In this document: piece after piece, positions 1 to 37,951 of the stretch | How the letters are laid out: each line of letters opens with the position of its first letter | How positions within the stretch are numbered: the stretch's first letter is position 1 | IMG/VR virus record: IMGVR_UViG_3300036770_002692 | Coordinates: 1-37,951 of that record | Strand: one strand, 5' to 3' | From: a virus | Length of the DNA: 37,951 nucleotides | Position numbers and translations under genes: made by a program | The notes under the pieces: generated by a model | The model's database searches: none | What the model was told of the DNA's origin: nothing | What the model saw: only the letters and a program-made list of their open reading frames with translations

Positions 1-178
1 CCTGGTCGTTCAGGGCTACGACGATGTCGCGCGTGGGCTGCAGGAAAAGCAGGGCACCGCGCTGCGCGAGGTCGTTTTCAATTTTCTTTTCGATCTGATT
101 TTCTGCAAAGTTGAGGCCCAACTTCGCGATTGCGGCGAAAAGGTCGCTAATCGCCTTGACTTTTTTCGGATTGCTCAT
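1..178 (-). CDS. Partial unknown protein, N-terminal 59 residues
   Basis: The reading frame starts with ATG at 176-178 and runs off the left edge. It overlaps the stop codon of the upstream holin-like gene as TAATG, the usual coupling in this operon. The visible part is Lys-rich and predicted helical, opening MSNPKKVKAISDLF, with an amphipathic Glu/Lys stretch in the middle and a Leu/Phe-rich stretch after it. I do not recognise a family. It lies last in the lysis end of the late operon. A second partial minus-strand gene enters at the right edge (37762-37950) and could be the other half if the molecule is circular, although the two halves are one base out of phase when simply joined. Confidence 0.6.
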   Translation of the reverse strand, partial: MSNPKKVKAISDLFAAIAKLGLNFAENQIEKKIENDLAQRGALLFLQPTRDIVVALNDQ

Positions 179-519
179 TACTTTCGAAATTTGGTTGTGA
201 AATAATTAATAATTAATTGTATGACTTCTTTCGGGTTGGCCGCGAACTGCTCCAGCACCCCGATCACCACGTCCAGCGCGCGCATCCCCAGGACGCCCAG
301 CATGAAGCCAATAGCCCTGTCCGGCAGCTTCCAGCCGGTCAGGTTCAGGATAGCCTCCGTGAGGTACTCTGCGGCGAAGGCCCCGCCGCACACAATGGCC
401 AGGGCTTCCCAGGCGTTGCGCCGCTTGTCGCCCAGTGCCCAAGAAAGCATCCCGCCGATAGCGCCGGAAATGAACACGGAGCCGCTATCTATCTGGCTCG
501 TTATCTCTGAAAGTTTCAT
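178..519 (-). CDS. Holin-like small membrane protein
   Basis: A 113-residue protein with three hydrophobic segments at about residues 14-30, 36-56 and 68-90, separated by short charged loops (DKRRN, GWKLPDR). The C-terminus is basic (TTKFRK). Size, three-helix topology and position directly after the M15 peptidase gene fit a holin, which would permeabilise the inner membrane so that the peptidase reaches the wall. This is inference from topology and context; no family motif was recognised. It overlaps the next upstream small membrane gene by 35 bases, and its TAA stop overlaps the following ATG. Some other phage membrane protein is possible. Confidence 0.55.
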   Translation of the reverse strand: MKLSEITSQIDSGSVFISGAIGGMLSWALGDKRRNAWEALAIVCGGAFAAEYLTEAILNLTGWKLPDRAIGFMLGVLGMRALDVVIGVLEQFAANPKEVIQLIINYFTTKFRK

Positions 520-616
520 CTTTTTTGCTCGAGCGTTTTGTAAAAAAATAGATAATAGATGAAATGCCGATAAGCATCAGCGACGTGAAAGATAATATGA
601 ACTCATACACGCTCAT
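485..616 (-). CDS. Small single-helix membrane protein (lysis cassette)
   Basis: A 43-residue product starting MSVYEFILSF. I chose the ATG at 614-616 because it overlaps the TGA of the M15 peptidase gene as ATGA; a longer in-frame version would run inside that gene. One transmembrane segment covers about residues 5-24, followed by a strongly charged tail rich in Lys, Asp, Glu and Arg. The position between endolysin and holin-like gene, and the layout of one helix plus a charged tail, fit an accessory lysis protein such as a small spanin-like or antiholin component. No homology-level recognition, so the role is inferred from context only. Confidence 0.5.
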   Translation of the reverse strand: MSVYEFILSFTSLMLIGISSIIYFFTKRSSKKDETFRDNEPDR

Positions 617-1068
617 TTCTTCGCCCTTTCGTTGTACCACCCCTGCACCCATGCCCATACCGTCGGGTTCGTATTGCCGTAGCGCCATATCGCCGCCGGC
701 CTGGCCGGGTCATCGTCCACATGGATAGCCTCCCGCATGATTCCAAAGCGCCGGAACCCCGCCTGCCAAAGTGCATCCAGGATCTTCTTCCAGGCTTCCA
801 GGTCAACGCCCAGCCGTGCATTGGCCGGGTGCAAGTCCATCGCGTAGCCCAGCTCATGTGCCGAACGTGAGGCAACCTCGTAGCCCTGGGCCTTCAGGCG
901 TGCCTTGTCTTTCGCCGTGCGAAAGGCGTGCGTGATGATGATGGGTGCCCCGTAGATTTCCCGCGCGCGCTCAAAGCGTATTACCGTGCCCAGTCGCATG
1001 TGCTGCCATGCCTCCGGGTCAGTCTTCGAGGCAATCTCTGTCAGGCTTGCGTACTTAATCTGTATCAT
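613..1068 (-). CDS. M15-type peptidase, probable endolysin
   Basis: A 151-residue protein with the zinc-site signature of the D-Ala-D-Ala carboxypeptidase / L-Ala-D-Glu endopeptidase group (peptidase M15, Hedgehog-DD fold): SAHELGYAMD gives His71 and Asp78, and AIHVDDD gives His116. The length is normal for a single-domain phage M15 enzyme. It would cleave peptide cross-links in the host wall at the end of infection. There is no signal peptide, which agrees with release through a holin, and a holin-like gene lies just downstream. It overlaps the upstream coiled-coil gene (1065-1068) and the downstream small membrane gene, so the three appear translationally coupled. Confidence 0.85.
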   Translation of the reverse strand: MIQIKYASLTEIASKTDPEAWQHMRLGTVIRFERAREIYGAPIIITHAFRTAKDKARLKAQGYEVASRSAHELGYAMDLHPANARLGVDLEAWKKILDALWQAGFRRFGIMREAIHVDDDPARPAAIWRYGNTNPTVWAWVQGWYNERAKK

Positions 1069-1268
1069 GTCGATGTTTTTACTTCGCGAAATTCATACGT
1101 TTTTTCATACGCCCGGATCGCCAGGGCCAGGGTGCGTATCTTTTCCTCCGTGCGCCGCAGCTCTGCCTCCGCGTTCTCGAAGGCTTCCCGGTGCTGCCGG
1201 ACGGCTGCCAGGTGTTTTTTCTGCTCTTCCTGCAACCCGTCAATGATGTTTTCTAAGTGTTTTTTCAT
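1065..1268 (-). CDS. Short coiled-coil protein
   Basis: A 67-residue protein from the ATG at 1266-1268 (MKKHLENIIDGLQ), which overlaps the stop of the upstream gene as TGATG. Almost the whole chain is charged heptad-like helix rich in Glu, Lys, Gln and Arg, so a coiled-coil dimer or trimer is likely. There is no transmembrane segment. It sits between the exported fibre-like genes and the lysis genes. It could be an accessory structural or lysis-related protein; no family recognised. Confidence 0.55.
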   Translation of the reverse strand: MKKHLENIIDGLQEEQKKHLAAVRQHREAFENAEAELRRTEEKIRTLALAIRAYEKTYEFREVKTST

Positions 1269-1918
1269 CAGTTGCCCAATATGCCGCCCCCGCCCGGCGT
1301 TGGTTCCGGCCTCCACGGCGTCCAGTTCACCGCCGTGCGCCTGATGAAAATAGCCCTATCCGCATCCGTCCATAGCCCCGGAGATAGCTGATAGAAATTC
1401 ATTGCGCCCGACGTGCCAAAGTTGACAATGCGCATCGTAGCGCTGACAAGGTACGCCGCCTTGGAGGTAGCCCCGCCCCATGCCGCCCTAAGCTTTCCGG
1501 CTGCATTGCGCGTGAACGTGATCGGGGTAGGGGAGGCGCCGGGTTGCTCCAGCTGCCATGTGTCCATCAGTAGGGTAGAATCGTATTGCTGTTGTACGTC
1601 GGTAAGCGGGCTTTTGCCGTAGGCTGCCTGAAAGCCTGCATCCTGCTGAATGATAGTAACCCAAAGCCTATCCGCCTTTAGCACCTCTGCCACCGACTGC
1701 GATAGCGCCGACGCCCGGCGCACGATTGCGCCCTCCGTGTAATCGCTAAATTGCTCGAGGTCGCCGCGAAGCGTTGAGCTTTCAACGTAGCTGCCGTTGG
1801 CCTGCGTCGTGCGCTCAACAAGATAGAATAAGTCGCCTACCTTGACCACGTAGGCCGTGTCGGTCTGGGCGAGGGCGAGGGCAGGCATAAGAAGAAGGAA
1901 AAAAAGTAAGTGTTTCAT
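1268..1918 (-). CDS. Exported protein of the fibre region, unknown
   Basis: A 216-residue protein with an obvious N-terminal signal peptide: two charged residues, a Leu/Phe-rich core and a cleavage site LALA before Gln, typical of Bacteroidota secreted proteins. The mature part is rich in Ser, Thr, Ala and aromatic residues and ends in a Pro/Gly-rich tail (PTPGGGG). No catalytic motif was seen. It lies directly after the beta-propeller gene and belongs to a run of fibre-region genes with export signals. It could be a tail-tip or fibre accessory protein, or a protein sent to the host envelope; sequence alone does not decide. Confidence 0.6.
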   Translation of the reverse strand: MKHLLFFLLLMPALALAQTDTAYVVKVGDLFYLVERTTQANGSYVESSTLRGDLEQFSDYTEGAIVRRASALSQSVAEVLKADRLWVTIIQQDAGFQAAYGKSPLTDVQQQYDSTLLMDTWQLEQPGASPTPITFTRNAAGKLRAAWGGATSKAAYLVSATMRIVNFGTSGAMNFYQLSPGLWTDADRAIFIRRTAVNWTPWRPEPTPGGGGILGN

Positions 1919-1930
1919 AGTATTAGAATT

Positions 1931-3190
1931 TTATAATTTGTTGAATAATCGAGAGAGGGGGAAATCGTCGTCAACCGTAAAAGATGTGAGAATTTCCAAA
2001 ATATTAGCGGCTTCTCTTGGAATTGCATATATCTTTCCATTCGGCGCAAGCACACCGCCGACGTATTTTGCGGAAACCGCCCCCACCGCGCTTCCGAACG
2101 TGGATACGGTATTGTTGGTTGGGTCAACCTCTAAAACGTTGGCAGCGCTAAATGGTATTCCATATATTTTTCCATTCGGAGCAAGTACACCGCCAAGATA
2201 TTTAACCGATATCGCCCCGACCGCGCTTCCGAATGTGGATACGGTATTGTTGGTTGGGTCAATTTCTAAAATATTAGCGGCATCAAGCGGCATCGCATAT
2301 ATTTTTCCATTTGGCGCAAGGACACCTCCGGCATATTTTGTAAGGGTAGTCCCGACCGCGCTTCCGAATGTGGATACGGTATTGTTGGTTGGGTCAATTA
2401 CAAGAACGTTTGGCGCATCAAGGGGAATTGCATATATCTTTCCATTCGGCGCAAGCACACCGCCGACGTATTTTGTTGCCACCGTTCCCACCGCGCTTCC
2501 GAATGTGGATACGGTATTGTTGGCGGGGTCAATCTCTACAACATTGGCAGCGCTGAAAGGTATTCCGTATATTTTTCCATTAGTTGCAAGTACGCCGCCA
2601 TAATACTTGTTTGCTACCGTCCCCACCGCGCTTCCGAATGTGGATACGGTATTGTTGGTTGGGTCAATTTCTAAAACGTTATCAATACTTTGCGGCATCG
2701 CATATATCTTTCCATTAGCAGCAAGAACACCTCCACCATATTTAATGGTCGTTGTCCCCACCGCGCTTCCGAATGTGGATACGGTATTGTTGGTTGGGTC
2801 AATTACAAGTACATTAGCTTCATTTCGCGGCATCGCATATATCTTTCCATTAGCAGCAAGTACACCGCCTTGATATTTTTGTGAATTTGCCCCGACCGCG
2901 CTTCCGAATGTAGATACGGTATTTGACTGCGTTGAATTAAGATTACTAATTTCAGTTAACGTGTTGTCAATATCTGTTGTGTCATATCCTATTTTGTCCC
3001 ACGCCGGAAAGCCTCCCGCCGCTAAAAAGCGGTACGAGTTAATGTATATCTGAGAAATCCCACGACGCGCCCCGCCAAAGAGCAAGGCAAGCACCAGCAG
3101 CACCGCGCCCGGCCAGCCCACGGATGAAAGCACCGGGGCATCGGTGAGCAGCAGCAGGGGCAGGGCGAAAAACACGCTATAATATTTCAT
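1931..3190 (-). CDS. Seven-repeat beta-propeller-like protein
   Basis: A 419-residue protein with hydrophobic N-terminal segments (about residues 3-15 and 28-45) that may serve as signal or anchor. From about residue 94 to 405 it consists of seven consecutive repeats of exactly 45 residues, each built on NTVSTFGSAVG, then KYxGGVLAxNGKIY, then a variable stretch and IDPTN. Seven short repeats with an NGKIY core strongly suggest a closed seven-bladed propeller. Differences between repeats concentrate after GSAVG and after the IYAMP/IYAIP segment, as expected for ligand-facing loops. The neighbours are fibre-like and glycosyltransferase genes, so a receptor- or glycan-binding role is plausible but inferred. 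Its codon pattern in the repeats is nearly identical from copy to copy. Confidence 0.7.
   Translation of the reverse strand: MKYYSVFFALPLLLLTDAPVLSSVGWPGAVLLVLALLFGGARRGISQIYINSYRFLAAGGFPAWDKIGYDTTDIDNTLTEISNLNSTQSNTVSTFGSAVGANSQKYQGGVLAANGKIYAMPRNEANVLVIDPTNNTVSTFGSAVGTTTIKYGGGVLAANGKIYAMPQSIDNVLEIDPTNNTVSTFGSAVGTVANKYYGGVLATNGKIYGIPFSAANVVEIDPANNTVSTFGSAVGTVATKYVGGVLAPNGKIYAIPLDAPNVLVIDPTNNTVSTFGSAVGTTLTKYAGGVLAPNGKIYAMPLDAANILEIDPTNNTVSTFGSAVGAISVKYLGGVLAPNGKIYGIPFSAANVLEVDPTNNTVSTFGSAVGAVSAKYVGGVLAPNGKIYAIPREAANILEILTSFTVDDDFPLSRLFNKL
2086..2905 (-). repeat. Seven 135-base tandem repeats inside the propeller gene
   Basis: The plus-strand motif ccgcgcttcc begins at 2086, 2221, 2356, 2491, 2626, 2761 and 2896, always 135 bases apart. 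Each is followed by a nearly identical stretch encoding NNTVSTFG. Conservation of silent positions in the core points to recent duplication or continuing gene conversion. The remainder of each unit is more divergent. Confidence 0.9.
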
Positions 3191-4020
3191 GCTTCAATAT
3201 TTTCTTCGATTAGATAATCCGGCTTCGGCATCCGGTCGCTCCAGCGCTTATCAATGTAATGCTTATCGCGGTAGGTAAGTGGCCTGCCGATGGGAATACA
3301 GGTGTTGTAATCCTCCAGCACAACGTCCGGGTGCGCCGTGTAATTGCCCGTAGCTAAGTCCATGTGCAGGCATTGCACGTCGGTCGTAATTAACACGCGA
3401 AAACCATTGCGGTATAGGCGTGTCAAGAAAAAGTCATCTTCCCCGACAAATCGTATTTTTTCATTGCCCGGAAAAACGCAGGTAAATGGCGTATCCGGTT
3501 CATTTTCCTGCATCTTTTTCAGGATCGCCGTTGGTATGAGCATCACATCCAGCCCGCAAAGCAGTGGGTTTTCAATCATTTTTCCCGGCGTTGCATCCGC
3601 AAGGCATTGGCGGTTTTCCTCATCGCGTATCATTATCATCGGCCCTCCGCACTTGAAGTAATACACCCCGCTAATCACCGCGTCCGGGTTGGCTTTTGCG
3701 AGGCGGTGCAATTCCTGAAACGCATAGAAGGGTAGTATTGTATCTTCGCCAATGAAAAAAGCGTACTTCGCCCCGCGCTCCACGGCTGCCTCAAGCAGCA
3801 TATTTCGCGCCACGTCCACAGGTTGCCCGCTTACCTGAAGGAAGGTATGCGAGTAGTTTTCAAGTGCCAGCGGGAAAGTTCCGCCGTATTGCGCCGCAAA
3901 GTCCTGCGCCGGAGTTTCGCTTGCATCGCGCCGGGGTTGGCAGATTGCGAAATACGGCTTTGCCTTAGATTGATTTTGGATAGTGCTTAACACATCATAG
4001 ATTTTTTCTTCGCTGTACAT
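3187..4020 (-). CDS. Glycosyltransferase, GT-A fold (GT2-like)
   Basis: A 277-residue protein of GT-A type. Residues 22-35 form the first beta strand region (KPYFAICQPRRD); FFIGEDT at about 89-94 takes the place of the metal-binding DxD motif; FVGEDDFF at about 191-198 followed by His219 matches the acceptor/ED region of this superfamily. It would transfer a sugar from a nucleotide donor in the cytoplasm. It lies inside the tail-fibre block, between a fibre-like gene and the propeller gene, which suggests decoration of virion fibres or of host surface glycan. Its last four bases overlap the next gene as ATGA. Confidence 0.7.
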   Translation of the reverse strand: MYSEEKIYDVLSTIQNQSKAKPYFAICQPRRDASETPAQDFAAQYGGTFPLALENYSHTFLQVSGQPVDVARNMLLEAAVERGAKYAFFIGEDTILPFYAFQELHRLAKANPDAVISGVYYFKCGGPMIMIRDEENRQCLADATPGKMIENPLLCGLDVMLIPTAILKKMQENEPDTPFTCVFPGNEKIRFVGEDDFFLTRLYRNGFRVLITTDVQCLHMDLATGNYTAHPDVVLEDYNTCIPIGRPLTYRDKHYIDKRWSDRMPKPDYLIEENIEA

Positions 4021-4045
4021 AATACTGTTGCTTTTCGTTAATAAA

Positions 4046-5029
4046 TTAATTTTTGCGATATAGGATGGTTACTTTTAAGCCTTTACCCGCCGCCGTGCTG
4101 CCTATCTGGTCAATATCAATAGTCATCTCCGCATCATCGGCAATTGCGCTATCCGTAATACCCGCCGCCGTGGCCGCTGTTACGCTTGTCTTTTCTGATG
4201 CGTCAATGGTTAGTTTGTTGGTGGTCATTATTGTACTGCCGCCCTCGTTAATATCAACGATAATCGTGCTGCCTGTCGGTGCCGTGTTCACATTCGCCCG
4301 CAGCCCCAGTATCGTAAACGCAAAAGGCGCCCTGAAAGTAACCTTTGCCGTCCCGGTGGTCAGGTTGGTTGTCTCATCGCTGCACGCGATAATCATGGCC
4401 ATCGTATCACTCACCGCCGCCGTGAGCCTGCCGTCCTGATCTACCGTGATACGCGGATTCACGTAGCTTCCCGCCGTTACCGCCGTCGTGTCGAGCTCCA
4501 GTGCGCCGACGCTGTTGGCCGCGTGCTTCGCCTTGGTGATTGCGCCATTAAGTACCTTTGCCGTCGTGATAGCGTTATCCGCAATATCCGACGTCTGCAC
4601 CGCTAATGCCGCTATTTTCGCACTATCCACAGCGCTATCCGCTATTTTCGCCGTTGTTACCGCGCCCGCTGCGATTTTCCCCGCGCTTACTGCATTGTCT
4701 GCCAGGTCGCTTGTTTGCACCGCGCCCGCTGCGATCTTGGTAGAATCAATCACGCCCGCGTCAATGCTCCAGGACGTCGCCGAATTGACGGTAATATCGC
4801 CTTTGTCCCCGGTCGTTACGCCCGCGCCGTTCTTGGTTACGATGTATGCCGCCAGGCTATCCATGCGCGACTTTTTCCAGGCAGCGCCCTGAATGTAGTA
4901 CATTTTCACGCTATCTACCAGCGTGCCCGCCGTGATTTCTGCGTCGGTAAGGACGTTTACCGTGTCCTTCGCCGTTTGCGCCGAGGCGAGGGCCGGGAGG
5001 AGGAGGAAAAAGAAAAGTATTTTTTTCAT
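4046..5029 (-). CDS. Tail-fibre-like protein with signal peptide
   Basis: A 327-residue protein. It opens with a clear signal peptide (MKKILFFFLLLPALASAQ). Residues of about 95-180 carry repeated short units of the type AVxxxKIAAGAVxTxxIADxA, the pattern found in trimeric phage fibre shafts that fold as intertwined beta structures. The C-terminal third is Thr/Val/Ile-rich and ends TILYRKN, probably a globular tip. It follows the very large fibre gene by five bases and is probably co-translated with it. An export signal on a fibre-like protein is unusual, because virion proteins normally assemble in the cytoplasm. Confidence 0.7.
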   Translation of the reverse strand: MKKILFFFLLLPALASAQTAKDTVNVLTDAEITAGTLVDSVKMYYIQGAAWKKSRMDSLAAYIVTKNGAGVTTGDKGDITVNSATSWSIDAGVIDSTKIAAGAVQTSDLADNAVSAGKIAAGAVTTAKIADSAVDSAKIAALAVQTSDIADNAITTAKVLNGAITKAKHAANSVGALELDTTAVTAGSYVNPRITVDQDGRLTAAVSDTMAMIIACSDETTNLTTGTAKVTFRAPFAFTILGLRANVNTAPTGSTIIVDINEGGSTIMTTNKLTIDASEKTSVTAATAAGITDSAIADDAEMTIDIDQIGSTAAGKGLKVTILYRKN

Positions 5030-5034
5030 TGTAC

Positions 5035-8000
5035 CTAATATTTATGAATTATTACCTTAAACAATCCGATTGCCGGGTCAGCGGCTGCAAAACCGATGTT
5101 TGTTGCCCTTATTACTACGGTATCTGCCGCCGAAACATAAGCCGTGAATATTACATTTACATTGGTTGTTGATGAATTAGGGATGCCCAAAGTTACCGGA
5201 TCACTAAGCGCAGCGCCAGCGACGGTTATACTTAATGCCTCGGTGCTTCGTATATCTACGCTTGGAAAATCAAGCGAATCCGATGCAACAAGTATTTTCT
5301 GTTTAAGCTCTCCGGCAACCATTTCTAAGCCCGTCCCGATTTCAACGATGTCTAAGTCTCCGTCTGCATCCGCGCCGACAATGCGGGTAGCCGTGTCTGT
5401 TGTAAGATCGGTTATTCTGACTTCGCCGTCAATGTGCAAGGTACGATTAGCAGTCGTTACCGCGTTTGGCCCGATGCCTACATTACCATTGCCAAAAATC
5501 GTCATTTTGGTAGTAGGCGTCCTATCGGTGGTGCCTGATGAACCGCTCGTTGCGGTAGATAATTCTATTTTTGAAGAACCGCTTCCAGTAGCTTGACCTG
5601 ATACAAGTAGAAGATTTCCGCCGTCTTTATCGGTAGATGAAAGCGTCGAACCGCCAGCCTGAACGACTAAAGTATTGCCTGCCGTATTGCTTGTAGTGTG
5701 CCTTTCAAGTGATATTGTTCTTATTGCATTGCCATTAAAAGAAAACGAATAGTTAGGCGTTGCGGTGCCTATCCCAATATTTGTTCCGTTATCAAAAATT
5801 AGACTATTGCCAATCGTGTTTGAACTTGTGAATTTTGAAACATAATTCAACGTTCCTGACCCACCTACTTTAGCGTCTATCCTATTGGATAGCGAAGTCG
5901 TGTCAACCCCGCCCGCGCTTAGCGTGTCATTGCTCATCGTTAGCCCGGTGCCCAGGGTTACGCCGTGAAATACGCCGTTGGTATCCGCGCCGACAAGCTG
6001 CGACGGGTTCACGCCTGCGTCCAGGTCGGTTACCCGCATTTCGCCAGCCACATGGAAGTCCCGCGTGGGGGAGGCAACCTTGACGCCTACGCGCCCGTTG
6101 ACAGGGATTGCCGTGCCCGTGCTGTCCATGTTAACGCCAAATAGCAAGTTTCCAATGCTTAATTGATTGCTTGAATCGTTTACAGGAACAGCTATTGCAT
6201 ACCCTATCGTTACGTTTCGATCTCCTATTCCATTATTGACTCCAGATTGATTTCCGATCGCTATATTTTCGCGCCCTGTAGTCAGATTAAAATTGGTACC
6301 GTAACCAATAGAAACGTTATTACTTGCAGTGGTCATGTTATAGCCAGAAAAACCACCTACGTTTACATTGCCGCCGGATGTTAAGCCGTTCATCTTCATG
6401 CCTGTTTCATACCCGATATTGACGTTATACACGCCATTTTTAGACCTGAAAAAAGTTGATGAACCGCCAATATTGATATTACCCAAACCATCCCGCGCAC
6501 CGCCTCCCCAAATGAAATTCCGATTGGTCGGGTCAACAAAAAACGTCGTATCAAACTGCAAGCCCGTCGCCTGGGTGCTATACGGCACCCGCCCAGCCCC
6601 GCCGAACGTCGTTAGCCCGGTGCCGCCGTTGGTTACGGGTATAGTATCGCGTCGGTCAAAATATGGCAAAAGCATAGAAAGTGTATCTCCTGCAAAAATC
6701 CCAGCCGTTGCGCTTGCTTTCCAATAGCCTAAAGAAGCATCATATCTTATAACGCTATTATTTACACGCCCGGATGTGTCCACGTCGTGCAAGTCCCGTA
6801 GGTAGCTGCCTGGGTCAATGCGGACGGCCAGGGTGCCGTTTGTGGCCTTGTGAACCACAAAGGCGATGGGCAATTTTAGATTTGACCCTGTTGGCTCTGT
6901 TTCTTTAAGCCCGCCGGGTATGAAATCGTCCGCGTACAATACCGCCCCTTCCGTATATGCGTTCGTGTTAATTTTCCTGATTTTACCCTGCCACATCACA
7001 TACCCATCATCCCCCGGCGCAATGTCGTGCGCCGCAATGCCCAGCAGGTACATTGCGTCAATGCTACCGTCCGCGATCATGTGCTTCACCTTGATACGCC
7101 CGCTATTGCCCAGGGTGCCCGTTGCTCGTACTACCGTGCCCTTTGTGAGTGTTACGCTTGTGTCGTTGCGCACATACCAATGCCCCGGTAAAATGGGTAT
7201 TTCCACCCCGCCGTTGGCACCGTACACCAAGCTGCCCTTATCATAATTGTATTGCAGCTCCAAGCTATCCGGATCGCTTTCATTGTTGTTGAAGGTAATG
7301 CTATCTACGGGCATAGAAAAGCCCGCCGCCGCAATGCTATCCCGCGTTGCCTGATCTAAGTTAGTCCATTGCACTGCGTTTTCGTCAATCGTCCAAGTGT
7401 CTCCCGAAACGATAATATCCGCCTTATCGCCGTCCGTTACGCCGACTTTGAACGTTACGGTTGTGTCGTTAATGGTGAGCGTTACGTCGTTACTTACGAA
7501 CTCCTCCGTTACGGCCAGGATCGCGTTGCCGTCCCAAGGCAGGCGCACCGTGCTAATTGCATCCACCACACTATAGGCCCTGCCGACGCCCGTTACCTGT
7601 TGCACGACTACATTCGTTGCGCTCGTAATCGTCAATATATCCCCCGCCTCGTTTGCGCTCATATCCATTGCGCCGCCGCCTTGTATCAGGATGTTTTTCC
7701 CGTTGACGTTTAGATATACGGCGTTCTTAATGCCGCCGCCGCTTGCTACATAGCCCACAACGCTATTGCCGTCCCAAGGTAGCTCCAGGGCGTTGATCGT
7801 GTTTACAATCACATACGCCGTATCTACCGACGTTGCGTCTGTTACGCTTATCGTCGTTAGCGTGTCCACCGTGCCGGATTGCAGCATATCCGGCGTAACG
7901 TAGCCCGACGGTATAATTACACTAATTGTTATCTGCCCATCCTCGCCTTGCGCTGTCTCCGTTACTACCGCTAAGCCCGTGCCCGTAACCGTTACGCCAT

Positions 8001-8454
8001 GCTGTACGGTCGTTACGGTAACGATGCCCACAACGGTATTATTGACGCCTGGCAGCTGCAGCGTACTAAGCCCGTCCACCACCACCACCGCGCTGCTAAT
8101 CTCCGTGTCCGTGTCGCTTAGGTATAGTACCGCGCTCGAAGGCCCATCCGCCCCAACGCCCAGCTTCTGCACCCGGCCCTGCACGGGCTGCCAGCCGCCG
8201 TTAGTCTTGATGTAGCGGTATAGCTTATCGTTGATTGTATCCTGAAGATAGAACGCGTTATTGATGTTGGCCGGCTTGATCGCGGTCGTATCGCTAAGCC
8301 TGCCCCGGTATACCAAGCCGTCCCCGGTGGTCTGAAAGCCCAGGCGTTGCTTGTTCCCGGTAGCAGGGTACTGCCCGAAGGCAGCCCCTGCGGTGAGAGA
8401 GATCAACAGTATATTTGCGATTAGCCTATTGAATGACCGTGAAAAGTATTTCAT
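5035..8454 (-). CDS. Large tail fibre / receptor-binding protein
   Basis: About 1,139 residues from the ATG at 8452-8454. I preferred this start because it begins a good signal peptide (MKYFSRSFNRLIANILL, ending AAFGQ) and shortens the overlap with the upstream gene to 29 bases. The N-terminal half has repeated Val/Thr-rich beta units; a middle segment (YVRNDTSVTLTKGTVVRATG, then KVKHMIADGSIDAMYLLGIA) resembles a domain widespread in phage fibres. Later units of the type NVNIGYETG, NVSIGYGTN, NIAIGNQSG and NVTIGYAIA resemble the left-handed roll repeats of trimeric adhesins. The C-terminus has paired units built on GNVGIGPNA and GEVRITDL. Probable host-recognition fibre; the exact receptor is unknown. 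Confidence 0.75.
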   Translation of the reverse strand: MKYFSRSFNRLIANILLISLTAGAAFGQYPATGNKQRLGFQTTGDGLVYRGRLSDTTAIKPANINNAFYLQDTINDKLYRYIKTNGGWQPVQGRVQKLGVGADGPSSAVLYLSDTDTEISSAVVVVDGLSTLQLPGVNNTVVGIVTVTTVQHGVTVTGTGLAVVTETAQGEDGQITISVIIPSGYVTPDMLQSGTVDTLTTISVTDATSVDTAYVIVNTINALELPWDGNSVVGYVASGGGIKNAVYLNVNGKNILIQGGGAMDMSANEAGDILTITSATNVVVQQVTGVGRAYSVVDAISTVRLPWDGNAILAVTEEFVSNDVTLTINDTTVTFKVGVTDGDKADIIVSGDTWTIDENAVQWTNLDQATRDSIAAAGFSMPVDSITFNNNESDPDSLELQYNYDKGSLVYGANGGVEIPILPGHWYVRNDTSVTLTKGTVVRATGTLGNSGRIKVKHMIADGSIDAMYLLGIAAHDIAPGDDGYVMWQGKIRKINTNAYTEGAVLYADDFIPGGLKETEPTGSNLKLPIAFVVHKATNGTLAVRIDPGSYLRDLHDVDTSGRVNNSVIRYDASLGYWKASATAGIFAGDTLSMLLPYFDRRDTIPVTNGGTGLTTFGGAGRVPYSTQATGLQFDTTFFVDPTNRNFIWGGGARDGLGNINIGGSSTFFRSKNGVYNVNIGYETGMKMNGLTSGGNVNVGGFSGYNMTTASNNVSIGYGTNFNLTTGRENIAIGNQSGVNNGIGDRNVTIGYAIAVPVNDSSNQLSIGNLLFGVNMDSTGTAIPVNGRVGVKVASPTRDFHVAGEMRVTDLDAGVNPSQLVGADTNGVFHGVTLGTGLTMSNDTLSAGGVDTTSLSNRIDAKVGGSGTLNYVSKFTSSNTIGNSLIFDNGTNIGIGTATPNYSFSFNGNAIRTISLERHTTSNTAGNTLVVQAGGSTLSSTDKDGGNLLLVSGQATGSGSSKIELSTATSGSSGTTDRTPTTKMTIFGNGNVGIGPNAVTTANRTLHIDGEVRITDLTTDTATRIVGADADGDLDIVEIGTGLEMVAGELKQKILVASDSLDFPSVDIRSTEALSITVAGAALSDPVTLGIPNSSTTNVNVIFTAYVSAADTVVIRATNIGFAAADPAIGLFKVIIHKY

Positions 8455-10684
8455 AATTTGAGCCGTCGTAATGTGAAGCACTATCAATCGTTATAACGCT
8501 GCCCGCCTTGCTCCATTGCGAGCCAAGCAGCTTTTGCCCGTTCTGAAATACGGTAATTAGCGTCTCATTTGCCGGCAACGCCCCGCCGTTCTGCGTGATG
8601 GTAAGCGCAGGGCTGCTGGTATCCAGGAACTCCTGGCCAAAAATGCGGACGCTTTGTACCTGCGGCTGATCGCTGACGTTTTGCCCTACATAAGTGCCAA
8701 CGCCACCGGAGCGCAAGGAGCCGCGCGTCGTCGTGCCCCGGTCTCCCAGGTTTTCTTCTTCTATTAATTCTACCGTCTTTTCTGTCCATCCGCTTGCAGA
8801 TAATTGAAGGCGAAACCAGTCGCCGGATGTTATTTCGGTTTGCGGGTTGAAGTCGCAGGCGGTATTTACCCAGTACGCACTTGCGTAATATATAGCAAGG
8901 TGGGGTAGAAGGCATTTTTCTGCGGGTGCAAGGTTCTGAAATGACCCGCGCAAGTAGCGCTGCACCGGGTTGAGCTGCCCCCGGATGACCTCGTTAGCAA
9001 GTAGCTGCGAAAAAGCCTTCGCCGTCCCGGAGCCGCCAACGCGCCAGCCGTTCGGGCTTTGACCGCTAAGCACCCAGGCGGAGGCATTGTTATAGACCTC
9101 GATGTGCCCCGGTGCCACGGAGGTAGGGCCGTCGCCAATTCGTGTAGATATTTCTACTTTCTTTGTGCTGTTTTTGTCGCTTTCAGATACATAGCGGAGA
9201 ATATCGCTTTGCCCATCAAAATTGCCGACTTGTAAAACTTCCAGGTAATTAGTGTATAGGCCGAAGGTGTATTCTATATCGCCGGGGAGTTGCACCGGGG
9301 TGCTAATCGGTGTATCCACGCCGCTCATCGTGATTGCCTTGTACGCTACGATATTGAATGTAATTTGCCCGGAAATGCCCGGAGGCACGGACGGGGTTAC
9401 AAAGTTGGGGCGAAGTACGGTAATTACCGGGTCAGGGCCACCAGGCTCAGTGATGATGTTCGTTGTCAAATAATAGTACTTCGATGAATCCGCCTCCCAT
9501 CGCGCCTCGCCCTCCGTCCAGCCTCCGGCAAAGCGATAGTTACCCACCTGAAGCCGTATCTGAAAAACGAAAAAGTAATTTTCGAACGGGTCTATGCTTA
9601 TCCATTCGCTCTCCAGTCGCAGCGTGCCCGTGTAGCTGATGCGCGTGGTGCCGTCGGCGTCGCTTAAAAATACCTCGCTGGTTACCGCGCTGGTGTTGTG
9701 CGTGAAGGTCAGCCCGGCGAGCAGGTTAACGGCTTGCAGGTGCTGATAATCAACGGTTACTTTTTTCAGCGGTGCATAATAAGTGAAAAAGCCCCCCGAA
9801 AATCTTAGAAGTTCCGATGTGCTAAGGCTGGTCTGATCGTGCGTGATGCTAAGATTTTGCCCGCTTGCAATGCTTTCGGTGCCGTCCAGGTGATAAGAAA
9901 AAACAGTTTTACTATTGGCGTTTACGTATTCGTTGACCTGAATAAACCAATATTGTTTTCCTGAAAAAAGAATCCGCGCACCCCATGCCTCCGCAATGAA
10001 TTGAAGAACATCATAACAGGAATAAAAACGGCTGTTGCCCTTGTTGTCCTTCCAATAGAAGGCGTTACCATTAATCCGGGTGCGGTTTAGCGGATTGATA
10101 TTGCTTGAGTGCGTGTAGCTTGTTTCGTGCCAGTTGCAGACAACATTCATGATATTATTATCTACCGTCTGCATAGCATTTATAATGCCGGATAGCTTGC
10201 CAACGCAGCGTAGCAGCACCGTCATAAATGTGTCAAAGCCAAAGTAAGGCGTGGCGCCGCCAATAGAATAATCAATGCCCTTGAGCAATCCCAGCCCGTC
10301 CACCGCCGTGATGGTGGCAACGTAGCCAATCTGTAGCGGTATATCTTCTATATTGACCAGATCGGTAACAATGTAGCCGTTCCAATTTTGGATTAGCCCG
10401 TCAAGATCGCTGTATTGAAAGTTAAGCAAAAGGCTGTTTTCCTCCGCTTGCGCCAGGTGATCAATGAAATCCTGAAGGTCTGAATTATCTACAATTATAG
10501 ATAACTGCAATTCGCTGCCGATCACGCCGACGAAGCGCTCCTTCGCATCGTCTCCGCGCCAGGTGATGCTAAGCGCCGTTGCGTTGAACTCATGGCTCGC
10601 CCCGCTGTACGCCGTATCCTGAATAGTTACCGCGTAAGTACTTTGTTTTTCGCTCTGCCATTGTCCTTGCAACCTTGTACCCAT
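8426..10684 (-). CDS. Distal tail / baseplate hub-like protein
   Basis: A 752-residue protein immediately downstream of the tape measure gene, where siphoviruses encode distal tail and tail-associated (Dit/Tal-like) proteins. The first 200 residues are a beta-rich domain (SITWRGDDAKERFVGVIGSE, then DLQDFIDHL), and the rest is long, beta-rich and Asn/Ser-rich, with no enzymatic motif seen. The C-terminus (ITVFQNGQKLLGSQW) resembles the short beta domain that ends many tail-tip proteins. Role by position: the adaptor between tail tube and fibres. It abuts the tape measure gene at base 10684 and overlaps the fibre gene by 29 bases. Confidence 0.7.
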   Translation of the reverse strand: MGTRLQGQWQSEKQSTYAVTIQDTAYSGASHEFNATALSITWRGDDAKERFVGVIGSELQLSIIVDNSDLQDFIDHLAQAEENSLLLNFQYSDLDGLIQNWNGYIVTDLVNIEDIPLQIGYVATITAVDGLGLLKGIDYSIGGATPYFGFDTFMTVLLRCVGKLSGIINAMQTVDNNIMNVVCNWHETSYTHSSNINPLNRTRINGNAFYWKDNKGNSRFYSCYDVLQFIAEAWGARILFSGKQYWFIQVNEYVNANSKTVFSYHLDGTESIASGQNLSITHDQTSLSTSELLRFSGGFFTYYAPLKKVTVDYQHLQAVNLLAGLTFTHNTSAVTSEVFLSDADGTTRISYTGTLRLESEWISIDPFENYFFVFQIRLQVGNYRFAGGWTEGEARWEADSSKYYYLTTNIITEPGGPDPVITVLRPNFVTPSVPPGISGQITFNIVAYKAITMSGVDTPISTPVQLPGDIEYTFGLYTNYLEVLQVGNFDGQSDILRYVSESDKNSTKKVEISTRIGDGPTSVAPGHIEVYNNASAWVLSGQSPNGWRVGGSGTAKAFSQLLANEVIRGQLNPVQRYLRGSFQNLAPAEKCLLPHLAIYYASAYWVNTACDFNPQTEITSGDWFRLQLSASGWTEKTVELIEEENLGDRGTTTRGSLRSGGVGTYVGQNVSDQPQVQSVRIFGQEFLDTSSPALTITQNGGALPANETLITVFQNGQKLLGSQWSKAGSVITIDSASHYDGSNYEILFTVIQ

Positions 10685-12972
10685 TAGCGTATCCTTTCAT
10701 TTCGTAAGTTCGCCCTGCTTACCAGCAAGGCCAAATCAGACCCGGAAATCCGCGCCTCCGCCACAAAGCCCCCGCCCATGCTACCTCCCAACATATCCCG
10801 GAGGCGGCTCAGCGGCGCAATGACCTCCGGATCGGTGCGCGCGGCGGGGTTGTCGCCGACGACGGCCAGGGTGGGGCCGAAGGCGAGGCCGCCCTTTGCG
10901 AGTTTGGTTAATTTTGCAGATTGTGATTTCACAAATGTGCCAAGGGCGACAAGCGCAATACCGCCCGCAATCGCTGCGACCGGGTTTAATTTCAGCGCCG
11001 CTTGAATTCCTGCCGCTGCTACACCTGCTGCAATAGCAAGTTTACCGAATTGTATAAGAGCATCGGCAACACTACCTAATAATGAAAATGCAAAATTTCT
11101 TAGTGTTGTAGAACCAGCCGCTAATTGCCCAAAAAATTCTCCAAAACCAAAGGCTAAATTGTTTAAAGATTCGTTAATTAATGCGTTAACGGCTTTATTG
11201 AAGTCTTTAACAACCTCGCTTGTTGTAACTTTTAGTTTGTCGTATTCCTCCCTTAAAATTCGCACCGCTTCTGACGCTGGGCCAAATTGCGCAATGGCCG
11301 CCTTTAGTGCCGCCTCCGTCGCCCTAAAAGTTTCTTCCAGGGGATTAGTGCCAAAGACCGCTGCGGTTTCATTAATTGACTTTAGGCTTTTTTCGTATTC
11401 GAGCAGTGCATCTTTTTGCTCATTAATTATCGGGGTAGATAAGCCTAAATCCAACAAACCCACCCTGCCGGAGCTGACCGTTTTAATCGAGGCAATAAAC
11501 TTTGTCAGAGCATTGTCGAAGGTGTCTTTAAGTTGTTGCGCCTTGCTCAAAGCCGGGTCAAGCGCCGCGCCCGCACCACCGCCCTGCGCGCGCTCGAAGC
11601 CGCCGAGGTCAAAGGCCGCGGTGCCCGCACCTGCGCCGCCTGCCCCGGCGGCAGGGGTGGCGAGCTGCTTAATTTTAGCGCGGATTTCATCGATTTTTGT
11701 TTTGACACGATTACTGCCGTCGGTAAATCCTTTATCGAATGCGTCGCCTGCGACCTTTGCGGTATTGAAAATAAGGCTTTCGCTGAAGGCCTTTTTAAAG
11801 TTTTCGCCCGCTTTGCTAAAATCCTGATTAAATAAATTTTTAAACCCATCAACAATATTGCCCACCACGCTCTTTGCAACGCCGCCCAAAGCCACAATAG
11901 CATCCGAAACGCCGTTGATAATTTTTCGAACGCCCTCAAATTCCGAATACAGAAATCCTATCGCCGCGATAATTGCCAGGATCGCGGCCACGGTGATACC
12001 CGCCGGGGTGGTCAGGAAAACAAAAGCCGCACCCAGGCTTTTCACGCCGCCAATAAGTATTTTTAGCCCCTGCGTTGCCAGCGTAAAGACGCTTGCAAGT
12101 TTGGCTATAATGATAAGCACCGGCCCCGCTGCAATGGCAATCAGGCCGATGTTGATAGCAAGGCGCTTAGCTTCCGGGGATAGGTTGCGAAAAAACGTTG
12201 CGGCGCTTAGTAGCGCGTTGCTTATCCTGTCCAGGATGCCTTCTAAGTCAATAGTCGTAGCAATTTCACGCCCTATATCAGTAAGCGCCTGCCGGGCACT
12301 GTCGCGGAAGTTTTCAAAGCTATTTGCAAGGCCACCATTTACCCGCTCCAGCTTTGCCAGCTCTTCGGTGGTACGCGCAATAAATTCCTCCGCGCTGATG
12401 CCCAGCTTTTGCAGCTGCTCGCTATCCGCCGTGCCGAAGGCCGCCTGCAGCGCCGGGCGTATTTCAAAGATGCGTTCGCTAAGCTGATTAATTTCTTCGG
12501 CTGAAATTTTGCCCTTCGATGCTATCTGCGTCAGCGCCAAAACCGCCCCGTCCAGGGATTCGGCACCGCCGCCCGACCTTGCTACCGCGTTGCCGAACTG
12601 CTCCACGACCCGCGCGGCTTGCCCGGCGCTAAGGCCGACCGCCTGCAGGCGCGTGGATGCCTGCACCGCCTGGCTGAACCCAAGGCCGGGCGCCTGGGCT
12701 ATCTTGCGCAAGCGTTCTATTTCTTCGCTAACATTTGTGCCCTCTGCTGCCACGGCGGCGAAGGCACGCTCCAGGCTTTCGAACTCGCCGAACGCGGTAA
12801 CAGCGGAGCCGGCCAGAGCGGCGAGGGGCAGGGAGATGCTTTGCGTGAGGTTGGTGCCGATCGTTTCAAAGCGCCGCTGAAATCGGTTAATATCCCTTTC
12901 CAGCCTATTCAAAGACCTTTGAAAGGATTGTATTTGTAGCCCTAATGTAACGTTAAGCTGCGCTAATGCCAT
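10684..12972 (-). CDS. Tail tape measure protein
   Basis: A 762-residue protein. It has an N-terminal coiled coil (QSFQRSLNRLERDINRFQRR), long Ala-rich helices, hydrophobic stretches in the middle (LAINIGLIAIAAGPVLIII and ITVAAILAIIAAIGFLYSEF) and near the C-terminus, and a C-terminal segment (GLAFGPTLAVVGDNP) seen in many tape measures. It is the largest tail gene and lies directly after the frameshifted chaperones and the gp10-like gene. At the usual 0.15 nm per residue the tail would be roughly 110 nm long. Its start overlaps the upstream stop as TAATG. Confidence 0.9.
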   Translation of the reverse strand: MALAQLNVTLGLQIQSFQRSLNRLERDINRFQRRFETIGTNLTQSISLPLAALAGSAVTAFGEFESLERAFAAVAAEGTNVSEEIERLRKIAQAPGLGFSQAVQASTRLQAVGLSAGQAARVVEQFGNAVARSGGGAESLDGAVLALTQIASKGKISAEEINQLSERIFEIRPALQAAFGTADSEQLQKLGISAEEFIARTTEELAKLERVNGGLANSFENFRDSARQALTDIGREIATTIDLEGILDRISNALLSAATFFRNLSPEAKRLAINIGLIAIAAGPVLIIIAKLASVFTLATQGLKILIGGVKSLGAAFVFLTTPAGITVAAILAIIAAIGFLYSEFEGVRKIINGVSDAIVALGGVAKSVVGNIVDGFKNLFNQDFSKAGENFKKAFSESLIFNTAKVAGDAFDKGFTDGSNRVKTKIDEIRAKIKQLATPAAGAGGAGAGTAAFDLGGFERAQGGGAGAALDPALSKAQQLKDTFDNALTKFIASIKTVSSGRVGLLDLGLSTPIINEQKDALLEYEKSLKSINETAAVFGTNPLEETFRATEAALKAAIAQFGPASEAVRILREEYDKLKVTTSEVVKDFNKAVNALINESLNNLAFGFGEFFGQLAAGSTTLRNFAFSLLGSVADALIQFGKLAIAAGVAAAGIQAALKLNPVAAIAGGIALVALGTFVKSQSAKLTKLAKGGLAFGPTLAVVGDNPAARTDPEVIAPLSRLRDMLGGSMGGGFVAEARISGSDLALLVSRANLRNERIR

Positions 12973-13595
12973 TATTGAGTGCTAAAGTCATTAAGGAAGT
13001 CTATAAATCTACTGTTAGATGCACCTCTCCTTATTGTGTTTTGTGCCTCACGCCTGAAAATCGCAAGCACCTGCGCACGCACCGCAACCAGTGCGGGTAT
13101 CATTATTCGCTGCTGGAAAGCCCTGGCGCTGCCGTAAACCATGTGGGCGTAGTAGCCGTCTATTTTCTTTTCGCTGTTGAAATTATAGACCCCGCGCGCG
13201 CCCAAGCGGCCTTGATAGTATGGCCCGATGATTACCTTCCAGCGGTATCCGCGCCGCAGCGCCGCGCGCCGGGAGGCAATGTCAATAATCGAACGGCTAA
13301 GGTTGCCCGGCGTGTATTCCGCTTTGATAATGCCGCGTCCCCTGGCAGCCCGGAGCCTGCCGGAAATCTTATGCTTAGTATCGTAGCGAAAGTGTACTTT
13401 TTTGTTTTGAAATGCGGCATTTGCAAGGCGCCGCGCGCTTTCGATGACGACCGGAGCGGCTTCTTCGGCAATTCTTAGGCGTTCCTTCCAATCGGCTATT
13501 CCGCGCATAATATCCCGTGCCTCTGCGAGCATTTCGTTAACGCCCTGCACTTCGGTCAAGTCTATCCGCGCCTGTTGCCTTGTTATCCTTGCCAT
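12972..13595 (-). CDS. HK97 gp10-like tail protein
   Basis: A 207-residue basic protein. The central and C-terminal part, YYAHMVYGSARAFQQRIMIP, matches the pattern of the HK97 gp10-like group (YAxxVxxGT followed by an RPF/RPxL segment), usually a tail or neck completion protein. The N-terminal 60 residues are helical and charged. Such genes most often lie between the connectors and the major tail protein; here it lies between the tail chaperones and the tape measure gene, which is less usual. It overlaps the end of the chaperone extension by 13 bases. Confidence 0.55.
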   Translation of the reverse strand: MARITRQQARIDLTEVQGVNEMLAEARDIMRGIADWKERLRIAEEAAPVVIESARRLANAAFQNKKVHFRYDTKHKISGRLRAARGRGIIKAEYTPGNLSRSIIDIASRRAALRRGYRWKVIIGPYYQGRLGARGVYNFNSEKKIDGYYAHMVYGSARAFQQRIMIPALVAVRAQVLAIFRREAQNTIRRGASNSRFIDFLNDFSTQ

Positions 13596-13960
13596 TGCTT
13601 TTTCATTTCATCGTCCCAACGGTCGAACAATTCCCGGTCATTGCCCCGCGCTGCGCCCGGCACCGCGACGGGCTTTTCTTCCCGCTCCCAGGGGAATACG
13701 GCGAGGTCTTGCGCTTTCAGCGTGCGCCCCTTGCTCATGTGCGGCTGCAGGAAGACCCCGGCGAGCCACCGCGCGCGCTCCCATTCGCCCCGCTCACGGC
13801 CTTCCTCGGCGTCCCGGCGGCCTTGTATGACGTTGACCACCGTTGCAAGGTCGCTATCCCAGTAATCGGATAGCGGCATTGCGTACCATCCGCACGCCGC
13901 GCGCTGCAGGGCTTGCAGGGTCAGCGCTTCGCCCCGGTTTTCCTGGCCGGGGCTTTCGCG
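13583..13960 (-). CDS. Tail assembly chaperone, -1 frameshift extension (gpT-like)
   Basis: This frame has no convincing start of its own: the open frame continues upstream as Arg/His-rich shadow of the preceding gene. It becomes readable as a 125-residue extension if ribosomes slip -1 at the heptamer GGGAAAC (plus 13960-13966) near the end of the gpG-like gene. The joined product would be about 227 residues (102 plus 125). The extension has YAMPLSDYWDSDLATVVN, a charged helix, and an acidic/aromatic C-terminus (LFDRWDDEMKKQW). By analogy with lambda gpG-gpGT it would bind the tail tube subunit and tape measure protein during tail assembly. Internal initiation at MPLSDYWD is an alternative. 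Confidence 0.75.
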   Translation of the reverse strand, partial: RESPGQENRGEALTLQALQRAACGWYAMPLSDYWDSDLATVVNVIQGRRDAEEGRERGEWERARWLAGVFLQPHMSKGRTLKAQDLAVFPWEREEKPVAVPGAARGNDRELFDRWDDEMKKQWQG

Positions 13961-14265
13961 TTTCCCGTGCCCTGCATGGCCGTGGCAATCATGTCCATGG
14001 CTTGCTGCAGCATGGCCGGGTTTTCGTCTATCAGGTCGCCGATGTCGTCCAGGGTCATAGAAAAGTCTTTTCTTTCCTTCCTGGCACCATCTTGCAGACC
14101 ATGCCACACGAGACTAAGTATGTAGCGCGGCGGCATGTTTTCGCCTATGCTTGAAAATTCGGATAGGCTTAATCCATGTGCTTCGCAGAACTTGGTGAGG
14201 GCGGCCATGCCGAACGAAAAAGGTAATTGGCCGCCCTCGATGTTGATACTTGTTGCTCCCTTCAT
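13921..14265 (-). CDS. Tail assembly chaperone (gpG-like)
   Basis: A 114-residue, mostly helical protein placed between the major tail protein and the tape measure gene, the conserved slot for the first tail chaperone of siphoviruses. It opens with MKGATSINIEGGQLPFSFG, followed by a helix (ALTKFCEAHGLSLSEF) and an acidic helical part (LDDIGDLIDENPAMLQQ). The last 12 residues lie past a slippery heptamer, so a fraction of ribosomes should make the longer fusion. The C-terminal tail of the unshifted product is short and basic (APARKTGAKR). Confidence 0.8.
   Translation of the reverse strand: MKGATSINIEGGQLPFSFGMAALTKFCEAHGLSLSEFSSIGENMPPRYILSLVWHGLQDGARKERKDFSMTLDDIGDLIDENPAMLQQAMDMIATAMQGTGNAKAPARKTGAKR
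13931..13966 (-). promoter_or_regulatory. Programmed -1 ribosomal frameshift site
   Basis: Read on the minus strand, the heptamer GGGAAAC (13966 down to 13960) is in the X XXY YYZ phase of the gpG-like frame (ACG GGA AAC). After a 6-base spacer (13959-13954) there is a perfect 7-bp GC-only-closed stem, GCCCCGG (13953-13947) with CCGGGGC (13937-13931), around a 9-base loop. Heptamer, spacing and stem match canonical -1 signals, and the -1 frame stays open for 125 codons. Confidence 0.88.
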
Positions 14266-14282
14266 TTATACCGGATTTTTTT

Positions 14283-14687
14283 TTACGTTGTCATTACCAC
14301 CGCCCCGGTGATTGTCCAGGTTGCGCTGTACGTTGCGTTTTCTTCCACCGCCGCCGCCATTTCCAGGCTCGTGATGAAGGCCGTACATTGCCAGTAAGGT
14401 GTGCCCGTAACATTGGGCTGAAAGCGTACAACGAGCTTTGTGCCCGCGTTGTAGTGCGTGAAAAGATCATCAATGCCCAGGTTCGTTGTATCGAAAGCGA
14501 TAAGCCCCTCGCTTTGCAGCGTGCCGGATCGCCTGCCGGGCTCGGCGGAGGTGTACGAAGCGACGTTATCCTTCGTAAGTGTCTCCCGCGTCTCCGTAGA
14601 AAGGCTCATCGTGCAATTCGTTGCCTCTCCAATGGCAATGCCAGACGCGTAGATTCTGAAATTAGTGCCGTTTACTACGGTTGCCAT
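14283..14687 (-). CDS. Major tail protein
   Basis: A 134-residue, beta-rich protein in the major tail tube position, directly before the tail chaperones. It opens MATVVNGTNFRIYASG and contains the typical sequence of the TP901-1-like tail tube family: short strands, a CTMSLSTETRETLTKDN segment, GRRSGTLQSEGL, and a final Ig-like strand pattern (YSATWTITGAVV). Hexameric rings of such subunits form the tail tube. It overlaps the end of the upstream small gene by 13 bases. Confidence 0.85.
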   Translation of the reverse strand: MATVVNGTNFRIYASGIAIGEATNCTMSLSTETRETLTKDNVASYTSAEPGRRSGTLQSEGLIAFDTTNLGIDDLFTHYNAGTKLVVRFQPNVTGTPYWQCTAFITSLEMAAAVEENATYSATWTITGAVVMTT

Positions 14688-14959
14688 ATCTTATCCTTTA
14701 AGCGTTGAAAAAATGTTTTTTTCTCTGATATTTCGTCTGCCTCGTAATATTCCGGCGGCAGATAGTAATTATTGACTTCTATTTTTTGCGGCTCTGCCGG
14801 GCTTTCGGCCTGCGGCTTTGGCGTGTAATCGCGGCGGCGCTGATCTTCGTGAACCCGCGCAATGCCCTGCTGTATTAGCGGCTCTGCAATCTCCTCGTTC
14901 ACGTCCGGCGTGTCGCCGGGCTTCCACTTCCAATAAGGCTTCAGTATTTCAAGTATCAT
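14675..14959 (-). CDS. Small neck/tail region protein, unknown
   Basis: A 94-residue protein. The first 40 residues (LKPYWKWKPGDTPDVNEEIA, ending LIQQGIA) follow a pattern seen in small phage proteins near the connectors, with a beta segment ending PG, an acidic helix, then GIA. A similar arrangement is present in the 79-residue gene next to the capsid. The rest is Pro/Glu-rich and then a basic helix ending FFQRLKDKIW. Starts with ATGA coupling to the tail terminator gene. Function unknown. Confidence 0.65.
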   Translation of the reverse strand: MILEILKPYWKWKPGDTPDVNEEIAEPLIQQGIARVHEDQRRRDYTPKPQAESPAEPQKIEVNNYYLPPEYYEADEISEKKTFFQRLKDKIWQP

Positions 14960-15345
14960 CGAACGTGTCTGAATACGTATGATTGCTCAATGACAAAAAC
15001 GTGCTTATCGAATTCCATTTGCGCGCTGTTTTGTCCCTCAAAGCGGCAGCTTTGCACGTTAACCCCCTGCACCGTCCCGGTCATGCGGTCAAGCGCCATG
15101 CGCACCGCTGCGGCAATGTCCTGCGCCTGGGAGTAGCTGTTGCTATATATCATTACGCTCATGGTAACGACGTCCAGCGGTGAGGCGCTATCTTTTACGT
15201 CGGTGGGTTGCGTTGCGTCGTTGGTGTATACAATGAAAGGATACGTTGCATCTTGCGTTGCCATGTCCGGGAAAATACGCGTACTAACGAGCGCCGTTAC
15301 GGCAGCCGTTGCGCTTAGTTTTCCGTATAAGGCTTTTCCTATCAT
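14956..15345 (-). CDS. Tail terminator / completion protein (DUF3168-like)
   Basis: A 129-residue protein with the layout of the DUF3168 tail terminator family: an N-terminal helix (ALYGKLSATAAVTALVSTRI), then FPDMATQDATYPFIVY, a strand with MSVMIYSNSYSQAQDIAAAV, and a C-terminal FVIEQSYVF strand. These proteins cap the growing tail and join it to the head. The neighbours (head-tail adaptor upstream, major tail protein downstream) support this. Coupled to both neighbours by 4-base overlaps. Confidence 0.8.
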   Translation of the reverse strand: MIGKALYGKLSATAAVTALVSTRIFPDMATQDATYPFIVYTNDATQPTDVKDSASPLDVVTMSVMIYSNSYSQAQDIAAAVRMALDRMTGTVQGVNVQSCRFEGQNSAQMEFDKHVFVIEQSYVFRHVR

Positions 15346-15695
15346 GGCTTAACCAATTTCGTTTTGATCACCGTGTATTGCCCGTCGTTGCTTTGCGCGA
15401 TCGCTTCAATATCGTAGATTCTGCCAGAATGCAGCACGCGCGTTATTTCGTTTACGTCCGTGCGCCTCCTGACCGTAAAATTGATGTATTGTTGTGCGCT
15501 TTCCTGCCCTCCTTCCTCAACTTCGCGGCTCTTTGAGATATTGTAGTCAAGCCGTGCCCACACTTCTGCTAACGTCGTCCAGGTCTCCACGCGCTCGCCG
15601 TATGTATTCGTGCTTTCGCTTACGCCCTGCAGCGTTACGCGCTCATCAAGCCGCCCAACGCGTTCGTTTTTCCGGTATTTTATCGGGCTATCCAA
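15342..15695 (-). CDS. Head-tail joining protein (HT-join family), TTG start
   Basis: The real gene begins near GRLDERVTLQG, the conserved start region of the phage head-tail joining family; the C-terminus (GRIYDIEAIAQSND, then TVIKTKLVKP) is also typical. The open frame upstream of this, up to 15866, is Arg/Cys-rich shadow of the preceding gene. No ATG or GTG is available close by. The most likely start is TTG at 15693-15695, overlapping the TAG stop of the upstream connector gene and giving 117 residues, the normal length. It forms part of the neck between connector and tail. Confidence 0.72.
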   Translation of the reverse strand: MDSPIKYRKNERVGRLDERVTLQGVSESTNTYGERVETWTTLAEVWARLDYNISKSREVEEGGQESAQQYINFTVRRRTDVNEITRVLHSGRIYDIEAIAQSNDGQYTVIKTKLVKP

Positions 15696-16257
15696 AGTTC
15701 CAGATTCTATACCCTGCAGCCTGGAGCATGTACTCCGCAGCCGTGGGAAGTTTCTTAATGTAGTCCGTTCTATTATCGTACATATCGGCAATCGTGAGCA
15801 GCATCGCCTGTCGGATCGGCGCCGGCACTGCGGAGGCATTGTCGTAGCCCACCGTGTATATCGCACTGGCCGCGGCTTGCTCTTCGTTCACGACTGGCCA
15901 CGTTTGGCCGGAGCGGCGTATAATACGCGCTGGCAGGCTCACGGTGTCCGCCTTGTAGATAGCTGTTGAAAGCGTCTGCTCCGCTCCTGCGGTGTCCAGG
16001 TAGGTAATTGCGCTCACGTCGCGCACCGGGCTAACGCCGAGGCGAAGGACACCGGGCGCGGGTAGTTCGTCGAAGGTCTCCAGGATAGTTTGTGGCAGTA
16101 GGCCCAGGGCGCAATGGTTTTCTATCCATTGCCTCGCAGCAGTGATAAGCGTATCTATTAGGGTGTCGTCCGTTGTAACGTCAACCTTTAGATAATTTTT
16201 TACCTCGCTTCTGCTTAGCACCTCTGTCGCCGGGAGTGTTGTTACCTTGTACGCCAC
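15688..16257 (-). CDS. Head-tail connector protein (gp6-like)
   Basis: A 189-residue protein of the phage gp6-like connector family: LSRSEVKNYLKVDVTTDDTL near the N-terminus, helices with LIDTLITAARQWIENHC, and a C-terminal helix PAPIRQAMLLTIADMYDNR. Twelve copies would form the ring below the portal. Position after the capsid and before the joining protein is classic. Its first 77 bases overlap the end of the upstream 79-residue gene in another frame, which is longer than any other overlap between head genes here. Confidence 0.85.
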   Translation of the reverse strand: MAYKVTTLPATEVLSRSEVKNYLKVDVTTDDTLIDTLITAARQWIENHCALGLLPQTILETFDELPAPGVLRLGVSPVRDVSAITYLDTAGAEQTLSTAIYKADTVSLPARIIRRSGQTWPVVNEEQAAASAIYTVGYDNASAVPAPIRQAMLLTIADMYDNRTDYIKKLPTAAEYMLQAAGYRIWNFG

Positions 16258-16420
16258 GATTTTCTATTTTGGCTTTTTCCTCTGCCGTTTCATATCCTGC
16301 TGCGGTGGCAATTCCCGCCGCGATCATCCGCATACCTTCGTCGTATTCGACGTCTATAATTTGTCCGGCAGGGATGTTGAAATTCACCCCTGCCAGACTT
16401 TGCCTAAGCCTAATCTTCAT
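16181..16420 (-). CDS. Small protein after the capsid gene, unknown
   Basis: A 79-residue protein with a beta-type N-terminus (KIRLRQSLAGVNFNIPAGQI), an acidic turn, then IAAGIATAAGYE, followed by a disordered basic tail (RGAKQKRGKKLSKG). Small genes with this layout commonly follow the capsid gene in Bacteroidota phages. Its ATG overlaps the capsid stop as TGATG, which supports it as real even though its 3' end overlaps the gp6-like gene by 77 bases. Function unknown. Confidence 0.65.
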   Translation of the reverse strand: MKIRLRQSLAGVNFNIPAGQIIDVEYDEGMRMIAAGIATAAGYETAEEKAKIENRGVQGNNTPGDRGAKQKRGKKLSKG

Positions 16421-17640
16421 CAGGCTTGTACGAGTAGTTTGATTGCGCCGACCGGAATCAGTTTGCCGTCGTAACGACTGAATCCGTAGAAACCGACGGA
16501 GAAATTGTCGAGGAACAATTCATCGGTGCGCACGAATACCGGGTTCAGCACTTCGCGGATGACGTAGTAAGACCAGTCGCCAAAGGCGATTGTCTTCTTG
16601 CCGGTCGCAATGCTTTCCATGCTTTGATTGATGACGTAGGGATAACCCCAGATGGTTGCGGGTTCGCCCTCGCGCATCGAAGGCACCCAGAGCGGCGTGG
16701 AATCAGAGCTGCCCAGGGTCAGCTTCTTGATAGCGGCCAGGGTGCTATCGTTCATCATCAGGGCAACGTTCGGCCCCGTCCGGTAGGCAGGGTCAACGCT
16801 GTGAATCAAGTCCAGGATTTCCGTTGCCGTGATCGCCGTGGCGCTCGCCGTGGTTTTGCCCGTTGGCGCACCGCCTGAAGTTGCCAGGATGCCCGTAGGC
16901 TTCGAGGAACCGTCGCCAGTGGTGAAGTGCGCGTTAATCGCGCGGCCCAGGCGGGTTGCCAGCATCACGTTCAACTCGGATACCGCGTTGACGGCCTCAT
17001 CCTGCAACCATTCGCGCGAAACGACGATTTTGGAGCGATAGGTATAGCTGTTGAGCTGGATGCGGCTGATAGAAAAGTCCTGCGTGGTCGTTGCGCTTGC
17101 CTCCGCCGTGAGCAGTGCCGCCGTCGAAGTGTCGTCAACGTAGGGTTGATTCCACAGCCCACCGCCTGCCGTGCGCACGATGCGGGAGGCCTGGTACATA
17201 CCGCCGTATGCCTTTAGCGTCTGAATGAACTCCGGAGAAAGTTCGGTGGGCACGACGTAGCCGCCGTAGATGATGCCCGTGGTCTCCGTGGTGATGGTAC
17301 TGGTGCCCCGCTTTTCGCCGCCGGTCAGTACCGCGTAGGTCGTCGGGTCAATGTGCTTGTCCCCGCGGCGAACGTAGTGTTCGAACGCCTGGCGGTAGCT
17401 TAGCATCGGCGTTGGCTCCTCGACGGAAAGAATGCCGCTGTTGCCGGAATCCATGCCGGAAATCACGGAGCGGGCTTCGATTGCCTTGGTCAGGTTTTCC
17501 TGGTCGGTGTGCATACGAAGGAAAGTCGCGTTTTCCTCTGCGTTAAGGTCGCGGCCTTCAGCTTTTGCACGATTCACCAGGTCTTGCATTTGCGTGCGAA
17601 TATTCATGTATTCGCCGCGCAATTCAGAAACGGTTCTCAT
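16420..17640 (-). CDS. HK97-family major capsid protein
   Basis: About 406 residues from the ATG at 17638-17640 (MRTVSELRGEYMNIRTQMQD). The longer open frame upstream would overlap the protease gene and is basic and low-complexity. Residues 1 to about 70 form a charged coiled coil, the delta domain removed by the protease. The rest matches the HK97 fold: ETTGIIYGGYVVPTELSPEF, a strand-rich P domain, WLQDEAVNAVSELN, AINAHFTTGDGSSKPTGI (spine-helix end), and a C-terminal GFYGFSRYDGKLI. The arrangement portal, protease, capsid confirms it. Confidence 0.95.
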   Translation of the reverse strand: MRTVSELRGEYMNIRTQMQDLVNRAKAEGRDLNAEENATFLRMHTDQENLTKAIEARSVISGMDSGNSGILSVEEPTPMLSYRQAFEHYVRRGDKHIDPTTYAVLTGGEKRGTSTITTETTGIIYGGYVVPTELSPEFIQTLKAYGGMYQASRIVRTAGGGLWNQPYVDDTSTAALLTAEASATTTQDFSISRIQLNSYTYRSKIVVSREWLQDEAVNAVSELNVMLATRLGRAINAHFTTGDGSSKPTGILATSGGAPTGKTTASATAITATEILDLIHSVDPAYRTGPNVALMMNDSTLAAIKKLTLGSSDSTPLWVPSMREGEPATIWGYPYVINQSMESIATGKKTIAFGDWSYYVIREVLNPVFVRTDELFLDNFSVGFYGFSRYDGKLIPVGAIKLLVQA

Positions 17641-17651
17641 GTTAGAAATTT

Positions 17652-18515
17652 TTAGATTAATAATGCCTCTGCCGCGTCGCGTAGAGGTGTATCTTGATTT
17701 TGTTTGTTGTTGTCGTTCTTCCATGCCTCCATGGATCGCAGCGCCACCGTGGTATCCGTGTATGCCGGAAAGGTTACCGGGGAGACGTCGAAGAGGCGCT
17801 TAACCTTCATAATTTTGCGCTTCGGCTTCATGCCCGCCCTTTCCTCCCAGTCTTCCTGGTCAATCGTGAATCCAAAAGATGACTGGGTAATATCGCCCCG
17901 GCGCAAGAGTTCGCGCAGATCGCGCCCAGCGGTCGTGTCCGGTATGTCGAACTCATAGCGAAGGCCTTTTTGGTCAATGCTAAGGCGAAGCGTGCCGGAG
18001 GCAGTGCGTGCCAATAGCATGTTTTGATCGTGATTGAAAAGCGCCCGCACGTCGCTCATATCCGCGCCGTCGAAGGCACCGGGCATTATTTCTTCTTCGA
18101 AATAATCCATAATAACGGTTGAAGAATTGAATAAAGCGGCATATCCTACCGCCTTGCCTTCCTCTTCAGTCATTGCGGCGTGATACGTCCGCGCCTCTTT
18201 TTTGTTTTCCATTTCTTCTACTTTTTGCCTGGCCCAGGATAGCATCGCATCACCACCCCAGGCGTCATACATTACACTTCCACATATTTCGCTGCCGTCG
18301 TTGTCAAAATATTTGCCCTGATCGTACACTTTTGCCCGGCTAAGGAAACTATAAGCCCTTACGGTGCGGTCGTGGCTTATCGTTTCTCGCGCTGCCAGGA
18401 TTCGCGCGGTCTCCCAGCCTACAGGCGTGCCGCATTGGCTGTCATGTTCTTCGCGGTGCGCACGCGCGCGGCGTGCGTTGTTCGTGGCCGCCTCCGGGTA
18501 ATCATTGTAAGGCAT
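17652..18515 (-). CDS. HK97-family prohead protease with N-terminal extension
   Basis: About 287 residues from the ATG at 18513-18515 (MPYNDYPEAATNNARRARAH), which limits the overlap with the portal gene to 14 bases. Residues of about 120-260 are the protease: GYAALFN, MPGAFDG, catalytic His162 in FNHDQN, and the Ser pair at 212-213 in ITQSSFGF, followed by VSPVTFPAY. It would cut the capsid delta domain during maturation. The first 100 residues (GTPVGWETARILAARE, then YDAWGG) are an extra domain that other Bacteroidota phage proteases also carry; its function is not clear from sequence. Confidence 0.88.
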   Translation of the reverse strand: MPYNDYPEAATNNARRARAHREEHDSQCGTPVGWETARILAARETISHDRTVRAYSFLSRAKVYDQGKYFDNDGSEICGSVMYDAWGGDAMLSWARQKVEEMENKKEARTYHAAMTEEEGKAVGYAALFNSSTVIMDYFEEEIMPGAFDGADMSDVRALFNHDQNMLLARTASGTLRLSIDQKGLRYEFDIPDTTAGRDLRELLRRGDITQSSFGFTIDQEDWEERAGMKPKRKIMKVKRLFDVSPVTFPAYTDTTVALRSMEAWKNDNNKQNQDTPLRDAAEALLI

Positions 18516-19830
18516 TGGCGCTTGGTGTTGGTTCTTCGAACATATCAAGCTGCCCGCCTGCCGGGGCAGGTGCGGAGGGGTTGGTCATGTTCATGGGAAT
18601 ATAGTAATCTTGCCCAGTGCCGTCCGCTATCGGGTTGTAGCCTTCCTTTTTGCGCACTTCGTCCCGGTTAAGGATACCCCATTTCATCATACTTTCAACC
18701 CACTTAGAGCGGCTATCCAGGTCGCTCATTGCCAGGTCATCAATATCGAAAACGACTTGATAGGCTACCTGCTCATCTACCGGGAATAGCTTAGTGTTCA
18801 ATTCGGCTTCGATGCGCTTGCACCATGGCCTGATGGTGTGCTGCCGGAAAAGTAGCGAGAGGTGTTCAATATTGGAAAAGGTTGCCCGGTCGAGGTCTTC
18901 TAAAAGGAATTGAGGCACGCCGAAAATACGGGCAATATCGCTGATCGTTAGTTTTTTCGTATCCGCCGCCCCGGCCTGCTGCGGGCTAAGGCCAATGGCC
19001 TGGTATTCCATACCCTCCTCGACGATAGCTACCTTGCCGCTATTCGTGCTGCCGCCATAAGTGCCCGTCCAGGAATCACGGAGGCGTTTGATCGCGTCTG
19101 CAGTCAGGCGACCAGGGTGGCGAAGAACGCCGGAGATCGTTGCGCCTTCGCTGAAAAACTTGTTCAGGTATTGCTGATTGGCCAGGGCGAGGCCAAAGTT
19201 ATCGGCGAGCATCCGCATGACCTGCAGCCCGGTAACGCCGTTCCAGGATAGACCGTTGATGTGTACCATGTTGCCCGCGCGGATTTCCCGGACGCTTGCC
19301 TGCATACCGTTCGTTGCATCCGGCATCTTTTCCGTATATTCGTAATAAATTACGCCGTTGCGCTCCTTGACCACAACGCGGTCAGGTGCCAGGATGGTAT
19401 AGTTTTTCGGATAGCCCGTAACGCGCTCCCGGTTAATTTCAACGTAGCCATTGCCGAAAAGTAAGGCATGGCTGACGATCGTCTGAAAGAAATTGTACTT
19501 GGTGTAATTAATAGAAGGCTGAAAGGCCATTTGCCGCTGCACCGGGTGCCGCATGGCGATTGACCTGGAGCCGTCCGCGCGCATTTCCATGACGTTGACT
19601 GGCAGCGAGGCAATGGAATCGCTGATAATATTGACCGCGCGCCATACTGTTGAAAGGGAAAGAACGCTATCGGCGCTGATCGGCTGTTTTGTGTTGTTTG
19701 GGTATTGGAAAATACGGGAAAGGAGTAGCTCATCAACGGCGTTGCCTTGCAACATACGTTTTTCAGGCGTTTCTACCGCCTTTGCCGTTTGAAATCCAAA
19801 AGCCCGCGATATGCCATCAAAAAAACCCAT
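18502..19830 (-). CDS. Portal protein, HK97 type
   Basis: About 442 residues from the ATG at 19828-19830 (MGFFDGISRAFGFQ). The open frame extends further upstream but that part is hydrophobic non-coding shadow and includes a region just after a terminator. Typical portal features: STVWRAVNIISDSIASLPVN, GNGYVEINRERVTGYP, then GLSWNGVTGLQVMRMLADN, and a C-terminal DLAMSDLDSRSKWVESMMKW. Twelve copies form the DNA channel at one capsid vertex. Confidence 0.93.
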   Translation of the reverse strand: MGFFDGISRAFGFQTAKAVETPEKRMLQGNAVDELLLSRIFQYPNNTKQPISADSVLSLSTVWRAVNIISDSIASLPVNVMEMRADGSRSIAMRHPVQRQMAFQPSINYTKYNFFQTIVSHALLFGNGYVEINRERVTGYPKNYTILAPDRVVVKERNGVIYYEYTEKMPDATNGMQASVREIRAGNMVHINGLSWNGVTGLQVMRMLADNFGLALANQQYLNKFFSEGATISGVLRHPGRLTADAIKRLRDSWTGTYGGSTNSGKVAIVEEGMEYQAIGLSPQQAGAADTKKLTISDIARIFGVPQFLLEDLDRATFSNIEHLSLLFRQHTIRPWCKRIEAELNTKLFPVDEQVAYQVVFDIDDLAMSDLDSRSKWVESMMKWGILNRDEVRKKEGYNPIADGTGQDYYIPMNMTNPSAPAPAGGQLDMFEEPTPSANALQ

Positions 19831-19876
19831 TTGCACACTTTGAGTACAAAATTCAGGGTATTTTGATACAAAAAGC

Positions 19877-19891
19877 GTTAATAAGGTTAAC
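19877..19891. other. Short dyad in portal leader
   Basis: GTTAA and TTAAC are separated by five bases (19877-19891), just after the terminator and about 47 bases before the portal ATG. It could be an operator or chance; I found no good promoter beside it. Confidence 0.25.
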
Positions 19892-19926
19892 ACAAAAACA
19901 AAAAAGCCGGACAAATTGCCCGGCTT
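19892..19926 (-). terminator. Intrinsic terminator upstream of the portal gene
   Basis: On the minus strand AAGCCGG (19926-19920) and CCGGCTT (19910-19904) pair around a 9-base loop, followed by a T-rich run down to about 19892. It lies inside the late gene order, between a small gene and the portal gene. Confidence 0.75.
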
Positions 19927-19957
19927 CCCAATCCAATAAACCTTAAACTATTAGAAC

Positions 19958-20197
19958 CTAATTACCGTCGTTCTTTTCCCCCCGCGACGCGCACCTGGCA
20001 GCCCTGAAGGATTCGTAGCTGGTGTATCTTTCAGGAATGCCGTAAAACGCCCGCTCTGTCTCAATAGTCTCCCACGCTTGGCGGTGATTCATCGCGGAGG
20101 CTTGGACAAGTTGCCAAAAGCGCTCTTCGTACCCTTCCGGGTTAAGAGTGTTAATAACATCAATAGGTACAGTTATTGCAGTCGGCATCATAGGCAC
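19958..20197 (-). CDS. Small protein between large terminase and portal, unknown
   Basis: A 79-residue protein with a helix (NPEGYEERFWQLVQASAM) and the motif MNHRQAWETIETERAFYGIP, then RYTSYESFRAAR. Small proteins with this RxAWExxE...YGxPxRYxSYxSF pattern occur near terminase and portal in Bacteroidota phages. No enzymatic residues seen. A terminator follows its stop codon, so expression can be separated from that of the portal gene. Confidence 0.7.
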   Translation of the reverse strand: MPMMPTAITVPIDVINTLNPEGYEERFWQLVQASAMNHRQAWETIETERAFYGIPERYTSYESFRAARCASRGEKNDGN

Positions 20198-20212
20198 AAA
20201 AATAGGCTAATT

Positions 20213-21895
20213 TCACAACATAAACAAGTCCCTATCAGCGTACACGCTCTCGCCGTTCTTAGCAAGCCACGAAAGGTAGCCCGCAAAGCACATAGCCATT
20301 ACGACAAGCCCGTCTATCTTTTCACGGCTTTTGTCTTTATCAAACTTACAAAGCCCGTTCCAGTACTTCATGGCCACGTTGCCGGCCATCCACCGGAGAA
20401 CTTCGTCGCCACCATGATTTAGCCTTTTAAGACTTATTAGTTCCTCTATCATTCTGATAGGTTCATTAAAATTTCTAATAGTTTGTGTAAAAGGCGTAAT
20501 GCGTGCGCCTTGATCTGATAGTTCGGTTGCCAGCTTCGTTGATTGCCATGGGTCGTAGTAAATTGCCTCAATATCATACAATGTCGCCGCCTGGCTGACC
20601 GCCTCGCCGATGCGGCGCTGATCGGTGATGTTGCCCTCCGTGTACTCCAGGATTCCAGCGCGGTGCCAGTCCATGTAGGGCACGCGGTCTTTCCTGACCC
20701 TCGCTTCCACGTTGTCTTCCGGTATCCAGTAGCGACAAAGGAAAACAAAGTCGCCCTGGTCATCGTCCGGGGGGAACAGCAGCCCAAAGGCGGTGAGGTC
20801 GCGGTTTGAGCTAAGGTCAAAGGCGGCGAAGGCTCGCCGGCCTTTAAATGCACCGATTTCGATGTATTTAGCGCACTCCATCCATACATGGTCAGGAATC
20901 CACGTCTTTGACTGCCGCACCCAAATATTTAAGTTCTTCGTCTTGAAATTTACCTCGCTGCTTTGCCCCTCGTTCAGCGCCCGCTGCATTGCAATGTCCA
21001 TGGCCTCGTGCGTGGGCGTGGTGCCCAGGGACGGGTTAGCCTTGATGCGGGCAGCGGGGTCTTTCCAGTCGTCCGCGTCGTCCAGGGTGAAGATCACGCC
21101 CAGGGTGCTATCGTCCTGGGCTTTGCCCTCTACGATGTCCGTTACAACCTTGCGATATTGATAGCAAGCGCCGTTGATGTTGAACCCGGCGGTGGTGATA
21201 ATAAATAGCAGCGGCTGTGCCCGGTTTACCATGCCGGATTCCAGGTTGCGTAGGACGCTGTCGTCAGTGCTTTCATGAAATTCATCTATTATCGCGCAAT
21301 TTGGACGGAGACCATCTAAGGTCTTTGAATCGGAGGCAATGGGGATAAACTTAGAATTGTATTCCCGCGAAAATATCTTGCTATTGTTAAAACTATCGTG
21401 TAGTTCCACCATCTTATCAAAAAAAGGGCTGTCCAGCTTCAGAAAGCGCACCATCGCCGCCGCGCTGCCCCAGCATATCTTAGCCTGCTCCAGCTTGTTC
21501 GCAGCCGTGTAAACTTCCGCGCCGTATTCCCCGTCAAAGAAAGTCATGACAAGGCCAATAGCGGCGGCGAGTTCCGTTTTCCCGTTTTTCTTTGCTACTT
21601 CGATATACGCCTTGCGGATTACCCGCTTCCTGGTAGCCGTGTAGCGCCAGCCGAATATCTGGGCAATTATCCACGCCTGCCACGGCAGCAAGGCAAAGGG
21701 CTTGCCGCCATAGTCGCCGGAGGTGTGGCGCAAAAGCGAAAAAAGGCTGAACACGCGCTCAACCTCTATTTCGTCGAAGTACCTATCCTCTAAGTCATGC
21801 CAGGCTGCCTGCCGTTCCACCGCGCGGCGCGCTAAGTGCCCGGAGGGCTGTGCGCCGGATAGCACGGCGGCGGGGTATTCCTCCCAGGGCTTCAC
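20213..21895 (-). CDS. Terminase large subunit, GTG start
   Basis: 560 residues from the GTG at 21893-21895, which overlaps the TGA of the small-subunit gene as GTGA. The open frame further upstream is a Pro/Arg-rich shadow. ATPase domain: Walker A-like EVAKKNGKTE at about 99-108 and Walker B AIIDEFHE at about 201-208. Nuclease domain: Asp360 (AAFDLSSNRD), Asp448 (IYYDPW) and Asp528 (KIDGLV) fit the three metal-binding acidic residues of the RNase H fold. This is the Terminase_1 type of HK97-like phages. It packages DNA into the prohead. Confidence 0.93.
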   Translation of the reverse strand: MKPWEEYPAAVLSGAQPSGHLARRAVERQAAWHDLEDRYFDEIEVERVFSLFSLLRHTSGDYGGKPFALLPWQAWIIAQIFGWRYTATRKRVIRKAYIEVAKKNGKTELAAAIGLVMTFFDGEYGAEVYTAANKLEQAKICWGSAAAMVRFLKLDSPFFDKMVELHDSFNNSKIFSREYNSKFIPIASDSKTLDGLRPNCAIIDEFHESTDDSVLRNLESGMVNRAQPLLFIITTAGFNINGACYQYRKVVTDIVEGKAQDDSTLGVIFTLDDADDWKDPAARIKANPSLGTTPTHEAMDIAMQRALNEGQSSEVNFKTKNLNIWVRQSKTWIPDHVWMECAKYIEIGAFKGRRAFAAFDLSSNRDLTAFGLLFPPDDDQGDFVFLCRYWIPEDNVEARVRKDRVPYMDWHRAGILEYTEGNITDQRRIGEAVSQAATLYDIEAIYYDPWQSTKLATELSDQGARITPFTQTIRNFNEPIRMIEELISLKRLNHGGDEVLRWMAGNVAMKYWNGLCKFDKDKSREKIDGLVVMAMCFAGYLSWLAKNGESVYADRDLFML

Positions 21896-22155
21896 CTGGG
21901 GCGCATCAGGTTGGCGAGGGGGTCGGCGGCTTGTTCGCCCGTGTTCAAGTCTTGCTTTTGCGGCTTGGGTATCACGTAGTCGGCCAGGCGTATCCATAGG
22001 TTTATCTTGTCTTTGTCATCCAGCTTGTCAAATGATTCGGCAACATCCGGGAAGGTGCCTTCCAGGAACTTTTTAATTGTCTCGCGCAAGTCCCGGCTCA
22101 TCTTGTTCTGTGCGCCCTTGGGGCGGCCTGGGCCGGGGTTGATACTTTTTTCCAT
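21892..22155 (-). CDS. Probable terminase small subunit
   Basis: An 87-residue protein that opens with the DNA-contact-like segment GRPKGAQNKMSRDLRETI and continues with a helix (DKLDDKDKINLWIRLADYVI). This layout, a GRPKG basic arm followed by LxxxDKxxLxxxLxxYVxP, is common in genes just before the large terminase of Bacteroidota phages. Assignment as the DNA-recognition subunit rests on position and this pattern. Confidence 0.7.
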   Translation of the reverse strand: MEKSINPGPGRPKGAQNKMSRDLRETIKKFLEGTFPDVAESFDKLDDKDKINLWIRLADYVIPKPQKQDLNTGEQAADPLANLMRPR

Positions 22156-22333
22156 AATTATTTATTTTTTCACAATTCGCTGTTTTCAAAATTTGCCGTG
22201 TGTGTGAGATTAGTTAAAGGCTGGGATTATTCTACATAACCCTTTGATAATCAATACCCCCCCCGTAACAATACTTTTACGCATTTTTGCAAATTTGCAC
22301 ATTTTACACAAAAAGTTTTTTTCACAATCCCAG
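22156..22333 (-). promoter_or_regulatory. Terminase leader with repeats and G8 tract
   Basis: The 166-base gap before the terminase genes contains an inverted repeat, CTGGGATT (22221-22228) with AATCCCAG (22326-22333, inside the end of the upstream gene), a perfect palindrome TGCAAATTTGCA (22288-22299), and a run of eight C on the plus strand (22257-22264), that is G8 in the transcript. No good TTG-N19-TAnnTTTG promoter was seen. Probable regulatory leader; the mechanism is unclear. Confidence 0.35.
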
Positions 22334-23359
22334 CAACGCCCCTCGCGCCGGGTTCACCACGCTAAGCAGGTAGTTTGCCTCCACCTCCGCCACGCTCGCC
22401 CGGTGCAGCGCGTCCCGGTCAACCTTGCCCGCTGCCACGTCCTTGAACACGGCTGCAAGGTCATGGGCATAGTGCTTGCCTACGGCTGCATCAGCTTTGC
22501 CATAACACGCAATGCAAGCCTTATTGAACTCCGGCATGTAGCGCGGTGCAATGAAGGCAGCGCCTGCCCAAGTACATTCTAACCAAGATATATTAGACTT
22601 CGCCTGATTAAATGGTACGTTTTCCAGGCACACAAAACCAAAGTCGAACGGCTCGCCGGCCAGGTCGTCCAGGTAATTGAGAATGCCTGCTTTCCAGTCC
22701 TTCAATAATACCTTTGTAAGTTTGCCTCCGTATCGTTCGTACAACATCCACGGCTCATGTCCATAGAATACAAAGTCAAGTCCGTCGTAATCTTTGAAGG
22801 CGTCTTTTAATAACAGCAGATCGCCCATGTGAGTTATGCTTCCTCTCCATAACGCTTTGTAATTGCCGTCAAGTTCCGAAACTTGCGCACGCCTCGCCCA
22901 AAGCTCATCCGGCAGCGCGTTCGGTATTACATGCACCTTCGCCGCATCCACGCGAAGCCATTGCACCAGGGCGGCTTTCAGCGTCGGCGTGGTAACGCTC
23001 ACCACGTCCGCAGCCTCCAGGCTAAGGCGTAGCACGTCCTGCACTTGCTTAGGGCGGAAGAAGTGCGCGGCGGGGTTGGAGGGCGGCACGGCGCCGGAAA
23101 TTACCAGGTCGTCCATGTCAAGCCATACCTTTACTTTCATCTTCTTTGCCATTGCAATGTATTGCAGGATGACCGGATCCATGGGCTGATGCAGGACAAT
23201 CCAATCCATTTTGTGCAGTGTGGATAGGCTGACTATTGGCTCTTCATGCACGGTAACGCCTGGCAGCTTTGCGAACGGCCAAAGGCGGTAGAACGCCTGG
23301 GCGTTGTCACTATCGCCGTTGAACCATTTACTTTTTCCAACTCCAATTTGTACGTTCAT
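22322..23359 (-). CDS. Glycosyltransferase, GT-B fold (GT4-like)
   Basis: A 345-residue protein with the two-domain GT-B layout. N-terminal part: an FYRLWPFAKL segment, WIVLHQPMDP, and WLDMDDLV. C-terminal domain begins near HVIPNALPDELW, a hallmark of GT4 retaining enzymes, and continues with a nucleotide-sugar-binding Rossmann core (ALWRGSITHMGDLLLL) and FDFGFVCLENVPFNQAKSNI in place of the usual donor-binding E-x7-E region. It probably adds a sugar to a surface glycan. It is the last gene of a cluster of sugar-modifying genes. Confidence 0.75.
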   Translation of the reverse strand: MNVQIGVGKSKWFNGDSDNAQAFYRLWPFAKLPGVTVHEEPIVSLSTLHKMDWIVLHQPMDPVILQYIAMAKKMKVKVWLDMDDLVISGAVPPSNPAAHFFRPKQVQDVLRLSLEAADVVSVTTPTLKAALVQWLRVDAAKVHVIPNALPDELWARRAQVSELDGNYKALWRGSITHMGDLLLLKDAFKDYDGLDFVFYGHEPWMLYERYGGKLTKVLLKDWKAGILNYLDDLAGEPFDFGFVCLENVPFNQAKSNISWLECTWAGAAFIAPRYMPEFNKACIACYGKADAAVGKHYAHDLAAVFKDVAAGKVDRDALHRASVAEVEANYLLSVVNPARGALLGL

Positions 23360-23757
23360 ATTTTATGACTGTTGATTAATTGAATCACCCGCTCCCGCTC
23401 CCCCGCGCCCGGCAGCCGCTCCCCTTCTTCGCCGTAAGCGCTAAGCGCTAAGCCATGCCGCTCCAGTGCGCTTTTGACATTGTGGCACGAAGCGCAAAGC
23501 GTCATCAGGTTCAGCGGATGCAGCACCGCGCCGCCCGCGCCGATAGCTACAATATGGTCTATTGCGCCAATGCGGTAGCGCGTGCAGTCCGTGAGCAATC
23601 CGCGCGCTTCGCAGGCGGCGCAAAGCGGGTTGCCGGTCAGGTGGACGCGGCGCATCTTGCGCCATGCGGGGGAATGATAAAAAGCCTGGTCGCTGCTGGG
23701 CTTGCGCTCAGGCGGGTCAGGCAGGTAGCCGGGGCGTTCGGTATCTATACGCGGCAT
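23356..23757 (-). CDS. HNH endonuclease
   Basis: A 133-residue protein with a zinc-supported HNH fold: FYHSPAWRKMRRVHL before Cys46 and Cys49 (PLCAACEARG), the catalytic IDHIV at 66-70, then NLMTLCASCHNVKS with Cys88, Cys91 and His92. HNH proteins close to terminase genes often assist DNA packaging or cos cleavage; here the gene is separated from the terminases by one glycosyltransferase gene. A homing-type or free-standing nuclease is the alternative. Coupled by ATGA to the next gene. Confidence 0.85.
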   Translation of the reverse strand: MPRIDTERPGYLPDPPERKPSSDQAFYHSPAWRKMRRVHLTGNPLCAACEARGLLTDCTRYRIGAIDHIVAIGAGGAVLHPLNLMTLCASCHNVKSALERHGLALSAYGEEGERLPGAGERERVIQLINSHKI

Positions 23758-24425
23758 TTCTCAATGATAATTAAGCCGTGCTTCATAATATTTTCAATAT
23801 CTAATGTGTCGCTGTTGTTATCACCAATTATGCGTACAGATTTTATATCGAATGTATCTAATTTTTTGAGTTCGGCAAAAGGCGTATTGAAAACATGTGT
23901 ACGCTTATTAATGCTGATTAAGTAATCGCGGAAGGTAACAAGTGTATTTGCAATGTCATTCATAACTGCTTGCCCAAATAATTCAGAGCCTTTTGGATAA
24001 TTGCAGGTATGCACGTCTTCAATCACATAATAACCGCCAGGCTTGACCTTATGCCAAAGCGCTGCAAGGGTAATTGCGTGGTGGTTCATGCAATGACCAC
24101 CATCATCAATAATAATATCCATCAGCGGCAGAGATTGCCATTGATCGGTAAAAAAGCTATCAATATCGTTTTGATCGCATTTAAGTTGCAAAATGCGTAA
24201 GTGATCTATGTCAATAGGCTTTCGATCAGCCCCGTAAATCATGGCATCAGGAAAATATTCAGCCCAGGCATTGTGGCTATTGCCGTTTTCAATACCTATC
24301 TCCAGCAGGTTTTCTACCTTAATGTCTTCGAAAATCTGCTCGTATATCGGTGCATAATTGTGCGCTGCATTGTGTTTGTTGCCCTTATCGGTGCCCCATT
24401 TGTTGAATACGTTATTTAGGGTCAT
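23745..24425 (-). CDS. Class I SAM-dependent methyltransferase, sugar-type
   Basis: A 226-residue protein. Residues 39-52 (NLLEIGIENGNSHN) form the SAM-binding motif I, Asp67 in IYGADRKP the second ribose-binding strand, and IIIDDGGHCMNHH at about 104-116 a metal/acceptor-binding motif, followed by VKPGGYYVIEDVH. This combination matches the TylF / macrocin and sugar O-methyltransferase type rather than DNA methyltransferases. Neighbours are glycosyltransferases and an acyltransferase, so methyl capping of a surface sugar is likely. Noticeably more AT-rich than its neighbours. Confidence 0.7.
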   Translation of the reverse strand: MTLNNVFNKWGTDKGNKHNAAHNYAPIYEQIFEDIKVENLLEIGIENGNSHNAWAEYFPDAMIYGADRKPIDIDHLRILQLKCDQNDIDSFFTDQWQSLPLMDIIIDDGGHCMNHHAITLAALWHKVKPGGYYVIEDVHTCNYPKGSELFGQAVMNDIANTLVTFRDYLISINKRTHVFNTPFAELKKLDTFDIKSVRIIGDNNSDTLDIENIMKHGLIIIEKCRV

Positions 24426-24987
24426 AGCTTAAAAATTTTAAGGTTAAATCGTGAAGATCTTTTTCACTCAATCCCGACCGCTCAAGGCCTACCTTGTTGA
24501 TGCCGATCTGCTTTGCCGGCACGCCTGCCCACATGGTGCCCGGAAGTACTTGCGCGTGTTTGGTAATCACCGCGCCCATGCCCAGCATGGAATAAGCTCC
24601 TATGCGTTGATATTGATGCACGGAGCAATTCAGGGAAAGGTTAGCGCCCTGACCTATGTGGCAGTAGCCGGAAAGCGCCGCGCCGACGCTAAGCACAACG
24701 CAGGGCTCCAGGATGCAATCATGGCCGACATGAGCATTGGCCATTAGCATACACCCGGAGCCTATTACCGTGGTGCGCTTTTCGCCAGCATCTACCGTAA
24801 CAAGTTTTTCGAGGCGTGCGCCGATACCGATAGTAACGCCTGCATTTTTACCCAGAAAGCCGTTAATTTGCGGCGGGGCGCCGATGACGCAAAGCGGGCC
24901 GATATAAGCCATTTGCATCACCGTAACGCCTGGGTAAATAATAGCGCTTGGGTGAACGTATGCGGTATGGTGTATCGGGTTATCCAT
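24412..24987 (-). CDS. LpxA-like left-handed beta-helix acyltransferase
   Basis: A 191-residue protein made of hexapeptide repeats ([LIV]-G-x4): AYVHPSAIIYPGVTV, AYIGPLCVIG, a central NAHVGHDCILEPCVVLSVGA, and GAVITKHAQVLPGTMWAGVPAK. The order of motifs and the post-helix segment KQIGINKVGLERSGLSEKDL resemble LpxA (UDP-N-acetylglucosamine O-acyltransferase) and related sugar acyltransferases. NAHVGHDC contains the catalytic-type His. LpxA proper has about 260 residues, so this is a short version lacking much of the C-terminal helical domain. It probably acylates a nucleotide sugar or lipopolysaccharide precursor. Confidence 0.75.
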   Translation of the reverse strand: MDNPIHHTAYVHPSAIIYPGVTVMQMAYIGPLCVIGAPPQINGFLGKNAGVTIGIGARLEKLVTVDAGEKRTTVIGSGCMLMANAHVGHDCILEPCVVLSVGAALSGYCHIGQGANLSLNCSVHQYQRIGAYSMLGMGAVITKHAQVLPGTMWAGVPAKQIGINKVGLERSGLSEKDLHDLTLKFLSYDPK

Positions 24988-25666
24988 TAATTTCTTTCAT
25001 TTTTTGGGCATATATTACGTGTGAAGCGTCAAGGCTTTTCATTTTTTCATAATGTAAAGGTGAACTATGCCCAATATGATTAGAAGCCATATCGCTACGG
25101 TAAACAGTCCTTAGACCAGCCTTGCGAACGCGCGCGCAATAATCCAGGTCTATTGGGCCATATATGCCGTAATATTCCGGAAGTTCACCTACTTTTTCAA
25201 AAGTGCTTTTTGAGATAGCCCAATTACCAATAACATCGCCCTCTTCGTAACAAATCTCACTATCTGCATTTTTAACATACCTCGCAGTTTTCATGTGCTG
25301 CATTATAGGAGGAGATGCAACAATGCCCGCGCGCGGTATTTTTTCAAGCCCTTCGATTAACTTAAAAATCCACAATTCTTCTTCTATAATGTCGTCGGCC
25401 ATAGTAATCACGACATCCACGCGCGTATCAAAAGCCTTGCGCATCATGTAATTAAGCGGCGCCGCAATGCCCATGTTTTTACCGGGGCGCCACCGCTGCC
25501 GGATTTCGTAGCGGTCGGCCAGGGCGTCCAACGCTGCCTGGGCTTCCGCGTCGGTGCTATTGTCCCACCAGTAAACCGGGACGGCGCGCCCTCGGAGGTT
25601 GGCCTCCCAGGTGCGCGCCGTTTCATCAATCCTATCACAAGTAAGTGCAAGTATTGCAGGAATCAT
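24980..25666 (-). CDS. Glycosyltransferase, GT2-like
   Basis: A 228-residue GT-A enzyme: first strand PAILALTCDRID, donor-contact VYWWDNSTD, then NMGIAAPLNYMM and the metal-binding pair in ITMADDII (Asp91-Asp92). The second half has YYGIYGPIDLDYCARVRKAG, the usual ED-like acceptor motif in the form PIDLDY, and HIGHSS. It is the first gene of the sugar-modification cluster and overlaps the next gene by eight bases. Confidence 0.78.
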   Translation of the reverse strand: MIPAILALTCDRIDETARTWEANLRGRAVPVYWWDNSTDAEAQAALDALADRYEIRQRWRPGKNMGIAAPLNYMMRKAFDTRVDVVITMADDIIEEELWIFKLIEGLEKIPRAGIVASPPIMQHMKTARYVKNADSEICYEEGDVIGNWAISKSTFEKVGELPEYYGIYGPIDLDYCARVRKAGLRTVYRSDMASNHIGHSSPLHYEKMKSLDASHVIYAQKMKEING

Positions 25667-25779
25667 TTATATCCTTTTTTCTTTTCCCGGCGCACCTCGC
25701 GCCAGGCAATGACGTAGGCGAAGACCACGATGCAAGCCGCCGCGCAAACAAATCCACTAACCCATGTCAGAGGGTGCAT
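25663..25779 (-). CDS. Small single-span membrane protein
   Basis: A 38-residue open frame from ATG at 25777-25779: MHPLTWVSG, then a hydrophobic stretch (FVCAAACIVVFAYVIAW), ending in a basic tail (REVRREKKKGYK). The TGA overlaps the next ATG as ATGA. One transmembrane helix with the positive tail probably inside. It could anchor or assist the glycan enzymes; the function is unknown. Confidence 0.6.
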   Translation of the reverse strand: MHPLTWVSGFVCAAACIVVFAYVIAWREVRREKKKGYK

Positions 25780-26023
25780 ACTTTTGGTTTTTGATTATTT
25801 CATTTAGTTCCGTCATCCGCTCCGGGCTCCATGCCCGCTCCATGTGGTAGCGCGCGCACGCCGCGATCAGGGCAACAGCGTCGCGCTTGTCTGATACTTC
25901 GCGCATCGGCTTCGGGTTCAGGATGACCGCCAGGCGCGTGGGTTCCATCGTGAAATACCGGAATACGCCGGGGCGCGTCTCTTCACCGTAAAAGTTGATC
26001 ATCGCGCGGTCGCTGTTACGCAT
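25757..26023 (-). CDS. Unknown protein, 88 residues
   Basis: An acidic/basic mixed protein with no transmembrane segment. Visible features: NFYGEETRPGVFRYFTMEPT, a short beta region with LAVILNPKP, and C-terminal helices (AVALIAACARYHME, then RMTELNEIIKNQ). I recognise no family. It overlaps small genes at both ends, so it is probably co-translated with them. It lies directly upstream of the glycan cluster. Confidence 0.6.
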   Translation of the reverse strand: MRNSDRAMINFYGEETRPGVFRYFTMEPTRLAVILNPKPMREVSDKRDAVALIAACARYHMERAWSPERMTELNEIIKNQKYAPSDMG

Positions 26024-26163
26024 ACTTTTGCGGTTTTGCTTGGTGATGGGATCGGGCTTGTGCCCCGGATGACAATGACCGCAATGGGCGGCACGGGCTT
26101 GGGCTTGGGCTGCGCTGCCGGGGCTTGTGCCAGAACGGCGGCGAGGAAAATTTCTAATAGCAT
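25999..26163 (-). CDS. Short exported or membrane peptide
   Basis: A 54-residue product from the ATG at 26161-26163, opening with a hydrophobic segment MLLEIFLAAVLAQ that resembles a signal peptide, then a Pro/Lys-rich stretch (QPKPKPVPP) and a hydrophobic strand. The open frame upstream lies in the terminator region and is not credible. It overlaps the next gene by 25 bases. Weak case, supported by the signal-like start and by lying directly after a terminator. Confidence 0.42.
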   Translation of the reverse strand: MLLEIFLAAVLAQAPAAQPKPKPVPPIAVIVIRGTSPIPSPSKTAKVCVTATAR

Positions 26164-26187
26164 AGTTCCAAAATTTAAGGGTGTGGT

Positions 26188-26221
26188 AAAAAACCGGGCG
26201 GCCTTGTCCCGCGCCGCCCGG
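26188..26221 (-). terminator. Strong intrinsic terminator
   Basis: On the minus strand CCGGGCGGC (26221-26213) pairs with GCCGCCCGG (26202-26194), nine perfect GC-rich base pairs around a 10-base loop, followed by six T (26193-26188). It ends transcription arriving from the tRNA and VRR-NUC side. Confidence 0.88.
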
Positions 26222-26259
26222 CGTATGATCATCTCAAAAACTAAATGCCGAAAAAGTAA

Positions 26260-26284
26260 GCGGGGCACCGCCTGGGCGCCCCGC
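26260..26284 (-). terminator. GC-rich hairpin with T-rich tail, possible terminator
   Basis: GCGGGGC (26284-26278) pairs with GCCCCGC (26266-26260) around an 11-base loop; downstream on the minus strand is TTACTTTTT. It stands about 40 bases before the stronger terminator at 26188-26221. Confidence 0.55.
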
Positions 26285-26337
26285 CCCACGCACAAAAAAC
26301 ATTCATTATGAAGACAAAAACTCGGAACTTTTAAATT

Positions 26338-26363
26338 GCCCCGGCGCTCTTTTGCACCGGGGC
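26338..26363 (-). other. GC-rich hairpin in the non-coding RNA region
   Basis: GCCCCGG and CCGGGGC (26363-26357 and 26344-26338) form seven perfect pairs around a 12-base loop. No T-run follows on either strand, so it is more likely part of an RNA structure than a terminator. Confidence 0.5.
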
Positions 26364-26385
26364 TGTTACCCACTAAAACTCCGTA

Positions 26386-26476
26386 TTTCTTCGCCGCATC
26401 CGCTGACGCATCTCCCGAGAGTTAAACCTGCCTTTCAGAGCGTACAGGAAGACCCGCGGTCTGCACGGCGAAGAAA
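26386..26476 (-). ncRNA. Candidate structured non-coding RNA, multibranched
   Basis: A perfect 11-bp helix closes 91 bases: TTTCTTCGCCG (26476-26466) with CGGCGAAGAAA (26396-26386). Inside are a hairpin AGACC/GGTCT with a 3-base loop (26462-26450), a possible CCTG/CAGG arm, a very short CTC/GAG arm, and GCGTC/GATGC around AGCG (26409-26396). The last pairs only in minus orientation, because it uses a G-U pair. No credible open frame covers it. It lies directly after the initiator-type tRNA and upstream of a terminator on the same strand. I do not recognise a known RNA family. Confidence 0.5.
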
Positions 26477-26503
26477 CCTGGGTTGCCTACTTAGGGCATT
26501 TCG

Positions 26504-26576
26504 TGGCGGAGGCTGGATTCGAACCAGCGACCTCCGGGTTATGAGCCCGGCGGGATACCATCTTCCCCACTCCGCG
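26504..26576 (-). tRNA. tRNA-Met(CAU), initiator type
   Basis: 73 bases forming a complete cloverleaf: acceptor CGCGGAG with CTCCGCC, D stem GGGA/TCCC, anticodon loop CTCATAA (CAU), T arm GCTGG-TTCGAAT-CCAGC, discriminator A. Three initiator marks are present: the mismatched first pair (C1 opposite C72), three consecutive G-C pairs below the anticodon loop (GGG/CCC), and a purine 11-pyrimidine 24 pair in the D stem. CCA is not encoded. A promoter of Bacteroidota type lies directly upstream. Confidence 0.9.
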
Positions 26577-26585
26577 ATGTGCTAA

Positions 26586-26618
26586 CAAATATACAATATT
26601 TTTTCTAACTAATTCCAA
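26586..26618 (-). promoter_or_regulatory. Promoter for the tRNA/ncRNA unit
   Basis: On the minus strand TTG (26618-26616) is followed after 22 bases by TATATTTG (26593-26586), matching the Bacteroidota -7 element TAnnTTTG. The spacer is slightly longer than the usual 19-21. Transcription would start near 26579, three bases before the tRNA 5' end. Confidence 0.6.
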
Positions 26619-26986
26619 CCTTCGAATAAATATTCGCGCACTACCGCCTGAAATTCCTCCAGGCTCCGGCATACGGCGGTTTCGTAGCCCTGAATACTTA
26701 GCGCCTGCAGCCACTCCTTTTGCCCTGGTCGCACGCGTCCGGTCTCCGTTTTCATCTCAATAAATAGCCCGTGGCTGCTCCGGCGCGGGATAGGTAGAAA
26801 CAGATCGGGCACATTAGGTTTCGCCCCTTCCTTCTTTAGCCGCGCCCACTGCGCCGCGCGTTGCTTCGCCGTGCCGGCCAGGTGCGCGCCGTTGGGAATC
26901 GCAAAAAGAAGGTTTGCTTCCCTCGGGTATTGGTATTCCATCCACCGGACGCAGGCGGCTTGGATGTCGTGTTCGCGGTATGTCAT
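26609..26986 (-). CDS. VRR-NUC domain nuclease
   Basis: 125 residues from the ATG at 26984-26986 (MTYREHDIQAACVRWMEYQY). The whole protein is a VRR-NUC (PD-(D/E)XK) domain: PNGAHLAGTAKQRAAQWARL, GAKPNVPDLFLP with Asp61, FIEMKT with Glu77 and Lys79, and PGQKEWLQ with the conserved Gln. This is the typical phage length. Such nucleases act on branched or flap DNA in phage replication and recombination. The reading frame continues upstream into the tRNA-Leu-like gene and must not be extended. A promoter for the downstream tRNA overlaps its last codons. Confidence 0.85.
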   Translation of the reverse strand: MTYREHDIQAACVRWMEYQYPREANLLFAIPNGAHLAGTAKQRAAQWARLKKEGAKPNVPDLFLPIPRRSSHGLFIEMKTETGRVRPGQKEWLQALSIQGYETAVCRSLEEFQAVVREYLFEGWN

Positions 26987-26995
26987 ATTCTTGTT

Positions 26996-27103
26996 TGGTG
27001 CCCAGGACAGGATTCGAACCTGCACGCCGCATCTTAATTAACAGGCTCGTACTTCCCGATGCGACCAAGCCATGTGCGTGTCTACCAATTCCACCACCTG
27101 GGC
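26996..27103 (-). tRNA. tRNA-Leu-like gene with aberrant central domain
   Basis: Acceptor GCCCAGG/CCTGGGC is perfect, a leucine-type D arm (GTG/CAC around GAATTGGTAGA) and a T arm (GCAGG-TTCGAAT-CCTGT) are clear, and CCA is encoded. Total length is 108 bases against about 88 for normal tRNA-Leu. The 53 bases between D and T arms do not give a 5-bp/7-base anticodon arm. Instead two interleaved helices can form: GGCTTG (27071-27066) with CGAGCC (27049-27044), and TCGCATC (27064-27058) with GATGCGG (27033-27027), an H-type pseudoknot. The anticodon cannot be assigned. It may be degenerate or a specialised tRNA-like RNA. Confidence 0.6.
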
Positions 27104-27109
27104 AATTTT

Positions 27110-27871
27110 TCATATCTTATCCGGCATCTCCCGCCCCAGCACCTTGCACCACACGGCGATTTTCTGCGCCAGCACCCGCGCACGCCCGTCCAGCAGCTCC
27201 GGCGTGATGAACCGCCCCTTGCGCGGATCGTCGGCCTCGAACTCCAGGCGGGCAAGTACCTGCGCCCTTGTCCACACGGGTTGCCATTCGCCGGGCTGCC
27301 ACCGGATGCGACCCTGCTCCTTGCAGATGTCGTACCAGTAGGCCGGGACATCGGTGAATACCACCCCGTCGAAGGCAGCGAGGTGGTGGGCGAAGTTCGC
27401 GCGGTATTCGGCGCTCTCCTGCGCCAGCTTAGCATCCCTGGCCGCCTTCGCTGCCCGGTCGGCTTCCTTGTCCAGGGCATGGACGATGGTGTTCCGGTAG
27501 CGGGCGTAGGCCCCCAGGATTTCGCCGAAGGCTATTAATGAAAATTTACCGTAGAACTGGGTATTCGTGCCCAGCTCCCCCGCTGCCCAGGTCTGGGCGG
27601 CCTGGTATATTTCGGTCGGTGCAAAGCCCGCGTAATGCTTCATCACAAATTCCACCGCCGCCGCCATGCCCTCATGCCCCGGTGCGTCCACGCCTGCCAG
27701 GGTGCAGAATAGGCGCACCTGGCTAACGATGGCCTTCGCAGCGTCGGGCTTGGGCATCCGTCGGATTGGCGAAGCCAGGGCGCTATGCACGAAGCGCACA
27801 GCGTCCGTGGGGACACTGGCGGCTTCGGCGGCGCGGGCGTAGATCGTGGGCGGGAGGGTTGCTGGGAGCAT
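27110..27871 (-). CDS. Unknown early protein, 253 residues
   Basis: Start at ATG 27869-27871 (MLPATLPPTIYARAAEAASV); the open frame upstream overlaps the next gene. The N-terminal half is helical (AAKAIVSQVRLFCTLAGVDA, then GMAAAVEFVMKHYAGF), followed by LGTNTQFYGKFSLIAFGEIL, a strongly charged Ala/Arg/Glu helix (LDKEADRAAKAARDAKLAQE), and a C-terminal part with WYDICKEQGRIRW. Proteins of this kind occur among replication genes of Bacteroidota phages, but I cannot name a family. A role in replication is inferred from neighbours only. Confidence 0.6.
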   Translation of the reverse strand: MLPATLPPTIYARAAEAASVPTDAVRFVHSALASPIRRMPKPDAAKAIVSQVRLFCTLAGVDAPGHEGMAAAVEFVMKHYAGFAPTEIYQAAQTWAAGELGTNTQFYGKFSLIAFGEILGAYARYRNTIVHALDKEADRAAKAARDAKLAQESAEYRANFAHHLAAFDGVVFTDVPAYWYDICKEQGRIRWQPGEWQPVWTRAQVLARLEFEADDPRKGRFITPELLDGRARVLAQKIAVWCKVLGREMPDKI

Positions 27872-27872
27872 A

Positions 27873-28085
27873 TTATTTGCGTTGTTTTTCGATAGCGGCA
27901 ATGCGGCGAAGGATAGTTGCGCGCGAAAAGGCTGAATCAACCGCGGCGTGTTGTGGGTTTTCTTGGCCGCGATCGGCGGCAATAAGACGCTTAGGATTGC
28001 TGGCCGTCCAAGCGCCGCCGCCAAGTTGAAAAATTACCCATCCGTTGTCTTGTGCTTGCTTTTGAGTGATAGTTGCGTTTTTCAT
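27873..28085 (-). CDS. Small unknown protein, 70 residues
   Basis: Start at ATG 28083-28085 (MKNATITQKQAQDNGWVIFQ). A short beta region with LGGGAWTASNPKRLIAADRG is followed by a basic helix (FSRATILRRIAAIEKQ). No recognised family, no membrane segment. It ends one base before the start of the 253-residue gene. Confidence 0.55.
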   Translation of the reverse strand: MKNATITQKQAQDNGWVIFQLGGGAWTASNPKRLIAADRGQENPQHAAVDSAFSRATILRRIAAIEKQRK

Positions 28086-28112
28086 AGCGGCCAAGGTAGC
28101 GGAGGTCGTTTT

Positions 28113-28529
28113 TCATTTTGTAGGCTTTACGCTTAGGCTTTCCTTCGTGAACTTGATTTCAGCAGCGGGGATCACTTCCCCCGTCTCCTCGTCCACGATC
28201 GTAGCGCCAAACTGCGTGGCAGCGATGAGCGCCAGTTTTTCGATGCGTTCCTGGCGGGCTTTCAGGTCGACCCATTGCGGTACGTTCTTGTAGGATACCA
28301 CGGGGCGCGGGGCAACTTTTTCAAAGGCAAAGCCGAAGTGCGTGAACTTGTTTTCGCAGTCCTTAAAGTACACTTTCGCTACGACAATTGCTTTTTCCTT
28401 GATCACCTCTTCAAGTGCCTGCAGCGCCTTAATTGTCGTGGAAATGCTGCCATACGCAACAAGGGCGTCTACCTCGGCTTCTACCACGCGGGCGGCGAGG
28501 TCTTCGTAATGTTCAATTGCTTTTTGCAT
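28113..28529 (-). CDS. Unknown early protein, first gene after a promoter
   Basis: A 138-residue protein, helical in the first 50 residues (DLAARVVEAEVDALVAYGSI, then ALQALEEVIKEKAIVVAK), with a beta-rich middle (FGFAFEKVAPRPVVSYKN) and an acidic segment near the end (VDEETGEVIPAAEIK). It resembles small accessory replication or nuclease-associated proteins of phages, but I cannot assign it. It has its own clear promoter and a leader of about 33 bases. Confidence 0.65.
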   Translation of the reverse strand: MQKAIEHYEDLAARVVEAEVDALVAYGSISTTIKALQALEEVIKEKAIVVAKVYFKDCENKFTHFGFAFEKVAPRPVVSYKNVPQWVDLKARQERIEKLALIAATQFGATIVDEETGEVIPAAEIKFTKESLSVKPTK

Positions 28530-28568
28530 AATGTTCGTGTTGTTTTGTGCGTTATTAAATTGCTTCTA

Positions 28569-28598
28569 CAAAATTACACTATATTTTTATATTTTCAA
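28569..28598 (-). promoter_or_regulatory. Bacteroidota-type promoter
   Basis: On the minus strand TTG (28598-28596, in AGTTG), exactly 19 bases, then TAATTTTG (28576-28569). Start expected near 28562, about 33 bases before the ATG at 28529. The spacer is AT-rich and very similar to that of the promoter at 35703-35732. Confidence 0.82.
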
Positions 28599-28628
28599 CT
28601 ATTTACTAATTTTTTTTCTATTTTTTTT

Positions 28629-29498
28629 TCACCGCCCCAGCTCCTCCATCGCGCGCAGCACCGCCTCGGCCTCCTCATCCGTGGCCTGGATGCGCGGCGC
28701 GGTGGCCTTCGCGGCGCGGGTAAATAGGCGGTTTTTCTGACCCCAGAGGATATGCGGGCAAAAGTTATCGCGTATCCACTTATCCCCCGCCTGCCAGGCA
28801 GCCTCCAGGAAGTCGCCCCAGGCCTCCTCCGCGCTGCCTGGATGCACCTCGCCGAAGTACTTCACGAAGTCCTTCAGTGCCCTGGCGTCCTTCGCGTCCA
28901 GGACAAGGTGGCCGGCCCCGGTGCGGGGGAAGGCCTGGGCGCCGGCGCGGGATTCGAAAAAGGTCGCGTACTGGGCGTATAGGGTGTAAACAAGGCTCGA
29001 ATTTTTTTCCGAGGTAGCTTTCTTTTTTTTCGGCGCTTCTTTTTCGTAAGAAAAAGACCCTGAAGTATTCTCTGTATTGTTCTCCTGAGTATTCTCTGTA
29101 ATAGTTCGCAGGTTATCCCCCCGCTTGTTGGCAGGTAACCTTTTCCCTTGATGGTAGGTAACCTGCGAACTTGTTTGTACGATACAGTCGGACAAGTTGA
29201 TAAGGTCTATATCATAATAGGTCTTTGCCGGGATGCCTTTGCGCTGAAGATGCACGAAAGGCAATTCTGAAATTATCCTTTTCGCGTTCTTAAATTCCGT
29301 AATGGTCAGCCGGGTTTCCTGCATTAATTCAGCATCGGTTTTGTAAAATTCGCGTTTTACCGCACCATACCAATACATGATTTGAGACAATAGCAAGCCT
29401 GCCGTAACGCTGCCAGTCAGGTCTATGTAAACAGGGTAAATCGCGATAGGCTTCTGGTTAAACTCTATCAGCAATTTTTTAATTTCGTTTTCGCTCAT
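28629..29498 (-). CDS. Replication initiator-like winged-helix protein
   Basis: 289 residues from the ATG at 29496-29498 (MSENEIKKLLIEFNQ). Residues of about 20-120 form a winged-helix region: GSVTAGLLLSQIMYWYG, REFYKTDAELMQETRLTITE, then KRKGIPAKTYYDIDLINL, as in phage replication proteins of the O/replisome-organiser type. A disordered Asn/Glu/Lys-rich linker (ENTQENNTENTSGS) joins a C-terminal helical domain with AEEAWGDFLEAAWQAGDKWI, reminiscent of helicase-loader or DnaD-like tails. It probably recruits the host replisome to the phage origin. Its leader contains an attenuator-like terminator ending a few bases before the ATG. Confidence 0.7.
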   Translation of the reverse strand: MSENEIKKLLIEFNQKPIAIYPVYIDLTGSVTAGLLLSQIMYWYGAVKREFYKTDAELMQETRLTITEFKNAKRIISELPFVHLQRKGIPAKTYYDIDLINLSDCIVQTSSQVTYHQGKRLPANKRGDNLRTITENTQENNTENTSGSFSYEKEAPKKKKATSEKNSSLVYTLYAQYATFFESRAGAQAFPRTGAGHLVLDAKDARALKDFVKYFGEVHPGSAEEAWGDFLEAAWQAGDKWIRDNFCPHILWGQKNRLFTRAAKATAPRIQATDEEAEAVLRAMEELGR

Positions 29499-29607
29499 GA
29501 CAAAAAAAATAAGGGGAGCAGGCCACGACGCACTACTCCCCATTGAGGTTTTAAACCATGCCCCCGCGCCCGGTCGTGGGCGTGCGCGAGGGCGTTGCTA
29601 AGATACG
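29499..29607 (-). promoter_or_regulatory. Structured leader 1 with possible attenuation
   Basis: It begins with the 16-base motif CGTATCTTAGCAACGC (29607-29592), which also starts leader 2; TATCTTAG fits a -7 element, although no good -33 element lies upstream here. A 7-bp helix CCACGAC (29579-29573) with GTCGTGG (29529-29523) interleaves with the terminator stem, so the two should exclude each other or form a pseudoknot. Inside is a small hairpin GGTT-TAA-AACC. Confidence 0.6.
29502..29541 (-). terminator. Terminator in leader 1 (attenuator candidate)
   Basis: GGGGAG (29541-29536) pairs with CTCCCC (29518-29513), followed by TTA and eight T (29509-29502), ending three bases before the ATG of the replication-initiator-like gene. 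Confidence 0.75.
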
Positions 29608-29613
29608 AAAATT

Positions 29614-30009
29614 CTATGTTTTTTTGATAAAAGATTCTATCGGAAAGATGATTCTTTTTCCAGTCCGTGTTATGAATTTTTCGCCATGATAAAGCACGTC
29701 GAAAAATTGAATATAAATATTGTTGGTAGGCTTTTCTAAAATATAAAGTATAGGACGAATTTTAGTTAATTGATAAAACTCCATCCTCATATTGAATTGC
29801 CAAACAGGTAGCCCGTGCCCGTCAAAGGGCGGCGCGTTGTATTTTTCCTGGTGTTTAGCCTCCCATAAATAAATATTTCCGGTCGGCGATATGCTTATCG
29901 TATCTGCTTGGAAAAACTTATGCCCTTTAAACTTAATGTAATCGCGGCAGGATTTTTCGCCTATTAATCCAGTTTCGTATCCTTTTAAGAGTTCTTTTAA
30001 ATTATCCAT
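29614..30009 (-). CDS. PD-(D/E)XK-type nuclease-like protein
   Basis: A 131-residue protein. Glu18 (GLIGEKSCRDYIK), Asp36 (FFQADTISISPTG) and YLWEAKHQ with Glu50 and Lys52 form the E-x-D-ExK pattern of this nuclease superfamily, followed by a DGHGLPVWQFNMRMEFYQL helix and beta strands. It overlaps the end of the ParB-methyltransferase gene by 13 bases, so the two are co-expressed. It could be the cutting half of a restriction-modification pair, a Holliday-junction-like resolvase, or a nuclease of phage recombination. The family assignment comes from motif order only. AT-richer than the neighbours. Confidence 0.6.
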   Translation of the reverse strand: MDNLKELLKGYETGLIGEKSCRDYIKFKGHKFFQADTISISPTGNIYLWEAKHQEKYNAPPFDGHGLPVWQFNMRMEFYQLTKIRPILYILEKPTNNIYIQFFDVLYHGEKFITRTGKRIIFPIESFIKKT

Positions 30010-31268
30010 GCTGGCAGGTATTTATCCTTTAATTCAATTCCGTAAGAATTTCTCCCGCAATTCATAGCCGCTGCGCAGGTGGTAAACGACCCGGCAAACG
30101 GATCAAGTACCCATTCTCCTGGCTGCGTGGATTTTTTTATGATGTATTCTAATATGTCCAAAGGCTTTTGAGTTGGATGCTCTAAGTTGCCAGGGGATAC
30201 GCGATTAAAGCGCAAAACATCCCTTTCCCTGGTTCCGTTAAGGTCTTTCCATTTACCGTTATGCCCAAAATAAACAACATCATAAGAACGGCCAAACGTT
30301 TTTAAATCACCCATTCCGATTACTTCCCTATCCCAGATAAGAATATTTTTTAGTGTAAAGTACTTTTCGAAAATCGGTTTTACGGTTTCAATTTCGAATG
30401 GATTTCCAAAGATGTAAATATGCGCATCTTCGGTCAAGTGTTCTTTTGCAGCCGCGAACACTTCATCTAAAATATTAGCCGTGTCCTGGCGTTTATCGTT
30501 ATCAATTTTATCCCATTTCGTTTTTTCAACATACCCGCTTTTAAAGTCCATACCGTAAGGAGGATCACTTAAAAGCAATGACACTTTATTGAAAGTGTTT
30601 TGCCGCAGAATAACCTGGCTTTCCCCTATAAACACAATAGGTTTATTGGGCAGCACTTCCACGGGTTTTTCAAATTCGATTTTCTTAGTTTCAAAGTTTT
30701 TTTTCTTTTCCTCCTTCTTGACCTCGCTTATAGTCTTTACTCCGCTTAGCACCTGCCGAAAAGCCTCCGGGTTGTTTTCCTTCAGCCGCGCCGCGTCGCT
30801 GACGTACCGGGGATTTGTGCCGAATGTTTCAGCAAGTTGAGTGCGTACCTTGTTTTGTTCCGGATTGGCTTCCCGTTGTGGAATTTTTTCCACCACGGGC
30901 ATTTTATCACCTTGCTTTAGTGTGGCAACCTGCCGCGCCCTCGCCTCTGCCTTCAGCGCCGCGACTACTTCCTCCGCCTCCACCGCGATTGCGGCGCGCT
31001 GGCTGCTATTCAAGTCGCGGCGGTCGTTGCTTCGTATTACAAGCTGCATTGCATCCAGGGCGCTTCCTAAAAAGTGCTGCGTGTATGGCTCGATGCCCAG
31101 CGCCTGGCAGGCGCGGTAGCGGTTCCAGCCGTCTATAATTTCGCCCTCAAATATCCATATCGGATAGCGCTTATCGTACCCATTGGCAAAGATGTTAGCG
31201 CGTAGGCGCTCGAACTCTTCCGGCTGCATTTCCGGGTAGATGTTGAAACGATGTTTTTTATATTCCAT
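29997..31268 (-). CDS. ParB-like domain fused to a DNA adenine/cytosine-N4 methyltransferase
   Basis: A 423-residue protein. Residues 1-130 form a ParB/Sulfiredoxin-type domain with the box EIIDGWNRYRACQALGI. A charged linker (KKEEKKKNFETKKIEFE) leads to an amino-methyltransferase of beta arrangement: catalytic DPPYGMD at 235-241, HPTQKP at 364-369 and the SAM motif DPFAGSFTT at 389-397. It methylates adenine N6 or cytosine N4 in DNA. ParB-methyltransferase fusions are common in phages and mobile elements. The downstream overlapping gene encodes a PD-(D/E)XK-like protein. Expression is controlled by a promoter and structured leader. Confidence 0.88.
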   Translation of the reverse strand: MEYKKHRFNIYPEMQPEEFERLRANIFANGYDKRYPIWIFEGEIIDGWNRYRACQALGIEPYTQHFLGSALDAMQLVIRSNDRRDLNSSQRAAIAVEAEEVVAALKAEARARQVATLKQGDKMPVVEKIPQREANPEQNKVRTQLAETFGTNPRYVSDAARLKENNPEAFRQVLSGVKTISEVKKEEKKKNFETKKIEFEKPVEVLPNKPIVFIGESQVILRQNTFNKVSLLLSDPPYGMDFKSGYVEKTKWDKIDNDKRQDTANILDEVFAAAKEHLTEDAHIYIFGNPFEIETVKPIFEKYFTLKNILIWDREVIGMGDLKTFGRSYDVVYFGHNGKWKDLNGTRERDVLRFNRVSPGNLEHPTQKPLDILEYIIKKSTQPGEWVLDPFAGSFTTCAAAMNCGRNSYGIELKDKYLPAWII

Positions 31269-31380
31269 AACTATAAAAAAAAATAAGCCCCCAACGCGTC
31301 GGAGTGCATTGAGGGCAATGAGGTATTCCTACCCGCATTTCACTGGCTCCGACCCCGGTGAAACGCGTTGCTAAGATACG
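31269..31380 (-). promoter_or_regulatory. Structured leader 2 with alternative folds (attenuator/riboswitch candidate)
   Basis: From the expected start near 31364 to the ATG at 31268. Fold A: CAACGCG (31370-31364) with CGCGTTG (31298-31292) continuing into GTCGGAG (31353-31347) with CTCCGAC (31304-31298), then GGGGGC and a run of nine T (31283-31275), a terminator. Fold B: TTTCAC (31363-31358) with GTGAAA (31343-31338) locks the GTCGGAG strand in its loop and would prevent fold A. Two small hairpins, GGTA-GGAA-TACC (31333-31322) and CATTG-CCCT-CAATG (31320-31307), lie between. Confidence 0.65.
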
Positions 31381-31400
31381 CATTTCCACGCACTTAGCAA
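31371..31400 (-). promoter_or_regulatory. Promoter of the ParB-methyltransferase gene
   Basis: TTG (31400-31398, in CTTTTG), exactly 19 bases, then TATCTTAG (31378-31371), one base off the TAnnTTTG consensus. It lies between the stop of the dCTP deaminase gene and leader 2. Confidence 0.7.
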
Positions 31401-31412
31401 AAGTTTTTTCCG

Positions 31413-31952
31413 CTAAATAAACTTCTTCCACAACTTCGACGCCACCGGCCTCGCCTCCCGCGCCTCCGTGTAGCTGCTGCCCCGGCGCTCCATGTACCCG
31501 GTCTCCGGGATGCTGCTCGCGGTGTGGTACGCCAGTTGCGCAATCGGCATACCGGGATAGATGCGGATGGGCTGCACGCAGTGCAGCTCCAGTGTCCAGT
31601 GCCCGCAGAAACCCACGTCGCCGAAGCCTGCGGACACATGGACATGGAGACCCAGGCGCCCGATGCTGCTTTTGCCCTCCAGGATGGGTACATGTTCATG
31701 TGTCTCCGTGTACTCCAGGGTGCTGGCCAGGTAGAGGCGGTCGGGCACCAGGATAAAGCCGCTTTCGGGGATGGTGCCTATTTCGTATTGCGGTTCTATT
31801 TTCGCGTCCAGGATAGCGTTCTTGTACGTAAGAATATGCAGCCCCAGGTGCAGGTCTATGCTATTCGTGCCTACCGCGCCCGGCGCTAAGGGTTCCACGA
31901 CGATGTGCCCGGCAGCCAGGGCGGCGTTAATGTCGTTGTGTGTAAGTATCAT
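31413..31952 (-). CDS. dcd: dCTP deaminase
   Basis: 179 residues from the ATG at 31950-31952 (MILTHNDINAALAAGHIVVE). Family motifs in order: SIDLHLGLHI near residue 31, then LEGKSSIGRLGLHVHVSAGF at 91-110 and GHWTLELH with Glu122 in the position of the catalytic glutamate, then PGMPIAQLAY. It converts dCTP to dUTP, a source of dTMP during phage replication, and some family members also hydrolyse dUTP. The open frame upstream is a hairpin region and not coding. Translation begins 15 bases after a strong hairpin. Confidence 0.88.
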   Translation of the reverse strand: MILTHNDINAALAAGHIVVEPLAPGAVGTNSIDLHLGLHILTYKNAILDAKIEPQYEIGTIPESGFILVPDRLYLASTLEYTETHEHVPILEGKSSIGRLGLHVHVSAGFGDVGFCGHWTLELHCVQPIRIYPGMPIAQLAYHTASSIPETGYMERRGSSYTEAREARPVASKLWKKFI

Positions 31953-31966
31953 TTGTTGTTGATTGC

Positions 31967-31994
31967 GCCCCCGGTGCCAGGTAGCGCCGGGGGC
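31967..31994 (-). other. GC-rich hairpin before dcd
   Basis: GCCCCCGG (31994-31987) pairs with CCGGGGGC (31974-31967), eight perfect base pairs around 12 bases, just before the dcd ATG and after the stop of the upstream gene. No T-run follows, so it may protect or separate mRNA segments rather than terminate. Confidence 0.6.
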
Positions 31995-32001
31995 GGGGTG
32001 G

Positions 32002-32388
32002 TTAAATATCAAGTTTTTTCTTTTCCATTACGCTAACTTCTACCTCGAAGCCCCGGCGGCGGAGTTCATTAGCCAGTTGCCTATTCGTGGCAACATGAAG
32101 TAAAACATAAGGCGGTTGTACTTCTATAAATTCGGGAGAATCTTGGGAGTTTTGTGGGGGATTTAGGGGATTAACATCTGTTAACGCTTTTGTATACACG
32201 TTGCGCTTTGGTCGTTGTAACAACTTGTCAGCTACCATGTCGCTCCCAAGATGAAATGATACAACCTTAAAATCCTTATCACTATAAAGCTCTAAAGCCT
32301 TTGTCGTTAGTTGGCGATTAGTGTATTTTTTGTTAAAAACTAAACGGTTGTAAAGTTCTAACCTTTCTTCTTTGTTTAATCCTTTCAT
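32002..32388 (-). CDS. Unknown protein, 128 residues, possible HTH
   Basis: The N-terminal part (KEERLELYNRLVFNKKYTNR, then QLTTKALELY) looks like a helix-turn-helix, followed by DFKVVSFHLGSDMVADKLLQ. The middle is Asn/Pro/Ser-rich linker (NPLNPPQNSQDSP), and the C-terminus has LLHVATNRQLANELRRRGFE. No recognised family. It could be a small DNA-binding regulator; evidence is limited to the helix pattern. AT-richer than its neighbours. Confidence 0.55.
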   Translation of the reverse strand: MKGLNKEERLELYNRLVFNKKYTNRQLTTKALELYSDKDFKVVSFHLGSDMVADKLLQRPKRNVYTKALTDVNPLNPPQNSQDSPEFIEVQPPYVLLHVATNRQLANELRRRGFEVEVSVMEKKKLDI

Positions 32389-32515
32389 TTTTATTGATTT
32401 TGCATAGTTGAAATATATACCACTTCCCCCGGCACCAAGCAGCCGCCCCGCGCACAGAGGCGCATCCCCGCCCCTCTGTGGCGGTAACGCGCTGAGGTCT
32501 TACGGGTTGCGCGGC
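32389..32515 (-). other. Intergenic region with strong hairpin
   Basis: ACAGAGG (32479-32473) pairs with CCTCTGT (32460-32454), and outside it CCGCC with GGCGG (32484-32480 and 32447-32443). No T-run follows, and no open frame of credible composition crosses it. Probable mRNA structure between the two early genes. Confidence 0.5.
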
Positions 32516-32890
32516 TTAAACATCCTCCTCCCCCGCTGCCTCCAGCTGCTCGCCGTTGTAGATGTGCAGGATGCCCGCCGTGTCCTCCGCCGTGCATTGC
32601 ACCACGTAGCGCCAGTTGCCTTCCAGCGTGGTGAACGCGGCCACCACGACGCCGGGAAACTTGTAGCCCTTGACCTTGCGCACGCGGTCGCCCTGGGCGA
32701 AGGCCTGGCCGGGAGCGGTGAGGGCTTCGCGGCGTGGGTATGCCGCTTCATGCAACAATTTTTCTTGAATGACGCTAATCCATTTTCTCGTGTCATCTAC
32801 ACCTATTTCGGTGCCAAATCCGTACTTGCGCCGCCAGGCGTGCAAGCTGCATAGTATAAGCTCGATTACTGCTGTTTCTAAATGTGTCAT
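32516..32890 (-). CDS. Unknown early protein with KOW-like C-terminal domain
   Basis: A 124-residue protein. N-terminal helices (VIELILCSLHAWRRKYG and DTRKWISVIQEKLLHEA) are followed from about residue 65 by a small SH3/KOW-like beta barrel: QGDRVRKVKGYKFPGVVVAA, then GNWRYVVQCTAEDTAGILHI. The GDxVxKxxGYxFPGxVVAxF pattern recurs in many phage early proteins of unknown role. A tract of three 13-base repeats precedes the start codon. Confidence 0.65.
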   Translation of the reverse strand: MTHLETAVIELILCSLHAWRRKYGFGTEIGVDDTRKWISVIQEKLLHEAAYPRREALTAPGQAFAQGDRVRKVKGYKFPGVVVAAFTTLEGNWRYVVQCTAEDTAGILHIYNGEQLEAAGEEDV

Positions 32891-32929
32891 AAGATGGTAA
32901 GTTAAGATGGATAGTTAAGATGGATACCT
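32891..32929 (-). repeat. Three 13-base direct repeats in 5' leader
   Basis: On the plus strand AAGATGG begins at 32891, 32904 and 32917, giving three consecutive 13-base units (aagatggtaagtt, aagatggatagtt, aagatggatacct). They end immediately before the start codon at 32890. They could be iterons, an operator array or slippage. Confidence 0.7.
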
Positions 32930-33074
32930 AATTGTTTTCATCGTGATTCACGTCCAGCGGCTCCGCGCACGCCTCCGGGTACGCCGCCGCCAGGATGCGC
33001 AGGGCGGTGGCCATGTCCGGGGCTTCGACAGCGACGATGCGCCCGGCTACTTTAAATCGGTAAACGTTTTTCAT
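32928..33074 (-). CDS. Small unknown protein, 48 residues
   Basis: Opening MKNVYRFKVAGRIVAVEAPD, followed by a helix with MATALRILAAAYPEACAEP and an acidic end (DVNHDENN). A compact beta-beta-alpha layout is likely. The ATG overlaps the upstream TGA as ATGA, which supports it as real. No recognised family. Confidence 0.65.
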   Translation of the reverse strand: MKNVYRFKVAGRIVAVEAPDMATALRILAAAYPEACAEPLDVNHDENN

Positions 33075-33370
33075 GCTTTTTTGCTTTTTGATTTTCGTTT
33101 TTCTTGCTTAATCGGGTTTCGCACCCCGTAGTAACTTATCCCCCCAATCATGGGAGAGACAAACTTCCAGTCATCGCCCCACCCCCGCGCGTTGGCCTCC
33201 AGCATCACCGCGGCGAGCATTTCATCAAGCGTCCAATGCCCGCCGCCGTGTATCTTAATTACCGTGTCGGAGGCCTTGAGCATGTTGCGCGCGCTGCGAG
33301 GCAGCGGGGGGCGGCCTGCGTTGCCCCGGTTTTGGCTATGTACGTGGATGCTTTGCATTTTCTTTTTCAT
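33071..33370 (-). CDS. Small basic protein, 99 residues, unknown
   Basis: Basic at both ends (MKKKMQSIHVHSQNRGNAGR and KQEKRKSKSKKA). The middle has ASDTVIKIHGGGHWTLDEML, then GWGDDWKFVSPMIGGISYYG. The charge suggests nucleic-acid binding, but no domain is recognised. ATGA overlaps on both sides place it in an unbroken early operon. Confidence 0.6.
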   Translation of the reverse strand: MKKKMQSIHVHSQNRGNAGRPPLPRSARNMLKASDTVIKIHGGGHWTLDEMLAAVMLEANARGWGDDWKFVSPMIGGISYYGVRNPIKQEKRKSKSKKA

Positions 33371-33822
33371 AATAGCGTTATCTGCTCCCCTGGTTCGGGG
33401 ATGTTGACGTTGAGAAATTCCGCCGCGAACTGCTGCACGGCGGCAATGTAGTCCATCATCTGCGCGGTGCTAAGCCCCGCCGTACTGCCCGGCAGGCGGT
33501 GCGCCTCGCCGCTTGCGTCGGCAACCTCGCGCGGTGGCAGGAAGCGGGCTTTCAGGTACTGATGTACCACCTCCGCGTGTTCCGGGTTTCCGGGGTCAAG
33601 GTCATTGCCCAGGTCGCGGAATCCCTGCAACACTGCAGGGATTACCGCGCCCCAGTAGTAGCGGTTCTGTTCGCTGCTCCGCTGCTTGCGCGGTCGCCGG
33701 AAGATGACTTCGATGTCCTTCCCGGTGAACGCCGCGCGCACCTCGGCCCCGACGTGCTTGGGCAGGCGGATGTCGCCCTGGGCGCTTACGCGGCCGAGGT
33801 AGCGTAAATCATTCGTTTTCAT
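33367..33822 (-). CDS. NinB-like recombination protein
   Basis: A 151-residue protein with the NinB-type core KQRSSEQNRYYWGAVIPAVL, followed by HAEVVHQYLKARFLPPREV and LSTAQMMDYIAAVQQFAAEF. The N-terminus (LRYLGRVSAQGDIRLP) is a beta-rich segment. Lambda NinB (Orf) acts with RecA-type recombination mediators and binds single-stranded DNA. Position among small replication proteins fits. The assignment is from the RSxxQNxYYWG pattern. Confidence 0.7.
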   Translation of the reverse strand: MKTNDLRYLGRVSAQGDIRLPKHVGAEVRAAFTGKDIEVIFRRPRKQRSSEQNRYYWGAVIPAVLQGFRDLGNDLDPGNPEHAEVVHQYLKARFLPPREVADASGEAHRLPGSTAGLSTAQMMDYIAAVQQFAAEFLNVNIPEPGEQITLL

Positions 33823-34036
33823 ACGTCATTGCGTAGAAACGAAATTGAAAAGCCTCGAGCTTCGCGACAGAATTTACCGTTTCGGTTTTTCGCATCTCTG
33901 AATCTTGATTTAGCGCACCGCTGCAATAAAATTTTAGCTGTTCATTGTGGTACACCATCCGATACTTGTAGAGTTCTAAAAATTCTACTTTTTCATTGCC
34001 GTATTTTTCTAAGAAATCTTTTTGCGATAGTTGCAT
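33809..34036 (-). CDS. Small unknown protein, 75 residues
   Basis: Start at ATG 34034-34036 (MQLSQKDFLEKYGNEKVEFL). The longer open frame upstream is an Arg/Gly-rich shadow of the next gene. The chain is charged and aromatic (LYKYRMVYHNEQLKFY, then KLEAFQFRFYAMTYENE). Overlaps the NinB-like gene by 14 bases. No family recognised. Confidence 0.6.
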   Translation of the reverse strand: MQLSQKDFLEKYGNEKVEFLELYKYRMVYHNEQLKFYCSGALNQDSEMRKTETVNSVAKLEAFQFRFYAMTYENE

Positions 34037-34047
34037 ACAATAAGTTT

Positions 34048-34311
34048 TTAGAAGTCTTCTTTGATGTGTTTCATCCTTAGCACGAACTGCCGCGCCGGGT
34101 CGCGCGGCTCGCACTGGTTGCCCTCCAGGTAGCGAATCAGGTCGTACAGTTCGCTTTCGCTGTACGCCCAAAGCGCCCCGCCGTAGTACTCCTTGGTTTC
34201 CGGCGATAGGTTCGCCCCGTCCAGCAGCCGCTCCGCCTGCTCCAGCAGCCAGGCAGGGGTAGCGAAACCCCGGAAGGTTTCGCCGTCCCATATTTCTACC
34301 CTGCCGCTCAT
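34048..34311 (-). CDS. Unknown protein, 87 residues
   Basis: Acidic protein with VEIWDGETFRGFATPAWLLE, a helix with QAERLLDGANLSPETKEYYG, then ALWAYSESELYDLIRYLEGN and a basic C-terminus. ATGA-coupled to the OB-fold-like gene. Small early proteins of this size are usual; no function can be given. Confidence 0.6.
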   Translation of the reverse strand: MSGRVEIWDGETFRGFATPAWLLEQAERLLDGANLSPETKEYYGGALWAYSESELYDLIRYLEGNQCEPRDPARQFVLRMKHIKEDF

Positions 34312-34772
34312 GACCCGCGCGTGATTGCGATGAACACGGAGGCGGCAGCGGCATGTAAATCTGATTCCGGCAGCGTGTACATGTCGAGCGGATCTTGTGC
34401 GTCGCCCGTGGCCAGCCGCTGGTGTATCATCCGGTACAGGTCTGCGTAGCCCATTGCGCGGGCTTGCAGGGCGGCGTATTGCTCTGGGTCGGTAATATCT
34501 ACCGCCTGGCGGCTTTGCGTCGCTTGTGGGGCACCCTGGGCGGTCGTGGCTGGTGCTTCGGAGGGCGGGACGGCGTCGTAGTACTTGCCGTCCTTGGTTA
34601 AGCGGACGGTAACGGTCTGCCCCTTCTTCCAGGTGCTTACCAACCCGTCGCCTTCGTTCGCCCAGATTTTCACGTCCTGCCCGTCAGGCAGCGTTACCAG
34701 GGCATTGATTCGCGGGCCGCGCGTGGTCTGCGTTGCCTCGCGGGCGGGGAACTTTACGGTTGCTTGTATCAT
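34308..34772 (-). CDS. OB-fold-like protein, possible ssDNA-binding protein
   Basis: A 154-residue protein. The first 75 residues are a beta-rich domain (MIQATVKFPAREATQTTRGP, then INALVTLPDGQDVKIWANEG and GQTVTVRLTKDGKYYDAV) of OB type. A Pro/Ala/Gln linker follows, then a helical C-terminus (ARAMGYADLYRMIHQRLATG, and LHAAAASVFIAI). Position in the early operon suggests a phage single-stranded-DNA-binding protein, although it lacks the acidic C-terminal tip of cellular SSB. Confidence 0.5.
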   Translation of the reverse strand: MIQATVKFPAREATQTTRGPRINALVTLPDGQDVKIWANEGDGLVSTWKKGQTVTVRLTKDGKYYDAVPPSEAPATTAQGAPQATQSRQAVDITDPEQYAALQARAMGYADLYRMIHQRLATGDAQDPLDMYTLPESDLHAAAASVFIAITRGS

Positions 34773-35068
34773 GCTACTTCTTTTTTGCGGTTATTAATAT
34801 AGTTGATGTCTTCAATCATCCGCTTAGCGCCGCGCTCCTGGAGGATAGCCTGGGCGAGGTTAGGCGTTGACCACGAAAAAACTTTTGTAATGGTAACCAA
34901 TTCGCCGAAAACGTGATCGGCATCAAAGGATTGAATTTGATTTTCGTTGGCGTGTACATGGCAATAGGAAAGCGCCTTATCTACGGTCATTGTAACCGGA
35001 TCGGCATTTTCAGAAAAAAAACACACATAGGCAGTGCCTTCGTGTTCGAAAAATTTCATTGAGTACAT
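34769..35068 (-). CDS. Unknown protein, 99 residues
   Basis: It opens MYSMKFFEHEGTAYVCFFSE, with a second possible start at the Met three codons later. Beta strands in the first half are followed by FDADHVFGELVTITKVFSWS and a helix (NLAQAILQERGAKRMIEDIN), ending in a basic tail. No family recognised. Coupled by ATGA to the next gene. Confidence 0.6.
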   Translation of the reverse strand: MYSMKFFEHEGTAYVCFFSENADPVTMTVDKALSYCHVHANENQIQSFDADHVFGELVTITKVFSWSTPNLAQAILQERGAKRMIEDINYINNRKKEVA

Positions 35069-35080
35069 GGTTTCAAAGTT

Positions 35081-35416
35081 TTATAATGAACTAATGTATT
35101 GAATAATTTTTTCTGCCGCCCCGGCATACCCCTCCTGGAATACCCGCTCCGCGACCCACTCGCTGAGGGGCATGGTGCGCCCGGCGTTGGCATCCGGCTG
35201 CAGGTGCCAGGATTGCTCCCGCAACTCGCAGGTGCCGCAGGCGTAGCGCACCCACTTTTCGTTGTCGCCCTTGTTCAGGGCATCGAAGCACAGCTCCAGC
35301 CCGGCGCTGATGGTGCCCTGGGTGTTGCCAAGGGCTTCGTACTCAATCTCAAAGCGCACCGGGGTGCCGTCTTCGCAGACCAGCCCGGCGTCTAAAATTT
35401 CAAAGTTCTTTTGCAT
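35081..35416 (-). CDS. Unknown protein, 111 residues
   Basis: Start at ATG 35414-35416 (MQKNFEILDAGLVCEDGTPV); the upstream open frame is shadow. An acidic beta-rich protein with RFEIEYEALGNTQGTISAGL, two Cys at YACGTCELRE, and a C-terminal helix (SEWVAERVFQEGYAGAAEKI). The paired Cys could bind a metal or form a bridge, but only one pair is present. No family recognised. Confidence 0.6.
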   Translation of the reverse strand: MQKNFEILDAGLVCEDGTPVRFEIEYEALGNTQGTISAGLELCFDALNKGDNEKWVRYACGTCELREQSWHLQPDANAGRTMPLSEWVAERVFQEGYAGAAEKIIQYISSL

Positions 35417-35426
35417 AGCTTGTTGT

Positions 35427-35675
35427 TTATTTTGGTGGTACTGAAAATTGCAACCCCCTGCTCTGCCGCCAAAACAAATCCGCCCATTCCGGATACTGTT
35501 CATCAAAACACAAGCTAAACATGTTTAGCAGTGAATAATAATGCGACCTTCCGCATTTGGGCAATTTGTATTTCATTACCCATTCATCCGATTCATCTTG
35601 ATAAACCAGGACAGTATGCATTTCGTCGCCTAATTTTACTTTTAGCTCCCTGGAATTGCGCATCACTTTTTTCAT
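35427..35675 (-). CDS. First gene of the leftward early operon, 82 residues
   Basis: Start at ATG 35673-35675 (MKKVMRNSRELKVKLGDEMH). A longer frame would begin inside the promoter, so this start is well supported: the predicted transcript begins near 35696. The protein has EMHTVLVYQDESDEWVMKYK, then KCGRSHYYSLLNMFSLCFDE and a C-terminal WADLFWRQSRGLQF. No family recognised. First early products of phages often act on host functions. Confidence 0.65.
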   Translation of the reverse strand: MKKVMRNSRELKVKLGDEMHTVLVYQDESDEWVMKYKLPKCGRSHYYSLLNMFSLCFDEQYPEWADLFWRQSRGLQFSVPPK

Positions 35676-35702
35676 AGCTTCTTGTTTTGGTGAATTGTTA
35701 CA

Positions 35703-35732
35703 CAAAAATAATCAATCTTTTTATATTTACAA
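35703..35732 (-). promoter_or_regulatory. Early leftward promoter
   Basis: TTG (35732-35730, in AGTTG), exactly 19 bases, then TATTTTTG (35710-35703). Nearly the same spacer as the promoter at 28569-28598. Start expected near 35696, 20 bases before the ATG. Confidence 0.82.
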
Positions 35733-35753
35733 CTATTATATAAAATATTATCG

Positions 35754-35761
35754 TACATTTG
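35754..35761 (+). promoter_or_regulatory. Divergent rightward promoter, -7 element
   Basis: TACATTTG fits the TAnnTTTG consensus and lies 20 bases before the ATG at 35781. No clear TTG is found 19-21 bases upstream, so the -33 half is weak. Confidence 0.5.
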
Positions 35762-35780
35762 TAAAAAAAATAACGACAGC

Positions 35781-35999
35781 ATGAATACAAGTAAAGAAAA
35801 ACGCGCGGTGTACGCCGTGCCGAATTGCCCCGACAGCGTGCGCTTCGGGGTGAAAACGCTCAAAGCCCTCTGGAGTCAGCGCACCGGGGTATCACTGCGC
35901 ACTTGGGAGGTGCTTCAGCGCCTGGTCAGCGACGCCCTGGCGAAGGAGCAAGGGGCGCTGGGGAGCCAGGGCGGTAGCACCCATAGCGGAATTGAATAA
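35781..35999 (+). CDS. Small unknown protein of the rightward unit
   Basis: A 72-residue protein, MNTSKEKRAVYAVPNCPDSV, then a helix (KTLKALWSQRTGVSLRTWEV, LQRLVSDALAKE) and a Gly/Ser-rich end. The helix pair around TGVSLRTWEVLQRL could be a small helix-turn-helix or ribbon-helix-helix-like DNA-binding fold. If it binds the shared region with the leftward promoter it would be an early switch; this is inference only. Confidence 0.6.
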   Translation: MNTSKEKRAVYAVPNCPDSVRFGVKTLKALWSQRTGVSLRTWEVLQRLVSDALAKEQGALGSQGGSTHSGIE

Positions 36000-36022
36000 C
36001 TAATAACTAAAATTTTCTAACT

Positions 36023-36793
36023 ATGCAGAACAAGAACTTTCAAAATCGCCATTTTGAGGAGTTGTTTCAAGACATTACCTCAAGGATACCTATATTGACT
36101 TTTGCGGGCATTATCATGACCTACTTAGTAACCGCCGCACTTAGTGTATATTTTTTGCCACTGCCTATTATGTACACTATACCAGCCGCAATAATGATTC
36201 AATTTGGGCGCTTTGCGGTCGTTTTTAATGACTTCCTCAATCCCGTCGGGCCCAAATCGCCTTATCCTCCTATTATTGCAACTGTTGCTACTGTTGTTTC
36301 ACTTGTTGAATATGGGTATAGCGTGCACGATATGCAGCTCGAATCAACTTGGAGCGACGCACGCTATTGGAGTGTATACCTCTTTGGCGGAATGCTTATA
36401 TTTTTCGGCTATATCTTAGAGCTTAACTTCATCAGCAAGGGCGCCGAGGGTTACGGGATGCAACGCTCCCGCGTAATGCCCGGCAGCGCGGAGGCCGTAA
36501 CGCAGCGCGTGCGCAACGTTGCCACGGAGGCAGCGGAGGCCATTGCTCCGCAACGCCGCCCCATCATTGCCGGATTCCAGGGCAGCGCGGAGCCCGCAGC
36601 GCAACCTGAAAAACAAGTTGAAACGGGAGGCAACGCGCCGCAGGACGTGGTGCGCAAGGCCATAACAAGCGAACGCGCAAAGCTGCGGGCGTACCGCCAT
36701 AAGGCACTGAACGGCATGGGCAACGCCGATACCATTGCGGCAGGCATTGCGCGGGCGGAGGCGGAGATTGAGAGACTGGAAAATATGTTGTAG
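36023..36793 (+). CDS. Four-helix membrane protein with cytoplasmic coiled-coil tail
   Basis: A 256-residue protein. Hydrophobic segments at about 22-45 (ILTFAGIIMTYLVTAALSVY), 47-68, 83-100 and 115-134. After residue 140 the chain is soluble: an Ala/Glu-rich part, a disordered Pro/Gln linker (SAEPAAQPEKQVE) and a C-terminal helix likely to form a coiled coil (RAKLRAYRHKAL, then AEAEIERLENML). Only the second gene on the plus strand, with a terminator directly after it. A phage membrane protein expressed apart from the late operon could serve in superinfection exclusion or abortive defence, but no family is recognised. Confidence 0.65.
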   Translation: MQNKNFQNRHFEELFQDITSRIPILTFAGIIMTYLVTAALSVYFLPLPIMYTIPAAIMIQFGRFAVVFNDFLNPVGPKSPYPPIIATVATVVSLVEYGYSVHDMQLESTWSDARYWSVYLFGGMLIFFGYILELNFISKGAEGYGMQRSRVMPGSAEAVTQRVRNVATEAAEAIAPQRRPIIAGFQGSAEPAAQPEKQVETGGNAPQDVVRKAITSERAKLRAYRHKALNGMGNADTIAAGIARAEAEIERLENML

Positions 36794-36823
36794 ACTTTCA
36801 TGGTGAATAGGTGTTTTACTGGC

Positions 36824-36853
36824 ACCCCGGTAGCGTTGCTGCCGGGGTTTTTT
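36824..36853 (+). terminator. Intrinsic terminator of the rightward unit
   Basis: ACCCCGG (36824-36830) pairs with CCGGGGT (36842-36848) around 11 bases, followed by a six-T run. It lies 31 bases after the membrane-protein stop. Confidence 0.85.
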
Positions 36854-36862
36854 GTTGCCATG

Positions 36863-36896
36863 AAAAACCCCCGTGCGCCTGTTACCGCGCCGGGGG
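36863..36896 (-). terminator. Intrinsic terminator of the metallophosphoesterase gene
   Basis: On the minus strand CCCCCG (36896-36891) pairs with CGGGGG (36873-36868), with inner GCG/CGC pairing, followed by five T (36867-36863). It faces the rightward terminator, so the two units are insulated from each other. Confidence 0.8.
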
Positions 36897-36923
36897 GATA
36901 TATGATTAAGAAACTATGCAAAA

Positions 36924-37757
36924 TCAAGTTAGCTCCGCGCTCATGCGGACAATGGTTTGTTCTTTTTTCCGCGTAAATTCCGTATTCAGCCACACGCCGC
37001 CCAGGCTCTTCGGTGGCATCCCGCGCTCCACCGCCCAGCCGCCGCCGTCGGTGAATTCGTCCTTGTATGTGCCCAGCTTAAGGTGGAGCTGCTCTTCCAG
37101 CATCTGCTCACCGCCCTTGTTGAGCTTAACACGCTGTATCGGGAATATCCATCGGTCGTGCGTGTGCCCAGAAACTACGATGTGCGCATCCGGCAAATAT
37201 ACGCTTTTCCGGGACGCCTGAATAACGTCCTTGGTTACCGGGCCACCGCCGCCGTAGCCGTGATGGTACGATATGTTTTTCACCGCGCTGTAATTAATGT
37301 GCCTATATCGAAGCATCACCCAGCCGCTATAAGTGCCCCGCTCCACGCCCAGCGCCGCGCAAAGCCGCCCGGTCAGGTCGGTTTCCTGCCGCTTCAGGAT
37401 GCTGGTTTCATGGTTTCCAGGCGTGATAAGCAAGATGTTTTCGCGGTAGGGTAGGAGGTATTCGGTTGCCGTATCTACAAGTGCATCGAAGTAATTAGCG
37501 ACGTCGTGTTCCGGGCGTATATTGTTTTTTGCCCCGCGCGGATCATACTTTCCCTGCATCGCGCAAAAAAAATCGCCGAATATCATAATACCCGCCCCGC
37601 GTGCCTTGGCGGCGTCCAGGTGCTGCTGGAGCAAGGTGCGGTTGCAGTGCGGGTTGTCCCAATGGACATCTGAAAGGAGAAGGTACGAAAACTTTTTCAC
37701 CTCCCCGCAATCGTGCTTGACTTCGATAGAGTAAGGCCTAAGTTTCCGTACCTTCAT
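36924..37757 (-). CDS. Calcineurin-like metallophosphoesterase
   Basis: 277 residues from the ATG at 37755-37757 (MKVRKLRPYSIEVKHDCGEV). Complete two-metal site: SDVHWD (Asp30, His32), GDFF (Asp62), PGNHET (Asn115, His116), SYHHGYG (His165/166) and SGHTHD (His198, His200). The spacing is that of the metallophosphoesterase family used by phages as 2',3'-cyclic phosphodiesterase, DNA end-processing or nuclease (Mre11/SbcD-like core). The substrate cannot be told from motifs. A C-terminal segment (GGGWAVERGMPPKSLGG) completes the fold. It is the last gene before a terminator. Confidence 0.9.
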   Translation of the reverse strand: MKVRKLRPYSIEVKHDCGEVKKFSYLLLSDVHWDNPHCNRTLLQQHLDAAKARGAGIMIFGDFFCAMQGKYDPRGAKNNIRPEHDVANYFDALVDTATEYLLPYRENILLITPGNHETSILKRQETDLTGRLCAALGVERGTYSGWVMLRYRHINYSAVKNISYHHGYGGGGPVTKDVIQASRKSVYLPDAHIVVSGHTHDRWIFPIQRVKLNKGGEQMLEEQLHLKLGTYKDEFTDGGGWAVERGMPPKSLGGVWLNTEFTRKKEQTIVRMSAELT

Positions 37758-37761
37758 TAGG

Positions 37762-37950
37762 CTAATCTTTTTTCGCGATTGTGTCCAGGGCAATTTCTGC
37801 CGCCTTCAGAACCAGGTCTTGCAGCGCCTCGCCGGCCTTGGCCTTTTCCAGCAGCGCCGGAAGCAGGGTTTCCAGGATAAGCGCGCGCAATTCGGGCGAG
37901 GTCAGCAGGTTTTCGAAATAGCGCTCAATTTGCTCATCGTTTTCCTTTTC
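37762..37950 (-). CDS. Partial unknown protein, C-terminal 62 residues
   Basis: Runs in from the right edge and ends with TAG at 37762-37764. The visible part is charged and helical: EKENDEQIERYFENLLTSPE, then LRALILETLLPALLEKAKAG and EALQDLVLKAAEIALDTIAK. No transmembrane segment or catalytic motif. It ends four bases before the metallophosphoesterase start. It may be the 3' half of the gene that leaves the left edge. Confidence 0.6.
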   Translation of the reverse strand, partial: EKENDEQIERYFENLLTSPELRALILETLLPALLEKAKAGEALQDLVLKAAEIALDTIAKKD

Positions 37951-37951
37951 G

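Follow-up and report, generated by a model that had tools for sequence, protein, structure and literature searches.

The minus-strand stretch 26188-26618 of virus record IMGVR_UViG_3300036770_002692 (the window, which is the full record of 37,951 bases) is probably a short transcription unit of the σA type that would supply an initiator tRNA from the leader between early and late genes, its trailer being discarded; we put the probability of this reading at about 70%. The promoter match, the initiator features of the tRNA, the terminators, and the lack of a reading frame are seen in the sequence itself, whereas transcription, processing, and a role in tRNA dosage are inferred. An earlier note on this DNA had announced a new structured RNA, a claim that we correct to a phage gene for a single initiator tRNA, equipped with a promoter and terminators of its own, a kind of gene that is already known. 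The protein-free unit of promoter, tRNA, and terminators that the same note described is well supported by the sequence.

Features of the tRNA unit and of its flanks, in the order of transcription (positions in the window)
Feature	Position	Strand	Remarks
VRR-NUC nuclease gene	26609-27025	-	stop at 26609 within the promoter region; final gene of the replication/recombination module
Bacteroidota-type promoter P3, TTG-N22-TATATTTG	26586-26618	-	-7 box at 26593-26586
Initiator-type tRNA-Met(CAT)	26503-26576	-	64.3 bits to RF00005
91-nt stretch with a perfect 11-bp inverted repeat at its ends	26386-26476	-	arms 26386-26396/26466-26476; interior fold not significant
GC-rich hairpin 1	26338-26363	-	10 bp, loop of 6, without a U run
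GC-rich hairpin 2	26258-26286	-	terminator-like, with ACTTTTTC behind it; same sequence in L082
Intrinsic terminator T3	26188-26222	-	9-10 bp stem, T6 run
Small ORF directly past T3	26009-26163	-	candidate for the first gene in the operon downstream; read from sequence
88-aa gene	25757-26023	-	41% identity with its L082 counterpart

The consensus of Bacteroidota σA promoters consists of a TANNTTTG -7 box and a TTG around -33 (PMC7366714), and P3 contains both. There are four matches to the strict promoter pattern in the 37,951-base record (0.85 matches per strand are expected from shuffling), in all cases on the minus, coding strand and in intergenic DNA; the promoter that the earlier note had pointed at the tRNA is one of these four. 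The spacing in P3, 22, is longer than the 19-20 found at the other three sites. Because the -7 box of Flavobacterium is located at -12 to -5 (PMC9723704), the start of transcription is predicted near 26581, ~5 nt upstream of the tRNA. Promoter type is the basis on which the phage host can be tentatively placed in the Bacteroidota. At another site of the same type, P4 (20204), the -7 box is kept in relatives L081-L086, including L085 and L086, which are at ~71% identity. P4 opens a second block of promoter, short unit, and terminator (P4-T4, 19901-20204) ahead of the portal gene; a 79-aa ORF within this block (19958-20197) has diverged (77% nucleotide identity to L082), yet is kept in relatives. 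In the relatives L130 and L131, the first late gene has a promoter of this type immediately in front of it, and the short gap of these late leaders contains no tRNA and no hairpins.

The tRNA-Met(CAT) displays all sequence identity marks of an initiator: the 1:72 position is unpaired (a C1xC72 mismatch), the anticodon stem has three G:C pairs (G29-31:C39-41, CCGGG/CCCGG), and G11:C24 provides purine 11 and pyrimidine 24. Judged by these marks it can be assigned to the initiator type, as had been proposed from the sequence earlier. No CCA is encoded, and the anticodon loop, CUCAUAA, is unmutated. The model of permuted tmRNA (RF04321) gave 13.9 bits against a gathering score of 47, with the match spanning part of the tRNA. 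A search with a strict pattern revealed initiator-type tRNAs in 18 IMG/VR stretches, several of them as lone tRNAs, and 283 phage records matched the tRNA of the window. Unlike the window tRNA, few phage-encoded initiator tRNAs have their own Bacteroidota-type box; among the 18 IMG/VR stretches, TANNTTTG was present in the scanned upstream stretch of L142 only.

Additional RNAs related to tRNA were observed in other phages. The records of L130-L133 contain a tRNA-like RNA of 122-123 nt (L157:1501-1622 and L160:1501-1623; 37.8 bits to RF00005), which was missed by ARAGORN, has ~50 nt extra between the D and T arms, shows a compensatory change in the T stem (GTAGG/CCTAC vs GCAGG/CCTGC), and lies upstream of a gene that by eye resembles thyX. 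Two tRNA-like RNAs with large inserts (L181:1195-1315 and L181:1494-1620; 39.6 and 45.7 bits to RF00005) were found in human gut phage clone MT837596.1 shortly behind an initiator-type tRNA, and the first insert has CATGTTCGTG. In Stenotrophomonas phage vB_Sm_QDWS359, a permuted tmRNA (L177:2453-2747, 108.7 bits to RF04321) is located just behind tRNA-fMet and tRNA-Ile, antisense to an annotated hypothetical gene.

The two GC-rich hairpins and the 9-bp terminator that the earlier note had placed on the minus strand were all found there. T3 combines a GC-rich hairpin of 9 bp with a U6 run, i.e., the two elements of an intrinsic terminator, and hairpin 2 is terminator-like. Of the five hairpins that have nine or more GC pairs on the minus strand of the window, three are clustered downstream of the tRNA in a stretch of ~170 nt. 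Elsewhere in the window, strong terminators were seen at 31287-31316, directly before a methyltransferase gene, and at 29513-29541, within the start region listed for the replication-initiator gene. The latter position suggests that the true start of this gene is further downstream than listed.

The sole relative of the region is L082 (IMGVR_UViG_3300036770_004719), which begins at 26339 and so holds only hairpin 2 and T3. In L082, T3 has G-U in place of a G-C pair and so keeps its pairing. A minus-strand ORF, 25999-26373, is broken there by a 2-nt indel. Over 127 nt of the shared leader part L082 and the window are identical. This identity was dropped as a sign of selection and is explained by recent exchange, since the two are also identical over a tract of 1314 nt within coding DNA. 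Relatives spanning the promoter, the tRNA, or the 91-nt stretch were not found. Searches with the terminase, the VRR-NUC nuclease, the replication initiator, the glycosyltransferase, and the first late gene yielded no additional record reaching the element; a terminase search in genome contigs gave a distant Oscillospiraceae match only. A pattern derived from the 3' part common with L082 recovered L082 as a true relative, and the three other matches were due to chance.

The gene order of the record runs from early to late: a NinB-like gene, the replication initiator, and VRR-NUC are followed by the tRNA unit, past which there are glycosyltransferases, an acyltransferase-like protein, HNH, TerL, portal, protease, and capsid genes. 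The tRNA unit is best read as part of a leader that separates the replication/recombination module from the late (sugar-modification, terminase, and head) genes, and its tandem terminators lie ~25 nt ahead of the downstream operon. In L131 and L163, distant relatives that have replication and terminase genes in common with the window, the two modules are oriented divergently. The acyltransferase-like protein (24412-24987), encoded beside the glycosyltransferases in this phage module, is LpxA/NeuD-like and possibly takes part in surface-sugar modification.

In the reading that we favor, transcription would begin at the predicted start just upstream of the initiator tRNA and would mostly stop at the tandem GC-rich terminators, the last of them at 26188. 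Host enzymes would then trim the tRNA precursor, add CCA, charge the tRNA, and formylate it, and extra initiator tRNA would be available at the peak of late translation. The remaining ~315 nt, to which the 91-nt inverted-repeat stretch belongs, would be a trailer to be removed or degraded. Partial read-through of the terminators might feed the late genes; this is a natural question, since no Bacteroidota-type TANNTTTG box was found from T3 up to the first late genes.

Read-through is central to a rather unlikely alternative, namely that the leader is an antitermination switch like lambda pR'-tR', with its protein Q, or like the put RNA of HK022. Polymerase starting at P3 would normally stop at the tandem terminators; once modified, perhaps by the RNA closed by the 11-bp stem, it would continue into the late genes. 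The location of the tandem terminators right before the downstream operon and the lack of a promoter box behind T3 agree with such a switch, as do the P4-T4 block, which repeats the layout of promoter, short unit, and terminator ahead of the portal gene, and the D3-like phages, in which a tRNA is likewise found where early genes give way to late ones. Precedent is provided by lambdoid phages, in which Q makes polymerase read through the terminator cassette behind pR' (PMC6266700). However, no antiterminator protein was recognized (none of the scanned proteins is Q-like, several neighbors being without a family), the fold of the 91-nt stretch is not significant, and a late promoter of an unrecognized type may lie inside 26213-26339.

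It is unlikely that the tRNA instead serves survival of host tRNA-cleaving defenses, such as a VapC-type attack on initiator tRNA. Phage tRNAs have been proposed as a counter to anticodon nucleases in a study that also cites initiator-tRNA-cleaving VapC enzymes (PMC10264068). The window tRNA, however, has a standard anticodon loop, and phages are reported to generally avoid tRNA-fMet where the anticodon itself is cleaved (PMC10264068), which together make escape from an anticodon nuclease less likely. Because the loop is unmutated, a dosage role fits better.

The earlier note took the 91-nt element for a real, new structured RNA that the phage transcribes along with the tRNA, a view that appears quite doubtful. 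The perfect 11-bp inverted repeat closing the 91 bases was confirmed. Such a repeat was reached in 0.5% of shuffles of the intergenic region (shuffling of the whole window leads one to expect ~1 such repeat), and the pair probabilities of the closing stem are near 1. It also holds that the stretch lacks a credible reading frame, as no minus-strand open frame of at least 20 codons covers 26386-26476. The proposed multibranched RNA, on the other hand, found no support in folding. The inner 69 nt are less stable than most of their shuffles (z = +0.9; 248 of 300 shuffles were equally or more stable), and the z of the entire 91-mer, -1.6 to -1.9, is reached by ~9% of 91-nt segments across the record. 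With z = -2.9, the plus-sense strand folds at least as convincingly, so the G-U pair that exists in minus sense only, which had been offered as an argument for orientation, does not discriminate between the strands. At the gathering score, no Rfam family matched the 91-nt stretch. Only its closing 11-bp stem is non-random, and neither a specific multibranched fold nor the idea that a structured RNA is the main cargo besides the tRNA is supported, the 11-bp stem being the only unusual part and the opposite strand folding at least as well.

Searches for homologues of the element did not return any. A pattern of the 11-bp stem had nine matches in IMG/VR, all unrelated; in BLAST searches of phages and plasmids, the RNA part had short chance matches only; and a single-sequence covariance model run over ~1.4 Mb of loci produced only weak matches, with E above 0.2. 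Local alignment of the window with DNA downstream of phage tRNA-Met genes revealed nothing beyond shuffles, and a look-alike to D3-phage RNA that had been noticed by eye failed the alignment test. An antitermination switch based on RNA, in which the 11-bp-closed element of the nascent transcript would allow polymerase past the tandem terminators to the late genes and the tRNA would be excised from the same leader, is a very unlikely reading. Finally, it is most improbable that the intergenic palindromes work at the level of DNA instead of RNA, as a packaging site, replication origin, or attachment site: GC-rich palindromes are indeed present in a long gene-free stretch near replication genes, but there is no skew change at the tRNA unit and no integrase among the proteins scanned, terL is >4 kb away, and T3 carries a canonical U run.

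As a leader that would deliver an initiator tRNA ahead of the late genes, the unit can be compared with known systems. The late leader of lambda, pR'-tR', is likewise made of a promoter, a short untranslated leader, and terminators directly before the late genes. It differs in that the window leader holds a tRNA, that no Q or qut was identified in the window, and that read-through is here only hypothetical. How late transcription gets past terminators in a Bacteroidota phage is a question that the placement raises.

For tRNA placement, we compared a hand-picked sample of phages, which is not a census. The best phage tRNA matches include those of Pseudomonas phages phPA-G, D3, and Haboob (82-88% identity over 66-82 nt). 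In PaMx74, Elanor, QDWS359, and R6L, a tRNA matching that of the window directly follows the terminase gene. The D3-like phages differ from the window in detail: they have three additional tRNAs where the window has a single one, they encode CCA, their terminator-like hairpin (read from sequence) is located before rather than after the tRNA, the anticodon-arm sequence is GGGCCCATAACCC instead of GGGCTCATAACCC, and the DNA downstream of the tRNA is unrelated. What they have in common with the window is gene position. In D3, phPA-G, and Haboob, tRNA-Met is separated by one or two small genes from NinG, at the end of the early genes, and lies ahead of the late genes; the ~300-500 nt behind it are gene-free or have short hypothetical ORFs only, and further tRNAs and late genes come next, with holins in D3 and phPA-G. 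The parallel is thus one of position, not of detail, and is partial, and it makes one ask why unrelated phages put an initiator tRNA at the boundary between early and late genes.
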